NCBI RefSeq assembly: GCF_018397995.1
Contig: NZ_BBQH01000016.1
Coordinates: 124,001-188,000, forward strand
DNA length: 64,000 nucleotides
DNA from: Rhizomonospora bruguierae
Lineage (GTDB): Bacteria > Actinomycetota > Actinomycetes > Mycobacteriales > Micromonosporaceae
Direction of reading: 5' to 3'
Program-made: the position numbers and the translations under genes
In this document: piece by piece, positions 1 to 64,000 of the stretch
Numbering within the stretch: the first letter of the stretch is position 1
Layout: each line of letters opens with the position of its first letter
Notes under the pieces: generated by a model
Database searches by the model: none
What the model was told of the DNA's origin: nothing
Seen by the model: only the letters and a program-made list of their open reading frames with translations

Positions 1-438
1 CTCGTCGTCCAGCGCCACGACCTTGCGCCCCGCCGTGCGGATGTGCCGGCGCCGCCGCACCCCCTCCGGCGCCGCCGCCGTCGCCAGGTAGAACGGCCGC
101 GCCGCCGGCGCCCGCCAGTCCACCAGCAGCGGCTCGTACCCCGAATCCTCGTCGAACAGCCCGATCCGCCCGATGTACCGCCGCTCGTCCGGCCCCTTGT
201 CGAAGTCCAGCCGGCCGAAGCACAGCCCGCTCTCCACCGCGTCCAGCTGGGCCACCTGCTCGGTGTACATGCCGGTCGTGCTCTCCCGCTGCGAGCGCTC
301 CTGCTGTGTACCGCCGGTCTGCCGCAACGCCGCGGCCAACCGGTCGGCGGCCTGATCCCGCATCGCGTCCAGCCGCCCGTACAGGCGGGTGACGTACCGC
401 TGCTCGTCGTTGAGGTCGCTGGCGGAGGTGCTTGACAA
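1..438 (-). CDS. HelD-family RNA polymerase-associated ATPase, N-terminal part (runs off the left edge)
   Basis: Only the first 146 codons lie in the window. The translation shows the coiled N-terminal arm of the actinobacterial HelD family (DEQRYVTRLYGRLDAMRDQA), then RRYIGRIGLFDEDSGYEPLL and LVDWRAPAARPFYLATAA, which are hallmark blocks of UvrD-like HelD proteins. HelD proteins pull stalled RNA polymerase off DNA using ATP, and actinobacterial relatives can protect against rifamycins (family knowledge). The Walker motifs lie beyond the edge. I chose a TTG start at 436-438 because AGGGAG sits 6 bases upstream. No ATG or GTG in a comparable position has such a ribosome site. Confidence 0.85.
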   Translation of the reverse strand, partial: MSSTSASDLNDEQRYVTRLYGRLDAMRDQAADRLAAALRQTGGTQQERSQRESTTGMYTEQVAQLDAVESGLCFGRLDFDKGPDERRYIGRIGLFDEDSGYEPLLVDWRAPAARPFYLATAAAPEGVRRRRHIRTAGRKVVALDDE

Positions 439-462
439 ACCCGGCTCCCTGTATCGTAAAAT
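432..462 (+). promoter_or_regulatory. Possible sigma-70-type promoter, divergent from helD
   Basis: A perfect TTGACA lies at 432-437 and TAAAAT at 457-462, with a long 19-base spacer. It points rightwards, away from the HelD-like gene, and overlaps that gene's start codon. It would start RNA near 469, just upstream of a hairpin with a T-rich tail. This is inference from sequence only; the spacer is longer than ideal. Confidence 0.35.
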
Positions 463-468
463 GATGCG

Positions 469-556
469 ACGTAAGGCCGGCTGTGCCGTGCCTTAGCGTT
501 TTGAACGTCTCAGCGTACCCGAACCCCGCCCGGCATGGCGGGGTTCTTTCGTCTTC
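469..556 (+). ncRNA. Candidate small RNA of about 85 nt between helD and the DinB gene
   Basis: No convincing reading frame occupies this stretch, yet a promoter-like element (432-462) is followed about 60 bases later by an intrinsic-terminator-like hairpin and T-rich tail. The interval also carries a TAAGGC/GCCTTA inverted repeat. A short stable RNA is the simplest reading. Alternatively the hairpin belongs to the 5' leader of the HelD-like mRNA on the other strand. I do not match it to a known RNA family. Confidence 0.3.
521..552 (+). terminator. Hairpin with T-rich tail
   Basis: A perfect 10-bp stem (GAACCCCGCC at 521-530 pairing with GGCGGGGTTC at 537-546) with a 6-base loop is followed by TTTCGTCTT on the plus strand. 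It looks like a rightward terminator although no rightward gene lies upstream. On the minus strand it would sit about 85 bases before the HelD-like start. Confidence 0.5.
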
Positions 557-750
557 CCTTCCGCTCCACGGCGCCGGCCCGTGGCGCGCACCAGCCCGGT
601 CGTATCGGCTCGCGAATGCATTGACTCACGCCGGTATTCTCGCGCGTGCGTCGGCCCGAGCGCGTCGGCTCGCGTGCTCGCTTGCTCGCGTGTCGGGCGG
701 CGCGAGGCGGCGTGGCGGAAGTGTCGGGGGGTGGGCCTAGGGTCCCAGCC

Positions 751-1257
751 ATGAGCACACCACAGACGCTTACCGGCGAGCGCGCCGATCTGGTGCAGAC
801 GCTGGGCCGGCACCGTGGCTTCCTCCGGCACACCTGCCGGGATCTGACCGATGAGCAGGCCGCGCTGCGCACCACGGCCAGCGAGCTGTGCCTCGGCGGG
901 CTGATCAAGCACGTGGCGGTCACCGAACGGCGGTGGATGCGCTTCGCGGTGGGCGGGGCGGAGGCGATGGCGGCCGAGCCGATCGACGACTGGGCCGGCA
1001 ACTTCCGGATGGCCGCGGGCGAGACGCTGGCCGGCCTGCTCACGGGGTACGAGCAGGTGGCCCGGGAGACGGACGCCCTGGTCGCCACGCTGGACCTGAA
1101 CACCGCGCATCCGCTGCCGCAAGCACCCTGGTTCGAGCCGGGCGCGAGCTGGTCGGTGCGGCGGGTGCTGCTGCACCTCATCGCCGAGACCTCGCAGCAC
1201 GCCGGGCACGCCGACATCCTCCGTGAGTCGCTCGACGGAGCCAAGACCATGGGTTAG
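751..1257 (+). CDS. DinB / DUF664 family protein
   Basis: 168 residues, a usual length for the DinB-like four-helix-bundle family, whose members bind a metal through histidines and in actinobacteria are often thiol-dependent (mycothiol or bacillithiol) transferases or of unknown role. Visible family marks are LIKHVAVTERRW (His54) and HLIAETSQHAGHADILRE near the C terminus (His142, His150 and His153), the usual positions of the metal-binding histidines. The ATG start at 751 gives the family N terminus (ERADLVQTLGRHRGFL); the ribosome site is weak. Specific substrate unknown. Confidence 0.85.
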   Translation: MSTPQTLTGERADLVQTLGRHRGFLRHTCRDLTDEQAALRTTASELCLGGLIKHVAVTERRWMRFAVGGAEAMAAEPIDDWAGNFRMAAGETLAGLLTGYEQVARETDALVATLDLNTAHPLPQAPWFEPGASWSVRRVLLHLIAETSQHAGHADILRESLDGAKTMG

Positions 1258-1345
1258 CGCCTTCCCCGCCGATCGGTGGCGTTTGTGGTGCCGCGCGGCC
1301 GGGTAGGGCTCACCGTCGAAGGCATGGACGGCGAACGGCGGGTTG

Positions 1346-2695
1346 ATGGTGGCCGGTGGGGCCGGGCGGTCGATACGGACGCTGGGTGGGCGGTACCAGC
1401 TCGACCGGCGGATCGGCGTGGGCGGCATGTCCGAGGTGTGGCGCGCCCACGACCCGGTGCTGGACCGCCCCGTGGCGGTGAAGCTGATGACACCCGTCCA
1501 CGCCGCCGACGCGGGCGGGGTGGACGCCTACGCGCTCATCCGGGCCGAGGCGCGGACCGTGGCGCGGCTGAGCCACCCGAACATCGCGGGCGTGCACGAC
1601 TTCGGGACGGTGCCGGTCACGCCCGGCCGACCCGCGCCGTACATCGTGATGGAGCTGCTGGAGGGTCGCACGCTCGGCGCGCTGCTGACGGCCGGCCCGC
1701 TGGACTGGCGCATCGCGGTGCGCATCTGCGCGGAGGTGAGCGCGGCGCTGGCCGCGGCGCACGGCAACGGGATCGTGCACCGGGACGTGAAGCCCGCGAA
1801 CGTCATGCTCACCGCGGCCGGGGTGAAGGTGCTCGACTTCGGCATCGCCGCGGTGCTCGACCGGGCCGACGACGAGCCGGACGGCAAGGTGGTCGGCACC
1901 CCCGCGTTCGTGCCGCCGGAGCGGTTCGCCGGCGCGCCGGCCACGCCCGCCACCGACACGTACGCGCTCGGCGTCATGCTGTACCTGTCGCTGACGGGCT
2001 GCCTGCCGTGGCCCGTACCGGGTGGTGAGGCCGTGGCCCAGCCCCGCCCCGACCCGGACCCGGTGCCGCTGCGAACCGTGCCGGACCTGCCGCCCACCGT
2101 GGTGGACCTGTGCCTGCGCTGCCTGAGCCGCGACCCGGCCGACCGGCCGACCAGCTACCTGGCCGCGCTGCTGCTCGCCGACGAGGTGGACGCGCAGGTG
2201 TACGTGCCGATCGCGGCGGCCGTCCGCCCGCTGTCCGGCTCGCCCGCCATGATGCCGGCCTGGGACGAGCGCGCCGCCAGCGCCCCCACCGGTCTCCTCC
2301 TCGCCAACCCCTCCGACGAGCCGCCGGACGCGCGGCCCGGGGCGGGCGCGGAGGGGTCGGCGGGCGTGGGTGTGGGGGCGCGGCCGGGGGTGGGCGCGGA
2401 GGGGTCGGCGGACGTGATTGTGGGAGCGCGGCTCGGGGTGGCTGCGGAACGGCCGCCGGGGGTGGTTGTGGAGGCGCGGCCCGAGGCGGGCGCGGAAGGG
2501 TTGGCGGACATGGTCCTTGAGGTGCGGCCCGAGGTGGGTGCGGAGTCGCGGGCCGGCCTGGGTGCCGGGGTGCGGGCTGAGGCCGCTGCGGAACCGTTGG
2601 CCAGGCCGGGTTCGGAGGCGCGGGTCGAGGTGGGCGTGGGGGCGGCCCCGGCGGCCGAAGCGGGTGGCGGAGGAGGGCAGCCCGGCCGCCGATGA
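1346..2695 (+). CDS. Serine/threonine protein kinase with repetitive C-terminal tail
   Basis: 449 residues. Kinase domain, residues about 16-285: glycine loop GVGGMSEVW, ATP-binding Lys46 (VAVKLM), catalytic loop HRDVKPANVM with Asp147, DFG at 164-166, and PPE in place of APE. All catalytic residues are present. No transmembrane helix or PASTA domain follows, so it should be cytosolic, unlike PknB. Residues about 329-440 are seven degenerate 16-residue repeats rich in Ala, Gly, Val and Glu. An in-frame TTG at 1343 directly precedes the chosen ATG. No linked phosphatase or substrate is obvious. Confidence 0.88.
   Translation: MVAGGAGRSIRTLGGRYQLDRRIGVGGMSEVWRAHDPVLDRPVAVKLMTPVHAADAGGVDAYALIRAEARTVARLSHPNIAGVHDFGTVPVTPGRPAPYIVMELLEGRTLGALLTAGPLDWRIAVRICAEVSAALAAAHGNGIVHRDVKPANVMLTAAGVKVLDFGIAAVLDRADDEPDGKVVGTPAFVPPERFAGAPATPATDTYALGVMLYLSLTGCLPWPVPGGEAVAQPRPDPDPVPLRTVPDLPPTVVDLCLRCLSRDPADRPTSYLAALLLADEVDAQVYVPIAAAVRPLSGSPAMMPAWDERAASAPTGLLLANPSDEPPDARPGAGAEGSAGVGVGARPGVGAEGSADVIVGARLGVAAERPPGVVVEARPEAGAEGLADMVLEVRPEVGAESRAGLGAGVRAEAAAEPLARPGSEARVEVGVGAAPAAEAGGGGGQPGRR
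2330..2665 (+). repeat. Seven coding tandem repeats of 48 bp in the kinase tail
   Basis: Reading in frame, units of exactly 16 codons line up: ARPGAGAEGSAGVGVG, ARPGVGAEGSADVIVG, ARLGVAAERPPGVVVE, ARPEAGAEGLADMVLE, then three more diverged copies. The consensus is (A/V)R-x-(E/G)-(A/V)-x-A-E. Copies 1 and 2 are nearly identical and later copies drift. Confidence 0.8.
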
Positions 2696-2941
2696 GTCCG
2701 CCGGCCACCCCCGGTGCCCGGCCCGCTGTTCCGGGCCCGCTGTTCCGGCCCGCTGTTCCGGTCAAGCTCGTAGATCTTGGTACGGATCAGCCGCTTCCCG
2801 GGCGTTTTTGGACCAAGATCTCGAATCGGTGGGGGCGCCAGGCACGCGGTGGATCGGGCGGGTGGTCGAGGGCGGCCGATATCTTCGGGGTCGTGGCGGT
2901 CAAGCCGCGCTGACCGGGGCGGCATGGGTAAGGATGGGGCC

Positions 2942-3982
2942 ATGGCAGAGACCCAGACCGACGAGCAGGCCGGCGCGTACGTCAACCCCGAGGGCGAGTT
3001 CACGCGGGATCAGCGGTACATCGCCACGAGGATCACCGCCGACGGGCGGACCGGGTACCCGGTGGAGGCCGGCCGGTACCGGTTGATCGTCAGCCGGGCG
3101 TGCCCCTGGGCGAACCGGGCGATCATCGTGCGCCGCCTGCTCGGCCTGGAAGAGGCGCTGTCGATGGGCGTCGCGGGCCCCACCCACGATGCCCGGAGCT
3201 GGACGTTCGACCTGGACCCGGGCGGGCGGGACCCGGTGCTGGGCTACGAGCGGCTCCAGGAGGCGTACTTCGCCCGGTTCCCCGGGTACGACCGGGGCAT
3301 CACGGTGCCGGCCATTGTGGACACCAGCACGGGTCAGGTCGTCACCAACGACTACGCGCGGATCACGTTGGACCTGGAGTCCGAGTGGCGGGCGTACCAC
3401 CGCCCCGGCGCGCCGGAGCTGTATCCGGAGCACCTGCGGGAGGAGATCGAACGGGTCAACGAGGTGGTGTTCAGCGACGTCAACAACGGTGTGTACCGGT
3501 GCGGCTTCGCCGGCACGCAGGAGGCGTACGAGAACGCGTACCGGCGGCTGTTCGACCGGCTGGACTGGCTGACCGAGCGGCTCGCGGGGCAGCGGTACCT
3601 GGTCGGCGACACCATCACCGAGGCGGACGTGCGACTGTTCACCACGCTGGTCCGATTCGACCCCGTCTACCATGGACACTTCAAGTGCAATCGGCGCAAG
3701 CTGACCGAGATGCCGGTACTGTGGGCGTACGCGCGGGACCTGTTCGCCACCCCCGGCTTCGGCGACACGGTGGACTTCGTGCACATCAAGCGGCACTACT
3801 ACGAGGTGCACCGGGACATCAACCCGACGGGCATCGTCCCGGCCGGGCCGGATCTGTCGAACTGGCTGGAGCCGCACGGCCGGGAGGCACTCGGCGGCCG
3901 ACCGTTCGGGGACGGTACCCCGCCGCCCCCGCCCCGGCCGGACGAGGTGGTCCCGGCCGGCCATACGCCACTGCCGAGCTAA
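2942..3982 (+). CDS. Xi-class glutathione S-transferase / glutathionyl-hydroquinone reductase-type protein
   Basis: 346 residues, the usual length of the xi-class (YqjG/ECM4-like) family. The thioredoxin-fold active site is RACPWANR with nucleophilic Cys54 in the CPW motif, and the helical C-terminal GST domain follows (YLVGDTITEADVRLFTTLVRFD is a classic signature). In glutathione-using bacteria these enzymes reduce glutathionyl-hydroquinones. Actinomycetes mostly make mycothiol, so the true thiol partner here is uncertain. ATG at 2942 chosen because AAGGA lies 7 bases upstream. The last 30 residues are Pro-rich and probably disordered. Confidence 0.9.
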   Translation: MAETQTDEQAGAYVNPEGEFTRDQRYIATRITADGRTGYPVEAGRYRLIVSRACPWANRAIIVRRLLGLEEALSMGVAGPTHDARSWTFDLDPGGRDPVLGYERLQEAYFARFPGYDRGITVPAIVDTSTGQVVTNDYARITLDLESEWRAYHRPGAPELYPEHLREEIERVNEVVFSDVNNGVYRCGFAGTQEAYENAYRRLFDRLDWLTERLAGQRYLVGDTITEADVRLFTTLVRFDPVYHGHFKCNRRKLTEMPVLWAYARDLFATPGFGDTVDFVHIKRHYYEVHRDINPTGIVPAGPDLSNWLEPHGREALGGRPFGDGTPPPPPRPDEVVPAGHTPLPS

Positions 3983-4228
3983 CCAACGGCGCCGCGCTCT
4001 GGCCGCGGGCCGCGCCGGGACACCATAAGCGCGCCGATCACCGCATCCATCTGGTCGCCGGCACCGGCACCGCAGAGGCGCCACCACCACCGCGCGGTCG
4101 CAACCGTCGGGCCGCCGCCGCCACCACCGCCGGCGCCGGCGCTAGGCGCAGTGGTGGTGGCGGTCGGCGTCACACCTCCCGGCGTGCGCCGGCCGTCACA
4201 TCGGGCCGGCGCATCCCGTCCACGGGGT

Positions 4229-4600
4229 ATGAACATTCTGCTGTGGGTCCTGCAGGGCGCTCTTGCCGCCGTCTTCCTCTGGTCCGGCGCGAACAAGATC
4301 AGTCTGAGCCGGGAGCGGCTCATCGCGTCCGGCCAGACCGGCATCGCCGTGTACCCGATGCCGGTGGTCCGCTTCGCCGCCGCCTGCGAGTTGCTCGCCG
4401 CGGCCGGCCTCGTGCTGCCGTGGGCGACCGGCGTCGGTCGGGTCCTGACGCCGCTGGCCGCGCTCGGGCTGTGCGCCGTGATGGTCGGCGCCGCCGCTGC
4501 GCACGTCCGGCTGCGCGAGCCCTGGTCGGTGGCCGCCAACGCGGTGATCTTCGCCGTCGCGCTCGCGGTGGCGGTGGCGCGGCTGGCCGAGCTCGGTTAG
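4229..4600 (+). CDS. DoxX-like family membrane protein
   Basis: 123 residues with four hydrophobic segments, the DoxX-like layout. The N terminus (WVLQGALAAVFLWSGANKI) and the ARFAACELLAAAGLVLPW-like second helix are typical. DoxX-family proteins are small membrane proteins, some linked to redox or thiol stress, but this subgroup has no fixed role. Upstream bases 3983-4228 hold no convincing gene. Confidence 0.75.
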   Translation: MNILLWVLQGALAAVFLWSGANKISLSRERLIASGQTGIAVYPMPVVRFAAACELLAAAGLVLPWATGVGRVLTPLAALGLCAVMVGAAAAHVRLREPWSVAANAVIFAVALAVAVARLAELG

Positions 4601-4641
4601 GCGATGACGCTTGGCGAGCCGCCGCCGGCCGGAACGGCGCC

Positions 4642-5238
4642 TCAGTGGGGGAGGGGCGCGACGATGCGGACCCGCGTGCCCTCCGGACCGCTGTGGATCT
4701 CGCAGCGGGTGCTGAGCTGCCGGACCAGCCACAGGCCCAGGCCACCGGCGGTGGTGGCCGCGGGCCGGGCGGTGCGGTCCGTGTAGTCGCCGGCGTCGAA
4801 GCCGGGGCCGGAGTCGCAGACCTCGCAGATCAGCTCGGGTGCCGTCGCGACGGCACCGCCGCCCACCTCCCCGCTCGGCGTCTCACCGAGAGCCGCGCCG
4901 TGCCCCTCGCCCGCCTCCCCGCTGGGTGCGGCGCCGAACGTGGGCTCACCGCCCGCCTCCCCGCTGGGCCCGGCGCTGAACGTCGCGCTGGGCTCTTCGC
5001 TGGGGGCTTCGGTGGGGCGGGCGTGCCACAGGCGCAGGGTTCCGCTGCCGCCGCCGTGTCGGACGAGGTTGGTCAGCGCCTCGTTCACCGCCGCCACGAA
5101 GTCTTCCCGGCTCTCCTCGGCCAGGCCCGCCGTGGCCGCGTACCGGCTGATCCGGCCGCGGATAGCGGCGAGCTGCCCGGGGGTGAACGCCCCGGCGATC
5201 AGTACCCGCTCCCCGGGGCCGCCGCCCGAGCCGGTCAT
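4642..5238 (-). CDS. RsbW/SpoIIAB-like anti-sigma ATP-binding protein with internal repeat insertion
   Basis: 198 residues. It has the HATPase fold of anti-sigma-factor kinases: N-box VAAVNEALTNLVRHG, then ICEVCDSGPGFD (G1) and GGLGLWLVRQL (G2). Such proteins usually phosphorylate an anti-anti-sigma partner or act alone as regulatory ATPases. No STAS or sigma gene is adjacent. Between the N-box and G1, roughly 55 residues of Gly/Ser/Pro/Glu-rich sequence are inserted, with APSGEAG-type units repeated three times. Most homologues lack this. The start at 5238 was preferred over the upstream in-frame ATG at 5259 because AAGGGAG precedes it by 8 bases. Confidence 0.82.
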   Translation of the reverse strand: MTGSGGGPGERVLIAGAFTPGQLAAIRGRISRYAATAGLAEESREDFVAAVNEALTNLVRHGGGSGTLRLWHARPTEAPSEEPSATFSAGPSGEAGGEPTFGAAPSGEAGEGHGAALGETPSGEVGGGAVATAPELICEVCDSGPGFDAGDYTDRTARPAATTAGGLGLWLVRQLSTRCEIHSGPEGTRVRIVAPLPH

Positions 5239-5630
5239 CGGCAGCGCTCCCTTCGCCATCTTCGCCGTGAGGCTTAGGTGCCCGCTTCCGCTGCGGTAAA
5301 TCCCCCCGATCGGGTCGGCGCAGCATGTGCGGACGGACCGTCAGGTGCCCCGGCACGCCTCGACACGGACGAGGGATACGGCGGTGCTGGTGTAGAGGCG
5401 GGCGGGGTGCGTGAACGGCTCCTGCACGCCTCAGCTCCCGCAGAGATCTACCACCAACACCCCCTCCCGCCGGGCAACCCGTCGACGATAATCGCGCAGG
5501 TCACTGCTTGCCGGGCACGGGTTCGACGGCGACCGTGACACGGGGACGATGACGGGCCGGGGTGCTGGCCCCGGCGTCCCATGACGGCTAGGTTGTGTGG
5601 CGCCCACCACCAACTGTCCGGAGGGTTACC
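5239..5630. other. Intergenic stretch without a supported gene
   Basis: I see no reading frame with a convincing ribosome site or family resemblance. The last 10 bases carry GGAGG for the small frame that begins at 5631. The area would have to contain the promoter of the leftward ATPase gene and of the small rightward frame, but no clear hexamers stand out. Confidence 0.4.
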
Positions 5631-5823
5631 GTGAGCGGACGCCGAGGGTATCGGCACGGTGGTCGCCGCCGATCAGATCGCCGCCGATCGTCGCGTGGCG
5701 ATGGTGGTCGACCGCCCGTCCTCCGAGGTCGCCGACCAGTTGCGCCGCGCCGGGCTGCCCCGCCGGCACATCCGCGCCCGCGGGCGCTGGTCAAACAGCC
5801 ACTTCATCCTCTGGCTGGTCTGA
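5631..5823 (+). pseudogene. Possible small gene with a frameshift next to its start
   Basis: A strong ribosome site (GGAGG, 6 bases before GTG at 5631) opens a frame that runs wrongly into the maltokinase region. A different frame beginning only four bases later reads sensibly: ADAEGIGTVVAADQIAADRR, then VAMVVDRPSSEVADQLRRAG and a C terminus SNSHFILWLV at the TGA 5821-5823. Loss of two bases (one GC of a GCGC) or gain of one after the start would reconcile them. Alternatively the gene is intact and starts at GTG 5659, giving 54 residues. I do not recognise the family. Confidence 0.4.
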
Positions 5824-5863
5824 CCTCGGCCCACGGCCGCCCGCGCCGCGAGCCGGCGCGGGA

Positions 5864-7195
5864 TCAGTCCGCGAGGATGCGGTCGATCGCGCGCAGCGGG
5901 ATCGGCAGCCAGGTCGGCCGGTGGCGGGCCTCGTACGCGACCTCGTACACCGCCTTGTCCAGTTCGTACGCGCTGAGCAGGGCGGCCTGGGCGCGCGGGT
6001 CGAAGCCGGCGACGTCGGCGTAGCCGTCGCAGAACGCGTCGCGGTTGCGGTCCACCCATTCGCGTGCCCGCCGCCCGGCTTCCTCCTCGGCCTGCTCGTC
6101 CACCAGCAGCTCGTCCACCAGCAACTGGTAGGCCGCGTACTCGTACGAGCGCAGCATGCCGGCCACGTCGCGCAGTGCCGAATCGGGGCGGCGGCGTTCC
6201 GCCAGCGGCTGCCCCGGCTCGCCCTCGAAGTCGATCAGCAGCCAGGTCGACGGGGTGCGCAGCACCTGGCCCAGGTGCAGGTCGCCGTGGATCCGTTGGA
6301 CCGGCACCGGGGCGTCGCCCAGCACCCGGAACCGCTGCTCGATCGCCGGCCGGTACGGCCGCAGCTGCGGGACCGAGCCGGCCGCCTCGGCCAGCCGGGC
6401 CAGCATCGCCGCGGTGGGTGGCGGCGCCTCGCCGGTACCCAGTTCGTCGGCGAGCGCCCGGTGCACCACGGCGACCGCCTCGCCCAGCCGGAACGACTCG
6501 GCGGCGAAGTCGCCGCCGGCCTCCTCGGCGTGCATCTCGCCGCCGCCGGTGAGCAGGTCCCGCACGCTGGTGGTGGCCATCGCGGCGCCCTCGGCGGAGT
6601 TCGCCGCGAACGCGGTCACCATGGCCAGCGAGCACGGCTCGCCGTCGGGCGCCGTCTCGATCGCGCCGAGCAGCCGGGCCACGTGCGGCACGCCGGCCCG
6701 GCCGAGCACCCGGTTCAGCTCGACATCCGGGTTGACGCCGTTGCTGACCCGGCGGAAGACCTTGAGGATCGCGGCCGAGTCGAACACCACGCTGGTGTTG
6801 CTCTGCTCCACCTCGGAGACCCGCGCCGGGGTGTCCACCGGCAGGTCGGCGTCCGGCTCCGGCACGAAGCGCAGCTCGCCGACCGTGGCGCCGGCCGCGA
6901 CGAGGGCCAGGATCCGGTTCGCGATGGCCGGGTCGTACAGCGCGTCGTAGCCGACGCGGTCGCCGTCCGAGCCGATCGTCGCGGCCGCCGCGAACTCCTC
7001 CGGCGGGTGCGCGTCCAAACCCACGAAGACCTGGTACCGCTCGCTGCCGCGGTCGGCGTAGGCCGCGTCGAGCAGCACGTGGTACAGGCCCTCGGCGATC
7101 GGGGTCACCGAGGCCGGCTTGACCGTTACCAGCTCCCGGTTGCGTCCCGCGTACCACCGCCGCTTCGGCAACCAGTCGGCGAACGACAGGTTCAT
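5864..7195 (-). CDS. mak: Maltokinase
   Basis: 443 residues, normal for actinobacterial maltokinase (Pep2/Mak), which phosphorylates maltose to maltose-1-phosphate with ATP for the GlgE route of alpha-glucan synthesis. The N-terminal cap domain begins [17 protein letters not shown]. The kinase-like catalytic loop is [12 protein letters not shown], followed by LLIDFEGEP (metal-binding Asp). The C terminus ends [14 protein letters not shown], a family signature. AGGAGG lies just upstream of the ATG. It follows treS by 20 bases on the same strand, so the two are almost certainly one operon. No glgE or glgB is in view. Confidence 0.95.
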
Positions 7196-7215
7196 CGGGT
7201 TCTCCTCCTGCCGCG

Positions 7216-8976
7216 TCACTGCTCTTCCTGCGGGCACAGTTGGAACCAGTAGAAGCCGTGCCCCGGCACGGTGAGCAGGTAGGGAAGCTGGCCGATGCGG
7301 GGGAACGACACGTGCCCGGTCAGCTCCACCGGCGCGTACCCGGCCCACGGTTGCAGGTTCAGCTCGATGGGCTGGGGAAAGCGGGACAGGTTGTGCACGC
7401 ACATGACGATGTCGTTCCCGTGCTCGCGCAGGAACGCCAGCACGGACGGGTTGGAGCCGCCCAGCTCGCGGAACGTGCCCAGCGCGAACGACTCGTGCCG
7501 GCGGCGGATCGCCACCATCGTGCGGGTCCAGTTGAGCACCGAGGTGGCGCTGTCCCGCTGCGCCTCCACGTTCACCGACATGTACCCGTACACCGGGTCC
7601 TGGTTGACCGGCAGGTACAGCCGGCCCGGGGTGGCCGAGGAGAAGCCGGCGTTGCGGTCCGGCGACCACTGCATCGGCGTGCGCACGCCGTCCCGGTCGC
7701 CGAGCCAGATGTTGTCCCCCATGCCGACTTCGTCGCCGTAGTACAGGACCGGGGAGCCGGGCAGCGACAGCAGCAGCGCGGTGAACAACTCGATCTGGTT
7801 GCGGTCGTTCTCCAGCAGCGGCGCCAGCCGGCGGCGGATGCCGACGTTCGCGCGCATCCGCGGGTCCTTGGCGTACTCCGCGTACATGTAGTCGCGCTCG
7901 TCGTCGGTGACCATCTCCAGCGTCAACTCGTCGTGGTTGCGCAGGAAGATGCCCCACTGGCAGTTCTGCGGGATGGCCGGGGTCTGGGCCAGGATCTCCG
8001 AGATCGGGAACCGGGACTCCCGGCGTACCGCCATGAAGATGCGCGGCATCAGCGGGAAGTGGAACGCCATGTGGCACTCGTCGCCGCCGCCGGCCGGGTC
8101 GCCGAAGTACTCCACCACGTCCGCCGGCCACTGGTTCGCCTCGGCCAGCAGCACCCGGCCCGGGTACTCGTCGTCGACCACCTTGCGGCAGCGCTTGAGG
8201 AACTCGTGGGTCTCCGGCAGGTTCTCGCAGTTGGTCCCCTCCTTCTCGAACAGGTAGGGGACCGCGTCCAGCCGGAAGCCGTCGATGCCCAGTTCCAGCC
8301 AGAACCGGATGACGTTGAGGACCTCCTCCTGCACGGCCTGGTTGGCGAAGTTCAGGTCCGGCTGGTGGGAGAAGAACCGGTGCCAGTAGAACTGCCGGCG
8401 CAGCGGGTCGAAGGTCCAGTTGGATTCCTCGGTGTCGACGAAGATGACCCGCGCGTCGGCGTACCTCTCGTCGGTGTCGCTCCAGACGTAGTAGTCGCCG
8501 TAGGGGCCGTCGGGGTCGCGCCGGGACTCCTGGAACCACGGGTGCGCGTCGGCGGTGTGGTTGATGACCAGGTCGGTGATGACGCGGATGCCGCGCTTGT
8601 GCGCGGCGTCCAGCAGCGCGACGAAGTCGTCGACGGTGCCGAAGTCCGGCAGGACCCGGTAGAAGTCGCGGATGTCGTAGCCGCCGTCGCGCAGCGGCGA
8701 GTCGTAGAACGGGGGCAGCCACAGGCAGTCCACGCCGAGCCACTGGAGGTAGTCGAGCCGGCCGATGAGCCCCTTGAGGTCACCGGATCCGTCGGCGTTC
8801 GAGTCGCAGAACGCCCGGACCAGCACCTCGTAGAAGACCGCCCGCTGGAACCAGTTGCGGTCGGTCGGCAGGATCCGGGCGGTGCCGAAGTCGCTCGCCG
8901 AGGGGTGTTCGACCACCCCGTCGGCGGCGACGTGGCTGCCGTGAGCCGGATCGTGTAGCTCGTCCGCTGCCCCCAT
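7216..8976 (-). CDS. treS: Trehalose synthase / maltose alpha-D-glucosyltransferase
   Basis: 586 residues, a GH13 enzyme that interconverts trehalose and maltose. Catalytic residues are visible: nucleophile Asp237 in [11 protein letters not shown], acid/base Glu279 in LLAEANQWP, and Asp349 in FLRNHDEL. The N terminus ([19 protein letters not shown]) and HGFYWFQL near the end are typical of TreS. Its product maltose is the substrate of the maltokinase encoded next. The ATG at 8976 follows a run of G's as ribosome site. Confidence 0.96.
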
Positions 8977-9143
8977 GAGCCCCCCACGTTGCCGGGCCGT
9001 TTCACCACCTCTGCCCCCGCGCTCCCGGTCTCTACCCCCATGGGTGGCGGTTGAATCGGCTTCGCGGGATGTTGGGGGCGCGCGGTGGGGGTGGGGCGGC
9101 GGGGTGTCGCAGCGGCGGGAGTGTCAGATGGGCCGCTTTCGGC

Positions 9144-9544
9144 GTGGACCTGCACCTCGAGGTGGACTCCGACCAGGGTCGCCGGGCCGGGCTGGAGCGC
9201 GCCCTGCGCGGCTCCATCCGCGCCGGCCGGCTCGCCCTGGCCGGGTACCTGGGCCGCGCCCGGGGTGTGCTCGCCACCCCGGACCGGATCGTCATCACCT
9301 CCGGCTACGTGCAGGCGCTCGCGCTGCTCGTCGGGGTGCTTGCCGAGGCCGCGCCGGGCGAGGCCGTGGTCGCGATGGAGGATCCGGGGCTGGCGTTTCA
9401 CCGGGAGGTGGTGCGGCGCCACGGCGGGCGGGTTGCCGCTACCGGTGGACGACCGCGGTGCCCGGCTACGGCACCCCGCCGGACGGTGGCTATCCCGCGG
9501 CGCTGGACGCGCTCGCCGGCACGCTCCGCGCGGTCAGCCGCTAA
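9144..9544 (+). pseudogene. Remnant of a MocR-type (GntR/aminotransferase) regulator
   Basis: Pieces of a MocR protein appear in order but in different frames. First comes the start of the GntR helix-turn-helix (DLHLEVDSD...ERALRGSIRAGRLA), joined directly to the aminotransferase domain (AGYLGRARGVLATPDRIVIT, then VAMEDPGLAFHREVVRRHGG). After a shift comes PLPVDDRGARL, and after another shift a C-terminal end GYGTPPDGGYPAALDALAG stopping at 9542-9544. An intact relative has about 450-500 residues, so large internal deletions plus frameshifts have occurred. An intact MocR gene lies at 42956, but the two are clearly different sequences. Confidence 0.8.
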
Positions 9545-9743
9545 GCGGCCGGCAGCCGTCCCGCCGGCCGTAGCCGCGCCCGCCGCCGTAGCGGCCTGCC
9601 GGCCGTTGCCGCCCGCCGGGCAGCCGTTCCGGAGGGCCAGCTCCGGCAGCGGTTCCCCGAGCCAGCCCCGCGCGCCCTGACATTTGTCATGGTCAGGTCG
9701 TGACGCCCGGCCTGCCGCGGCGGCCCCCACGGGCCGGACAGTG

Positions 9744-10672
<929 letters not shown>

Positions 10673-10676
<4 letters not shown>

Positions 10677-11488
10677 CCGCCAAGACGATGGATGCCAAGA
10701 CGACGGATGCGGCGGCCGCCGCGGTGACCCCGACCCGACGCCCCGCGCTGGGCGGCTTCTCCGCCACGTTCCTGGTCATGGAGATCCGGCGGATGCTGCG
10801 CAACCGGCGCACGCTCGTCTTCGTCCTGGTCATGCCGCCGCTGTTCTTCCTGCTGTTCGGGGGCGCGAACCGGGGTCAGCACCTCGACAACGGCACGCGG
10901 GTCAACGCGTACATCATGATCAGCCTCGCGGTGTACGGCGCGATGGTGGCGACCACCAGCGGCGGCGCGATGGTCGCCGTGGAGCGGGCGCAGGGGTGGA
11001 GCCGGCAGTTGCGGCTGACCCCGCTGCACCCGGCCGCGTACGTGGCCACCAAGGTGCTCACCGCGATGGCGCTGGGCCTGCTCGCCGTCGTCATCCAGTT
11101 CACCGTCGGCGCCGTCAGCGACGTGCGCATGCCGGCGCACGTCTGGCTCTTCGCGGGGCTCGCCGCCTGGCTCGGCTCGCTGGTGTTCGCCGCGTTCGGC
11201 CTGTTCGTCGGGTACCTGGCGCCGGCCGAGAACGTCATGCAGTTCCTCGGGCCGATCCTGGCGATCCTGGCCCTGTTCGGCGGCCTGTTCGTCCCGCTGG
11301 AGGTGCTGCCGCACGTCATGCAGCAGATCGCCAAGTTCACCCCGGTGTACGGGGTGGGCCAGATCGCCCGCAGCTGGCTGATCGGGGAGAGCGTCAGCGG
11401 CGCCGCGGTCGCCAACGTGGTGCTGTGGACCGCCGGCTTCGGTTTCGGCGCGGCGCGCCTGTTCCGGCGCGACACCGCACGGGTCTGA
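10673..11488 (+). CDS. ABC-2 type transporter permease
   Basis: 271 residues with about six hydrophobic segments, starting after a short Thr/Ala-rich cytosolic N terminus. RRMLRNRRTLVFVLVMPPLF is the standard opening of ABC-2 permeases, and LGPILAILALFGGLFVPLEVLP is the usual late helix pair. It partners with the ATPase immediately upstream; substrate unknown. With the downstream DesK/DesR-like pair the layout resembles exporters that respond to membrane-active compounds or lipid state. Confidence 0.92.
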
Positions 11489-11516
11489 CCGGCCGCGGCG
11501 GGTAGGTTTGAGGGTC

Positions 11517-12710
11517 GTGAACGCAGCCACCGAGCCGGTCCGGGAGCCGTGCCAGGCCGGCGGGAAGCCGACCGATCCCCGGCCCGGCACCCGGCGGCTG
11601 GGCTGGCTCTTCGGCGGAATCTGGCTGTTCTACCTGGGCGAGCCGCTGCACGCCGCGCTCCGCGCGCCCAACCCCGGATACCGGTTCCTCGCGGTGGGCG
11701 CACTGGCGGCCTTCGCCGTCTGGTACGTGCTGCTGTTCGTCCGGCTGCGGATCGGCGTCCGGCACACCCCGGTGGGCCGGCGCCGCGCGTTGGTGTCGCT
11801 GGTGGTCCTGCTCGGGCTGGGGTTGCTCACCATACCGGCGGTCGGTGCGGACTGGATGGTCACGCTCGTCTACGTGTGCGCGGCGGGGATGTTCCTGCTC
11901 CCGCCGCGGCAGGGCGTCCCGGTGGCGGTGGGTGCCGCGGCGCTGACCCAGATCCTGCCCGCCGTGGTGCCCGACTGGCCCACCGAGAACGCGCTGACCT
12001 TCGCGATCGGGCTGGCCAGCCTCGCCACCTTCGGCTTCGGCCGGGTCGCCGAGCGGACCATGCGGCTGCTGGCCGCGCAGGAGGAGATCGCCCGGCTGGC
12101 GGTGGCCGAGGAGCGCGACCGGGCCGCCCGGGACCTGCACGACATCCTCGGCCATTCGCTGACCGTCATCGCGGTCAAGGCGGAACTGGCCGGCCGCCTG
12201 CTCCCGCTGGACACCGGGCGCGCCGCCGCCGAGGTGGCGGACCTGGAGCGGCTGGCCCGCGAGGCGCTGGCCGACATCCGGCACACCGTGCAGGCGTACC
12301 GGGAGGTCACGCTCGTCACCGAACTGGCCAGCGCCCGTTCCGCGCTGGCCGCCGCGGGTGTCGCCGCCGACCTGCCGGAGCGGGTCGAGGGGCTGCCGCC
12401 GGAGCGCAGCGAGCTGTTCGGCTGGGCGGTGCGCGAGGGGGTCACCAATGTGGTCCGGCACAGCGGCGCCCGTACCTGCACGATCCGGGTCGGCCCGGAC
12501 TTCGTCGAGATCACCGACGATGGCCGGGGCCCCGGTCCGGGTGGGGAACTGGCGACCGGTGCGGCGCCGAACGGGGAGCGGGGTGCCGGTGGGCACGGAC
12601 TGCGCGGGCTGCGCGAGCGGGCGCAACGGGCCGGCGCCCAACTGTCCGTCGGCCGGGCCGGCCGGCGCGGCTTCCGGCTTCGGGTCAGCCTCTCCGGCGG
12701 TACGGCGTGA
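11517..12710 (+). CDS. Sensor histidine kinase, DesK/NarL-partner type
   Basis: 397 residues. The N-terminal membrane region (residues about 30-175) has around five helices. HisKA_3 dimerisation box: ERDRAARDLHDILGHSLTVI with phosphorylated His208. The HATPase part has REGVTNVVRHSGA (N box) and HGLRGLRERAQRAGAQL (G box). It overlaps the response regulator by GTGA, confirming the pair. GTG 11517 was taken as start; an in-frame TTG at 11508 is possible. It most likely controls the ABC genes just upstream. Confidence 0.92.
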   Translation: MNAATEPVREPCQAGGKPTDPRPGTRRLGWLFGGIWLFYLGEPLHAALRAPNPGYRFLAVGALAAFAVWYVLLFVRLRIGVRHTPVGRRRALVSLVVLLGLGLLTIPAVGADWMVTLVYVCAAGMFLLPPRQGVPVAVGAAALTQILPAVVPDWPTENALTFAIGLASLATFGFGRVAERTMRLLAAQEEIARLAVAEERDRAARDLHDILGHSLTVIAVKAELAGRLLPLDTGRAAAEVADLERLAREALADIRHTVQAYREVTLVTELASARSALAAAGVAADLPERVEGLPPERSELFGWAVREGVTNVVRHSGARTCTIRVGPDFVEITDDGRGPGPGGELATGAAPNGERGAGGHGLRGLRERAQRAGAQLSVGRAGRRGFRLRVSLSGGTA

Positions 12711-13324
12711 GCGGGTCACCCATCCGGCTGCTGCTCGCCGACGACCAGGCCCTGGTGCGCGGCGCCCTGGCGGCGCTGCTGTCCCTGGAGCCGGATCTGG
12801 AGGTGGTCGCCGAGGTCGGCCGGGGCGACGAGGTGCTCGAGGCCGCCCGGCGCAGCCGCCCGGACGTGGTCCTGCTCGACGTGGAGATGCCCGGCCAGGA
12901 CGGCATCGAGGTGGCCGGCCTGCTGCATCACGAGCTACCGGCGTGCCGGGTGCTGGTGGTCACCACGTTCGGGCGCCCCGGCTACCTGCGCCGGGCGATG
13001 GAGGCGGGCGCCGGCGGCTTCATCGTCAAGGACACCCCGGCCCGCCAGCTCGCCGAGGCGGTCCGCCGGGTGCACGCCGGGCTGCGCGTGGTCGACCCCA
13101 CGTTGGCGGCCGAGACGCTGGTCAGCGGCCGTAGCCCGCTCACCTCCCGGGAGACGGACGTGCTGCGCGCGGCCCGGGACGGCGGCACGGTGGCGGACCT
13201 GGCCACCGCGTTGAGCCTCTCCGAGGGGACGGTGCGCAACCACCTCTCCGCCGCCATCGGCAAGACCGGTGCCCGCACCCGCGCGGAGGCCGTGCGCCTG
13301 GCCGTGGAGAACGGCTGGCTCTGA
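12707..13324 (+). CDS. NarL/FixJ-family response regulator
   Basis: 205 residues. The receiver domain has acidic pair DD12-13, phospho-acceptor Asp58 in VVLLDVEMPG and the conserved Lys in FIVKDTP. The LuxR-type helix-turn-helix follows (LTSRETDVLRAARDGGTVADL, then LSEGTVRNHLSAAIGKTGAR). This is the DNA-binding half of the two-component system and probably acts on the promoter of the ABC operon near 9680-9740. The GTG start overlaps the kinase stop codon. Confidence 0.94.
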   Translation: MSGSPIRLLLADDQALVRGALAALLSLEPDLEVVAEVGRGDEVLEAARRSRPDVVLLDVEMPGQDGIEVAGLLHHELPACRVLVVTTFGRPGYLRRAMEAGAGGFIVKDTPARQLAEAVRRVHAGLRVVDPTLAAETLVSGRSPLTSRETDVLRAARDGGTVADLATALSLSEGTVRNHLSAAIGKTGARTRAEAVRLAVENGWL

Positions 13325-13528
13325 TCAGCGGGCGGCCGGCGCGGTACGGCGGTCGGTCGTCCTTCCCACCCACCTGATCGTCCGGGAGTCCATGGGGCCG
13401 CCGCCTGAGACCCGCCCGGGTCGAGGGCGCCGCCCACCGCAGCGTTGACGCCGTTTGACGGCCGCCCGACCGCCGGTTTGCGGCCCCCGGGCGGGGGAAC
13501 GCCACGGTGACGGGGAGGAGGGCGAGCC

Positions 13529-14488
13529 GTGCAGATCGGATACAAGCTCGCGGCGGAGGCGTTCGGGCCGGCGGAGCTGATCCGGCAGGCGGTGCGGGCC
13601 GAGGCGGCCGGCTTCGACTTCGTGGAGATCAGCGACCACTACCACCCGTGGCTGGACGTGCAGGGCCACGCGCCGTTCGCCTGGACGGTCCTGGGCGCCA
13701 TCGCGGCGCGGACCCAGCGGATCGGGCTGGCCACCGGCGTCACCTGCCCGAGCGTCCGGTACCACCCGGCGATCATCGCGCAGGCGGCGGCGACCCTGGC
13801 GCTGGTCTCGGACGGGCGGTTCACCCTCGGCGTCGGGGCGGGGGAGCGGCTCAACGAACACGTGGTCGGCGAGGGCTTCCCGAGCGTGCGGGGCCGGCAC
13901 GAGCGGCTGCGCGAGGCCCTGGAGATCATCCGGCTGCTGTGGCGCGGCGGGTACCGGTCGTACGAGGGCAGGCACCTGCGGGTGGCGGACGCCCGGGTGT
14001 TCGACCTGCCCGAGACCCCGCCGGTGATCGCCGTGGCGGCCAGCGGTGCGCGGTCCGCCCGGATCGCCGCGGAACTGGGCGACGGGCTGTTCGCCACCGA
14101 GCCCAGGAAGGACATCGTCGACGGCTACCGCCGGTACGGCGGGACGGGGCCGCGGTACGCGGAGGCGATGCTGGCCTGGGCCCGGGACGAACAGCAGGCC
14201 GTCGAGGCCGTGCTGGAGAAGAGCCGCTGGGCGCTGACCGGCTGGAAGGTGATGAGCGAGCTGCCCAACCCGGTGAACTTCGCCGCGGCGAGTCAGTTCG
14301 TGGACGCTGGCGACGTGCGGTCGCGGTGGCCGGTGGGCCCGGACCCCGAGCCGCACCTGCGGGCGGTGCGGGCGTACGTGGACGCGGGCTTCGACCGGAT
14401 CGTGCTGATGAACACGGGCCCCGACCCGGATGGGTTCCTCGACTTCTTCGCCCGGGACTTCCAGTCCCGCGTGCGGGCGCTCGGGTAG
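13529..14488 (+). CDS. F420-dependent LLM-class oxidoreductase (TIGR03557-type)
   Basis: 319 residues, a luciferase-like TIM barrel. Recognisable parts are the start MQIGYKLAAEAFGP, FDFVEISDHYHPW, LATGVTCPSVRYHPAIIAQA, FTLGVGAGERLNEH and the C-terminal VLMNTGPDPDGFLDFF. These mark the F420-dependent glucose-6-phosphate-dehydrogenase-like subfamily, which transfers hydride between cofactor F420 and an organic substrate. The actual substrate is unknown. GTG start preceded by GGGGAGGAGGG. It stands alone, with an MFS promoter starting 5 bases after its stop. Confidence 0.92.
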   Translation: MQIGYKLAAEAFGPAELIRQAVRAEAAGFDFVEISDHYHPWLDVQGHAPFAWTVLGAIAARTQRIGLATGVTCPSVRYHPAIIAQAAATLALVSDGRFTLGVGAGERLNEHVVGEGFPSVRGRHERLREALEIIRLLWRGGYRSYEGRHLRVADARVFDLPETPPVIAVAASGARSARIAAELGDGLFATEPRKDIVDGYRRYGGTGPRYAEAMLAWARDEQQAVEAVLEKSRWALTGWKVMSELPNPVNFAAASQFVDAGDVRSRWPVGPDPEPHLRAVRAYVDAGFDRIVLMNTGPDPDGFLDFFARDFQSRVRALG

Positions 14489-14492
14489 CCGG

Positions 14493-14523
14493 TTGACAGC
14501 TACTACCTTCTGGGAGTTACTCT
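14493..14523 (+). promoter_or_regulatory. Promoter of the MFS exporter gene
   Basis: TTGACA at 14493-14498 is a perfect -35. A -10 is either GTTACT (14516-14521, 17-base spacer) or TACTCT (14518-14523, 19-base spacer). The following palindrome begins inside this promoter, as expected for repression. Confidence 0.55.
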
Positions 14524-14547
14524 CATTTTAGAGAGAATCCCAGAAGG
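14506..14547. promoter_or_regulatory. Operator-like palindrome in the MFS promoter
   Basis: Arms CCTTCTGGGA (14506-14515) and TCCCAGAAGG (14538-14547) are perfect 10-base inverted repeats. Inside them CTCTC and GAGAG extend the dyad. The left arm and centre cover the -10 region and the right arm overlaps the AAGGAGG ribosome site at 14544-14550. It is the natural candidate binding site for the TetR protein encoded downstream, though an RNA hairpin hiding the ribosome site is also possible. Confidence 0.65.
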
Positions 14548-14558
14548 AGGTGACTGTC

Positions 14559-16100
14559 ATGCTTGGCGCGCGACGGTGGTGGGCGCTGGCCGCCCTGATG
14601 CTCGGCATGCTCACGATCGGGTTCGACGTCACGATCCTCAACGTCGCCCTGCCCACCCTGGCCACCGCGCTGCACACCGGCACCGACGGGCTGCAGTGGC
14701 TGGTCAACGCGTACACCCTGGTCTTCGCCGGGCTGCTGCTGCCGCTCGGCGCGCTGGGCGACCGGTACGGGCGCAAGCGACTGATGCTGCTCGGCCTGCT
14801 GCTGTTCGGCGGCGCCTCGGTCGTGGCCACCTACGCCGGCTCGGTGGACGCCCTGATCGCCGCCCGCGCGGTGATGGGCGCCGGCGCCGCGGTCATCACG
14901 CCGGTGAGCCTGGCGCTGTTGCCGGCGCTGTTCCCGCCGGCCGAGCGCCCCAAGGCCATCGCGTTCGCCATGATCGGCATGGGCGCGGGCGTCCCGCTCG
15001 GCCCGATCGTCGGCGGGTACCTGTTGGGCCACTTCTGGTGGGGCTCGGTGTTCCTGGTCAACGTGCCGGTGGCGCTGGTCGGCCTGATCGCCGTCGCGTT
15101 CCTGGTCCCCGAGTCGCGGGATCCCGCCCCGCCCCGCCCGGACGCCCTCGGCGGGCTACTGTCCACGGCCGGGCTCGTCGCCGGGGTGTACGGGGTGATC
15201 GAGGCGCCCCGCCGCGGCTGGGCCGACAGTGTGGTCGTCGCCGCCATCGCGGCCGGCGTGATGCTGCTGCTCGGCTTCGTCGCCTGGGAACGGCGGGCCG
15301 CCGAGCCGATGATCGATCTGGCGCTGTTCGCCCGGCCCCGGTTCCTGTGGGGCACCGTCGCCGCCACGATCGCCTCGTTCGCGCTGTTCGGCCTGCTGTT
15401 CGTCGTCCCGCAGTACCTGCAGGCGGTGCGCGGCCACGACGCCCTGGGCACCGGCGTGCGGTTGCTGCCGACGATGGCCGGGCTGATCCTCGGCGCCCGC
15501 ACCAGCGAGTGGATCGGTGCCCGCTTCGGCGCCAGGGCGCCGGTCGCCGCCGGCCTGGCGCTGATCGGCGGTGGCCTGCTCGCGGGCGCGGCCACCGGCG
15601 TGGGCACCGGCTACGGCGGGATCGCCGCCTGGCTGGCCGTGGTCGGCGCGGGTACCGGCCTGACGCTGGCGCCCGCCATGGACGCGGTGCTCGGCGAGCT
15701 ACCACCGGGCCGGACCGGCGCCGGCAGCGCGCTGACCCAGGTCTTCCGCCAGGTCGGCGGGGCGCTCGGGGTCGCCCTGCTGGGCAGCCTGCTGGCCGCC
15801 CGGTACACCGGCCGGATCGACACCGCCGGCCTGCCGGCGCCCGCCGCGGACGCCGCGCGGGACAGCGTGGCCGGTGCGGTGGCGGTCGCCGGTCGGCTCG
15901 GGGACGCGGCCCTGATGTCCAGCGCCCAGCGGTCCTACACCAACGCCATGGACCTGGTGCTCGCCGTCTGCGCCGGGGTCGCCGTCGCCGGCGCGGTACT
16001 GGTCGCCGTGCTGCTGCCGGCACGCCCGACCCGCGCTCCCGAGGCACCGGCCGGCGGCAGGCCGGATGACGCGCCTGGCGAGTTGCTGGCCACCGGGTGA
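14559..16100 (+). CDS. MFS drug exporter, DHA2 (EmrB/QacA) family
   Basis: 513 residues with 14 predicted transmembrane helices, the DHA2 layout. Helix 1 carries GFDVTILNVALPTL (motif D1), loop 2-3 carries GALGDRYGRKRLML (motif A), and helix 5 carries AMIGMGAGVPLGPIVGGYL (motif C of drug antiporters). It should expel hydrophobic cations or antibiotics using the proton gradient. ATG 14559 is 8 bases after AAGGAGG. The TetR gene begins 31 bases downstream, so exporter and regulator are likely co-transcribed and autoregulated through the palindrome. Confidence 0.94.
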   Translation: MLGARRWWALAALMLGMLTIGFDVTILNVALPTLATALHTGTDGLQWLVNAYTLVFAGLLLPLGALGDRYGRKRLMLLGLLLFGGASVVATYAGSVDALIAARAVMGAGAAVITPVSLALLPALFPPAERPKAIAFAMIGMGAGVPLGPIVGGYLLGHFWWGSVFLVNVPVALVGLIAVAFLVPESRDPAPPRPDALGGLLSTAGLVAGVYGVIEAPRRGWADSVVVAAIAAGVMLLLGFVAWERRAAEPMIDLALFARPRFLWGTVAATIASFALFGLLFVVPQYLQAVRGHDALGTGVRLLPTMAGLILGARTSEWIGARFGARAPVAAGLALIGGGLLAGAATGVGTGYGGIAAWLAVVGAGTGLTLAPAMDAVLGELPPGRTGAGSALTQVFRQVGGALGVALLGSLLAARYTGRIDTAGLPAPAADAARDSVAGAVAVAGRLGDAALMSSAQRSYTNAMDLVLAVCAGVAVAGAVLVAVLLPARPTRAPEAPAGGRPDDAPGELLATG

Positions 16101-16131
16101 ACGCGCCGGGCCGCTGGGGAACAATCGGCTG

Positions 16132-16725
16132 ATGAACGCACCGGGTCTGCGCGAGCGCAAGAAGCAGAAGACGCGCTGGTCGATACAGGAGCACGCGCTG
16201 CGGCTGTTCGCCGAGCAGGGGTACGAGGCGACCACGGTGGAGCAGATCGCCGCCGCCGCCGAGGTCTCGCCCAGCACGTTCTTCCGCTACTTCCCGAGCA
16301 AGGAGGACGTGGTCGTCCAGGACGAGTACGACCCGGTGCTGGCGGCGGCGCTGGCGGCGGCGCCGCCCGGGTTGGGTGCCCTGGCCACACTGCGGCACGC
16401 GGTGCTGGCCGGCTTTCAGTCGTTTCCCCCGGGGGCCCTGGAAAAGGTGGTGGAGCGCGGCCGGTTGGCCCTGTCCGTGCCCGCCCTGCGGGCCCGGACC
16501 GTGGACAACATGGCCACCACCGTGGACCTGATCGCCGCGCCACTGGCCCGCCGGGCCGGGCGCCCGCCGGACGACCCCGCCTACCGGGTACTGGCCGGCG
16601 CCTGCCTCGGCGCGATGACCGTGGCCATCTTCGAATGGCTCGGCGAGGCGCCCAAGGGTGCCGGACCGGGTGAGCGGATCGACGCCGCCCTGGCCGCCGT
16701 CGAAGCCGGATTCAGCGGAATGTAG
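16132..16725 (+). CDS. TetR-family transcriptional regulator
   Basis: 197 residues. The N-terminal helix-turn-helix reads TRWSIQEHALRLFAEQGYEA, then TTVEQIAAAAEVSPSTFFRY and FPSKEDVV, the classic TetR motif. The C-terminal helical ligand domain is diverse, as usual. It is downstream of and probably co-transcribed with the DHA2 exporter, and likely represses it until a ligand binds. The start at 16132 fits the family N terminus (GLRERKKQKTRWSIQEHAL). Confidence 0.94.
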   Translation: MNAPGLRERKKQKTRWSIQEHALRLFAEQGYEATTVEQIAAAAEVSPSTFFRYFPSKEDVVVQDEYDPVLAAALAAAPPGLGALATLRHAVLAGFQSFPPGALEKVVERGRLALSVPALRARTVDNMATTVDLIAAPLARRAGRPPDDPAYRVLAGACLGAMTVAIFEWLGEAPKGAGPGERIDAALAAVEAGFSGM

Positions 16726-16764
16726 CCCTTCCGGTGGCGGCCCGTTACGCCCCGGGCTGCCGAA

Positions 16765-16810
16765 TCACCGGGCCCCGGTTACCCATTACGGGTGACCCGG
16801 GGCCCGGTGA
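16765..16810. terminator. Bidirectional terminator hairpin between tetR and lsr2
   Basis: A very strong dyad: TCACCGGGCCCCGG at 16765-16778 pairs with CCGGGGCCCGGTGA at 16797-16810, and the inner arms TTACCC and GGGTGA almost pair. It sits between two convergent genes. No long T tract follows, as is common in actinomycetes. Confidence 0.7.
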
Positions 16811-16842
16811 ATTGCGCCCTGGGGCGCCGCCATTTCCGCCGC

Positions 16843-17187
16843 TCAGCGGTGCGCCGCCTCGTACGCCTGCACCACGGCGGTGGGAATGCGGCCCCGCTCG
16901 GAGACCTCGTAGCCCTTCTTGACGGCCCACTGCCGGATCGCCGCGTTCTGCTCGCGGTCCGAGCGCGCCGGCACGCCGCGCCGCGCCGCGGCTCTACCGG
17001 CACCGCCGACCCGGCCTGTCCGGGTTCCCGCGTTGATGTACGGGTCCAGCGCCTTGCGCAGCTTTCCCGCGTTCATCTCGCTCAGGTCGATCGTGTAAGC
17101 GACGCCGTCGAGCGCGAACTCGATGGTCCGGTCCGCCGGCTTGCCGTCGAGATCGTCGATCAGCGCGGTGATTACCTGCCGAGCCAT
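16843..17187 (-). CDS. lsr2: Lsr2 nucleoid-associated protein
   Basis: 114 residues, the standard Lsr2 length. The N-terminal oligomerisation domain is [20 protein letters not shown], then [20 protein letters not shown] basic linker ([12 protein letters not shown]) leads to the DNA-binding domain with [19 protein letters not shown], whose Arg-Gly-Arg loop inserts into the minor groove of AT-rich DNA. Lsr2 is the actinobacterial H-NS counterpart and silences foreign genes. GGGGGA precedes the ATG. This may be one of several Lsr2 paralogues in the genome. Confidence 0.96.
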
Positions 17188-17541
17188 TGTGTCCCCCTGA
17201 ATATCGGTTAGTAGTCACCGGCATTGTGCACTACTGACCCGTCAATCAGCAACTTTAGCCCGTTCTTCCGCCCGGTTCGGCGGCGCCGGAAATGGGGATC
17301 ATCCGCCGGCCGGGCGCCCCGACCCCGGGCGCGGGTAGATCAGCCACGGCGCCGCGAGGCGCACCGCATAGAAGGCGATAAAGGCGGCGTACGCGCCCCC
17401 GCCGCGCCCGGAAGATGGCCGGAATCGTCTTGTCCGGGGAGCCGTTGCCGATTCAGCGGGCCGAGGAATGCCCGGTAGACCGGGGGGTGCGGGTGCCCGA
17501 CCTACCGGATCCGCGCCGGCGCGGCGGGGCCGAGGTGCCCG
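17188..17541. other. Intergenic region with lsr2 promoter area
   Basis: No supported gene. Reading leftwards, TTGCTG followed 18 bases later by CACAAT is a plausible promoter for lsr2. AGTAGT and ACTACT arms about 14 bases apart surround this -10 and could bind a regulator. The right part holds the terminator of the amidase gene. Confidence 0.45.
17472..17508 (-). terminator. Terminator hairpin after the amidase gene
   Basis: CCGGTAG at 17472-17478 pairs with CTACCGG at 17502-17508, and the stem continues with CGGG/CCCG after a 2-base internal mismatch. It lies 33 bases past the stop of the leftward amidase gene. Confidence 0.6.
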
Positions 17542-18639
17542 TCACCTGAACGATTCGCGCACCACCCCGCCCACGGCGGCGCACCACGTGCTCGCCGTCA
17601 GCTTCCCGTTCGGGGTCAGGCCGTGCAGCCGCTGGAGATCCTGCACGGCCTTCTTCGTGGGCTGGTCGTACGCCCCGGTGATCGAGACGTCCCGCCATCC
17701 CTTGTGGAGCAGGATGTACTGCAGGGCGCTCACCGGGGGCGTGCCCGCCACCAGGGTCTCCCACGTCTGCGCGGTGAATGTGGCGTCGACGTCCACCGGG
17801 AGCCCGTTGCGGGCCTGCCAGTCCTGCACGGCGGCGACCGTGTCCGCGCCGAACTGCCCGTTGACGGCCAGCGGGTAGCCCCGCGCCACGAGCAGATACT
17901 GCCCGACCTGCACCACCGGGCCGCTGACGAACTTCCAGGTGTCCGGCCACCGGCGCGGCGGCGCCTGGCCGGCCGGCATCTTCAGCCCTTCGGCCACCGC
18001 CCGCCGCAGCATCGGGAACTGCCGGTAGAACGCCTCGCCGGGGCACTGCGTCTCGATGAAGTCCCAGTGCCCGAAAATGTCGTACGCGTGCAGCCCGTAC
18101 CGGCGGCAGACCGCCACGCACAGCTTCGTCAGCGCCGCGAGCAGCGCCGCCGGGGGCGTCTCGGTGAGGTAGATGCCCTCGTTCTCGATGCCGATCGCGT
18201 TGCCGTTCTCGCCCGGGCAGTGCGCGCCGATCATCTGGTGCTCCCCGCCCGCCAGCGCGGCCAGGCTGCCCCGCCGCCCCTCGAGCACGTAACCGCCGCG
18301 GCTGACCGTGAAGTGCTGCCCGGTGTCCGACCAGCCGTTGCCGTCGATGTGCAGGTCCTGGATGTCCCGGGCCAGCCACACCGCCTGCTCGCGCGAGTAG
18401 TCGGTGCTGTTCGGGTACGCGGTGTGGTGCACGATGATCTTGTTGGTGACGTTGCCGCTGAGCTGTAGCGGCGCGGCCGGCGGCCGGGCGCCCCAGGAGT
18501 CGCAGTCGATGATCCACGGGAAATCGGCGCTGGGCGTCGCGCCAGCCGGGCCGGTGCCGGCCAGTTCGGTGCCGACCATGGCGACGGCGGCGGCGCCGAG
18601 GCCCGCCTTGAGCAGGGTTCGGCGGTCGAGCTCGGGCAT
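17542..18639 (-). CDS. Secreted N-acetylmuramoyl-L-alanine amidase with peptidoglycan-binding repeats
   Basis: 365 residues. A twin-arginine signal (DRRTLLKAGLGAAAVAMVG, Arg6-Arg7) indicates Tat export. The amidase_2/PGRP domain spans about 45-210, with zinc ligands His71 or His72 (IIVHHTAYPN), His190 (GHWDF) and Cys198 (QCPGEAFYRQ). Two PG-binding_1 repeats follow (FGADTVAAVQDWQARNGLPV, and YDQPTKKAVQDLQRLHGLTP). It should cut the stem peptide from glycan strands during wall turnover. AAGGGAA precedes the ATG. A terminator follows, so the gene is monocistronic. Confidence 0.93.
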   Translation of the reverse strand: MPELDRRTLLKAGLGAAAVAMVGTELAGTGPAGATPSADFPWIIDCDSWGARPPAAPLQLSGNVTNKIIVHHTAYPNSTDYSREQAVWLARDIQDLHIDGNGWSDTGQHFTVSRGGYVLEGRRGSLAALAGGEHQMIGAHCPGENGNAIGIENEGIYLTETPPAALLAALTKLCVAVCRRYGLHAYDIFGHWDFIETQCPGEAFYRQFPMLRRAVAEGLKMPAGQAPPRRWPDTWKFVSGPVVQVGQYLLVARGYPLAVNGQFGADTVAAVQDWQARNGLPVDVDATFTAQTWETLVAGTPPVSALQYILLHKGWRDVSITGAYDQPTKKAVQDLQRLHGLTPNGKLTASTWCAAVGGVVRESFR

Positions 18640-18762
18640 GGGGGTTCCCTTCCGCGCAAGAATCCTTCGATATTGAATGCTTTGGCGAAGAATATTGCCT
18701 TCGATGTCCAGGCGCTAGGCTAAGGCCACTCGACCTGGGTCGACCCGAGCGAGGGGTGGGCG

Positions 18763-19551
18763 ATGGACGGCGTGGGGATCCGGTCACCGCTGCGCGTCGC
18801 CGAGCTGACCGCGATCGGCGAGCACCAGGCGGCCGCCGCGCTGCTGACCCGCATCTGGCAGGCCGCCTCCCCGGCGCAACTGGTCAGCGCCGACCTGATG
18901 CGCGCCCTGGCCCACTCGGGCAACTACGTCGCCGGCGCCTACCAGGGCAACCGCCTGGTCGGCGCCGCGATCGCCTTCTTCGGCGCCGACCACCTCCACT
19001 CCCACATCACCGGCGTGGACCCCGGCTGCCAGCGCCTCGGCGTCGGCGGCGCCCTCAAGCAGCACCAGCGCGCGTGGGCGCACCGGCGCGGCCTGGCCGA
19101 GATCCGGTGGACCTTCGACCCGCTCGTGCGCCGCAACGCCCGGTTCAACCTGCTCACGCTCGGCGCGGTCGTCCGGGCCTACCTGCCGGACTTCTACGGC
19201 GACCTGGCCGACGCGGTGAACCAGGGCGACGCGTCCGACCGCCTGTACGTGGCGTGGGACGTCCGCGACGCCGCCCCACGCCCGCCGGACACCCTCACCG
19301 GCGCCCGGGTCATCCTGGACGACCTGCACGAGCGCCCGGTCTCGCTGGCCGAGCGCGGCGGCGACCGGGTGGCCGTCGCCGTACCGGCCGATGTGGAGGC
19401 CCTGCGCCGGCGCGACCCCAGGGTCGCCGCGTGGTGGCGGCAGGAGGTCCGCACCGCCCTCGGCGGCGCCCTCGCCGACGGCTACCGCGTCATCGGTTTC
19501 ACCGCCGGCGGTCAGTACCTGCTCAGCCGGTGGCGCCCGCCGTCTACCTGA
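18763..19551 (+). CDS. GNAT-family acetyltransferase-like protein
   Basis: 262 residues. The central block HSHITGVDPGCQRLGVGGAL followed by KQHQRAWA is the acetyl-CoA-binding motif A of the GNAT fold in the predicted COG3375-type subgroup. IRWTFDPLVRRNARFNL and LGAVVRAYLPDFYG are conserved in that subgroup. The acceptor substrate is unknown. The upstream AT-rich patch (18650-18720) separates it from the divergent amidase gene and must carry both promoters; it contains two CCTTCGAT copies. The 3' end overlaps the convergent oxidase gene by 8 bases. Confidence 0.85.
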   Translation: MDGVGIRSPLRVAELTAIGEHQAAAALLTRIWQAASPAQLVSADLMRALAHSGNYVAGAYQGNRLVGAAIAFFGADHLHSHITGVDPGCQRLGVGGALKQHQRAWAHRRGLAEIRWTFDPLVRRNARFNLLTLGAVVRAYLPDFYGDLADAVNQGDASDRLYVAWDVRDAAPRPPDTLTGARVILDDLHERPVSLAERGGDRVAVAVPADVEALRRRDPRVAAWWRQEVRTALGGALADGYRVIGFTAGGQYLLSRWRPPST

Positions 19552-20524
19552 GAACCTCTCCCGCCAGGCTCGCCACATCGGACGCACAGCCCCAGGAGAG
19601 CGTGATGCCGGCGCCCCCGTGGCCGTAGTTGTGCACCACGTGCCCGGCGTCGAGCGGCTCCCGCTCCAGCCGCACGCTGGCCCGGCTCGGCCGCAGCCCG
19701 ACCCGGTGCTCCAGCACCCGGGCCCGCCCCACGCGCGGGTCGATCGCCGCGCACCGGCTGCGGATAGCGTCCGCCACGCGCCGGTCGGGCACCAGGTCGG
19801 TGCGGCCGGGCTCGGCGCTGCCACCCAGCACGAGACGGTCGCCGTGCGGCATGAAGTACACCGGCGTCTCGGACTCGTCGTGCTCGGTGAAGAACTCCTC
19901 GATGCCGGGGTTCTCCACGACCACGATCTGCCCCCGGGTCGGGCTGACCGCGTCGTCCGGGACGAGAGCGCGGGCGGCCACGCCGGTGCAGTTGACCACG
20001 ACGGGGGCCGCCGACAGCGGCTCGGTGAACGACCGGACCGCCCGCCGGCGCACCGGTACGCCGTGCTTGGCGAGATCGTCGACCAGCGCCCGCAGGTGCG
20101 CCGGCATATCGATCATCGGCGCCCGGTACCGCCAGCCGACCGCGTACGGGCTGGGCACCTCGGCGTCGTGGCAGCCGCGGTAGTCGGGCAGCCCGCGCAT
20201 CCACAATGGCGCCTCCAGCGCCGATCGGGAGACCTCCCGCCCGGCGACCTGGCGCACCCCCTGCTCCTCGGTGCGGCCCAGCAGCCAGCGGTAGGTGGCC
20301 CGGCTCCACCCGACCACGCGGGCGTCATCCACCAGGTACGGCGCCCACATCGCCGCGGCGGCGCAGGAGGTGCTCTCCAGCGGTAGATCCTGGGTCCACA
20401 CCTCGACACCGAGATCGGCCGTGGCCAGCGCCAGGGCGCTCGTCAGGCCGGAGACGCCCGCGCCCAGCACGATGACATCGGGGCGACCGGGCACCTTTCG
20501 ACAGTAGGCTATCTCGGTCATCAT
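19544..20524 (-). CDS. D-amino-acid oxidase-like FAD enzyme
   Basis: 326 residues, DAO/DASPO family size. FAD dinucleotide motif DVIVLGAGVSGLTSALAL near the N terminus. Also VVNCTGVAARAL, SPTRGQIVVVENPG, YFMPHGDRLVLGGSAEPG and the C-terminal HNYGHGGAGITLSWGCA that contacts flavin, all typical of D-amino-acid oxidase. It would oxidise a D-amino acid to the keto acid, ammonia and peroxide. Two adjacent ATG codons (20524 and 20521) are possible starts. No ribosome site is seen, so a leaderless transcript is possible. It is divergent from the SCO2521-type gene. Confidence 0.9.
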   Translation of the reverse strand: MMTEIAYCRKVPGRPDVIVLGAGVSGLTSALALATADLGVEVWTQDLPLESTSCAAAAMWAPYLVDDARVVGWSRATYRWLLGRTEEQGVRQVAGREVSRSALEAPLWMRGLPDYRGCHDAEVPSPYAVGWRYRAPMIDMPAHLRALVDDLAKHGVPVRRRAVRSFTEPLSAAPVVVNCTGVAARALVPDDAVSPTRGQIVVVENPGIEEFFTEHDESETPVYFMPHGDRLVLGGSAEPGRTDLVPDRRVADAIRSRCAAIDPRVGRARVLEHRVGLRPSRASVRLEREPLDAGHVVHNYGHGGAGITLSWGCASDVASLAGEVLR

Positions 20525-20581
20525 GTGAATACGTTCGGTGCGATTGGCATCGACGGTAGTCGTATCCGTGGGGGAGGCCGG

Positions 20582-21550
20582 ATGGCCGGCGGTACGGTGG
20601 TGGTCCTCGGCGAGGTCCACACGGGTCTCGTGCAGCACTCCGGCGAGTTGCCGCCGGCGCAGTGCGAACGGGTCCTCCGGTTGCTGGAAGGGGAGCGGGT
20701 GCACGGCTTCCAGCGCCCCATCGCGTACGCCGTGTCGCCGCCGGTGCTGACCGGGGTCGACTGCTCCCTGGCGACCGGGTCGGGGGCCACCCCGCGCGGC
20801 GTCGGCAGCGTCGAGGCGCGGGCCGGCATCACCGGCGGCCGGGTGCTCCAGGGGCGGGCGGTCGCCGCCGTCGTGCGCGCGACCGCGACACGACGGTTGC
20901 CCTGGGCGCACTACCTGGCCCGTCCCGGCCGGGTGGAGGCGATCGGCCGGTGCACCCCCGAGGCCCTCGCCACGGGCTTCCTCGCCGCGCCGGCCGCACC
21001 CTCCACACTCGATCTGACCGCGATCGCCGGCCGGATCGTGGACGAGGTGCAGGCGTCGCCCGTCCTCGACCGGCGGCCCCCGCTTCGCGTCGCCCGGACC
21101 CGGCTGCGCTGGGCGGTGGAGGTGACGGACGCGGCCGAGCCGGAACTCGTGCGGTTGGCGGTCGAGCCGAACCACCGGCGGACCGTCCTGATGCGCGCAC
21201 CGGGCGCGCTGCTGGGGTCGATCGCCGAGTTCTGCGCCGACCTGGCCCTGCACGACTGGCTGCTGACCACCCTGCTCGGCGTGGTGGAGCGCAGCCGGAT
21301 GGGCGCCGGCCACGGCTCCGAGGTCGTGGAACGGCTACGTCCGGCCGTGCAGCACCTGTTGCACCTGTGGATGCCCGTACCCCGCGCCGACCCGGTCGCC
21401 CGGGCGCTCTGGGTCACCGTGGAGCGCCTGGCCGGGGTGGAGCGGCAGTGGGAGGCCACCCGGGACCGCATCCGCGACCAGGTTGCCCTCAGCAACCTCA
21501 CGCTCCTCATGGGTGGCGTGGCGGCCGGGGCGACGGGGGTGGGCAGGTGA
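20582..21550 (+). CDS. SCO2521-family protein (function unknown)
   Basis: 322 residues. The opening GTVVVLGEVHTGLVQHSGEL and the later VDCSLATGSGATPRGVGSV match the actinobacterial SCO2521 family as I know it. It has no recognisable catalytic motif and no membrane segment; the C-terminal third is helical (LLHLWMPVPRADPVARALW). Its stop overlaps the next gene (GTGA), so the two are translationally coupled. The SCO2522-SCO2525-like genes run convergently on the other strand right after. Their conserved grouping suggests one pathway or complex, so far uncharacterised. Confidence 0.8.
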   Translation: MAGGTVVVLGEVHTGLVQHSGELPPAQCERVLRLLEGERVHGFQRPIAYAVSPPVLTGVDCSLATGSGATPRGVGSVEARAGITGGRVLQGRAVAAVVRATATRRLPWAHYLARPGRVEAIGRCTPEALATGFLAAPAAPSTLDLTAIAGRIVDEVQASPVLDRRPPLRVARTRLRWAVEVTDAAEPELVRLAVEPNHRRTVLMRAPGALLGSIAEFCADLALHDWLLTTLLGVVERSRMGAGHGSEVVERLRPAVQHLLHLWMPVPRADPVARALWVTVERLAGVERQWEATRDRIRDQVALSNLTLLMGGVAAGATGVGR

Positions 21551-22539
21551 GCAGGGCGATCGGCGAGACCATGCAGACGATGGCGAGCCGGGCCCGGCTG
21601 TTCCGCAAGATCATGGTGTCGCTGGCGATCGGCACGCTCGCCTACGTGATCACCAACCTGCTTGCCGAGACCGCCGACGAGCCCCAGCTCATCGGGTTGA
21701 CGCTGTCGGTCTTCATCGGTGGCGCCACCCTGGTCATCCAGGTGCTGGTCGACTTCGAACGCCGGTTGGTCGGCGTCGAGGACTCGCACGAGTCACACGC
21801 CGAGCACATGGAGGATCTGGTCAAGGCCGGCTTCGCGAAGATCAACGAGGCGACCGAGCTGTTCAGCCTGGTGGAGGCGTCCGCGCTGCACACCGACGTG
21901 GTGCTGGAACTGGTCCGGCACTCCACCCAGATCAAGGCGAGCGCCCCCCGGCTGGTGCTGGCGTTCGCCCAGGCCGAGATCGGCCGCACCTCCCAGTTCG
22001 TCAAGGAACTCAGCGAGGGCAGCAACGTCAGCTACGACGGCGAGGACCGGGACTGGATGCTCGCCCTGGCCCGCAACGTCCAGTCCAGCATCGACGCCAC
22101 GAGCCTCAGCACGGTGGACGCGGGCGGCCGGGGCTGGATCGACGAGGGGCTCTGGCACAGCGACCTCGGCCAGCGGTACCTGGAGGTACAGCGGCAGGCC
22201 ATCGAGAACGGGGTGCGGATCCGCCGGGCATTCATCATCGACCAGTCGGAGCTGGCCACCGACCCCGGGTTCCTGGAGATCTGCCGGGTTCAGCGGGAGG
22301 TCGGCATCGAGGTGCGCATCCTCGACTCGTCCGCGATGCCGGGGCTGCGCCGCACCTCCCTGTTCGACTTCATCCTCTTCGACGACGTGGTCAGCTACGA
22401 GGTGACCCCGGCGACCCTGGCCGCCGGCAGCGTGCGCCGGGCCATCGTGAATACCCGGATCGAGCTGCGCCCGGAACGCGTCCGCGACCGGATCCAGCGG
22501 TTCAAGGACCTGTGGGCGCTGGCCCACGAGCCCGAGTGA
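21547..22539 (+). CDS. Two-helix membrane protein of the SCO2521-type cluster
   Basis: 330 residues. Two N-terminal transmembrane helices (IMVSLAIGTLAYVITNLLA near 22-40, and LIGLTLSVFIGGATLVIQVLV near 48-68) are followed by a charged, probably coiled stretch and a soluble C-terminal domain (residues about 195-330). That domain has alternating strands and helices (RIRRAFIIDQSEL, EICRVQREVGIEVRILDSS, LFDFILFDDVVSYEVTP), vaguely like phospholipase-D-fold sensor domains but with no HKD motif. GTG start overlaps the upstream stop. Possibly the membrane anchor or sensor of the cluster; no named family assigned. Confidence 0.75.
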   Translation: MSRAIGETMQTMASRARLFRKIMVSLAIGTLAYVITNLLAETADEPQLIGLTLSVFIGGATLVIQVLVDFERRLVGVEDSHESHAEHMEDLVKAGFAKINEATELFSLVEASALHTDVVLELVRHSTQIKASAPRLVLAFAQAEIGRTSQFVKELSEGSNVSYDGEDRDWMLALARNVQSSIDATSLSTVDAGGRGWIDEGLWHSDLGQRYLEVQRQAIENGVRIRRAFIIDQSELATDPGFLEICRVQREVGIEVRILDSSAMPGLRRTSLFDFILFDDVVSYEVTPATLAAGSVRRAIVNTRIELRPERVRDRIQRFKDLWALAHEPE

Positions 22540-22560
22540 GCACCGTGGACGGTCCGCGGC

Positions 22561-23532
22561 TCACCCCGTGAAGACGTAGTCGATCCGGCCGCCCGGCTCC
22601 CGGTCCAGGTCCAGGCCCTCACCCCGGGCCCGGTCGATCACCTGGTCCACCACCGCATCCTCCGGGGCCACCTGCTCCAGGATCGTGCGGACCGCGTGCT
22701 CGGTGGTCAGGAACCGGCGGGGCAGGATCGACAGCGACCGGTACGCGGTGAACGGCGCCGCCTGCGGGTTCAGGCGGATGACCGCGGGGAGTTCGTCCCA
22801 CCGCTCGGGGAGCGCACCCGACCACTCCTGCGGCGTGGCCACCACCTCGCCGCCGTGACGCAGCATGCCCAGGCGCAGCAACTGCCACACCGAGGCCAGG
22901 AACGCGCAGGACCACAGCCGCTCCTCGGCGCGGCCGTTGCCGGCCCGGCTCCACAGTTCCACGTCCACGAAGACCGAGTGCCGGTTGGCGGCGTTCTGCA
23001 CCGGCGGCGCCCACGCGGGCGCGGTGTCCATCGCCGCGGCGGAGCGCACGCTCGGCGAGCGCTGCCCGTTGCTCAGCCAGCCGGTCTCGGCCAGCGTCGG
23101 CCGCCCGCCGGTGGTGCGCGGCGGCGGGTCGGCGACGATCCGCTCCTCGACCAGCCGGGCCAGCGGCGCCCCGTCGGCGTTCGCGCAGGCCGCCTCCCGG
23201 GCCAGGTAGTCGATGCGCAGGCCAGCCTCCTCCGCGGCCGCCAGCAGCGGCGGGATGATCTCGGTGGGCGGGGTGGTGGGGCCGAAGTAGTCGTCGATCA
23301 GGAAGCAGGTGCTGATCCGCGGAGTACGCCTGCCCAGGTCGGCGGCGGCGATCCCGCGGGCCGCCGCCGCCCACGGCGCCACGGTCCGGAAGTGCCGCAG
23401 CAGCGTGTCCGGGCCGGTCAGGAAATCCTCGAAGTACAGGTGCCCCAGCTCGACCGACAGGTGAGCCAGCGGCACCGATCGAACCCGCCGCCGCTCCGCC
23501 GACTCGGCGAAGATCGCCTCCGGGGGCGCCAC
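22561..23532 (-). CDS. SCO2522-family protein (function unknown)
   Basis: 323 residues. Recognisable by VPLAHLSVELGHLYFEDFL near the N terminus and ISTCFLIDDYFG, followed by PPTEIIPPLLAAAEEAGLR, a pattern of the SCO2522 family. The length and lack of membrane segments suggest a cytosolic protein. The acidic LIDDYF strand end hints at a nucleotide- or metal-binding site, but that is inference. I prefer GTG 23532, with GGAAGGG 8 bases upstream and 2 bases after the stop of the preceding gene. ATG at 23550, overlapping that gene, is the alternative. It is the last gene of the leftward operon. Confidence 0.78.
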   Translation of the reverse strand: MAPPEAIFAESAERRRVRSVPLAHLSVELGHLYFEDFLTGPDTLLRHFRTVAPWAAAARGIAAADLGRRTPRISTCFLIDDYFGPTTPPTEIIPPLLAAAEEAGLRIDYLAREAACANADGAPLARLVEERIVADPPPRTTGGRPTLAETGWLSNGQRSPSVRSAAAMDTAPAWAPPVQNAANRHSVFVDVELWSRAGNGRAEERLWSCAFLASVWQLLRLGMLRHGGEVVATPQEWSGALPERWDELPAVIRLNPQAAPFTAYRSLSILPRRFLTTEHAVRTILEQVAPEDAVVDQVIDRARGEGLDLDREPGGRIDYVFTG

Positions 23533-23534
23533 CG

Positions 23535-24452
23535 CTACAACCCTTCCCATGCGGCGTCGTCCACCAGCCGCTCGGCCAACCCGTCGAACGCCTCGGCCGT
23601 GGCCCGGTTCGCGATCTGGGTCAGCGCCACGTCGTCGTCCGAGATCAGTTGCTCGCGCCACTGCAGCACCGGGTCCAGCGGGACGCTGCCCAGCGTGGCG
23701 GTGCGGCCGATCCGGTGCCGGCCGGCGAGCCGCTGGAGGGCGGCGTTGCAGTCCCGCAGCCACGCCACCTGGGCGGCGCGCAGGCCGGCCAGCTCGGCCG
23801 AATTGGGGTCCACGACGGCGGTGCGGACGAACCGGATCGCGTTGCTCAGCCGCTCCCGGTCGTGACCCCGCACGGTCCCGGTGTCGAGGATGCCGCGGTC
23901 GCCGAAGACCAGGTCGGCGGCGGCGATGATGTGCTGCCGGGTCCACCGGTGGAACACCAGCCATCGGCAGGGCACCGCGGCCAGCTTCGGGTCGGCGGTG
24001 GCCGCGAGCACCATGTCGATCGCGTACGACCGGCCGGCGCTGAGGTCCACCAGGCAGAACTCGTACTCCTCGACCATGCGCATGAGCAGCTTCGTGCAGC
24101 GCTCCACGATGACGTCGTCGCTGGGGAACTCGCCACCGCCCACGTCGCCCGGGTAGAGCACCAGGCGGCCGGCCCCCGCGGGCTGGCCGCGCAGCGCGTC
24201 CCGGTCCGACTCGTACCACACGTCCAGGGCGCGTGGTTCGGCCACCTCACCGAGCAGGAACGAGTGCAGCCCACCACCCTTGATGCCCCACACCGCGTCG
24301 TTGATCTCGAAGATCGCCGGCGCCGTCGGCGAGCCGAAGTCGAAGTCGAGGTATGCGGTGTCGCCGCCCTTGAGCGCCCGCCGGTACAGCAGATTACTGC
24401 TGGTGACCGAACGCCCGGTGCCACCCTTGTCGGAGGTCGCGAAGATCAGCAT
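23535..24452 (-). CDS. SCO2523-family variant P-loop protein
   Basis: 305 residues, a ParA/MinD-like SIMIBI fold. It opens MLIFATSDKGGTGRSVTSSN. The deviant-Walker signature lysine Lys9 is kept but the P-loop lysine is Arg14 (GTGRS instead of GVGKT), hence the variant name. YLDFDFGSPTAPAIFEI matches switch I, and EFCLVDLSAGRSYAIDMVL the Walker B/switch II region. It may bind nucleotide without fast hydrolysis. Start and upstream stop share one base (TGATG), so it is tightly coupled to the SCO2524-type gene. Likely a switch or scaffold protein of the cluster. Confidence 0.85.
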   Translation of the reverse strand: MLIFATSDKGGTGRSVTSSNLLYRRALKGGDTAYLDFDFGSPTAPAIFEINDAVWGIKGGGLHSFLLGEVAEPRALDVWYESDRDALRGQPAGAGRLVLYPGDVGGGEFPSDDVIVERCTKLLMRMVEEYEFCLVDLSAGRSYAIDMVLAATADPKLAAVPCRWLVFHRWTRQHIIAAADLVFGDRGILDTGTVRGHDRERLSNAIRFVRTAVVDPNSAELAGLRAAQVAWLRDCNAALQRLAGRHRIGRTATLGSVPLDPVLQWREQLISDDDVALTQIANRATAEAFDGLAERLVDDAAWEGL

Positions 24453-26281
24453 CAGGCGGGACCCGTCGCCTTCTGCCGGGCGGCGGCCAGCCGATCCAAC
24501 TCGCGTAACACCTCGGCGGCGAGCACCGCCGCGGTGCCCGGCCGGTTGCCCATCAGCTCGTGCGCGCGACGCAGCGTGGACCGGGCTCCGTGCAGTGCCG
24601 CGCTCATCGCCGGCCCCGCCTCGGCGGAGACGCTCAGCAACTCCTGGTCGAACAGGTGGTCCGCTTCGGCGAGCAGGTCGGTGGCGTAACCGGCGAGCGC
24701 CTGGCTGCGCAGCGGCGCCGTGCCGACCAGGCCGGCCGCCGCGATGAGGCTCTCCACCACCCGCTCGGTGTAGTACCAGGACGGCAGCTGGACGTCCTGG
24801 TCGGCGGCCGCCCCGGGCGTCTGGTCCCACAGGTGCAGGTACTGCCCGCTGGTGAAGCGCCGGGCGCGCAGGTGTTCCCAGGTCCGGTCGGCGAGGGTGA
24901 CCACCTGGCCGCGTAGCTCGATGTGACGCAGCAGTTGGGCCACCAGCACGGTCTGCTTGAGCAGCAGCGGCGAGAAGTCCGCCACCAGCCAGTGCAGTCG
25001 CTCCCCGCCGGCCGCCTCCGTGCCCTCCAGGGCGAGCCGGAACCCGGGGGAGTGTAGGGCGAGCGCCGGGTCGTTGAACAGCGGGCGGCGGGTGATGCGG
25101 GCGCGCTGGGCCAGTTCGGCCAGCACCTCGCCGACCCGTTGCACCTCGGATTCGGTCGGCTGCCCCCGGGTCAGGTCCTGCACCACGATCGAGGTGACCA
25201 GCAGGCTCAGGTAGTCGGAGTCCACCTTGTCCACCGTGCGCCACGGCAGGTCCTCCAGCGGCCACCGGCCCGAGCCGAAGCGGCCGACCTTCGACCAGTA
25301 CGACTGGGTGAGATCCCACCGCAGCTGGAGCGACCGGGACAGCCGGTTCTGCTCCTCGTCGAGCAGGCCGAGCAGGCGGGTGCGCTCGGAGAACAGATTC
25401 CGGATGCAGTCCAGCGCCACCACCGTGAAGTACAGGTACGGCGCGGACTGGGCCACCCCGTCGCGCTGCTCGCCCACGTCCGCGGTGGTATCCACCTTCG
25501 GCGCGTTCGCCACCAGACCCCAGGACCAGCCGCACTGGAACAGCTTGTTGTCGTTGTCGATGTCGGTGACCTGGCCGCTGCCCAGGGTGATGTCCCGTAC
25601 CCCCGCCTTGACCTGGCGCAGCTCCCGGTGCAGGGACTCCACCACCTGCCGGGTCGGCAGGCCCTGCTGGTTCACCGTCTCCAGCAGCGCCTGGCCCTCA
25701 GGCGATCCGACGTCGAACACGTCGACCGAGAAGCTGCGCAGCAGCCCGACCATCGCCGCGCTGAGCCGGCGGCTGGCCATCGACTCCAGCGCGTCCACCT
25801 CGGACACCAGGTCGGGGCGTCGGACCACGGTGCGGAACACGCGGGTGAAGCCGATCGTGGCCAGCGACAGCCGGATCGCGACGGAGAAGGAGTCCACAAC
25901 GTCGAGGGCACGCTGCGCCGCGGTCGGCGGCACCTGGCTGGCCGCGGCGAAGTAGGTGCCGCCGGAGAACACCGGTGTCTTGCTGTCGTCGGTGTAGGTG
26001 CTGAAGTATTCGGTGAGCCGGCGAACCAGCAGCCGCGGGATCTCCACGCTGTCGCCCAGTTCGGCCAGGGCGTCCAGCACGTCATCAGCGGTCTCGTCCG
26101 GCTGGTCCAGCTTGAACGACGGGATCTCGGTGGCCGGACCGAGCAGGCAGAGCAACTGCTCGGCGTCGCTGATCGAATTGCGCCCGTGCCGGCCGCCCCA
26201 CGACCAGCCGCCGGCGGGGACCGCGGAGCGCGCCATCGCGCGCCACACCTCGAGCAGCTGCTGACGCGGTTGAATCCACAT
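24452..26281 (-). CDS. SCO2524-family protein (large, function unknown)
   Basis: 609 residues from ATG 26281; an in-frame GTG at 26299 is the alternative. It begins MWIQPRQQLLEVWRAMA and continues WSWGGRHGRNSISDAEQLLC, features I associate with the SCO2524 family. The rest is mostly helical, with no membrane segment or signal peptide. DAEQLLCLLGPATEIPSF and SAPYLYFTVVALDCIRNLF are conserved-looking blocks. It is the largest protein of the cluster, sits between the methyltransferase and the variant P-loop gene, and is probably a structural or substrate component. Confidence 0.8.
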   Translation of the reverse strand: MWIQPRQQLLEVWRAMARSAVPAGGWSWGGRHGRNSISDAEQLLCLLGPATEIPSFKLDQPDETADDVLDALAELGDSVEIPRLLVRRLTEYFSTYTDDSKTPVFSGGTYFAAASQVPPTAAQRALDVVDSFSVAIRLSLATIGFTRVFRTVVRRPDLVSEVDALESMASRRLSAAMVGLLRSFSVDVFDVGSPEGQALLETVNQQGLPTRQVVESLHRELRQVKAGVRDITLGSGQVTDIDNDNKLFQCGWSWGLVANAPKVDTTADVGEQRDGVAQSAPYLYFTVVALDCIRNLFSERTRLLGLLDEEQNRLSRSLQLRWDLTQSYWSKVGRFGSGRWPLEDLPWRTVDKVDSDYLSLLVTSIVVQDLTRGQPTESEVQRVGEVLAELAQRARITRRPLFNDPALALHSPGFRLALEGTEAAGGERLHWLVADFSPLLLKQTVLVAQLLRHIELRGQVVTLADRTWEHLRARRFTSGQYLHLWDQTPGAAADQDVQLPSWYYTERVVESLIAAAGLVGTAPLRSQALAGYATDLLAEADHLFDQELLSVSAEAGPAMSAALHGARSTLRRAHELMGNRPGTAAVLAAEVLRELDRLAAARQKATGPA

Positions 26282-26302
26282 GGGCTGGCGCTCACCCACC
26301 CG

Positions 26303-27103
26303 TCAGGCTCGGGTCCTGCCCGCCTTTCCGAGGGCCACGATCATTCCCGCATACCCGTCCCGCAACGGCTTGTGGGAGCGGATCGCGCGAATGTCCAGGT
26401 CCTCGACGAGTGGGGCAAGAGTCTCTGCGATGTCGACCTCGTTCACGGCCACGGCCGGGAACCTCAGGCGGTCTACATAATAGCCCGCCGAGTCATGCAT
26501 GAAGGCCGCCGCGAATGGCGCGCCGGGGCGCAGGGCGCCGATGAAGCGCCCCACCGCCATCTTGAATTCGCTTACTTGATCTGATATGGACTCCGCGACG
26601 AAGAACATTGTCGCCAGATCCCACCGGCGTTCGGGTAGCTGGTAGAGGTCGCCCTGCTCGACCCGGCCCTTGTGGAGCAGCGCCTCGCGGGGATCGGATA
26701 TCCGATCGTAGGCGGGCTTCTCCGAGAGCACCTGCCAATACGCGTCCCAGACGGACGAGTATCCCTTCCGCTGCTCCTGCAGCCACGCCACGTTGGCCGC
26801 CCCGCGCTCCAGCAGCGTCAGCTCCCGGCAGAAGGGCACCATGGTCAGGGCCGGGTAGAGGTTCGAACCGGCGCCGACGTCGACCCCGCGCTCGACCGGC
26901 CGCTCCGGGTCCAGTACGGCGGAGAAGTAATCCCGCACGGTACGCAGGATTTCAAGATCGTCGTCCCGCAGTTCGGCGTAATTCTGGTGGAAATACCATC
27001 GTGGATCGAACCGATCCCACGGGTAGCTGCCGTTCGCCTCGGCCGGTTTGGCCCCGCCGCCGGGCGGCGCGACCGTCACCCCGCGCGTCGGTGTTCTGGG
27101 CAT
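26303..27103 (-). CDS. SCO2525-family SAM-dependent methyltransferase
   Basis: 266 residues. WDRFDPRWYFHQNYAELRDD at the N terminus and GVDVGAGSNLYPALTMVPF (SAM motif I, residues about 73-91) mark an NNMT/PNMT-like class I methyltransferase. LATMFFVAESISDQVSEF is the substrate side of the fold and FAAAFMHDSAGYYVD matches post-motif III. The substrate is unknown, perhaps one of the cluster's own proteins. GAGGAG lies 8 bases before ATG. First gene of the leftward four-gene operon. Its DNA is visibly richer in A/T than its neighbours. Confidence 0.87.
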   Translation of the reverse strand: MPRTPTRGVTVAPPGGGAKPAEANGSYPWDRFDPRWYFHQNYAELRDDDLEILRTVRDYFSAVLDPERPVERGVDVGAGSNLYPALTMVPFCRELTLLERGAANVAWLQEQRKGYSSVWDAYWQVLSEKPAYDRISDPREALLHKGRVEQGDLYQLPERRWDLATMFFVAESISDQVSEFKMAVGRFIGALRPGAPFAAAFMHDSAGYYVDRLRFPAVAVNEVDIAETLAPLVEDLDIRAIRSHKPLRDGYAGMIVALGKAGRTRA

Positions 27104-27378
27104 CGATCCGGCTCCTCAGCGTGTAGACGGGCCCCTGATGAACCCGCGTGCGGGTTGTGCGAAGTCATGTGACTCCACTCACAGCTTACGTCGGGCTGCC
27201 GCCCGGCTCACTGCCGACATGCTCGACAAGCAACGGCCGGTACACCTTCGTGCGGGTGTGTGACGTGCGCAAACGTCGCCGGTCGTGCCCCTTGTGGCCC
27301 ATGGTGCGCCGGACCACGACGCGAAACCATACTGATCTCCGGTACGGCCGCGCAATGCCCGCCGATTACGGTCCGGGA
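27104..27378. other. Intergenic region upstream of the SCO2525-type operon
   Basis: No gene seen. It separates the leftward SCO2522-2525-like operon from the end of sdhB and must hold the operon promoter. The only clear element is the palindrome at 27141-27156. Confidence 0.5.
27141..27156. promoter_or_regulatory. Palindrome upstream of the SCO2525-type operon
   Basis: AACCCGC and GCGGGTT form perfect 7-base arms around two bases, 38 bases before the methyltransferase start. A compact 16-base dyad at this position is a reasonable repressor site or the base of a leader hairpin. Confidence 0.4.
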
Positions 27379-30085
<2,707 letters not shown>

Positions 30086-30089
<4 letters not shown>

Positions 30090-30802
30090 CGCACCACCCC
30101 GGTGAGAACGGCGAACGGCACGGCCAGATAGCCGCCGCAGAGCAGCACGGACAGGGCGAGGGCGAAGGCCCGGGCCCGCCGTTCCCCGCGGGAGGTCTGC
30201 TGGCCGAGCGTGCGCAGCGCGCTGTAGACGCCGTGCCGCAGGTGGAACCCGATCGCCACGACGGCGAGGCCGTAGAACAGCGTGACGTACCAGCGGCCCG
30301 GGGCGAAGTCCGCGACCACGGTGGCGTACGGGTTCGCCGGGTCGGCGACCGGGTTCAGGTGGCCGGTGGTCAGGTCGAGGATGTGGTAGATCACGAAGAG
30401 CACGATGATCACGCCGCCCCAGCGCATCGTGCGGGCCGCGTAGCTGCCCCGTACCGGCCTGCGGTGCGCATACCGGACCGGCCGCGCCCGGCGGGCGCGG
30501 AGCGTGAGCGCGGTCGCCGCCCAGATGTGCCCGCCGACCGCGAGCAGCAGCACCACCCGCTGGATCCACAGGTACGCGGTCTGCGGGAGCACCGGGTCGC
30601 CGAGTCGGCGCAGCCACTGGGCGTACTCGCCGAACGCGCTCGCCCCGGCGAACACCTTCAGGTTGCCGAGCATGTGGGCGACGAGGAACAGCACCAGGAG
30701 GATGCCGGTCGCCGCCATCACCACCTTCTGCCCCACGGTGGAGGGCCCTTTGGCCCTGGCGTTCTGGGCCGGGGTCGGTCTGGCTCGGGTCAGTAGCGCC
30801 AC
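30086..30802 (-). CDS. sdhC: Succinate dehydrogenase cytochrome b subunit
   Basis: 238 residues with five hydrophobic helices, the single membrane anchor of B-type succinate dehydrogenases. Heme-ligand histidines are visible in [42 protein letters not shown] and [15 protein letters not shown] took GTG 30802 ([13 protein letters not shown]) as start. TTGGAC and CACTCT lie correctly spaced just before it, so the mRNA may be leaderless. A frame beginning at ATG 30844 is the alternative. First gene of the operon, divergent from lysR. Confidence 0.9.
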
Positions 30803-30860
30803 GCACAGAGAGTGGCCCGGCCGGTCACAAGTCGTCCAATGCATGAAGGTCGCAGTGTTG

Positions 30861-30875
30861 ATAGCAGTAGGCTAT
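30861..30875. promoter_or_regulatory. LysR-type palindrome overlapping the lysR start codon
   Basis: ATAGC-AGTAG-GCTAT is a perfect 15-base dyad with the T-N11-A form typical of LysR-family sites. Its last two bases are the A and T of the lysR ATG. It lies 58 bases from the chosen sdhC start, so it can serve both genes. Confidence 0.6.
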
Positions 30876-31809
30876 GACGGTGCGCTTCCAGCAGCTCCGG
30901 TACTTCGTCGCCGTGGCGGAAACCCGGCATTTCACCCAAGCGGCGGCTCGCGTGGGCATCACGCAGCCGTCCCTCAGTAAGCAGATTCACAGCCTGGAGG
31001 CGGAGCTGGGCACCGCACTGTTCGAGCGGGTGCCCGGCGACACCGCGCTGACCGCCGCTGGCGAGGCACTCCTGCCGCTGGCCCGCCGGATCGTCGCCGA
31101 CGTGGAGACCGCCCGCCGGGAGGTGCAGGAACTCGTCGGGCTGCGCCGGGGGCGGGTCCGGCTGGGTGCCACCCCGAGCCTGTGCGTGTCGCTGGTCCCG
31201 CGGCTGCTGCGCCGGTACCACGACGCGTACCCCCGCATCGACCTGGTGGTGGAGGAGAGCGGCTCGAAGGATCTGATCCGCGCCCTGACCCGCGGCGAGC
31301 TTGACCTGGCGCTCGTGGTGGTCCCCGCCGACGGCGTGGACCCCGCGCTGCGGGCCGAGCCGATCCTGCGGGAGAGCCTCGTGGTCGCCTCGGTCGACCC
31401 CCTGCCGGACGCGCTGCCCGGTGCGCCCATCCCCATCACCGGCCTGCGGGGCCTACCGATGGTCATGTTCCGGACCGGCTACGACCTGCGCGACGCCACG
31501 CTGGAGGCGTGCCGGCGCGCCGGCTTCACCCCCCGACTGGCGGTCGAGGGCGGCGAGATGGACGCGGTGCTGAGTTTCGTCGAGGAGGGGCTCGGCGTGG
31601 CGCTGGTCCCCGGCATCGTGGTCGCCGGCCGCCCGCGCCTGCACGCGACGCCACTGGCGCCGCCCGGCATGTTCCGCACGATCGCGCTCGCGCACCGCCG
31701 CGAGGTGGTGCCCACCAACGCCGCGCAGGCACTGGCGGACACCCTGGCCGCCCTCCTCGCGCAGGTGCCGCTCCCGCCGGGGGTCGAACCGCTCCCGGCG
31801 GCCGGCTAA
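30874..31809 (+). CDS. LysR-family transcriptional regulator
   Basis: 311 residues. The N-terminal helix-turn-helix reads FQQLRYFVAVAETRHFTQAA, then ARVGITQPSLSKQIHSLEAE. The periplasmic-binding-protein-like effector domain follows (RVRLGATPSLCVSLVPRLLR). Its position divergent from sdhCAB, with a LysR-type palindrome between, makes it the likely regulator of succinate dehydrogenase expression and of itself. The inducer is not evident. Confidence 0.94.
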   Translation: MTVRFQQLRYFVAVAETRHFTQAAARVGITQPSLSKQIHSLEAELGTALFERVPGDTALTAAGEALLPLARRIVADVETARREVQELVGLRRGRVRLGATPSLCVSLVPRLLRRYHDAYPRIDLVVEESGSKDLIRALTRGELDLALVVVPADGVDPALRAEPILRESLVVASVDPLPDALPGAPIPITGLRGLPMVMFRTGYDLRDATLEACRRAGFTPRLAVEGGEMDAVLSFVEEGLGVALVPGIVVAGRPRLHATPLAPPGMFRTIALAHRREVVPTNAAQALADTLAALLAQVPLPPGVEPLPAAG

Positions 31810-31830
31810 CCGCCGCCTCCCGACCCCGGC

Positions 31831-32055
31831 TCAGCCGGCGGCGCGGATCTGGTCGGAGCCCTCGCGCTCCTGCTCGGCCTGCTCGTCGGCCGAGGGCTGC
31901 CCCGGCGCCTCGGGGCTGGGCCGGTGGACCTCCTCCTCGTTGCCGGCCAGCCCGGCCGCGCCGCTCTCCAGCACGTCCACCGGCAGGTTCTCGTCGGGGA
32001 CCGCGATCTCCTCGGCCTCGTCGTCCTCTCGCGTGTCCCTGTCCCGCGCGTCCAT
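31831..32055 (-). CDS. Small acidic protein, unknown
   Basis: 74 residues, very rich in Glu, Asp and Gln (DDEAEEIAVPDENLPVDVLE), likely disordered. The ATG at 32055 is preceded by GGGGGTG. No family recognised. Three other small charged proteins with good ribosome sites occur in this window. An upstream in-frame start at 32112 is possible but has no ribosome site. Confidence 0.55.
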   Translation of the reverse strand: MDARDRDTREDDEAEEIAVPDENLPVDVLESGAAGLAGNEEEVHRPSPEAPGQPSADEQAEQEREGSDQIRAAG

Positions 32056-32131
32056 CGGATCACCCCCATCGAGTCGGTCCTGCCCTGCGTTACCCAGTCC
32101 GTCCCCATCCACACCCGGCTACCGTCGGACC

Positions 32132-32764
32132 GTGAGCGCCTACCCGCCCTCGCCGTGGCGGCTGCGCGGCCAGCTGTACCTGTCGGTGTGGCTGGTACCC
32201 GCGGCCGCGCTGCGCCCGCTGCCGCCGGAGCTGGCGGCCACCCACCACCCGGTCGTGCTCGGCGGCCGGGCCGTCGTGGGCGCCGCCTGGGTCCGGTACG
32301 GGCCGGGCGGGGTGCTCGAGTACCGCGAGTTGCTTTCGGCGGTCCTGGTCCGCGCGGGTGCCCGGCCGGCGGCGAGCATTGTGGACATCTGGGTCGACAG
32401 CGACGCGTCCCTGGCCGGGGGGCGCGAGCTGTGGGGGATACCCAAGCGGAGGGCCGCGTTCGGGTTCATCCCCGATCCGCCCGCCGCCGCCCTCGATCTG
32501 ACCGCGCACGACGGCGACGGCCCGCTGGCCGCGGCGTCCGTCGACGTCGGGCGGGGCCTGCCGCTCCGCCTGCCATTCCGGTTCCCGGTCGTCCAGGCGC
32601 GGTCGGGGCACCCGCTGGCCACCCCGGTACGGGGCAGTACCCGCGCCCGCCTGGCCCGGTCGCGCTGGCAACCGGAGCCGTCCGGCCGGTTGGGGTACCT
32701 CGCGGGCCGCCGGCCCCTGCTCACCCTGGCGCTCACCGACTTCCGCATGACGGTCGGCCGCTGA
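32132..32764 (+). CDS. Acetoacetate decarboxylase-fold protein
   Basis: 210 residues. GGRELWGIPKRRAAFGF contains the block around the Schiff-base lysine of acetoacetate decarboxylase (LWGIPK), and YRELLSAVLVRAG matches the conserved strand before it. The protein is shorter than the classic enzyme (about 245) and belongs to the broad ADC-like family, whose actinobacterial members have unknown substrates. GTG start. The gene precedes the phosphoesterase by 87 bases on the same strand. Confidence 0.8.
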   Translation: MSAYPPSPWRLRGQLYLSVWLVPAAALRPLPPELAATHHPVVLGGRAVVGAAWVRYGPGGVLEYRELLSAVLVRAGARPAASIVDIWVDSDASLAGGRELWGIPKRRAAFGFIPDPPAAALDLTAHDGDGPLAAASVDVGRGLPLRLPFRFPVVQARSGHPLATPVRGSTRARLARSRWQPEPSGRLGYLAGRRPLLTLALTDFRMTVGR

Positions 32765-32851
32765 GGTCGCGGCCCGGCGGGATCACCGGGCGGAGCGGGC
32801 CGGACCGGGTTCCGCCGCAGGTGGCCGCGCGGCGCGGGTAGAGTCCGGCCA

Positions 32852-33700
32852 GTGACAAGATCGGGGCCCGCGCTGTACGCGGTGTCCGACGTCCACGGCC
32901 ACCGGGCGCAGTTGCGCGAGGCGCTGCGGGAGGCGGGGCTGGTCGACGGGGCCGGCCACTGGTCCGGGGGCGACGCCCGGCTGTGGTTCCTCGGCGACTA
33001 CGTGGACCGGGGGCCGGACGGCATCGGGGTCATCGACGACGTGCGCGCCCTCGCCCGGGAGGCGGCCGCGGCCGGCGGGGCGGTCGGCGCGCTGCTGGGC
33101 AACCACGAGGTGGTCATGCTGGCGGCGCGCCGCTTCGGTGCCGCGGACGTGCCCGGCTGGAACCGCCCCGGCGGCTTCCGGACCACCCGCAACCGCTACG
33201 GCGGCCGGCTGCGGGACATGCATGCGCTGACGCCCGAGCACGAGCGGTGGATCGAGGGACTACCGGCGGTCGCGGTGGTTGACGGATTTCTGTTGGTGCA
33301 CGCGGACACACCCCGCTACCTGGAGATCGGCGACACCGTCGAGGCGGTCAACCGGGCCGTCGCGGCGGACCTGACCAGCCCGGACGCGCAGCGCTGGCGC
33401 CTGCTGGCCAGCCGGCTGAACGCCCGCGCCGGCTTCCGCGCCGCGGACCCGCCCGGCCCGGACGACGCCGTGGCGCGGATGCTCGGCGCGTTCGGCGCGC
33501 GGGTGCTGGTACACGGGCACAGCACGCTGCCGGGCCAGTTCGGGGTGCCGCCGAGCCAGGTGCGCGAGCCGCTCCGGTACGCCGGCGCGCGGGTGCTGGC
33601 CATCGACGGCGGCGCCTACGAGGGCGGCCGGATCCTGGTCGCGGAGCTGTCCTCAGGTGGCCTGGAGGCCGGTGCGGTGCAGGGGTCCCCACTCGGGTGA
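32852..33700 (+). CDS. Calcineurin-like metallophosphoesterase
   Basis: 282 residues. All metal motifs are present in order: SDVHGH (D-x-H), GDYVDRG, GNHE, a later His in LLVHADTP and LVHGHST (GHxH-type). This matches PrpE/ApaH-like protein phosphatases or symmetric Ap4A hydrolases. Two metals should be bound and phosphate esters hydrolysed. GTG start. The end overlaps the convergent DUF6098 gene by 48 bases. Confidence 0.92.
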   Translation: MTRSGPALYAVSDVHGHRAQLREALREAGLVDGAGHWSGGDARLWFLGDYVDRGPDGIGVIDDVRALAREAAAAGGAVGALLGNHEVVMLAARRFGAADVPGWNRPGGFRTTRNRYGGRLRDMHALTPEHERWIEGLPAVAVVDGFLLVHADTPRYLEIGDTVEAVNRAVAADLTSPDAQRWRLLASRLNARAGFRAADPPGPDDAVARMLGAFGARVLVHGHSTLPGQFGVPPSQVREPLRYAGARVLAIDGGAYEGGRILVAELSSGGLEAGAVQGSPLG

Positions 33701-34120
33701 GCGCTGCTCCCGGACCACCTTCTCGCACTGCCGCAGCGCCTCGTCGGAGACCCAGGCGATCGGCCGGCGGCAGACCACCAGCGGCTCGTTGTCCGGGCCG
33801 CGGCCGCACTCCTCGCCGACCAGCGCCCACGGGCGCACGGCGGGGCCGTGCAGGTCGCGCATGTGCCGGTAGTCGTAGAGGCGGCGGGCCACCCACAGCC
33901 GGGTGGAGCGCCCGCCCCACCACGGCTCCACCCGCAGCGAGTTGGCGGACAGGCCGGGCAGTTCGATGCCGGTGAGCGCGTCCCGGCTGCGCTGGTCCGT
34001 GTTCAGCCCGTCCGGCAGGTCCACCTCGGGTCCGCGGGACCACCGCACGTACAGTTCCGCGCCGCGGTCGTCGCGGTCGAGGAGGGCGGCCAACTGGGCC
34101 AGGTCGTCGATCGTGGGCAT
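33653..34120 (-). CDS. DUF6098 family protein
   Basis: 155 residues. GAELYVRWSRGPEVDL, LTGIELPGLSANSLRVEPWW, TRLWVARRLYDYRHM and GRGPDNEPLV are the conserved blocks of DUF6098, an actinobacterial family without known function that is rich in Trp and Arg. ATG 34120 gives the family N terminus. The last 48 bases run opposite the phosphoesterase gene, so antisense interplay between the two mRNAs is possible. Confidence 0.85.
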   Translation of the reverse strand: MPTIDDLAQLAALLDRDDRGAELYVRWSRGPEVDLPDGLNTDQRSRDALTGIELPGLSANSLRVEPWWGGRSTRLWVARRLYDYRHMRDLHGPAVRPWALVGEECGRGPDNEPLVVCRRPIAWVSDEALRQCEKVVREQRSPEWGPLHRTGLQAT

Positions 34121-34193
34121 CGGCACGCGGCCCTTATTGCCCACTTCGACCCGGATCATTCGGCCCGGCCGCGCGGTGTGCCATGCTGGGCCG

Positions 34194-34622
34194 GTGACCA
34201 GCACCGCCGACCTCGTCCGGCTGCGGCAGGCCCGGGACCGGATCGACCGCGAGTACGCCCAGCCGCTCGACGTCCCGGCCCTGGCCCACGGCGCGCTGAT
34301 GTCGGAGGGGCACTTCTCCCGACGCTTCAAGGAGGCGTTCGGCGAGACCCCGTACAGCTACCTGATGACGCGGCGGATCGAGCGGGCCAAGGCGCTGCTG
34401 CGCCGGGGCGACCTCAGCGTCACCGAGATCTGCTTCGCCGTCGGCTGTACCTCGCTGGGCTCGTTCAGCAGCCGGTTCACCGAACTGGTCGGGGAGAGCC
34501 CGAGCGCGTACCGGGCCCGCGACCACGGCCCCGGGGCGGCGATCCCGGCCTGCTTCGCCAAGATCTTCACCCGGCCGGTCAGGAATCGAGAAGCCGGGCC
34601 CGCCGCCCGCGGCATAGCGTGA
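34194..34622 (+). CDS. AraC-family regulator, DNA-binding domain only
   Basis: 142 residues, about the size of the DNA-binding half alone. Two helix-turn-helix motifs: LDVPALAHGALMSEGHFSRR, and LSVTEICFAVGCTSLGSFSS followed by RFTELVGESPSAYR. No sensor domain is attached. It is followed after 5 bases by a VOC-family gene, a common pairing in actinomycetes in which the regulator controls the VOC protein. GTG start at 34194. Confidence 0.92.
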   Translation: MTSTADLVRLRQARDRIDREYAQPLDVPALAHGALMSEGHFSRRFKEAFGETPYSYLMTRRIERAKALLRRGDLSVTEICFAVGCTSLGSFSSRFTELVGESPSAYRARDHGPGAAIPACFAKIFTRPVRNREAGPAARGIA

Positions 34623-34627
34623 ACCGC

Positions 34628-35044
34628 ATGGACATCAGGATCTCGCACACCTTCATCGCCGTCGACGACCACGACAAGGCGCTGGCCTTCTACCGGGACG
34701 TGCTCGGCATGGAGGTCCGCAACGACGTCTCGTTCGAGGGCCTGCGGTGGCTGTCGGTCGGGCCGAAGAACCAGCCGGACATCGACATCGTGCTCGAACC
34801 GCCGGCCGCCGACCCGAACACCTCACCCGCGGACAAGCGGGCCCTGACCGACCTGCTGCACAAGGGCCTGCTGCGCGCCGTCAACTTCACCACGGACGAC
34901 TGCGACGCCACCTTCGAACGCGTCCGCGCGTCCGGCGCCGAGGTGATCCAGGAGCCGATGGACCAGCCGTACGGCGTGCGCGACTGCGCCTTCCGCGACC
35001 CGGCCGGGAACATGCTCCGCTTCAACCAGGCGCGGAAGAAGTAG
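34628..35044 (+). CDS. VOC (glyoxalase/bleomycin resistance) family protein
   Basis: 138 residues, a single VOC module pair. SHTFIAVDDHDKALAFYRDV opens the first beta-alpha-beta-beta-beta unit, and VNFTTDDCDATFERVRASGA, then PYGVRDCAFRDPAGNMLRF, the second, with metal-ligand positions His8 and the late Asp/Asn region. Members isomerise, cleave or bind small molecules or antibiotics. Co-transcribed with the AraC-type gene. Specific role unknown. Confidence 0.92.
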   Translation: MDIRISHTFIAVDDHDKALAFYRDVLGMEVRNDVSFEGLRWLSVGPKNQPDIDIVLEPPAADPNTSPADKRALTDLLHKGLLRAVNFTTDDCDATFERVRASGAEVIQEPMDQPYGVRDCAFRDPAGNMLRFNQARKK

Positions 35045-35074
35045 CTCCCGGCCCGCCGGCCGCGGCCCCACGGG

Positions 35075-38000
35075 TCAGCCCGCGAGGTGACCCCACCGCT
35101 CGGCCAACTCGGGCCAGGTGCCCTGGGCCACGGCCGCGCCGCCCAGGAGCACCACGACCCGGTCCGCCTGGGCCAGCGCGGCCCGCTTGGACGTCGAGCC
35201 GACCACCGTCACGCCGTGCGCGCGCAGCGCCCGCCACAGCTCCAGCTCCGTCGTGACGTCCAGGGCGGACGACACGTCGTCGGCGATCAGCAGTTCCGTG
35301 CGCGGTGCCAGCGCCCGGGCCAGGGCCAGCCGCTGGAGCTGACCGCCGGACAGCCGGGTGCCCTTGTGCCCGATCAGCAGGCCCAGCCCGCCGCCGGCCG
35401 CGGCCAGGTCGTGGTCCAGCTGCGCGGTGGAGATTGCGCTGGCCGCGTCCACCTCGTGGCCCAGCCGGATGTTGTCCGCCACCGTGCCGGACAGCACCCG
35501 GGGCAACTGGGCCACGTAGCCGACCTGGTTCGGCCGCAGGAACAGCTCCGGCTCGGTGATCTCCTGGTCGTTCCAGCGCAGCGCGCCCCGGTGGTGCACG
35601 ATGCCGGCCAGCGCCCGCAGCAGCGACGACTTGCCGGCGCCCACCGGGCCGACGACCAGCACCAGCTCACCCCGGCGCACGGTCAGGTCGACCCCGCGGA
35701 CGCCGAGTGTGCCGTCCTCGTGCACGGCGGTGAACCCGGAAAGCTCCAGCCGGCGCAGCGGGTGCCGCGGCGCGGCCTCCGCCACCGGTGCGGTACCGGC
35801 GCAGATGTCCACCGCCGGGACGGCCGACGAGTACGCCCCGACCCCGGTCATCGCCACCGTGCGCCGGGTCCACACCCGGGCCGAGGGGAACTGCGACACC
35901 AGCGACGCCGTGGTCCAGGCGAACCACCGCGCGGCGCCGAGCGTCGACACGATCACCAGGGTCGCGCCGGCGCTGAGCTGGCCGTTCAGGTAGAGCGCCC
36001 AGGCGACCAGCGGCAGCAGCCCGCTGGCGATCGACGGGGTGGACCGCGCCCAGACCTGGATGGCGATCTCCCGGCGCTGCCGGTCGCTGCGCTGCGCGTC
36101 GAGCCGGGCCAGGTGGGCCAGGACCGGGCGGGTGGCGCCGGCCAGCTTCACGCTGCGGGCCGCCGACAGCGATGAGACCAGCGCGGTCGCGAACGCCGCC
36201 CGGGCCGCGACCGTGCGCCGGGCCGCCCCGGCCAGCAGCGGGCCGAACAGGGTGGCCGCGGCGCCGGAGAGCGCCATCGTGCCGAGGAAGAACAGCGCCG
36301 GCACGACGGAGCCGGTCACCGCGGTCATCCCGACCACGATCAGCGCGCAGATCAACTGGTCGATGAGGTTGTCGGCGAGGATCACCACCCGTTCGGTGTC
36401 GCCGCCCTGGGCGACCACCTCCGCCGGGGTGTGCCCGCTGACCCGGCGCGGGCCGGTCTGCCCGTGCACCAGGCGCAGGCTGATCCGCAGCATCTGCCGG
36501 ACCCACCACTCGGGGAACCAGCGCCCGGCGAAGTAGGACACCGGCGCGGTCAGCAGCAGCGCGGCGACGATGCCGGCCGCCGGCCAGAACAGCCCACCGA
36601 CCCCGTCCACCAGGTGCGCCCACAGCCATGGCAGCACCGAGCCGTCCAGGCCGAACAGCGCCATCACCATGAACACGCCGACCGCGCCGAGCCCGTACCG
36701 GGGGTCGTTGGTGGCCAGGCGCAGGATCTCGCGCATGGTTCGGGCGGGCGGCGGCGGGGGCAGCGGCGGCGGGTCCGCCTTCGGCGGCGCGGTCTGCTCG
36801 ACGGTGCGCCGCGCCGCCGGTGCGCTCCACCCGGCGCCGTCCTCCGGCAGCAACCGGCCGGCCGCCCCGCCGGCCGCCCGGCCGCCGGCGGCGGTCTCCC
36901 CGCCCCCGGCGCCGACCGCGACGGCCACCGCGCTGCTCTCGGTCAGTCCCGCGTTCCCGGCCACCGTGCTGCCCTCGGTGAAGACATTGTCGCCGGCGAG
37001 AGCGTCGCTCGGGGCGAGAATGGTGCGGGTGCCGTCGCCGGCACCGGCGTTGCTGCTGGCGAGCAGGCCGGCGAAGCGCTTGGAGCCGGCCAGCGGGCCG
37101 GCCTCCACGACCTCGCCGTCGGTGAGCACGACCACCTCGTCGCAGCCGCGCACCGACGAGAGCCGGTGCGCGATGACGATGCCGATCCGGTCCCGCAGCA
37201 GCCGTTCGGTGGCCCGCTGCACCCGCGCCTCCGTGACCGGGTCCATCCGGGCGGTGGCCTCGTCGAGGATCACCACGTGCGGGTCCCGAACCAGGATCCG
37301 GGCGAACGCGACGAGCTGCTCCTGGCCCGCCGAGAGCACGTGGCCGCCCTCGCCGAGCCGGGTGTCCATGCCCGCCGGCAGGTCGGCCACCCACGACTCC
37401 AGGCCCAGCTCCCGCACCGCGCGGGCGGCCGGCGCCAGCAGGTCCGGGTCGAACAGGGCGATGTTCTCCGCCACCGTGCCGGCGAGGATCTCGGTGCGCT
37501 GCGGCACCACGGCGACCCACCGGCGCAGCGCCTCCACGTCCACGTCGAGCAGGTCCGTGCCGCCGACGAAGACCGTGCCGCGCGGCACGTCCACCGCCCG
37601 GGTCAGCACCTTGGCCAGCGTGGACTTGCCCGAGCCGGTGCGCCCGATCAGCGCGTACGACCGGCCCCGGGTGAACGTCAGGCGCACGTCGCGCAGCGCC
37701 GGGGCACGGTCGTCGTCCGCCCCCGCGGCGTACCGGAACGTCAGGCCCCGGATGGCGACGTCACCGCCGCCGGGCGGGACGCCGCCGCTGGGCTCCTGCT
37801 TCGAGTCCCGCAGCAGCAGGATGCGGCCCCAGGCGCCCAGCGCGTACTGAAGCTCGGGAACCATCCGGCTGACGTGCTCGACCGTGCCGCCGAAGCCCAG
37901 CGCCAGCAGCCAGATCGCGGTCAGCCGGGCGCCGTCCACCCGGCCGACCGCCAGCGCCCAGACGCCGCCGAGCACCACCGCGGCGATGCCCACCCGGGTC

Positions 38001-38713
38001 ACGCAGGACGCCGCCGTGGTGACCCGCGCCGACATCGCCCAGACCCGGCGGCCCCGCTCCAGCACCCGGCTCGCCCGGCGCGCGTACAGCCGCAGCACGT
38101 ACGGCCGGGCCAGGCTGGTGCGCACGTCGTCCTGGCCGTGGATGGACTCCTCCATCACCGCGGCCAGGTCCGACCAGGCCTCCTCCTCGCCCATCCGGGC
38201 GGGGCCGATCCGGCCGGCGGGCTTGCGCAGGACGGCGCCGAGGAACACGGCCAGCCCGAGCATGGTCACGCCGGCGGGCCACCACACGATCAGCGCCGCG
38301 CCGATGGACAGCCCGCCCGCGGCCACCGCCTGGGCGATCCGCACACCGTGCCCGCGCAGCTCCGAACCGACCTGGTACACGTCGCCGTCGATCCGGTCGA
38401 GCAACTCGCCGACCGGTGTCGTCTCCAGCGTCGGCAGGTCCTGCCCGAGCGCCACCCGGCACAGCCGGCGCCGCACGTCGGCCGTCCAGTCGGCGGTGAG
38501 CCGGGCGGCGATCAACCCGACCACGAGATCGGTCAGCACGGCGGCCGCCGCCGCCGCGCACAGCGCGAGGAACAGCGGCACGGAACGATGGAGCAGCACC
38601 GGACCGGCCAGCGCCGCCCCGGCCGCCTGCCCGCCGGCACCGAGCACGATCAACAGGCCGAGCAGCGCGGTACGGCGCGGCGAGGCGGTCCACAGGTCGC
38701 GGAGCAGGCGCAT
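35075..38713 (-). CDS. Fused two-half ABC exporter with a degenerate second ATPase
   Basis: 1,212 residues containing two exporter halves (membrane domain plus nucleotide domain, twice), normally separate proteins. First ATPase: GRTGSGKST (about 357-365), signature LSAGQEQLVAFAR, Walker B VVILDEATARMD with catalytic Glu485, switch IAHRLSS. Second: GPVGAGKSS (about 1022-1030), intact LSGGQLQRLALAR, but Walker B is LLIADDVSSALD (Asp for Glu) and the switch histidine is missing (VVGSTSK). A Gly/Ala/Pro-rich linker of about 120 residues joins the halves. ATG 38713 chosen; TTG 38728 is possible. Substrate unknown. Confidence 0.92.
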   Translation of the reverse strand: MRLLRDLWTASPRRTALLGLLIVLGAGGQAAGAALAGPVLLHRSVPLFLALCAAAAAAVLTDLVVGLIAARLTADWTADVRRRLCRVALGQDLPTLETTPVGELLDRIDGDVYQVGSELRGHGVRIAQAVAAGGLSIGAALIVWWPAGVTMLGLAVFLGAVLRKPAGRIGPARMGEEEAWSDLAAVMEESIHGQDDVRTSLARPYVLRLYARRASRVLERGRRVWAMSARVTTAASCVTRVGIAAVVLGGVWALAVGRVDGARLTAIWLLALGFGGTVEHVSRMVPELQYALGAWGRILLLRDSKQEPSGGVPPGGGDVAIRGLTFRYAAGADDDRAPALRDVRLTFTRGRSYALIGRTGSGKSTLAKVLTRAVDVPRGTVFVGGTDLLDVDVEALRRWVAVVPQRTEILAGTVAENIALFDPDLLAPAARAVRELGLESWVADLPAGMDTRLGEGGHVLSAGQEQLVAFARILVRDPHVVILDEATARMDPVTEARVQRATERLLRDRIGIVIAHRLSSVRGCDEVVVLTDGEVVEAGPLAGSKRFAGLLASSNAGAGDGTRTILAPSDALAGDNVFTEGSTVAGNAGLTESSAVAVAVGAGGGETAAGGRAAGGAAGRLLPEDGAGWSAPAARRTVEQTAPPKADPPPLPPPPPARTMREILRLATNDPRYGLGAVGVFMVMALFGLDGSVLPWLWAHLVDGVGGLFWPAAGIVAALLLTAPVSYFAGRWFPEWWVRQMLRISLRLVHGQTGPRRVSGHTPAEVVAQGGDTERVVILADNLIDQLICALIVVGMTAVTGSVVPALFFLGTMALSGAAATLFGPLLAGAARRTVAARAAFATALVSSLSAARSVKLAGATRPVLAHLARLDAQRSDRQRREIAIQVWARSTPSIASGLLPLVAWALYLNGQLSAGATLVIVSTLGAARWFAWTTASLVSQFPSARVWTRRTVAMTGVGAYSSAVPAVDICAGTAPVAEAAPRHPLRRLELSGFTAVHEDGTLGVRGVDLTVRRGELVLVVGPVGAGKSSLLRALAGIVHHRGALRWNDQEITEPELFLRPNQVGYVAQLPRVLSGTVADNIRLGHEVDAASAISTAQLDHDLAAAGGGLGLLIGHKGTRLSGGQLQRLALARALAPRTELLIADDVSSALDVTTELELWRALRAHGVTVVGSTSKRAALAQADRVVVLLGGAAVAQGTWPELAERWGHLAG

Positions 38714-38857
38714 CGGGAGGGTGTCCAATCACTGGCGGTGTCTCAGCCTGACCCGGACCTGCCGTCCGGCTCAACGCAATTAGCGCACCCACCCCGGACA
38801 CTCTCGGCCGCTTGCGGGCCGGGGTGCGGGTGGGACTGACACGTCCGCGAGCCCGGG

Positions 38858-39103
38858 TCAGCCCTCCGTCTGCTCCTCGGGTCCCGGATTCTCGGGGGGC
38901 TCCGACGTGCCCGGCGGCTCGGCCCCGTCCTCCTCGTCGTCATGTACCTCGGTGATCGCCCCGGGGACCGCGTACGGCCCACCGCCGGACGAGCCGATGT
39001 GCGGGCGGGGCCGCCCCGGCGGTGGGTGCGGGTTCGCGGCGTCGACCGCTTCCTCCGGCGGTTCGGCGGAGCGGGGGTCGCGGTCGCCGGCGTCACCGGG
39101 CAT
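38858..39103 (-). CDS. Small acidic proline-rich protein, unknown
   Basis: 81 residues rich in Pro, Glu and Asp ([20 protein letters not shown]), probably disordered. GAGGAG 7 bases before the ATG is one of the best ribosome sites in the window, so I believe it is translated. Its start overlaps the end of the upstream YkgJ/pentapeptide gene by 11 bases, suggesting coupling. No family recognised. Confidence 0.6.
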
Positions 39104-40046
39104 GGGTTGGCTCCTCAGCGCTCGGCCTGCCCGCCACCCGAGGTGGAGCAGGCTGAATGGACGGCGGCCGGCGGGTTACCCCGGAGGGGCGGGTGCCAAA
39201 CGGCGGTGCGGGTGCGCGTCTGCCCGCCGTGGCCCAGTGGGTGGGCCGGGCCAGGGTGGCCGGCAGCCGGGTCGCGGCGTCGCCGAGGGCGGCGTCCAGT
39301 TGCGGCTGGGTCAGGAACAGCGCGCCGGTGAGATCGGCCCCGGCGAGCCGGGTGCCGCGCAGGTCCGCGCCGATCAGGTCGGCGCGGCGCAGGTCGGCGT
39401 GGGCGAGGTCGGCACCGATCAGGTACGCGCCGCGCAGGTTCGCCGCCCGCAGGTCGGCCCCGCGCAGATCCTTGCCGATCAGATCCGCGCCCCGCAGGTC
39501 GCGCCCGGGGGTGCCGCCGCGTGTGTCGGCGCTGACGGCGACCAGGAGGGCGTTCGTCGCGCGCCAGTGGGCGGCCACGTCCAGGGCGGTGAGCGCCCGG
39601 GGGTCCAGGAGGGTGTGGCGTTCGGTCTCGTCGAGGGCGCGGCCGAGGTCGGCGCGCAGCCGGGCGGGCGGGTCGAGGGTGACCGCCTCGGTCAGGTACC
39701 GCAGCAGCTCGTGCAGCTCGCGCATGACCCGGAACGCGGCGAACATCGCCCCGGCCAGGTCCGGACCGGTGCGCCAGTCCCGGCCGCCGAACGTGACCTG
39801 GACGACCTTCTGCCCGGCGCCGAAGCAGTCGAACGCGGTGCAGCCGGGGAAGCCGGCCGGGCGCAGCCGGTCATGGATCCCGCAGCGGAAGTCGGCGCGC
39901 AGGTTGCGGCAGGGATGACCGGCCGGCTTGTCGATGGCGAAGTCGGCGGAGGCGGCGAACGCCGGGACCACGCAGCAGAGGCCGGCGCAGCGGGCACAGT
40001 CGGCCGTCAACCCGAAGTCGGGGGCGGCGGCGCTGGTCGCGGACAC
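39093..40046 (-). CDS. YkgJ-type cysteine-cluster domain fused to pentapeptide repeats
   Basis: 317 residues. The N-terminal Cys cluster (CARCAGLCC, residues 17-25, then [14 protein letters not shown] and GCTAFDCF) resembles the YkgJ/Fe-S-binding family. Residues about 178-245 are pentapeptide repeats of the A(D/N)LxG type ([40 protein letters not shown]), folding as a right-handed quadrilateral helix. The C-terminal 60 residues are Pro/Arg-rich. Pentapeptide proteins can mimic DNA, but here the function is unknown. GTG start at 40046. Confidence 0.85.
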
Positions 40047-40123
40047 CGGACAAGGTTACGCGCCGCCCTCCCGCCCCACCCCGGGCGGAAGGGCGGCATC
40101 GGCCACCGACATATCCTCCGGGG

Positions 40124-41095
40124 GTGGCGCGGCTCGACCAGGCGAAGGCGTTGGCGACGGCCTTCGACCTCGGTGTGCCGGCCGGCGGCCTGACCCCGGT
40201 CGCGGGCGGCCGGATGAACCTCATGTGGCGGCTGCGGACCGATCGCGGGGAGTGGGCCGTCAAGCAGCTCAACCGCTCCCGCGAGGCGTGGTGGCTGGCC
40301 GCCTACGAGACCGCCGTCGAGGTGGAGCGGGCCGCCTACCGCCAGGGCGTACCCATGCCGCGCCCGGTCCCGCCGCCGCTCGTCGACCTCACCGTCCATG
40401 GTGGACCGGTCAGCTACCGGGTGCACGAGTGGTGCCACGGGTCGCGGCTGCCGGACCGGGACGTGCCCCACGCGGTCCTCGGCTGGGTGGGGCACACCCT
40501 GGCGTCGCTGCACGCCCGGGCGGCACCCTCGCCGCCCGACGAACCCGCCCCGCACACCCTGACCGAGTGGGACTCCTGGCTGGGCCCGCCCACGCCGTGG
40601 ACCGAGCGGGTGCGTTCCTACTTCCCCGACATCGCCCGCGCCATCGTGGCGGTGGAGCGCGCCGGGCCGGGCCACCACCCGGTCCTCACTCACCGCGACG
40701 TCAAGCCCGACAACGTCCTGGTCACCCGGCGGACCCCGGTGCTGGTGGACTGGGACGGCGCGGGCGCCGACTTCGCGGAGCGGGAGGCGGTGCGCTCGGC
40801 GCTCGCCTTCAGTCGCATCGCCGGTGGCTGGCAGCGACGCCGGTTCGTGGCCGTCCTGCGCGCCTACCGGGCGGCGGGCGGCGCCCCGGTACCCGCCGAG
40901 CCGCGGTCGTTCGCCGGGGTGCTGCGCCACCAACTCGCCGCGGCCGCGTACCTGGTGTGGCGGGCCCTCGGGCACCGACCGGTCTCACCGCCCGAGCGCG
41001 CCGCCGCCCGGGGCCACGCCCTGGAGTTCCTCGCCGAACTCCGCGCCACTCTCGCGGGCGCCGCCGACTGGACGTCCTGGATCGCCGGGGAGTAG
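40124..41095 (+). CDS. APH-family phosphotransferase
   Basis: 323 residues. A kinase-like fold: EWAVKQLNRS (ATP lysine), catalytic loop LTHRDVKPDNVLV with Asp, and VLVDWDGAGADF (metal Asp). The family includes aminoglycoside, choline and homoserine kinases; nothing here points to antibiotic resistance specifically. GTG start at 40124. Its last 111 bases overlap the 3' end of the convergent permease frame, whose end is probably the less certain one. Confidence 0.85.
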   Translation: MARLDQAKALATAFDLGVPAGGLTPVAGGRMNLMWRLRTDRGEWAVKQLNRSREAWWLAAYETAVEVERAAYRQGVPMPRPVPPPLVDLTVHGGPVSYRVHEWCHGSRLPDRDVPHAVLGWVGHTLASLHARAAPSPPDEPAPHTLTEWDSWLGPPTPWTERVRSYFPDIARAIVAVERAGPGHHPVLTHRDVKPDNVLVTRRTPVLVDWDGAGADFAEREAVRSALAFSRIAGGWQRRRFVAVLRAYRAAGGAPVPAEPRSFAGVLRHQLAAAAYLVWRALGHRPVSPPERAAARGHALEFLAELRATLAGAADWTSWIAGE

Positions 41096-42363
41096 CCCGC
41101 CGAGCGGCCCGGTCCCGCCCCGCCGGCCGTGGCGGTACCGGTCGTAGCCGACGGCCGCGAGCGCGACCAGCAGTGCGGCGGCGAGGTAGAGGCCGGTGAC
41201 ACCGACCAGGAGCTCCACCGCGACCAGGGCCACGACGGCGGCCCGGCGCGGCCAACTGGCGCGCGGCAGCAGGCGGACCGCCGCGGCCGTGCCCACCAGG
41301 TACACCAGAACGAACGAGCCCGTGGTGAGCAGCACCGACGCGTGCGGCCCGCCGGTGGCGGCGACCGCGGCGAGCGCGACGAAGGAGAGCCCGCACACGA
41401 CGCCGAGGCTGCGCCGGGGCACGGCGCCGGTGGTGGCGCCCTGGGCGAACCAGGCGGGGAGCGCGGCGTCGCGGCCGAGCGCGGCGCCGAGGCGGGCGCC
41501 GCCGGCGAAGTACGCGTTCATGGCGCCGAACGTCAGCAGGACGGCGACGAGCGAGGTCAGGGCGCGGGCCGGCCCGCCGGCGCCGACCGCGAGCAGGTCG
41601 GCCAGCGGTGCGCCGCTGTCGCCGGCCGCGGATCCGAGGACGAGCGCGCTGGCGCCGGCGACCCCCAGGTACAGCAGCGCGACGACCACCAGCGCGACGG
41701 CGGTGGCGCGGGGCACGTCACGCCGGGGGTTGCGGAAGTCACCGGCCAGCGAGGTGACCGCCTCCCAGCCGGCGAAGCCCCAGACCAGGACCGCGGCGGC
41801 GGGGGCGATGGCCAGCCAGCCGTGCGGGGCGAACGGGTGCAGGTTGGCCAGGCGGGCGTGCGGCAGCGCGGTGAGCGTGGCGGCCAGCAGCAGGGCGGCG
41901 AGCACGGCGGCCAGGCCGAGCTGGAGCCGGCCGGAGACCCGCAGGCCGGCGGCGTTGGCGGCGGTGACGGCCGCGATCAGGACCCCGGCGGTGACCAGCG
42001 TGGTGCGGTACCCCCGCCGAACGCGGCGGCGACGTAGGCACCGCCGAACATCGCGGCGGCCGGGGCGCCGGCCGGGATGGCGAAGTAGAAGCACCAGCCG
42101 ACGGCGGTGGCGGCCCGGCGCCCGAACGCGATCCTGGCGTACGTGGCGACCCCGCCGCCGTCCGGGTAGCGGGCGGCGAAGCTGCCGGCCAGCGGCACGG
42201 ACAGGGCGATCAGCGCGACCCAGGCCAGCAGGGCCGCCGGCCCGGCGATCCGGGCGGCGAGGGCGGGCAGGGAGACCACGCCGGTGCCGAGCACGGCGCC
42301 GATGGAGACCGCGGCGCCCTGGGCCACGGTCAGTCCGCTCCTTGCGGGTACGTCAACGCTCAC
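40985..42363 (-). pseudogene. APC-superfamily amino acid permease, frameshifted
   Basis: Two frames together encode one permease. The first part starts at GTG 42363 (VAQGAAVSIGAVLGTGVVSL, then FAARYPDGGGVATYARIAFG) and ends just after YVAAAFGGG. The second continues with YRTTLVTAGVLIAAVTAANA and runs to the stop at 40985. The switch falls in a run of five G's (five C's on the plus strand, about 42011-42015). A sixth G would restore the frame. It could be true decay, phase variation or a sequencing error. The C-terminal tail beyond about 41095 overlaps the APH gene. Confidence 0.8.
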
Positions 42364-42401
42364 ATGATCACCGTAGGAATGCAGCGGCACATCCAGTAGA
42401 C

Positions 42402-42429
42402 CCAATTTGGCTCGGCAGGGTTGGTCCAA
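42402..42429. promoter_or_regulatory. Pair of CCAA/TTGG palindromes between permease and phosphatase genes
   Basis: CCAATTTGG (42402-42410) and TTGGTCCAA (42421-42429) are each 9-base dyads whose centres are 19 bases apart, about two helical turns. This looks like a two-site operator for a dimeric regulator. The MocR protein encoded at 42956 is a candidate. Confidence 0.4.
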
Positions 42430-42496
42430 TCACTCGTCACGGTGCCACCCGGGTACGTCAGAAATTCGGCGGCGACGGGAGTCCTATCGTGGCGGG

Positions 42497-42931
42497 GTGA
42501 CGGAACTCTGGGAGCCGTCGGAGCCAGGGGTGCTGCGGCTGCCGTCCGGGCGGCTGGTGCGCGGGCGCGGGCTGCGCCACCCGGTGCCGCCCGGCGAGCC
42601 GCCGGCCTTCGGCCTCTACCTGCTCGGCCGGCCCCCGTCGGTGCCCGTCCCGTGGCCGAGCCGCTGGCTGCGCTGGCCGGACTTCCGCCTGCCGGCCGAC
42701 CGCGACGCGGCCCGGTCCGCGCTGCGCGAGGCGTGGGAGCGGGCCGCGACCGAGCGGGTGGAGGTCGCCTGCGGCGGCGGTGTCGGCCGCACCGGTACCG
42801 CGCTCGGGTGTCTCGCGGTGCTGGACGGCGTCCCGCCGGAGCGGGCGGTGGCGTACGTGCGCGAGCGCTACCACCGGCGGGCGGTCGAGACGCCGTGGCA
42901 GCGCCGGTATGTCGCCCGCTTCACGCCCTGA
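42497..42931 (+). CDS. Protein-tyrosine-phosphatase-like protein
   Basis: 144 residues. VEVACGGGVGRTGTALGCLA contains the C-x5-R phosphatase loop (Cys92, Arg98) with Thr after it, the signature of cysteine-based phosphatases. [19 protein letters not shown] and VETPWQRRYV match small actinobacterial members. The usual His before Cys is Ala here (VACGGG), which might lower activity. GTG start at 42497. It ends 24 bases before the MocR gene on the same strand, so co-transcription is likely. Confidence 0.8.
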   Translation: MTELWEPSEPGVLRLPSGRLVRGRGLRHPVPPGEPPAFGLYLLGRPPSVPVPWPSRWLRWPDFRLPADRDAARSALREAWERAATERVEVACGGGVGRTGTALGCLAVLDGVPPERAVAYVRERYHRRAVETPWQRRYVARFTP

Positions 42932-42955
42932 CCGGTCCGGCACCATAATGGCCCC

Positions 42956-44449
42956 GTGGACGGTGCCCGCGCGACGCCGGTCGACGGGTCCATATCGGGC
43001 AGTGGCTCCGACTTCCTTCACCTGGACCCGGGTGAGGCGCCGGCCGGGGGCCGGGCCGCCTGGCTGGCCGACCGGTTGCGGGCCGCCATAGTGGACGGGC
43101 GGTTGCCGCCGGGCGGGCGGCTGCCGGCGAGCCGGGCGCTCGCCACCGACCTGGGCGTCTCCCGGGGCGTCGTCACCGAGGCGTACCGGCGCCTGGTCGA
43201 GGAGGGGCACGTCGCGGGCCGCGGCCGGGCCGGCACGGTCGTGGTCGCGGTGCCGGTGCCGGTGCCCGCCGCCGTGCCGCCGCCCGGACCGGGGCGCACG
43301 GCAACCGCCAGCGCCGGGGCGACCACCGGCCCGTTCGGCGCCGAGACGTTCGAAGCCTTCCGGGCGGCCCCCGCCCGGATAGATCTCTCGCCGGGCCTGC
43401 CCGACCTGGCGGCCTTCCCGCGCGCCGCCTGGCTGCGCGCGGAGCGGGCGGTGCTGAACCGTGCCGCCCCCGCCGACCTCGGCTACGGCGACCCGCGCGG
43501 CACCGCCGCCCTGCGCACCGCCGTGGCCGGCTGGCTCGCCCGGTACCGGGGCATCCGCGCCGACCCGGACGAGGTGGTGATCGTCGGCGGGGTCGCCCAG
43601 GCGCTGGCCCTGCTCGCCCAGGTCCTGCGGGCGGAGGGCGTCACGGCGGTCGCCGTGGAGGACCCGGGCTCGCTCGGCGCCCGCCAGCAGGTGGGCGGTT
43701 GGGGGCTGGCCACCCCGCCGGTCGCCGTGGACGCCGAGGGGCTGCGCGTCGACGACCTGAGCCGGTGCGGGGCGCCGGCGGTGATGGTGACCCCGGCCCA
43801 CCAGTTCCCGACCGGGGTGGTGTTGGGCGGCGAGCGGCGCCGGCTGCTGGCCCGCTGGGCGGCCTCGGGCGGGCTGGTGATCGAGGACGACTACGACGCG
43901 GAGCACCGGTACGACCGGCCACCGGTGCCCGCGCTGCGCTCGGTGATGCCGGAGCGGGTCTGCTACGCCGGCAGCGTGTCCAAGCTGCTCGCGCCGGCGC
44001 TGCGGCTCGGCTGGGCGCTGGTGCCGCCCCGGTACCGGGACGCGTTCGTGGCCGCCAAGCGCGAGGCGGACCTGGGCAGCGCGGCCCTGCCGCAGCTCGT
44101 CCTGGCGCAGCTGATCGGCTCGGGGGAGCTGGAGCGGCAACTGCGCTTCCTGCGCCGCCGGCACGTGCGCCGGCGGGACGCGATGCTCGCCGCGGTCCGC
44201 GCGCACCTGCCCGGCGCGGTCGTGCACGGCGCCGCCGCCGGGCTGCACCTGCTGGTCGCCCTCGCCGGCGTGAGCGACACGGACCTGGCCGCCGCGGCGC
44301 TGGCCCGCGGGGTGAAGGCGCAGCCCCTGTCCTGGCACCGGCAGCGCGCCGGCCCGCCCGGGCTGGTCCTCGGCTACGCCGCCAACGCGCCCGCCGCCCT
44401 GGAGGCGGGCGTCGCGGTCCTCGGCGCCGTCCTGCGCGAACTGCGCTGA
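42956..44449 (+). CDS. MocR/PdxR-type PLP-dependent transcriptional regulator
   Basis: 497 residues. N-terminal GntR winged helix (LRAAIVDGRLPPGGRLPASR, then LATDLGVSRGVVTEAYRRLV) and a C-terminal type-I aminotransferase fold. VMVTPAHQFPTG, LVIEDDYDAEHRYDRPP (PLP-binding Asp and Tyr) and YAGSVSKLLAPALRLGW, with the Schiff-base lysine in SVSK, are all intact. Such regulators sense PLP or amino compounds. Neighbours are the tyrosine-phosphatase-like gene and the frameshifted amino acid permease, a plausible target. Confidence 0.93.
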   Translation: MDGARATPVDGSISGSGSDFLHLDPGEAPAGGRAAWLADRLRAAIVDGRLPPGGRLPASRALATDLGVSRGVVTEAYRRLVEEGHVAGRGRAGTVVVAVPVPVPAAVPPPGPGRTATASAGATTGPFGAETFEAFRAAPARIDLSPGLPDLAAFPRAAWLRAERAVLNRAAPADLGYGDPRGTAALRTAVAGWLARYRGIRADPDEVVIVGGVAQALALLAQVLRAEGVTAVAVEDPGSLGARQQVGGWGLATPPVAVDAEGLRVDDLSRCGAPAVMVTPAHQFPTGVVLGGERRRLLARWAASGGLVIEDDYDAEHRYDRPPVPALRSVMPERVCYAGSVSKLLAPALRLGWALVPPRYRDAFVAAKREADLGSAALPQLVLAQLIGSGELERQLRFLRRRHVRRRDAMLAAVRAHLPGAVVHGAAAGLHLLVALAGVSDTDLAAAALARGVKAQPLSWHRQRAGPPGLVLGYAANAPAALEAGVAVLGAVLRELR

Positions 44450-44586
44450 CCCGGTTGCCCGCCCATTCCGATGTGGTGGCAGGCCACCGCGACGAACGGG
44501 TGGGGCGTGGACGGTTGCCCGCCCGTGCCGGGCGGTGGCATCGTTGCCGCGCGGACCGGATCGGACCTCACCGAGGAGGCGCGGCG

Positions 44587-45885
44587 ATGGCGGACGTGCG
44601 GGCGGAGTTGGAGCCCATCGAGCGGGCCGGCGTCGACGAGTTGCGCGCGGTCCAGTTGGAGCGGCTGCGCTGGTCGCTGCGGCACGCGTACGAGCACGTG
44701 CCGCACTACCGGGCCGCGTTCGACGCCGCCGGGGTGCACCCCGACGACTGCCGGAGCCTCGCGGACCTGGCGCGGTTCCCGCTCACCACGAAGGAGGACC
44801 TGCGCCAGCGGTACCCGTTTGGCATGTTCGCCGTGCCGCGCGAGCGGATCGCCCGGCTGCACGCCTCCTCCGGTACGACCGGGCGCCCTACGCTCGTCGG
44901 GTACACGGCGGCGGACGTGCGGACGTGGGCGCGGCTGGTCGCCCGGTCGATCCGCGCCGCCGGTGGACGCCCGGGCGACCGGGTGCACGTCGCGTACGGG
45001 TACGGGCTGTTCACCGGCGGCCTGGGCGCGCACTACGGCGCCGAGGAGCTGGGCTGCACGGTCATCCCGGTCTCCGGGGGGATGACGGAGCGGCAGGCGC
45101 TGCTGATCCGCGATCTGGCGCCGGACATCATCATGGTCACCCCAAGCTACCTGCTGGCCATCCTGGACGAACTGGAGCGCCAGGGCGTGGACCCGCGCGG
45201 CACCACCCTGCGGACCGGCATCTTCGGCGCCGAGCCGTGGACCGGCGACATGCGCGCCGAACTGGAGCGCCGGGCCGGCATCGACGCCGTGGACATCTAC
45301 GGGCTCTCCGAGGTGATGGGCCCGGGCGTGGCGTGCGAGTGCGTCGAGACCAAGGACGGCCCGCACCTGTGGGAGGACCACTTCTACCCGGAGGTCATCG
45401 ACCCGGAGACCGGTGCGGTGCTGCCCGACGGCGAGCCTGGCGAACTGGTCCTCACCTCGCTGACCCGGGAGGCCATGCCGGTGGTGCGCTACCGCACCCG
45501 GGACCTGACCCGGCTGCTGCCCGGCACCGCCCGCGCCATGCGCCGGATGGAGCGGGTCACCGGCCGCACCGACGACATGATCATCCTGCGCGGCGTGAAT
45601 CTGTTCCCGACCCAGATCGAGGAGCTGATCCTGCGCGTACCCGGGCTGTCCCCGCATTTCCAGTGCGTGCTCGACCGCCACGGCCGGCTCGACGCCTTGA
45701 CGGTGCGGGTGGAGCGCCGCGCCGACACCCCGGCCGACGGTGCCGAGGAGGCGGGTCGGGCGCTGGTGCGGCTCGTCAAGAGCACCATCGGCGTGACCGT
45801 CGCCGTCGACGTGACCGGGCCCGGCGCGGTCGAGCGCTCGACCGGCAAGATGCGCCGCGTGCTCGACCGGCGGCCGCCCCGCTGA
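44587..45885 (+). CDS. Phenylacetate-CoA ligase-like adenylating enzyme
   Basis: 432 residues, the PaaK length. The AMP-binding loop is LHASSGTTGRPTLVGYTAAD. The motifs YGYGLFTGGLGAHYGAEELG, EPWTGDMRAELERR, DIYGLSEVMGPGVACEC, YRTRDLTRLLPG and DDMIILRGVNLFPTQIEE are those of phenylacetate-CoA ligase, which activates aryl acids through an acyl-AMP. No other phenylacetate-pathway genes are adjacent, so the real substrate may differ. GAGGAG precedes ATG by 8 bases. Confidence 0.92.
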   Translation: MADVRAELEPIERAGVDELRAVQLERLRWSLRHAYEHVPHYRAAFDAAGVHPDDCRSLADLARFPLTTKEDLRQRYPFGMFAVPRERIARLHASSGTTGRPTLVGYTAADVRTWARLVARSIRAAGGRPGDRVHVAYGYGLFTGGLGAHYGAEELGCTVIPVSGGMTERQALLIRDLAPDIIMVTPSYLLAILDELERQGVDPRGTTLRTGIFGAEPWTGDMRAELERRAGIDAVDIYGLSEVMGPGVACECVETKDGPHLWEDHFYPEVIDPETGAVLPDGEPGELVLTSLTREAMPVVRYRTRDLTRLLPGTARAMRRMERVTGRTDDMIILRGVNLFPTQIEELILRVPGLSPHFQCVLDRHGRLDALTVRVERRADTPADGAEEAGRALVRLVKSTIGVTVAVDVTGPGAVERSTGKMRRVLDRRPPR

Positions 45886-46238
45886 CCAGCCCCGGCGGGC
45901 CGGGCCGTCCGGCGCCCGATCGATGGTCCCGATCGATGACCGGAATCGATGGCCCGGATCGATGGCCCGGTGCCCGGTGAACACGCGCGGTATCGGCGCT
46001 CATCACAGCTTGGTCACGTCGCGGCGTGGCGCCAACCTCGCCCGGTCGCCGGATGGTTTCTGCTCGTAGCAGACAGGTGGTGGCCCACGACGCAAGGCCG
46101 TCGCCGACCGCCGGCCGTACCGCGGCGGTCGAACGTCACCGCCGCCGGGAGCGATCCTCGCCCGTCGGCGACCCACGGTACGCGGAGCCGCCGAACGCGG
46201 TCTCCGCCACGGTTCACATCAGTGAGGTGGAAGTCATC
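45886..46238. other. Intergenic region with a short tandem repeat
   Basis: No gene supported. An open frame extends upstream of the binding-protein start but its sequence is Arg/Pro-rich and unlike a signal peptide. The left part carries four 13-base repeats. Confidence 0.5.
45918..45969. repeat. Four 13-bp tandem repeats (GATCGATGGYCCS-like)
   Basis: Units begin at 45918, 45931, 45944 and 45957: GATCGATGGTCCC, GATCGATGACCGG, AATCGATGGCCCG, GATCGATGGCCCG. Each contains the palindrome ATCGAT. They lie 33 bases after the ligase stop. Confidence 0.75.
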
Positions 46239-47975
46239 GTGAGACGTATGAAAGTGGTCGTGGCGATCGCCGCCGCGGCCGTCCTCGGCCTGGCCGCCTG
46301 CGGCAGCCCGTCGGCCAACAACTCCGACAACGGCGGCAACGACGGCGGCAACATCGCGCAGCAGGAGAGTGCCACCGACCCCAACGCGAAGGGCCCGGCG
46401 CCCGAGGTGCCCGGGGCGAAGAAGGGCGGGACGGTCACCGTCTACTCCCAGTCGACGCCCAGCACCATGGACCCGACCGACATCTACTATGTGGACTCGA
46501 ACGAGATCGGCAAGATGCTGTTCCGCACGCCGACCCAGTTCGCGATCCGCAACGGCAAGCCGGTGCTGGTGCCGGACCTGACGGACCTGGGTACCGTCTC
46601 CGAGGACAAGCTGACCTGGACGTTCACGATGCAGTCCGGGATCAAGTACGAGGACGGCAGCGAGGTCAAGGTCGAGGATCTGGCCTACTCGATCAAGCGG
46701 TCGTTCGCGCACGACGTGTACGCCAACGGGCCGGCGTACCAGATGAGCTACTTCAAGGACGGCGACAAGTACAAGGGCCCCTACACCGGTGGTGACAAGT
46801 ACGACGGCGTGGAGACCCCGGACGCCACCACCCTGGTGATCCACCTCGCGCAGCCGTTCGCGGACCTGCCGTTCTACCTGTCCTTCCCGATGTTCACGCC
46901 GATCCCCGAGGCGAAGGACACCCGGCAGGAGTACAAGAACCACCCGATCTCGACCGGCCCGTACGCGTTCGACACGTACACCCCGGGTACCGAGCTGAAG
47001 TTGAAGCAGAACCCGAACTGGGACCCGAACACCGACCCGGTGCGGCACCAGTACCCGGATTCGTGGGTGTTCAAGTGGGGCGTCGACGACATCAAGAACC
47101 AGCAGCAGGTGCTCAACAGCACCGGGCCGGACGCCACGTCGCTGAACTACCAGAACATCGACGCGTCGCTGATCCCGCAGTTGCAGGGCGAGAAGGCCAA
47201 CCAGTTGGTCAAGGGTGACAGCCCCTGCACGATCGTGTGGCAGATGGACACCCGCAAGATCCCGCTGGAGGTGCGCAAGGCGGTCGCGAAGGCGTACCCG
47301 TACGACCAGTTGTGGACCGCGCAGGGCCTGAACGAGTTCGTCGCGGAGCCGGCCAGCACGGTTCTGCCGCCGAGCGTGCCGGGCTACAAGAAGTACACCC
47401 CGGTCGCGGACCTGAGCGGCACCGGCAAGGGCGACCCGGCCGCGGCCAAGAAGATGCTCGAGGACGCCGGCAAGCTCGGCTTCGAGATCAGCTGGTTCTA
47501 CGACAACACCAAGCCGGTGACCCAGCAGGTCAGCCAGGTGCGGGAGCAGGCGCTGAAGGAGGCCGGCTTCACGGTCAAGGCGATCGGGGTGACCACCGCG
47601 GAGTTGCGCGCCAAGACCGGTGACTACAAGGCATCGGTGAACGCGGGCCAGGCCCCGCGCGGCTGGTGCTCGGACTGGCCGTCCGGTGGTAGCTGGTTCC
47701 CGGTGCTGTTCCGTTCGCAGAGCATCGACGAGGGCACGACCTGGGGCATGCTGAGCGACAAGGCGCTGGACGAGGAGATCAACTCCATCTCCAACCTGCC
47801 GGCCGAGGAAGCCACGGCGAAGTGGGCGGCCCTGGACGAGAAGATCATGGGCATGTACGTGGCCCTGCCGCTGTACTACGACAAGATGGCGATCGTGGCG
47901 GGCACCGGCCTCGGCGGTCTCGAGGGCGACGCCACCATGGGCCTGCCGTTCTTCCTGAACATCTACGTCAAGTAA
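46239..47975 (+). CDS. Family 5 (oligopeptide/nickel-type) solute-binding lipoprotein
   Basis: 578 residues. Signal peptide MRRMKVVVAIAAAAVLGLAA with lipobox Leu-Ala-Ala-Cys21, so it is anchored outside the membrane. Family 5 blocks: STPSTMDPTDIYYVDSNEIG near the mature start, LTWTFTMQSGIKYEDGSEVK, DLAYSIKRSF, HPISTGPYAF and the C-terminal LPLYYDKMAIVAG. It normally captures peptides for an Opp/Dpp ABC importer, but no permease or ATPase gene is adjacent. Codon use is richer in A/T (many Asn, Lys, Tyr) than neighbours, as usual for this family. GGAAG lies 5 bases before the GTG. Confidence 0.93.
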   Translation: MRRMKVVVAIAAAAVLGLAACGSPSANNSDNGGNDGGNIAQQESATDPNAKGPAPEVPGAKKGGTVTVYSQSTPSTMDPTDIYYVDSNEIGKMLFRTPTQFAIRNGKPVLVPDLTDLGTVSEDKLTWTFTMQSGIKYEDGSEVKVEDLAYSIKRSFAHDVYANGPAYQMSYFKDGDKYKGPYTGGDKYDGVETPDATTLVIHLAQPFADLPFYLSFPMFTPIPEAKDTRQEYKNHPISTGPYAFDTYTPGTELKLKQNPNWDPNTDPVRHQYPDSWVFKWGVDDIKNQQQVLNSTGPDATSLNYQNIDASLIPQLQGEKANQLVKGDSPCTIVWQMDTRKIPLEVRKAVAKAYPYDQLWTAQGLNEFVAEPASTVLPPSVPGYKKYTPVADLSGTGKGDPAAAKKMLEDAGKLGFEISWFYDNTKPVTQQVSQVREQALKEAGFTVKAIGVTTAELRAKTGDYKASVNAGQAPRGWCSDWPSGGSWFPVLFRSQSIDEGTTWGMLSDKALDEEINSISNLPAEEATAKWAALDEKIMGMYVALPLYYDKMAIVAGTGLGGLEGDATMGLPFFLNIYVK

Positions 47976-47987
47976 CCGCGGCACCGC

Positions 47988-48029
47988 ACGGTTCCCGGTC
48001 GGCTCAGCGTCGCGCCGGCCGGGAACCGT
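47988..48029 (+). terminator. Terminator hairpin after the binding-protein gene
   Basis: ACGGTTCCCGG (47988-47998) pairs perfectly with CCGGGAACCGT (48019-48029), 12 bases after the stop codon. The T tract is weak. It may also serve the convergent reductase remnant. Confidence 0.7.
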
Positions 48030-48057
48030 TCACCGTCGCCGCCGGTGTCGCGGCGCC

Positions 48058-48560
48058 TCACCCGAGGGCGGTCAGCTCCTCGGGGCTCAGGCGCAGCGCG
48101 CCGGCGGCGATGTTCTGTTCCAGGTGTTCCGGGTCGCCGGTGCCCGCAATGGCCAGCACGTGCCGCCCCTGGCGACCGGCGCGATCACCTGCGCCTCGGC
48201 CAGGTGGTCGGGCCGCACGTTGGACAGGCCGAGGTGGCGGATGAGCCCCTTGTCGCGCAGGTCGGCGAGGTAGCCGAAGCGCTCGGCGATCGAGTCCCGG
48301 CCCGGACGTTTGACGATCCGCAGGTTCACCAGGTCCAGGTGGTCCCGGCCGAGCCGGCGCAGGTTCTCCGCCACCTGCGCACGCAGCAGTTCCGGCGTGG
48401 TCGCCTCGATCCACGCACCGGACGCGTCCGTGCCCGGCCCGACCTTCGTCGCGATGAGCAGGTCCTCCGGGTACGGCCAGAGCGCGTCACGGATCAGTTC
48501 GGCGGCGTACCGGACGGCCCCGCGCCGACGCCGAGCGTGCCGCCGGGGGAGCGGTAGAAG
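48058..48560 (-). pseudogene. Aldo/keto reductase remnant
   Basis: Read leftwards, fragments of an aldo/keto reductase appear in separate frames: ELIRDALWPYPEDLLIATKV, VAENLRRLGRDHLDLVNLRI, FGYLADLRDKGLIRHLGLSN and VRPDHLAEAQVIAPV, then after a deletion and frame change HVLAIAGTGDPEHLEQNIAA and the end LSPEELTALG. The N-terminal NADPH- and catalytic-Tyr region and the middle of the barrel are missing. About 165 codons remain of the usual 280. Confidence 0.8.
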
Positions 48561-48647
48561 GCGGCGGTGCGGGGTGGCCGGTCACGCCGTGATTCTGTCG
48601 GGGGTGTGGTGTAGGCAACTCAGTGGCCAGCTATGGAGGGAGAGGTC

Positions 48648-49763
48648 ATGAGCGGTGTACGAGTTCTCGTCGGCACCCGCAAGGGCGCGTTCATCCTGAC
48701 CGCGGACGGCGCGCGGCGGGAGTGGAAGGTCGACGGCCCCCACTTCGGGGGCTGGGAGATGTACCACGTCAAGGGGTCCCCGGCGGACCCGGAGCGGCTC
48801 TACGCATCCCAGTCCTCCGGCTGGTTCGGGCAGGTGATGCAGCGCTCCGACGACGGCGGGCGCACCTGGTCGCCGGTCGGCAACGGCTTCGAGTACACCG
48901 GCGAGGCCGGCGAGCACCTCTGGTACGACGGCACCCCCCGGCCGTGGGAGTTCAAGCGGATCTGGCACCTCGAACCGTCGCTGGACGACCCGGACACGGT
49001 CTACGCCGGCGCCGAGGACGCGGCGATCTTCAAGACCACCGACGGCGGCCAGAAGTGGACCGAACTGCCCGGCCTGCGCACCCACGAGTCGGGCCCGCGC
49101 TGGCAGCCCGGCGCCGGTGGCATGTGCCTGCACACGATCATCCTGGATCCGGCCCGGCGGGAGCGCATGTACGTGGCCATCTCCGCGGCCGGCGCCTTCC
49201 GCACCGACGACGGCGGCGTCACCTGGCAGCCCATCAACCGGGGCCTGCGCTCCGGCCAGATCCCGGACGAGGACGCCGAGGTCGGCCACTGCGTGCATCG
49301 CCTGGCGATGCACCCGTCCCGCCCCGAGGTGCTGTTCATGCAGAAGCACTGGGACGTCATGCGCAGCGACGACGCGGGGGCCACCTGGCACGAGATCAGC
49401 GGCGACCTGCCCAGCGACTTCGGCTTCCCGATCGCCGTGCACGCGCACGAGCCCGAGACGGTGTACGTCGTGCCGATCAAGAGCGACTCGGAGCACTACC
49501 CGCCGGAGGGCAAGCTGCGGGTCTACCGCAGCCGGGTCGGCGGCAACGAGTGGGAGCCGCTTACCGAGGGCCTGCCCCAGGCCCACTGCTACGTCAACGT
49601 GCTGCGCGACGCGATGGCGGTGGACACCCTGGACCCGTGCGGCATCTACTTCGGGACCACCGGCGGCCAGGTCTACGGCTCCGCCGACGGCGGCGACACC
49701 TGGCAGCCGATCGTCCGCGACCTGCCCTCCGTCCTCTCGGTGGAGGTACAGGTGCTCCCATGA
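48648..49763 (+). CDS. BNR/Asp-box beta-propeller protein (sialidase-like fold)
   Basis: 371 residues with at least five Asp-box repeats: [32 protein letters not shown] and SADGGDTW, which cap blades of a beta-propeller. The start [18 protein letters not shown] and [14 protein letters not shown] are typical of a cytosolic actinobacterial family sometimes labelled exo-alpha-sialidase. No signal peptide and no catalytic Arg triad stand out, so a hydrolase function is doubtful. GGAGGGAG precedes ATG 48648. Its stop overlaps the start of the MoaD-like gene (ATGA), implying a working pair. Confidence 0.87.
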
Positions 49764-50071
49764 CCCGCCCCACGATCCGGGTCGTGCTCCCGGCCCACCT
49801 GAAGAACCTGGCCGGGGTCAGCGGCGAGGTCGGCCTCGACGTGCCGGCCGGGCCGGTCACCCAGCGGCTGGTGCTGGACGCGCTGGAGGGCCGTTACCCG
49901 ATGCTGCGCGGCACGATCCGCGACCAGCGCACCGGCAAGCGGCGCGCGTTCATCCGCTTCTACGCCTGCGAGGAGGACCTGTCGAACGAGTCCCCGGACG
50001 CCCCGCTCCCGGCCCGCGTGGCCGCGGGGGAGGAGCCGTTCCTGGTCATCGGCGCGATGGCCGGCGGCTGA
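49760..50071 (+). CDS. MoaD/ThiS-like beta-grasp protein ending in Gly-Gly
   Basis: 103 residues. [20 protein letters not shown] at the N terminus and [15 protein letters not shown] fit the ubiquitin-like beta-grasp fold of MoaD and ThiS, and the protein ends IGAMAGG. A C-terminal Gly-Gly is what such sulfur carriers use for adenylation and thiocarboxylation. No MoaE, ThiF or MoeB gene is nearby. It is translationally coupled to the BNR propeller protein, an association that suggests a joint but undescribed role. Confidence 0.82.
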
Positions 50072-50217
50072 GATCCGCCGGCCGCGCCGCGCCGGCCGCG
50101 CCGCGCCGGCCCGCCCGGGCCGTCCGCGCGTGACTGGCTGGTGCACAGTGACGGGGTGACATTCGTTCTGGACACCCCTGTGGACTCGACCGGTGCGGAG
50201 CCGACCGGGGCGGCGGC

Positions 50218-50649
50218 GTGAGTCCGCTCGGCGGTGCCACGCGCCGCCCGCCCAGCGTCGTGGCCATCGTGGCGGGGCTCATCGCCGCGGCGGTCATCAT
50301 CGTCGTGGCAATCATGGCGAACCGGCCCGACCGCGGGGACGTCCGCGCCGCCGCGGTGGCGACCGCCGAGGAACTGGAGCGCACGCCCGTCGAGGGGAAT
50401 GCCGTGCACATCTTCGACGTGGAGAAGGCGGCCGAACGGGCTACCCGGGGCACCGGCACCGGCAAGTTCGCCGCGGTGGGCGGCGGGCGGTTCAGGATCG
50501 ACTTCCGTGGCTCCGACGAGCGCGGGGACCGGTACGAGATGAGCCACGACGGCCGCGACCCGTTCTGCATCGTCGTCAAGTTCACCCACAACCTGTCCAA
50601 TCCCGGCCCCGGGTATCCCGCCGCGACCGTCGAGGACGGCGCCTGCTGA
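50218..50649 (+). CDS. Small single-pass membrane protein, unknown
   Basis: 143 residues. One transmembrane helix (SVVAIVAGLIAAAVIIVVAI, about 13-32) then an extracellular or periplasmic-side domain with GGGRFRIDFRGSDERGDRYE and one or two cysteines near the end (FCIVVKF and the final Cys). It resembles anchored secreted proteins but I do not recognise the family. GTG start at 50218. A 21-codon frame immediately upstream overlaps it by GTGA. Confidence 0.7.
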   Translation: MSPLGGATRRPPSVVAIVAGLIAAAVIIVVAIMANRPDRGDVRAAAVATAEELERTPVEGNAVHIFDVEKAAERATRGTGTGKFAAVGGGRFRIDFRGSDERGDRYEMSHDGRDPFCIVVKFTHNLSNPGPGYPAATVEDGAC

Positions 50650-50706
50650 CCTGCCGCTGACCATCGAGGCGTCGCAGCCGACCGGCGGCCGCCGGGGGTG
50701 GAGCGG

Positions 50707-51255
50707 CTAGTCCGGCGCGGCGGCCGCCTTGCGGGCGCGGTAGGCGGTGACCGCGGCCCGGTTGCCGCAGCCCGCCTCGCAGAACCGGCGGGACCGGTTC
50801 CGGGACAGGTCGACGAGCACGTTGTCGCAGTCCGGGTACGCGCACACGCGCAGCCGATCCAGTTCGCCGGCCCGGACCACGTCCACGAAGGCCATCGCCG
50901 CCTCGACGGCCATGCGGGTGTCGAGCGGGGCGTCGCGCGGGGTGGCGTGCAGGTGGTGCGGCTCGCCGTCGTGCCGGACGAGTTGGGGGAGGGCGTTCGA
51001 CTCCCGGAGCAGGCCGTTGACGATCTCCACCACGCCGTCCTCGTCGCGGTGCCACACCGGGCGCAGCCGGGGGCGCAGCCGCTGCACCGCCCGCAGCTCC
51101 GCGACGGTGCAGTCGTGCCGGCCGGTCCACCGGTGGGCGCGCATGAAGGCGGTCAGGGCGGGCACGTCGGGCAGCCCCTCACCGCCCCGGCCGGCGGTGT
51201 TGACCAGGGCGGCGGTGGCGACCAGGGCGCACGCGGTGTCATGGATGAAAGTCAC
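50707..51255 (-). CDS. CGNR zinc-finger regulator
   Basis: 182 residues. The N-terminal ABATE-type domain starts TFIHDTACALVATAALVNTA, and the C-terminal CGNR zinc finger reads CAYPDCDNVLVDLSRNRSRR then FCEAGCGNRAAVTAYRARK. These are stress-linked actinobacterial transcription regulators. CAGGAG lies 5 bases before the GTG start. It is divergent from an EamA transporter, with paired 15-bp direct repeats between, so it most likely controls that transporter and itself. Confidence 0.93.
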   Translation of the reverse strand: MTFIHDTACALVATAALVNTAGRGGEGLPDVPALTAFMRAHRWTGRHDCTVAELRAVQRLRPRLRPVWHRDEDGVVEIVNGLLRESNALPQLVRHDGEPHHLHATPRDAPLDTRMAVEAAMAFVDVVRAGELDRLRVCAYPDCDNVLVDLSRNRSRRFCEAGCGNRAAVTAYRARKAAAAPD

Positions 51256-51311
51256 GTTGACTCCTGACAGGAGCGGCTCTACTGTCACGAGCATAAGCGC
51301 CTTTTGCTCAT

Positions 51312-51342
51312 GACATCGATTGATCCCGACATCGATTGATCC
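51312..51342. repeat. Two perfect 15-bp direct repeats in the CGNR/EamA intergenic region
   Basis: GACATCGATTGATCC occurs at 51312-51326 and again at 51328-51342, one base apart, so the period is 16. Each copy contains ATCGAT. The CTCCTG-A-CAGGAG palindrome next to the CGNR start is a second element. A likely operator for the CGNR protein. Confidence 0.7.
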
Positions 51343-51366
51343 TGACCCCGCGGGGGAGTTTTCGCG

Positions 51367-52323
51367 ATGCAGTCCCGTCCGGCCGGCGCCGGTCTCGCGC
51401 TGGCGCTGCTGTCGGCCTTCACGTTCGCCACGTCCGGCACCTTCGCCCGCTCGCTGATCGAGGCGGGCTGGTCGGCCGAGGCGGCGGTGGCCGCCCGGGT
51501 CGGCATCGCCGCCCTGGTCCTGGCGGTGCCGGCCGCGCTGGCGCTGCGCGGCCGGTGGTCCATGCTGGGTCGCAACCTCGGCGTGATCGGCCTGTTCGGC
51601 CTGCTCGCGGTCGGCGCGGCGCAGGCGTGCTTCTTCAACGCCCTCCAGTACCTGCCGATCGGCGTCGCGCTGCTGCTGGAGTACCTGGGCATCGTGCTCG
51701 TGGTCGGCTGGATGTGGGCGGCGCACGGGCAGCGGCCGCGCCGGCTGACCGTGGCCGGATCGGTGACCGCGCTGCTGGGCCTGCTGCTGGTGCTCGACCC
51801 GTTCGGCGCCGGCCCGGTGGAGCCCGTCGGCGTGCTGTGGGGCCTGGGCGCCGGTGTCGGACTGGCCGCGTACTTCGTGATCTCCGCCCGCACCGACGCC
51901 GGGCTGCCCCCCGTCGTGCTGGCCAGCGGCGGGATGGCGGTGGGCGCGGTCGGCCTGCTGGGGCTCGGCGCGCTGCACGCGCTGCCGCTGCACGCCACCT
52001 TCGGCGCGGTCACGTTCGGCGGTCACCGGGTCAGCTGGATGGTCCCGATCGCGGGGCTGTCGCTGGTCGCCGCCGTGGTGTCGTACGTGGCCGGCATCAG
52101 CGCGGCGCGGATCCTCGGCGCCCGGCTGTCCTCGTTCGTCGGGCTCACCGAGGTGCTGTTCGCCGTGCTGATCGCCTGGCTGGTGCTGGGCGAACTGCCG
52201 ACCGGGGCGCAGGCGGTCGGCGGTGCGCTGATCGTCGCCGGAGTGGCCCTGGTCCGCCTCGACGAACTGCGCGCACCGGAGCGGGAACCCGCGCCCGCCA
52301 CGCCCGCGTTGGTCGGTGATTGA
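51367..52323 (+). CDS. EamA-family (DMT superfamily) transporter
   Basis: 318 residues with ten hydrophobic helices in two EamA repeats (LALLSAFTFATSGTFARSLI and VGVLWGLGAGVGLAAYFVIS open each). LGARLSSFVGLTEVLFAVLI and AWLVLGELPTGAQAVGGALI are the conserved end of EamA domain 2. It probably exports metabolites or amino-acid-like compounds. Divergent from the CGNR regulator. ATG at 51367; no strong ribosome site is seen. Confidence 0.93.
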   Translation: MQSRPAGAGLALALLSAFTFATSGTFARSLIEAGWSAEAAVAARVGIAALVLAVPAALALRGRWSMLGRNLGVIGLFGLLAVGAAQACFFNALQYLPIGVALLLEYLGIVLVVGWMWAAHGQRPRRLTVAGSVTALLGLLLVLDPFGAGPVEPVGVLWGLGAGVGLAAYFVISARTDAGLPPVVLASGGMAVGAVGLLGLGALHALPLHATFGAVTFGGHRVSWMVPIAGLSLVAAVVSYVAGISAARILGARLSSFVGLTEVLFAVLIAWLVLGELPTGAQAVGGALIVAGVALVRLDELRAPEREPAPATPALVGD

Positions 52324-52361
52324 CCGGTTTTGGGTACCCGTCGAGGGGTACCACCCACGCC

Positions 52362-52652
52362 ATGTCGAGCACCGACTTCCAGGCGGTTCAGCGGGTGCTG
52401 GTGGACCTGGACTTCCCCGCGTCGAAGGAGCAGATCGTCCGGCACGCCGAGGGGCGCGGCGACGCGGGCGCGCTGAAACTGCTGCGGGCGCTGCCGCTGG
52501 CGACCTACCAGAACATGTCCGAGATCCGCAGTTCCGTGCCGTTGGACCCGACCGTCGACGACGGGTTGAGCCCCGCCGACCAGGCGGCCCGGGCCCGCTC
52601 CGGCCACACCCACCGGATCGCGGAGCACCTGCGGGAGCCGAACGCCGAATAG
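52362..52652 (+). CDS. DUF2795 domain protein
   Basis: 96 residues. AVQRVLVDLDFPASKEQIVR followed by HAEGRGDAGALKLLRALPLATYQNMSEI matches DUF2795, small actinobacterial proteins of about 60-130 residues with helical content and unknown function. ATG at 52362 gives the family N terminus. It is followed by two further small charged proteins. Confidence 0.85.
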   Translation: MSSTDFQAVQRVLVDLDFPASKEQIVRHAEGRGDAGALKLLRALPLATYQNMSEIRSSVPLDPTVDDGLSPADQAARARSGHTHRIAEHLREPNAE

Positions 52653-52772
52653 GCACCGGCCCGGCAGAGCCGCGGACGCCACCGGGCCGTACCGCGCCGG
52701 TCGCAGGAATCAAGGCCGACGCCCGGGGTAACCGGCCGCGGGACACCCGCCGAGCCGAGAGGACGCCACGCC

Positions 52773-52994
52773 ATGACCGAGCCGGAGGAGAGCCGCGCCA
52801 AGACCACCGAGACCGACGGCGTGCTGATGCACCCGGGTAACCACCCGGACACCACCACCGCGCAGGTCAAGGGGCCGCCCGAGAGCGGTGAGACCCGCGT
52901 CGAGGTCGGCGGGGAGATGGTCCGGGTCCGGGTGGACCAGGAGACGCGCGTGCAGGGGCCGGACACGGTCGATGATTCCGAGCCGCCCGACTGA
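52773..52994 (+). CDS. Small polar protein, unknown
   Basis: 73 residues, rich in Glu, Thr and Val, with the strand-like GETRVEVGGEMVRVRVDQET. GAGAGGA precedes the ATG by 9 bases. No family recognised; size and polarity suggest a cytosolic, partly disordered protein. Confidence 0.55.
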   Translation: MTEPEESRAKTTETDGVLMHPGNHPDTTTAQVKGPPESGETRVEVGGEMVRVRVDQETRVQGPDTVDDSEPPD

Positions 52995-53000
52995 TCGTCC

Positions 53001-53234
53001 TCAGGAGGGAGACGTCTCGTCCTCCAGGTCCGACGGCATGATGTCCGGAGCCTTGTCGTCGGACGTCTTGCCGTGCGGCCCGTACGGGGACGCCTGGCCC
53101 TCCGGTACCGGTCGGTTGCCGGTCTTGTCGTGCGTGCCGCCCGGCGCGGCGGTCGGGTGGGGCTCCTCGCTGCGCTGCGTGGTGGTTGGCGAGTCGCCGC
53201 TGCGGCGCATTTCCGGCTGCTGGACGTTGCTCAT
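53001..53234 (-). CDS. Small polar protein, unknown
   Basis: 77 residues, rich in Ser, Thr, Pro, Asp and Gly (HGKTSDDKAPDIMPSDLEDE), likely disordered. The ATG at 53234 follows GGGGGAAGG at good spacing. It converges with the previous small gene with only 6 bases between stops. No family recognised. Confidence 0.6.
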   Translation of the reverse strand: MSNVQQPEMRRSGDSPTTTQRSEEPHPTAAPGGTHDKTGNRPVPEGQASPYGPHGKTSDDKAPDIMPSDLEDETSPS

Positions 53235-53376
53235 GAGCCTTCCCCCTACGGCTCGGCGGGAACGGGTCCGCCCATCGTGTTCCCCGGGCCGGATGGGGCA
53301 AACGCGGCGAAGCACCCGGGCGGGGCGCCGAGGGCGCGTCCGGGTGCGGCGGCCGGTCGATGGCCCGGTCGGTGGC

Positions 53377-54075
53377 TCAGTCGACCATCGGGAGGTCCAG
53401 GGTGTGCGCGCTGTGCGTCGCCTTGGTCGCCAGGTACCGCACGTTCGCCGCGGACACGTGCACGCCGGTGGGCACCCGGCTCTCCACGTGCACGCCGAGG
53501 CGGCCGAGTTGCTCGGCCTTGTCCGGGTTGTTGCTCAGCAGCGCCACCCGGCGGGCGCCCAGCGCGAGCAGCATCTGCGCCGCGGTGGTGTAGTCCCGTT
53601 CGTCCTCGCCGTGGCCGAGTGCCACGTTCGCCTCGTACGTGTCCAGGCCGGTGTCCTGCAGCGCGTACGCGTCCAGCTTGGCGTACAGGCCGATGCCGCG
53701 CCCCTCCTGCCGCAGGTACAGCAGGAAGCCGCCGGCCTCGCTGATCCGCTCGACCGCCTCGCGCAGCTGCGGCCCGCAGTCGCAGCGCTGGCTGCCGAAC
53801 ACGTCCCCGGTCAGGCACTCGCTGTGCGGGCGGACCAGCACCGGGCGGCCCCCGTTGGCCGATCGGGTCAGGGAGCGGCGCCAGTCGCCGAGCCCCAGGG
53901 CGAGGTGCTCGCGCCCGTCCGCCAGCCCGTCGAAGGTGAACACCCGGGCGGAGGTGGCGTAGCCGTCGGGGAACCGCATGGGGACGGTCACCTGCCGCCG
54001 CACCGCCGCGGGCCGGACCGGCGCGGTGCCGGCGACCGGCGCCGCGGGTGCTGGTTCGCTGGGCGTGTGTGGCAT
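53377..54075 (-). CDS. ribA: GTP cyclohydrolase II
   Basis: 232 residues. Zinc ligands Cys87, Cys98 and Cys100 (ECLTGDVFGSQRCDCGPQL), catalytic LRQEGRGIGL, and Tyr137 in DAYALQDTG, which aligns with E. coli Tyr105. Opens GTP to a diaminopyrimidine plus formate and pyrophosphate. Some actinomycete paralogues lacking this Tyr stop at the formamido product, so this one should go to completion. It lacks the RibB domain and sits away from rib genes but divergent from a RibD-type reductase, suggesting a role outside riboflavin synthesis. GGAG lies 5 bases before ATG 54075. Confidence 0.94.
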   Translation of the reverse strand: MPHTPSEPAPAAPVAGTAPVRPAAVRRQVTVPMRFPDGYATSARVFTFDGLADGREHLALGLGDWRRSLTRSANGGRPVLVRPHSECLTGDVFGSQRCDCGPQLREAVERISEAGGFLLYLRQEGRGIGLYAKLDAYALQDTGLDTYEANVALGHGEDERDYTTAAQMLLALGARRVALLSNNPDKAEQLGRLGVHVESRVPTGVHVSAANVRYLATKATHSAHTLDLPMVD

Positions 54076-54226
54076 CGGATCTCCTCGCATTGACCAAGTG
54101 TGCTGCGACCAGGGGGTGACCTGCTTCTCCTCGGTACCGAACCGCCGGCCGCTTCAGTCCGTACCACGTGTGACGGGCGGGCGGCCGCCGCGGCGGCTAC
54201 CGTTTCACCTCTAGGAGGCTCCATCT

Positions 54227-54919
54227 GTGGTTGACCGACCGTACGTCCTGCTCAGCTGCGGCATGTCGCTCGACGGGTACGTGGACAGCGCCACCGACAC
54301 CCGGCTGCTGCTGTCCAACGCCGCCGACTTCGACCGGGTCGACGCGGTCCGCGCGGAGTGCGACGCGATCCTGATCGGCGCCGAGACCGTGCGGCAGGAC
54401 AACCCGCGGTTGCTGGTGCGGTCGGCGGACCGCCGCGCCGAGCGGGTGGCCCGGGGGCTGCTGCCGACGCCGGTGAAGGTGACCGTGACCGCCCGCGCCC
54501 GCCTCGACCCGTGCGGCCGGTTCTTCGCCCTCGGCGAGGTGGACAAGCTCGTGTACTGCGCCAGCCCGGTGCTGGACGACGCCCGGGCGCGGCTCGGTCA
54601 CGTGGCGACCGTGCTGGACGGTGGCGAGCCGGTGGACTTCCCCCGGATCCTGACCGACCTGCACGCCCGCGGCGTGTCCCGGCTCATGGTCGAGGGCGGC
54701 GGGACGGTGCACACCCAGTTCCTGACCGCCGGCCTGGCGGACGAGTTGCAGTTGGTGGTGGCCCCGTTCTTCGTGGGCGATTCGCGCGCGCCCCGCTTCG
54801 TCGGCGACGGACGGTTCCCGTGGGACGCGCAGAACCGGGCGGCGCTCGCCGAGGCGCGCCCGATCGGGGACGTGGTGCTGCTGCGGTACGCGCTCTCGGA
54901 CCGCTTCGGGGAGCAGTGA
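54227..54919 (+). CDS. RibD C-terminal-type pyrimidine reductase
   Basis: 230 residues, the stand-alone reductase domain of RibD with a dihydrofolate-reductase-like fold. YVLLSCGMSLDGYVDSATD, AILIGAETVRQDNPRL (NADPH and substrate loop) and SRLMVEGGGTVHTQFL are diagnostic. It reduces the ribose of a pyrimidine such as the GTP cyclohydrolase II product. AGGAGG is 8 bases before the GTG start. Divergent from ribA, so the two enzymes can supply consecutive steps from GTP. The deaminase half of RibD is absent. Confidence 0.92.
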   Translation: MVDRPYVLLSCGMSLDGYVDSATDTRLLLSNAADFDRVDAVRAECDAILIGAETVRQDNPRLLVRSADRRAERVARGLLPTPVKVTVTARARLDPCGRFFALGEVDKLVYCASPVLDDARARLGHVATVLDGGEPVDFPRILTDLHARGVSRLMVEGGGTVHTQFLTAGLADELQLVVAPFFVGDSRAPRFVGDGRFPWDAQNRAALAEARPIGDVVLLRYALSDRFGEQ

Positions 54920-54973
54920 CGGCGCGGCGGGCACAGGCGCGGGCGGCATGGGGCGGCGGGCGGCGGGGTCCGG

Positions 54974-56146
54974 TCAGGCCACCGGCCCGGCGGCGGTGTC
55001 GACCCGGCGGTCGTCCGTGCGTGACCGGCGCGACCCGCGCAGCCAGCGCGCGACGAGCACGCCCGCTCCGGGCAGGCTCGCCACGAACGCGAACAGCCCG
55101 TACACCACGGCGATCGTCAGCCCCTGGGTCGCGCTCAGCCCGGCGGCGCCGAACGCCCACGCGGTCACGCCCTCCCGGGGACCCCAGCCACCAATGTTCA
55201 GGGGCAGGGTCATCGCCAGCAGGGCCAGCAGCATCAGCGGGAGCAGCCGGGTGATCGGCGTCACCGAGCCGGCCGCCCGGGCCGCGACCAGGAACGTGCC
55301 CAGGTGACCCGCGACCACCAGCGCGGAGGCGACCAGGATGCCCGGCGCGGTGCGGCGGGTGAGCAGCCCGCGCCGCACGTCAGCACCGGCGGTACGCACC
55401 GCCCGCGCCCACCGGCCCGCCGGCTCGCCCCGATCTCCGCGCTGGGCGGGATGGCCCGCGGTTCCGTGCCGCCCGGGGTGGGCCGCCGTTTCGCGCTGGC
55501 CGGCGCGTGTCGCGGTCGCACGCTCGGCGGTGCAAGCCGCGTTCCCGGGCCGAGCCGTGTGCGCCGCTGTCCCCCGCCGGGCCGCGCCGCGCCGGCGCCA
55601 AACGATCACCGCCGCGACCAGCCCCGCCACCGTGACCGCGCCGGCCAGGTAGGGCGCGACCGCGGCGAGGCGGAGCCGGTCCTGCACCGGTGACGGGTAG
55701 GCGACCAGCACCGCCAGCCCGAACGTGACCAGGACGACCTGACCCGCCGACCGCTCCAGGACCACCGCCCGCAGCCCCCGCCCGACGTCGCCGGACTCGC
55801 GGCCGTGCCGCACCGCCCGGTGCACGTCGCCGAGCACGCCGCCGGGGAGGGCCGCGTTGAGAAACAGCGAGCGGTAGTAGTCCGCGACCGCGGCGGCCAG
55901 CGGCAGCCGCAGGCCCAGGCCGCGCGCCACCAGGCACCACCGCCAGGCGCTGAAGACCGTGGTTGCCAGGCCGATCCCGAACGCGACCAGCAGGGCGCGG
56001 CCGTCGATGACGCGCAGCCCGTCCAGGAACGCGCCGGTGCCGAGCCGCCACAGCAGCAGCCCGAGAATGCCGGCGCCGCCGAGTACCCGGGCCCACGTCC
56101 AGACGGTCCCGGGCGGCGGGAGCCACCCCCCGGCGCTGCGTGGCAT
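54974..56146 (-). CDS. UPF0104 / lysylphosphatidylglycerol-synthase-type membrane protein
   Basis: 390 residues with about eight hydrophobic helices. VADYYRSLFLNAALPGGVLG followed by DVHRAVRHG is the signature of the LPG_synthase_TM (UPF0104) family, flippase-like proteins for lipids or lipid-linked sugars, and LPLNIGGWGPREGVTAWAFG is its second hallmark. An unusual cytosolic loop of about 65 residues rich in Ala, Arg, His and Gly interrupts the middle. It lies downstream of methyltransferase, glycosyltransferase, PTPS-like and dehydrogenase genes on the same strand, hinting at a lipid-linked product. Confidence 0.88.
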   Translation of the reverse strand: MPRSAGGWLPPPGTVWTWARVLGGAGILGLLLWRLGTGAFLDGLRVIDGRALLVAFGIGLATTVFSAWRWCLVARGLGLRLPLAAAVADYYRSLFLNAALPGGVLGDVHRAVRHGRESGDVGRGLRAVVLERSAGQVVLVTFGLAVLVAYPSPVQDRLRLAAVAPYLAGAVTVAGLVAAVIVWRRRGAARRGTAAHTARPGNAACTAERATATRAGQRETAAHPGRHGTAGHPAQRGDRGEPAGRWARAVRTAGADVRRGLLTRRTAPGILVASALVVAGHLGTFLVAARAAGSVTPITRLLPLMLLALLAMTLPLNIGGWGPREGVTAWAFGAAGLSATQGLTIAVVYGLFAFVASLPGAGVLVARWLRGSRRSRTDDRRVDTAAGPVA

Positions 56147-56236
56147 GCGTGCTCCTCCCCGTCGGGTCAGCCTTCGGGCATGAGTACGGGGTTCGTCCGG
56201 CGTTGGTTCACCGGCGGTGGCTCGCCCGGCGGTGGC

Positions 56237-57082
56237 TCAGCCGTGCGTCGCGAGGAGATCCTCGTGGTCGACGACGACCCGCAGCGCGCCCGCCTCGGCC
56301 GCGGCGAGCCGGCGGTCCAGGTAGCCCGCCCCCGGCTCCGCGAGCGCCGGGTCCTGCTCGACCGCGGCGGCGACCCAGCCGCGCAGCCATTCCACGGCGA
56401 GCCCCGCCCGCTCCGGCCCGAGCCGCCACGGGCTGGGCCGCACCAGCACATCCGCCCCGGCGGCGGTGAACGCCTCGGCCGCGGCGGCGACCGCGTCCGG
56501 CCCGAGCAGCCGCCGCCCGTCGACGCGGCGGCGCTGGTGCGCGTTGAACGCCGCCTCGATCCGGCTGTCCATCGGGTCGCCGGGGGTCAACTCCACCCGG
56601 CCGGCGACCGAGAGGGTCAGCAGCGCGGTGCACCCCGCACCGGTGCACGCGGCGGCGAGTCGGCCCACCTCGTCGGCGGTCAGCAGGTCCAGCAGCGCGG
56701 AGGCGGTGACCAGCGACGCGCCGGCCAGGTCGGCGGCGGTCAGCGCGGTGGCGTCACCCTGGCTGGTCGCCACGGTGACCGGCGCGCCGTCGCCGGCCGC
56801 GCGGACCATCGTGCCGGTGGCGATCCGCAGCAGCACTGGGTCCCGGTCGTGCATGACCCAGTGCTGGGGCCCGGGCAGCCGGGGCGCGAGCCAGCGCCCC
56901 ATCGACCCGGTGCCGCAGCCCAGGTCGCGGACCACCACCCGCTCCCGGCCCGCGATCCGCTCGCGCAGCGGCGCCAGCAGGTCCCTCGCCCGGGCGTCGG
57001 CGTCGGCGTCCTCGCGCAGCGCCAACCACTCCGGCGTGTACTGCGCCTCGCCGGTGGCCTCCTCCGTCGCCGGATCGGTCAT
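56237..57082 (-). CDS. SAM-dependent methyltransferase
   Basis: 281 residues. VVVRDLGCGTGSMGRWLAPR is SAM motif I, QHWVMHDRDPVLLRIA motif II-like, and LVTASALLDLLTADEVGRLA motif III-like. It is conserved beside the GT4 and PTPS-like genes, so it likely methylates an intermediate of that pathway. Its ATG overlaps the glycosyltransferase stop (ATGA). No ribosome site of its own is needed for coupled translation. Confidence 0.9.
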   Translation of the reverse strand: MTDPATEEATGEAQYTPEWLALREDADADARARDLLAPLRERIAGRERVVVRDLGCGTGSMGRWLAPRLPGPQHWVMHDRDPVLLRIATGTMVRAAGDGAPVTVATSQGDATALTAADLAGASLVTASALLDLLTADEVGRLAAACTGAGCTALLTLSVAGRVELTPGDPMDSRIEAAFNAHQRRRVDGRRLLGPDAVAAAAEAFTAAGADVLVRPSPWRLGPERAGLAVEWLRGWVAAAVEQDPALAEPGAGYLDRRLAAAEAGALRVVVDHEDLLATHG

Positions 57083-58146
57083 GATGCTGCCTCCAGGATC
57101 GCCGCCATCGCCCGTACCGTCTCCGCCCAGCCCGGCAGGTGGGCGCGGCGCGCGCGGGCGGCGGCGCGCAGCCGCTCCCGCGCCGCCGGCTCGTCCAGCC
57201 ACCGGATCAGCGCCTCGGCCAGCGCGGCCGGGTCGCCGGGCGGCACCAGCAGCCCCGGCCGGTCGCCGCCCGGGGCCCGGCCGAGCGCCTCGGGTACCCC
57301 GTTCACGTCCGTTCCGAGCACGGGTACCCCGCGGGCCAGCGCCTCGGTCACGACCATCCCGTACGTCTCGGTGAGCGAGGGCAGCATGAACAGGTCCGCC
57401 GCCGCGTACGCCGCGTCGAGGTCCGCGCCGGTGCGCGGCCCGACCAGCCGTACCCGGCCGTCGAGCCCGTACGCGTCGACCGACCGCCGGATCCGGTCGG
57501 CGTACCCCGGCGCGCGGTCGAGCGCCCCCACCAGCGTGCAGTGCCACTCGCCCGGCACCTTCGCCAGCGCGTCGACCAGCACGTCCTGGGCCTTGCGCGG
57601 GGTCACCGCCGCCACGCACAGCAGCCCGGACGCGCCGTCGGTGCCGGGTGCGAGCGGCGCCGGGTCCACCCCCGGGGCGGCGACGTGGACCCGCCCGGGC
57701 GGCAGCCCGTGGTGCCCGACCAGGTGGCGCGCGGCCCCCTCGCTGGTGGCCACGACCGCCGCCGCGGCCCGCAGCGTCGCGCGTTCCCGGGCGTCGAGGG
57801 CGGCGGCCGCGCCGGGCGCCAGTCCCGTCTCGTCCGCCAGTGGCAGGTGCACCAGCACCACGGTGCGCAGCCGCCGCGCCTCGGGCGCCACGACCTCCGG
57901 CACCCCGCCGGACACGAGCCCGTCCAGCAGCACCAGGCCGCCGTCCGGCAGGGCGGCGAGCGACCCGCGCAGCGCGTCCCGGTCCGCCGGGTCGGGTACG
58001 GGCCAGGCGCCGCCCGCCGCGATCTCCCGTACCGCCCAGCCGGCGGCGCGCAGCCCGTCGCTCAGCCGCCGGTCGTACCGGTTGCCGCCGCTCGGCGCCC
58101 CCGGATCGTCCACGCCCGCCGGTAGGACAAAGTGGACCGTCCTCAC
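57079..58146 (-). CDS. GT4-family glycosyltransferase
   Basis: 355 residues, GT-B fold. The N-terminal acceptor domain begins TVHFVLPAGVDDPGAPSGGN. The donor domain carries LLCVAAVTPRKAQDVLVDAL, then ADLFMLPSLTETYGMVVTEA with the E-x7-E pair typical of GT4, and GRPGLLVPPGDPAALAEAL-like sequence. The sugar donor is unknown. GTG start at 58146. It is separated from the PTPS-like gene by 46 bases and overlaps the methyltransferase gene. Confidence 0.92.
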   Translation of the reverse strand: MRTVHFVLPAGVDDPGAPSGGNRYDRRLSDGLRAAGWAVREIAAGGAWPVPDPADRDALRGSLAALPDGGLVLLDGLVSGGVPEVVAPEARRLRTVVLVHLPLADETGLAPGAAAALDARERATLRAAAAVVATSEGAARHLVGHHGLPPGRVHVAAPGVDPAPLAPGTDGASGLLCVAAVTPRKAQDVLVDALAKVPGEWHCTLVGALDRAPGYADRIRRSVDAYGLDGRVRLVGPRTGADLDAAYAAADLFMLPSLTETYGMVVTEALARGVPVLGTDVNGVPEALGRAPGGDRPGLLVPPGDPAALAEALIRWLDEPAARERLRAAARARRAHLPGWAETVRAMAAILEAAS

Positions 58147-58192
58147 CGGGCCGCCCCCGCGATGGGGGTGGGCGGGCGCTGTGGACGCTGTC

Positions 58193-58597
58193 TCATAGGG
58201 ATAGCTCGTAGCCGGCCCACGCCACGTGCGACTCGTGCAGCGTGACCGCGATACCGGTCAGCCCCCGGGCGCCCGCCCCGAGCGCGCCGGCGCTCACCCG
58301 CTCGGCCAGCCGGTCCGCGATCACCTTGGCCAGGTACTCGGTGGACGTGTTGACGCCCGCGAACGCCGGCTCGTCGTCCAGGTTCCGGTAGTTCAGGTCC
58401 GCGAGGATCGCCTTCAGCTCCTGCGTGGCCCGGCCGATGTCCACCACGATGTTGTCCGCGTCCAGGTCGGGGCGGCGGAACGTGGCGTCGACCACGAACG
58501 TCGCCCCGTGCAGCCGCTGGGCCGGGCCGAAGACCTCGCCCCGGAAGCTGTGCGCCACCATGATCTGGTCGCGGACGGTCACGCTGAACACTCTCAC
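58193..58597 (-). CDS. PTPS/QueD-fold protein lacking the catalytic residues
   Basis: 134 residues. The T-fold of 6-pyruvoyl/6-carboxy-tetrahydropterin synthases is clear ([55 protein letters not shown]). Compared with E. coli QueD, His16 and His30 are kept, but the third zinc ligand is Ala32 (HGH becomes HGA), the catalytic Cys is Ala26, and the Asp-His pair becomes Asn-Tyr ([10 protein letters not shown]). Canonical PTPS or QueD chemistry is therefore unlikely; it may bind a pterin or do other chemistry. The GTG start overlaps the dehydrogenase stop. Confidence 0.85.
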
Positions 58598-59580
58598 TCC
58601 CGATCGTCGTCGTACCGGACCCGCACGCACAGCGCGGGCAGTTCGCCGCCGGCCAGCCGGGGCAGCACCGCCGGCAGGTCGTCGAAGGCGCACTCGGCGC
58701 TGATCAGCGCGTCGAACGCCGGGTCGGCAAGCAGTCGCAGGGCCAGCCCAAGCCGGTCGCCGAAGGTACGCCGGCCGCGCCGCGCGGGCGCCACCGCACC
58801 CACCTGGCTGCTGCGCACGGTCAGCCGACGGGAGTGGAAGAACTCGCCCAGCGGCACGCTGACCGGCCGGTCGCCGTACCAGCTCAGCTCGATGACCTGG
58901 CCCTCGGGCGCGAGCAGTTCCAGCGACCGGGTCAGCCCGGCAGGCGTGGCGCTGGCGTGGATCACCAGGTCGCAGTCGCCCAGCGCGTCCTGCGGCCGGG
59001 CGAAGTCCACGCCGAGCGCGGCGGCGGTGGCGGCCCGGCTCTCGTCCACGTCGACGAGTTGCACCCGGGCGCCGGGGAACCGGGCCAGCACGCCGGCCAC
59101 CGAGCAGCCGACCATGCCGGCGCCGACCACCGCGATCCGGTCGCCGATCAGCGGGGCCGCGTCCCACAGCGCGTTCACCGCGGTCTCCACCGTCCCGGCG
59201 AGCACGGCCCGCTCCGGGGGTACGCCGTCCGGCACCGGGGTCACCGCCGCCACGGGCACCACGTACCGCGTCTGGTGCGGGTACAGGCAGAACACCGCCC
59301 GGCCGAGCAGTTCCGCCGGGCCCCGCTCGACGACGCCCACGTTCAGGTAGCCGTACTTGACCGGCGCCGGGAAGTCGCCCTCCTGGAACGGCGCCCCCAT
59401 CGCCGCGCGCTGGCTGGCCGGAACCTCGCCGCGGAACACCAGCGTCTCCGTGCCGCGGCTGACCCCCGAGTACCGGGTGCGCACCAGCACCTCGCCGGGG
59501 CCCGGCTCCGGCACCGCCACCGGCCGGATTCCGGCCCGCCCGGGCGCAGCCAGCCAGAGGGCGCGGGCACTGTCCGTCAT
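58594..59580 (-). CDS. MDR-superfamily dehydrogenase, zinc-poor type
   Basis: 328 residues. Rossmann motif [20 protein letters not shown], and [20 protein letters not shown] at the catalytic domain, where the usual zinc Cys is replaced by Ser. The four-Cys structural zinc loop is also absent. Resembles BchC- or sorbitol-dehydrogenase-like members that oxidise polyols or sugars with NAD(P). First gene of the leftward five-gene run (dehydrogenase, PTPS-like, GT4, methyltransferase, UPF0104). AGGAGG lies 6 bases before the ATG. Confidence 0.9.
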
Positions 59581-59688
59581 CGGCAACCTCCTGCGGCGAT
59601 GAACCGATCGGCCGCGAAAACCGTGTCCAAGAGGGTCGCGGGCAACCATACGCGGCCGACGATCACGCCGAGCCCAATGGAGCTGTGA

Positions 59689-60471
59689 ATGGTCACGCTG
59701 AGTGTCGAAACCCGGCCGGAGCGCTGGGGGCGTCGTTGGGGCTACGGCCCGGCCGTGGGGCTGGGCGCCCAACTGGCGCTGCTCGCCGCGCTCGCGGTCG
59801 AGGTACGCCTCGGCGCCGCCGCCTGGTTCGCCGCCATCGCCTACGCGGTGGTCACCGCCGCCGCCCTGGCGCTCGGGCTGCGCCGCTCGGGCGCCCGCGC
59901 CCTCGGCCCGGCCAACCAGGTCACGCTCGCCCGGGCCGTCCTCGTCGGCGGGGTGGCGGCGCTGGTCACCGAGTCGCTCGCGCACCCCGTCCCGCTCGCC
60001 GCGCTGGTCACGATCGCGGCCGTCGCGCTCGGCCTGGACGCGGTGGACGGGCAGGTGGCCCGCCGCACCGGCACCACCACCGCCCTCGGCGCCCGCTTCG
60101 ACATGGAGGTGGACGCGTTCCTGATCCTGGTCCTCAGCGTGTCCGCGGCCCGCCCGCTGGGCGCCTGGGTGCTGGCGATCGGCGCGCTGCGGTACCTGTT
60201 CGTCGCGGCGGCGTGGGTGCTGCCGTGGCTGCGGGCGGCCCTGCCGCCGCGCCGGTCCCGCAAGGTGGTGGCCGCGGCGCAGGGGATCGTGCTGGTGGTG
60301 GTCGCCGCCGGCGTGCTCCCGCCGCCGGCGGCCGCCGGCGCGGTGGCGGCCGCGCTGGCCGCGCTCTGCTGGTCGTTCGGGCGCGACACCGCCTGGCTCT
60401 GGCGCAACCGCTCACCGCAGGCGGTGAGCGTCTCGGCGCGCGGGCGGGACCTCGTGTCGACGGGGCGCTGA
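59689..60471 (+). CDS. CDP-alcohol phosphatidyltransferase
   Basis: 260 residues, integral membrane enzyme with about six helices. The complete family signature is present: Asp117, Asp120-Gly121, Ala124-Arg125, Gly134, Asp138, Asp142. It moves a phosphatidyl or related group from a CDP-linked donor to an alcohol such as inositol or glycerophosphate. GGAG lies 6 bases before the ATG. Divergent from the dehydrogenase gene with 108 bases between, so both promoters share this gap. The acceptor is probably made by the neighbouring genes. Confidence 0.92.
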   Translation: MVTLSVETRPERWGRRWGYGPAVGLGAQLALLAALAVEVRLGAAAWFAAIAYAVVTAAALALGLRRSGARALGPANQVTLARAVLVGGVAALVTESLAHPVPLAALVTIAAVALGLDAVDGQVARRTGTTTALGARFDMEVDAFLILVLSVSAARPLGAWVLAIGALRYLFVAAAWVLPWLRAALPPRRSRKVVAAAQGIVLVVVAAGVLPPPAAAGAVAAALAALCWSFGRDTAWLWRNRSPQAVSVSARGRDLVSTGR

Positions 60472-60520
60472 CCCGCCGGGCAGACTGCGGGATCAACCCG
60501 CACCCTGGAGGTCACCCCCG

Positions 60521-61810
60521 ATGCCCACCGACGTCGACGCCGCCATCCGCGCGCACCGCACCGCCGACGCCGCCCTGACCGTCACCGTGGACGGTGAACC
60601 GCTCGCCGGCCGGGAGATCGTGCTGCGCCAGCGCGGGCACCGCTTCCCGTTCGGCTGCACCGGGTTCGAGTTCATCCCGCTGGCCAGCGGCGACCCGGCC
60701 GGCGCCGAAGGGGCGGCCGGGTCGCTGGGCGAGGCGCCGGTGGCGGACCTGGCGGGCCTGGCCGAGCGCTGGTTCGACGTGTTCAACTTCGCCACGCTGC
60801 CGTTCTACTGGGGGCGCTTCGAGCCCGAACGGGGCCGCCCGGACACCGAGCGCCTGCTCGCCACCGCCCGCTGGTTCGTCGAGCGGGGCGTGCCGGTCAA
60901 GGGGCACCCGCTGGCCTGGCACACGGTCACCGCGGACTGGCTAAAGGACCTGTCGAACGCGGACATCGCCCGCGAGCAGGTGGCCAGGATCCGGCGCGAG
61001 GTGCGCGGCTTCGCCGGCCTGATCGACACCTGGGACGTGATCAACGAGGTGGTCATCATGCCGATCTTCGACCGGTACGACAACGGGATCACCCGGATCT
61101 GCCGCGAGCTGGGGCGCATCCCCATGGTCCGGATGGTGTTCGACGCCGCCCGCGAGGCGAATCCGGGCGCCACGCTGCTGCTCAACGACTTCGACATGTC
61201 GGCCGCGTACGAGTGCCTGATCGAGGGGGTGCTGGCGGCCGGCGTGAAGATCGACGCGCTCGGGCTGCAGAGCCACATGCACCAGGGCTACTGGGGCGAG
61301 GAGAAGACCCTGGCGATCCTGGACCGGTTCGCCCGGTACGGGCTGCCGATCCACTTCACCGAGACGACGATCGTTTCCGGTCAGCTCATGCCGCCGGAGA
61401 TCGTGGACCTCAACGACTACCAGCCCGACCGGTGGCCGACCACGCCGGAGGGGGAGGCCCGCCAGGCGGACGAGATCACCCGGCACTACCGGACGCTGCT
61501 GTCGCACCCCTCGGTGCGGGCCATCACGTACTGGGGCATGTCAGACGGTGGCTGGCTGGGCGCCCCGGGCGGCTTCCTCCGCGTCGATGGCAGCCCGAAG
61601 CCCTCGTACGACGCGCTCCGCGCGCTGGTCAAGGGCGAGTGGTGGCTGGCGCCGACGACGCTGGCCACCGACGGCGCCGGCCGCGCCGGGTTCACCGGCT
61701 TCCTCGGCGAGTACGAGGTGAGCGCCGCCGGCCGCACCGCCACGGTCCGCCTCGACGCGCCCGGCACGGCCGAGATCCCGGTGGCCCTGGAGCGGCCGAC
61801 GGTGGGGTAG
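60521..61810 (+). CDS. GH10 endo-beta-1,4-xylanase-like hydrolase, no signal peptide
   Basis: 429 residues. GH10 barrel: LAWHTVTADWLKDLSNADIA, acid/base Glu176 in DTWDVINEVV, LLLNDFDMSAAYECLIEGVL, LQSHMHQGYWGE and nucleophile Glu281 in IHFTETTIV. No signal peptide or carbohydrate-binding domain, unlike most actinomycete xylanases, so it should act inside the cell, perhaps on short oligosaccharides. A short C-terminal beta domain follows the barrel. GGAGG precedes ATG. It runs the same way as the CDP-alcohol transferase gene. Confidence 0.9.
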   Translation: MPTDVDAAIRAHRTADAALTVTVDGEPLAGREIVLRQRGHRFPFGCTGFEFIPLASGDPAGAEGAAGSLGEAPVADLAGLAERWFDVFNFATLPFYWGRFEPERGRPDTERLLATARWFVERGVPVKGHPLAWHTVTADWLKDLSNADIAREQVARIRREVRGFAGLIDTWDVINEVVIMPIFDRYDNGITRICRELGRIPMVRMVFDAAREANPGATLLLNDFDMSAAYECLIEGVLAAGVKIDALGLQSHMHQGYWGEEKTLAILDRFARYGLPIHFTETTIVSGQLMPPEIVDLNDYQPDRWPTTPEGEARQADEITRHYRTLLSHPSVRAITYWGMSDGGWLGAPGGFLRVDGSPKPSYDALRALVKGEWWLAPTTLATDGAGRAGFTGFLGEYEVSAAGRTATVRLDAPGTAEIPVALERPTVG

Positions 61811-61811
61811 G

Positions 61812-62285
61812 TCACCCGGCCGGGTCGCCTCCGGCCGGGCGGGCAGCCCCGGGGCGGCCGGAGAGCGCGACGCTGTGGCCCCGGAACTCCGCGACGACCG
61901 TGCCGTCCTGCCGCCGGACCGTCACGTCGTAGACCCCGTTGCGGCCGTACCGGTCGCGCTCCACCGCCTCGGCGAGCAGGTCGTCGCCGGCCTCGACCGG
62001 GTGCAGGAAGCTGATCTGGGCGCTGTGCGCGACGGTGACCGGCCCGTACCCGTTGCAGGCGTACGCGAAGGCCGTGTCGGCGAGCAGGAACAGGTACCCG
62101 CCGTGCGCTATCCCGTGCCCGTTCAGCATCCCGGGGGTGATCCGCAGCCGGACGCTCGCCCGGCCCGACCCCGCCCCTTCGAGGCGCATCCCGAGTGTCC
62201 GGGTGGCGGTGTCGCGGGCGTACATCTCCGCGGCCCAACCCGGCAACTCGCCCGGTGCGGCGGCTGGGCCGGAATTCGTCCCCAT
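61812..62285 (-). CDS. PaaI-type hotdog-fold thioesterase
   Basis: 157 residues. LGMRLEGAGSGRASVRLRIT, then MLNGHGIAHGGYLFLLADTAFAYACN carries the catalytic Asp and the HGG loop of PaaI hydroxyphenylacetyl-CoA thioesterases. PVEAGDDLLAEAVERDRYGRN is also typical. It removes CoA from aryl-CoA dead-end products. The PaaK-like ligase lies 16 kb away, and no paaABCDE is seen. GGGGAG lies 5 bases before the ATG. The stop is 1 base from the xylanase stop (convergent). Confidence 0.9.
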   Translation of the reverse strand: MGTNSGPAAAPGELPGWAAEMYARDTATRTLGMRLEGAGSGRASVRLRITPGMLNGHGIAHGGYLFLLADTAFAYACNGYGPVTVAHSAQISFLHPVEAGDDLLAEAVERDRYGRNGVYDVTVRRQDGTVVAEFRGHSVALSGRPGAARPAGGDPAG

Positions 62286-62370
62286 GTCAACTCCCCGGTG
62301 CTGCGCGGCCGGCCGGCAGAGTGGTCATCGTACGCGGGGCCGCCGGATCGCCCCGGCGCCCTTCGGCCGC

Positions 62371-64000
62371 TCAGCGCGGCGACTGCTGTTGCCGCGACTG
62401 GTCCCGCTGGAAGGTGCGGTAAAGCCACCACAGGGAGGGCACCAGCAACAGCGTGCCCACCGCCAGCGAGCCGAGCGTCGCGGCGAGGACCGCCGGGGTC
62501 GCGGCGGCCTGCGCGAGGGTGACGCCGGGCAGCAGGTCCGGATACTGGCCGACCGCCCAGCCCCACAGCAGCCCGGTGACCGCCAGCGCGGCGGTGATCC
62601 GGACCGCCAGGTAGCTGCGGCGGGCCAGCAGGAGCAGCGACGCGATCCCGGCCGCGATCGACAGCAGCAGCAGGGGCAGGGCGTGACCCCGGGTTAGCCC
62701 GGCGAACAGGCGCGGCGCGTCCGCGCGCAGCACCGCGAGGCCCGCGGCGGAGAGGACGCCGACGACGGCGCCGGTGCCCAGGGCGCGGCGGCGGAACGCC
62801 TCGGCCAGGTCCGTCCGCCCGGCGCGGCGGGCGTCGTGGGTGAGGTAGCAGGCGGCTGCCGGCCCACCTCGGTGACCGTCCACCCGGCCTCCAGCGCCAG
62901 GACCGCCACGACGCCGGACAGCGACGCCGCGCGCAGGAACCAGCGGGTGTGCGGCAGGTCGCCCCGGCGCCGCCACGCCCACGCCGCCCACGCGCCCAGC
63001 GCCAGCAGGCCGAAGGCGGACCCGACCATGATCTGGAACGCCGGGTGGACCACGTTGACCGGGGGCCGGTCCGGCTCCGGGGTCTCGTTCAGGCCCACGA
63101 TCCGGGAAGTGGGGTTCCAGTGGGCGAGCAGCGACAGCCCGTACGGGATCTCCAGGGCGTACCGCAGCTGCCCGTCGAGCGCCACGCCGCCCAGGTGCAG
63201 CGGCTCGCCGGTACCGGTCTCGAAGACGCCCTCCATGGCGGCGAGCTTGACCGGTTGCCGCTCGGCCACGAAGTGCGCCGCGTAGTCGCCGACGCCGATC
63301 TGCACCGGCGTGACCAGCGCGGCCACCGTGAACGGCACCAGGAACCCCAGCCGGTGGTACCGGCTGTGCCGGCCGCGCAGCAGCGCGACCGCGTACACGC
63401 TGGCCGTCAGGTACCCGGCGACCATGAACGCCGCCAGGATCATGTGGATCGTCTGCGGCGGGGTCGCCGGGTTGAACATCGCCGCCCACGGGTCGACCGC
63501 GACGATCCGACCCTGGACGGTGTCGAAGCCGGTCGGCGCCTGCATCCATGCGTTCGCGGTGACCACGAAGAACGCGCTCGCCACGCCGGCCACCACGATG
63601 GGCACGCCGGTGAGCAGGTGCGGCAGCGGGCGCAGCCGGTCCCAGGCGTACAGGTACAGGCCGAGGAAGATCGCCTCGACGAAGAAGGCGATGCCCTCCA
63701 GGGCGAACGGCAGCCCGATCACCTGGCCGTAGACGCCCATCAGCCCCGGCCACAGCAGTCCCATCTCGAAGGACAGGATCGTGCCCGAGACGGCGCCGAC
63801 GGCGAACAGCACGCCCATGGCCCGCGCCCAGCGGCGGGCCAGCAGGCGGTACGCGTTGTCGCCGGTGCGGTAGCCGCGCCACTCGGTGATGAGCGTGATC
63901 GCCGGCAGCCCGACGCCAAGGCAGGCCAGGATGATGTGCCAGCCCAGCGAGAGCCCCATCTGCATCCGGGCCGCGCCGAGGTCGGCCGGGCCACCCGCGT
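62371..64000 (-). pseudogene. Collapsed cytochrome bd oxidase locus: cydA N-part fused to cydB C-part (runs off the right edge)
   Basis: Reading leftwards from the edge, CydA is clear: SLGWHIILACLGVGLPAITL, LSFEMGLLWPGLMGVYGQVI, WMQAPTGFDTVQGR, IHMILAAFMVAGYLTAS. It continues to the Q-loop/GRQP block (TVTEVGRQP near 62850). There the frame fails, and a second frame continues with CYLTHDARRAGRTDLAEAFR and PSLWWLYRTFQRDQSR, which is the C-terminal part of CydB. The end of CydA and the first half of CydB are gone. The oxidase cannot be functional as read. The true cydA start lies past 64000. Confidence 0.85.

What the first reader, a model, noticed from the sequence alone, without database searches (positions are those of the whole stretch)
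20582..27103. Complete SCO2521-SCO2525-type cluster of unknown function with a membrane companion
Six genes lie in two convergent runs: SCO2521-like plus a two-helix membrane protein rightwards, and SCO2525 (methyltransferase), SCO2524, SCO2523 (variant P-loop) and SCO2522 leftwards. Start/stop overlaps or gaps of a few bases occur within each run. The families are known only by locus tags. A methyltransferase, a disabled ParA-like switch, a large helical protein and a membrane protein together look like a regulated assembly or signalling complex. This is my best candidate for an undescribed system.
Basis: partly seen in the sequence, partly recalled or inferred. Interest (0 to 1): 0.85.

Follow-up and report, generated by a model that had tools for sequence, protein, structure and literature searches.

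The report
Actinobacterial switch module with exchangeable output protein
Soil bacteria of the Streptomyces and Micromonospora kind share an unexplained set of neighbouring genes whose four-gene core is usually paired with a membrane protein or, in relatives, with a different output protein, which suggests a stress or immune-like switch that can now be tested.

Summary
In detail: all five SCO2521-2525 families and a two-helix membrane protein (MP) are present, tightly packed. In 394 genomes of the class, MP was found in 32, all among the 37 with SCO2522; four of the other five carry a channel-like protein beside SCO2521 instead. In the window's family linkage is looser: some MPs stand alone, and five genomes carry MP, SCO2525 and a D-amino-acid oxidase as a detached trio. 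In 23 of 80 family loci a DUF4062-NACHT-HEAT protein takes MP's place. MP's soluble domain has a phospholipase-D fold without catalytic HKD; SCO2522 has a class I aminoacyl-tRNA-synthetase-like fold without HIGH/KMSKS; SCO2523's P-loop lysine is arginine in 41 of 41. Best reading: a chromosomal core controlling an exchangeable, mostly membrane-bound output, probably in stress or conflict. Main rival: a growth/development regulator, since an SCO2525 phenotype is cited in print. Defence-island, plasmid and phage tests were negative. The single-system claim is strong; the function is inferred.

The parts
19544..20524 (-). D-amino-acid oxidase (DAAO-type FAD protein), seventh gene, divergent from SCO2521
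   Evidence: PF01266 131.5 bits (cut-off 27.9); PDB DAAO E 1e-46; window-type oxidase in 45 of 80 family loci; with MP and SCO2525 in 5 detached trios
20582..21550 (+). SCO2521 family protein, core gene, fold not modelled
   Evidence: NF040565 353.5 bits; 83 of 83 loci
21547..22539 (+). Membrane companion (MP): two TM helices, long helix, C-terminal pseudo-phospholipase-D domain
   Evidence: model pLDDT 86.3; Foldseek E 2.9e-8 to Nuc; VIA Z 15.0 to NucT; HKD positions lost; hydrophobic segments
22561..23538 (-). SCO2522 family protein, class I aminoacyl-tRNA-synthetase-like fold
   Evidence: NF040566 445.9 bits; model pLDDT 84.9; VIA Z 12.3 to ArgRS 2zue; Foldseek alone not significant
23535..24452 (-). 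SCO2523 family variant P-loop protein, KGGTGR in place of KGGxGK
   Evidence: NF040564 488.2 bits; KGGTGR 41 of 41
24452..26299 (-). SCO2524 family protein, core gene, no relative outside the family found
   Evidence: NF040567 854.1 bits; best PDB profile match E 0.061
26303..27103 (-). SCO2525 family SAM-dependent methyltransferase (NNMT/PNMT/TEMT type), optional
   Evidence: NF040568 326.7 bits; PF01234 31.5 bits (cut-off 25)

Best explanation
A chromosomal four-protein core (SCO2524, SCO2523, SCO2522, SCO2521) senses or integrates a cellular state and controls an exchangeable output protein usually encoded beside it. In this window the output is a two-TM protein whose soluble domain is a phospholipase-D fold that has lost its catalytic HKD, so it is more likely a ligand- or partner-binding domain that gates or positions the membrane helices. 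SCO2523, a MinD/ParA-like protein with the P-loop lysine replaced by arginine, would act as a nucleotide-dependent or nucleotide-locked switch; SCO2524 and SCO2521 would be scaffold or sensor parts; SCO2522, with an aminoacyl-tRNA-synthetase-like fold, would bind an amino acid, nucleotide or tRNA-like ligand. The methyltransferase and D-amino-acid oxidase (in other lineages an acetyltransferase or a ThiO-like oxidase) would tune an amine or amino-acid ligand. When triggered, the output stops growth by acting on the membrane or, in the NACHT variant, by NAD depletion. Shown: linkage, exchange, predicted folds, motif losses. Inferred: sensing, switching, gating, growth arrest, purpose (stress or conflict).
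For: Co-occurrence: SCO2522 in 37 of 394 class genomes; MP at E<=1e-15 in 32 of 394 drawn the same way, all 32 among those 37, so none found in the 357 without SCO2522 (the tool scored only its 5 best candidates per genome). Four of the five without MP carry a channel-like protein beside SCO2521; that profile, built from those four, hits no other of the 394. MP lies within 100 bases of a core gene in 97 of 110 distinct MP loci and stays in the cluster when it moves (between 23 and 22 in L136, L142, L144; between 25 and 24 in L129). In 80 loci of the window's family: MP 38, DUF4062-NACHT-HEAT 23, another 2TM protein 1, none recognised 18; MP and NACHT together in one locus 0 of 196 loci (some genomes counted twice). 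On a tree of 164 SCO2523 proteins the minimum changes are NACHT 4, c92 2, channel 1 (FastTree, support not assessed). NACHT genes: Walker A in 29 of 29; DUF4062 is reported as a TIR-like NADase in antiphage defence (PMC13174449). MP. SCO2522. SCO2523.
Against: No defence signature: PADLOC gives no hit to the six window proteins at E<=1 nor to the oxidase and variant proteins at E<=0.01; flanks are not richer in defence genes than control stretches (8 member-hits for 95 flank proteins, 15 for 95 controls); no SCO2523 in 72,556 plasmid records (E<=1e-30) or 50,697 phage records (E<=1e-10). Neighbourhoods are alike within genera, unlike mobile defence. An SCO2525 phenotype in growth and development is cited, which fits a housekeeping or developmental role. 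MP is not strictly bound to the core in the window's family: hits in 4 of 66 genomes without SCO2524 (2 strong, 2 weak) and detached copies in others. Four of 22 NACHT-type genomes keep MP elsewhere, so exchange is not always replacement. 18 of 80 family loci have no recognised output protein, as do 4 of 80 named and 1 of 36 class-sample loci. Foldseek alone found no significant match for SCO2522 (best E 0.18).
Confidence: 0.42

Rival explanations
1. A growth and development regulator of filamentous actinobacteria: the core and membrane protein form a ParA/MinD-like positioning or polarity complex used in hyphal growth or sporulation.
For: Passages read: PMC11472566 reports operon sco2521-sco2526 in the HupS regulon and calls SCO2525 necessary for normal growth; PMC6344877 gives it a morphogenetic role; PMC3017869 names it together with metH mutagenesis. 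MinD/ParA-like N-terminus plus membrane protein. Most carriers named belong to genera that I recall as filamentous. Alike context within genera, no plasmid or phage copies found.
Against: Patchy: 37 of 394 class genomes, 84 of 150 in the window's family, so not required for filamentous growth. The output slot can hold an NLR-like protein with a DUF4062 domain or a channel-like protein, unexpected for a polarity complex. Rhodococcus rhodnii (L106) carries it.
Confidence: 0.3
2. A small-molecule pathway: SCO2522 activates or transfers an amino acid, SCO2525 methylates, the D-amino-acid oxidase or acetyltransferase tailors or degrades; MP senses or passes on the product.
For: Class I aaRS-like fold of SCO2522, with the amino-acid ligase MshC among the matches (Z 9.6); methyltransferase family PF01234; DAAO, ThiO-like oxidases (two examples scanned) or GNATs in the neighbourhood; the trio of MP, SCO2525 and DAAO detached from the core in 5 genomes.
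Against: HxGH pattern in 1 of 47 and KMSKS-like pattern in 0 of 47; no sequence-level match to ArgRS or MshC profiles. SCO2525 not found in 33 of 83 loci as held, some of which end near the cluster. MP has no Pfam transporter match.
Confidence: 0.15
3. A true antiphage defence system that has simply not been annotated.
For: Exchangeable outputs of two-TM, channel-like and DUF4062-NACHT types; DUF4062 NADases act in antiphage defence (PMC13174449, abstract and passages); patchy species distribution.
Against: No PADLOC match, no defence-island enrichment, no plasmid or phage copies found, growth phenotype cited for SCO2525 without phage.
Confidence: 0.18

Closest known systems
NCBIfam families SCO2521-SCO2525 (NF040565, NF040566, NF040564, NF040567, NF040568)
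   Same: All five window proteins exceed the curated cut-offs.
   Different: The models name families only; MP matches no NCBIfam model, nor do the c92 and channel-like alternatives reach one.
Conflict systems of multicellular prokaryotes (Kaur et al. 2020, PMC7159879; passages and section 24 read)
   Same: Predicted inactive MinD/ParA-like domains, STAND-type ATPases and two-TM outputs around a conserved core, in actinobacteria among others.
   Different: No vWA, MoxR or GAP1-type Pfam hit in the window proteins; the SCO2521-2525 tags do not occur in that paper (search).
Swarozyc, DUF4062 TIR-like NADase (PMC13174449, preprint; abstract, sections 6 and 8, passages)
   Same: The NACHT variant begins with DUF4062 (PF13271 78.1 bits, cut-off 24.7, one example scanned).
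   Different: The window has no DUF4062; in relatives it is fused to a NACHT-like NTPase (PF05729 24.9 bits, below its cut-off of 26.7; NPHP3_N 27.1, above) and HEAT repeats and sits beside the SCO252x core.
Pseudo-phospholipase-D domains (TrmB sugar-binding domain 2f5t, FAM83B 5lzk)
   Same: Fold of the MP C-terminal domain (Z 12.3 and 13.9), HKD lost in MP. That these two lack an active HKD is recalled.
   Different: MP is anchored by two TM helices; ligand unknown.
Class I aminoacyl-tRNA synthetases and MshC
   Same: SCO2522 model matches their catalytic-domain fold (Z 12.3 ArgRS, 9.6 MshC).
   Different: No HIGH or KMSKS pattern, only 325 aa, no sequence-profile match.
MinD/ParA/Mrp P-loop proteins
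   Same: N-terminal deviant Walker A with signature lysine.
   Different: Second lysine is arginine in 41 of 41.

Membership tests
SCO2521-2525 NCBIfam families | Score above curated cut-off | tested here: met
   Five of five
Phospholipase D (HKD) enzymes | PLD fold | tested here: met
   Predicted model: Foldseek E 2.9e-8, VIA Z 15.0, rmsd 2.8 over 141
Phospholipase D (HKD) enzymes | HxKx4D catalytic motif | tested here: not met
   Taking D279 as the Asp of HKD (my assignment), the His column is mostly L/M/V and the Lys column is Asp in 43 of 43; 1 of 43 proteins has the pattern HxKx4[DE] anywhere
DUF6879 (PF21806) | Score above gathering cut-off | tested here: not met
   17.8 bits against 23.9 for the window protein
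Class I aminoacyl-tRNA synthetase | Catalytic-domain fold | tested here: met
   Predicted model: VIA Z 12.3, rmsd 3.4 over 210; all 50 listed entries are class I aaRS or MshC; Foldseek alone not significant
Class I aminoacyl-tRNA synthetase | HIGH and KMSKS motifs | tested here: not met
   HxGH 1 of 47, KMSKS-like 0 of 47; an E-x-G-H pattern is in 47 of 47 but lies in a predicted strand
ParA/MinD deviant Walker A ATPases | Signature lysine of KGG | tested here: met
   Invariant K10 in 41 of 41
ParA/MinD deviant Walker A ATPases | P-loop lysine (GKT/S) | tested here: not met
   Arg in 41 of 41
D-amino-acid oxidase | DAO family score and similarity to solved DAAOs | tested here: met
   PF01266 131.5 bits; PDB E 1e-46
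Known antiphage defence systems | Match to PADLOC models | tested here: not met
   0 of 6 window proteins at E<=1; 0 of 10 oxidase, variant and GNAT proteins at E<=0.01
Known antiphage defence systems | Location in defence islands | tested here: not met
   20 family loci only: 8 member-hits for 95 of 160 flank proteins, 15 for 95 of 161 control proteins
Known antiphage defence systems | Protects against phage | not testable with these tools
   Needs plaque assays
vWA/MoxR and GAP1 conflict systems | Their core domains | tested here: not met
   No such Pfam hit at E<=1 in the six window proteins; that Pfam holds models for all of these domains is recalled

The most novel reading that the evidence does not exclude
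A messenger-based switch that does not use nucleotides as messenger: the aaRS-fold protein SCO2522, gated by the variant P-loop protein SCO2523, makes or captures an amino-acid-derived messenger; SCO2525 methylates it; the D-amino-acid oxidase or acetyltransferase removes it; and the pseudo-PLD domain of the two-TM protein, or a NACHT protein with a NADase domain, receives it and arrests the cell. The cited growth phenotype of SCO2525 would then come from an unrestrained output protein.
Probability: 0.12. Interest if true: 0.92.

Novelty: categorically new. Interest (0 to 1): 0.72.

Why it matters
I found no known system that shares this core, yet it is in 84 of 150 genomes searched in the window's family and includes a gene with a cited growth phenotype in the model Streptomyces coelicolor. 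The exchange of a membrane protein for a channel-like or an NLR-like protein makes an open puzzle, what the SCO2521-2526 operon does, directly testable by asking whether the growth defect depends on the output protein. If true, it would tie an immune-type output to growth control in multicellular bacteria. 'Categorically new' refers to the composition of the core, not to a proven function.

Tried and rejected
Two-TM protein with a glyoxalase (VOC) domain next to SCO2521 in the 14 family loci L253-L266: looked like another output type, but full-length relatives also occur in genomes without an SCO2524 hit (for example G686 and G647), so it is taken as a chromosomal neighbour. I read six of the 14 loci. 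This shows the test can reject.

Homology of SCO2522 to ArgRS or MshC at sequence level: hhalign probability below 1 percent (rough alignments, 12 of 20 ArgRS and 19 of 20 MshC loci passed my filter, some rows over-long), so only the fold is claimed. Relation between SCO2522 and SCO2521: none. PDB profile searches with SCO2521, SCO2522 and SCO2524 gave nothing convincing. The cyclodipeptide-synthase idea (3oqh, Foldseek E 0.79) was left aside: it is not among the 50 listed VIA entries.

Single oxidase family: rejected. L077 and L049 carry a ThiO-like oxidase, while the window's family has the DAAO type; earlier pooled counts mix both.

HExxH (FxSxx) link in the own genome: no TIGR04267 match. 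Defence-island enrichment: none seen. Plasmid and phage copies: none in those collections, although one genome record, L088, is titled a plasmid.

Print searches: locus tags, family names and KGGVGR/DUF6879, theme searches. Gehring et al. 2004 was not held; I know it from citing passages and recall.

Rows dropped: alignments used a non-redundant subset; from those lists I left out one SCO2521, one SCO2523 and four SCO2524 rows that looked fused, over-long or truncated. 80 loci were fetched for 79 of the 84 SCO2524-positive family genomes; not fetched were the window's own, G575, G641, G655 and G669. The tree keeps one of each identical SCO2523 of at least 280 aa. Several genomes are in more than one locus set.
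Full report
What is there. The window lies in a draft genome of 6.7 Mb in 182 contigs. All five SCO2521-2525 families are present above their curated cut-offs, in two convergent runs, with a two-helix membrane protein (MP) overlapping the end of SCO2521 by 4 bases.

Survey of neighbourhoods. A genome scan with SCO2523 kept the best 80 of 308 relatives; with three loci from a phylum search this made 83 loci, all found through SCO2523. By iterative profiles SCO2521, 2522 and 2524 were found in 83 of 83, MP in 70, SCO2525 in 50; some loci end near the cluster. Two layouts dominate: all genes one way, 2525-2524-2523-2522-2521-MP, or the 2521-MP pair inverted as in the window (58 and 50 of 108 distinct MP loci). 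MP lies within 100 bases of a core gene in 97 of 110 distinct MP loci and within 300 in 108. It keeps to the cluster when it moves.

Linkage test on genomes not chosen by the cluster. In 394 genomes drawn evenly from the class, SCO2522 is in 37. The MP profile at E<=1e-15 is in 32 of 394 drawn the same way, with the same handles where listed, and all 32 are among the 37; none was found in the 357 without SCO2522. The tool scored only its 5 best candidates per genome there. Of the five without MP, four carry instead a 269-286 aa protein beside SCO2521 with C-terminal hydrophobic helices and a pore-loop-like segment; its profile, built from those four, hits no other genome of the 394. 'Channel-like' is my reading of the sequence: no Pfam match supports it. 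The fifth genome (L133) has no recognised companion.

In the window's own family the picture is looser. SCO2524 is in 84 of 150 genomes and 30 of 44 genera. Eighty loci from 79 of these genomes hold: MP 38, a DUF4062-NACHT-HEAT protein 23, another two-TM protein (c92) 1, none of these 18. Over all sets 29 NACHT genes were called (some from one genome twice), 1392-1475 aa, each with a Walker A and an SIT[EH]LE[YF] motif (28 by pattern, one by eye); in the one scanned, DUF4062 and HEAT are clear, the NACHT model itself is just under its cut-off (24.9 against 26.7 bits) and NPHP3_N just over. MP is in 51 of 150 family genomes: 47 of 84 with SCO2524 and 4 of 66 without, two of the four weak (15 candidates scored per genome). 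Some copies lie far from the core. In five genomes (L287, L288, L289, L296, L297) a detached MP sits with SCO2525 and the D-amino-acid oxidase as a trio; others stand alone (L290-L295, L299). Four of the trio genomes have NACHT-type core loci, so of 22 NACHT-type genomes 4 keep MP elsewhere and 18 have none at E<=1e-15; G610 (c92-type) and G595 (no companion) also have MP elsewhere. The trio is the best evidence that the oxidase belongs to the system: MP, methyltransferase and oxidase occur together without the core.

Accessory enzymes. The window-type oxidase is found in 45 of 80 family loci, 30 of 80 named loci and 0 of 36 class-sample loci (E<=1e-20; the profile was built from 23 of the clustered genes). 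In Microbispora and its relatives a different oxidase of about 400 aa sits convergent to MP; the one scanned (L077) and one in a metagenome bin (L049) are ThiO-like. In Streptomyces, Frankia and others a GNAT acetyltransferase lies near the cluster: 13 of 80 named, 26 of 36 class-sample, 0 of 80 family loci; oxidase and GNAT together in 1 of 196. Because each lineage tends to have one type, these are few independent events.

Exchange. MP and NACHT never share a locus (0 of 196 loci). Any recognised companion is present in 76 of 80 named, 35 of 36 class-sample and 62 of 80 family loci. On a FastTree tree of 164 distinct SCO2523 proteins the minimum number of changes is 4 for NACHT, 2 for c92, 1 for the channel-like protein and 8 for 'none'; far fewer than shuffled labels for NACHT, so lineage-bound, but more than one event. 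Branch support was not assessed.

Structures. MP (mean pLDDT 86.3): helices 2-42 and 48-111 carry the two hydrophobic segments, then residues 156-330 form a phospholipase-D fold (Foldseek E 2.9e-8 to Nuc; VIA Z 15.0, rmsd 2.8, 141 aligned to NucT). D274, F278 and D279 are invariant in 43 of 43; taking D279 as the aspartate of HxKx4D, histidine and lysine are gone. TrmB's sugar-binding domain has this fold too (Z 12.3). SCO2522 (pLDDT 84.9): Foldseek finds nothing significant (best E 0.18), but VIA-align gives Z 12.3, rmsd 3.4 over 210 residues to an arginyl-tRNA synthetase, and all 50 listed entries are class I synthetases or MshC. HIGH and KMSKS are missing, sequence profiles do not match: a fold statement, not membership. 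SCO2523: KGGTGR in 41 of 41. SCO2521 and SCO2524 were not modelled.

Literature. At least one of the five locus tags occurs in three held papers, and only SCO2521 and SCO2525 do. PMC11472566 (passage) lists an operon sco2521-sco2526 in the HupS regulon and calls SCO2525 necessary for normal growth, citing Gehring et al. 2004 (reference seen; paper not held; I recall effects on colony growth and development). PMC6344877 (passage) gives it a morphogenetic role and PMC3017869 (passage) names it with metH mutagenesis. DUF4062 is reported as a TIR-like NADase in antiphage defence (PMC13174449, preprint; abstract, sections 6 and 8 and passages). PMC7159879 (passages and section 24) describes MinD/ParA-like domains predicted inactive in conflict systems of multicellular bacteria. 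Family and genus traits such as 'filamentous' are recalled.

Tests that went against a defence reading. No PADLOC match. Flank genes of 20 family loci are not enriched: 8 member-hits for 95 of 160 flank proteins, 15 for 95 of 161 control proteins from the same 20 genomes about 1 Mb away. No SCO2523 in plasmid or phage collections. Neighbourhoods are alike within genera.

Judgement. That this is one system with a membrane component is strong. That the output is exchangeable is well supported, with the exceptions told above. That the core switches the output and that the output arrests growth is inference from the kinds of protein in the slot. The choice between stress/conflict, development and small-molecule chemistry is open; the double-deletion test under next steps separates them.

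Noticed in passing
L045-L048, L052, L068 and 23 family loci: DUF4062-NACHT-HEAT proteins of 1392-1475 aa sit inside or beside the SCO252x core; NLR-like candidates.
   Followed up: partly
L287, L288, L289, L296, L297: A detached trio of MP, SCO2525 methyltransferase and D-amino-acid oxidase without the core.
   Followed up: partly
L253-L266: Two-TM protein with a C-terminal VOC/glyoxalase domain next to SCO2521, near ndk; relatives also present in genomes without the cluster.
   Followed up: yes
L060:11896-12648: An extra methyltransferase-like protein of 250 aa (by eye) between SCO2522 and MP.
   Followed up: no
L033:9702-10511, L141, L145, L146: Channel-like protein family without Pfam match, seen only beside this cluster in 394 genomes.
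   Followed up: partly
G000:C90:14730-16301 and G000:C13:172144-173703: The window's genome has two arginyl-tRNA synthetase genes over the cut-off, as do several relatives.
   Followed up: no
L088: Cluster in a record titled 'plasmid unnamed' (Sphaerisporangium sp. TRM90804), the only plasmid title among the 80 named loci.
   Followed up: no
window 27379-30844: Next to SCO2525 lie genes that read like the iron-sulfur and flavoprotein subunits of a succinate dehydrogenase or fumarate reductase (by eye, not scanned).
   Followed up: no
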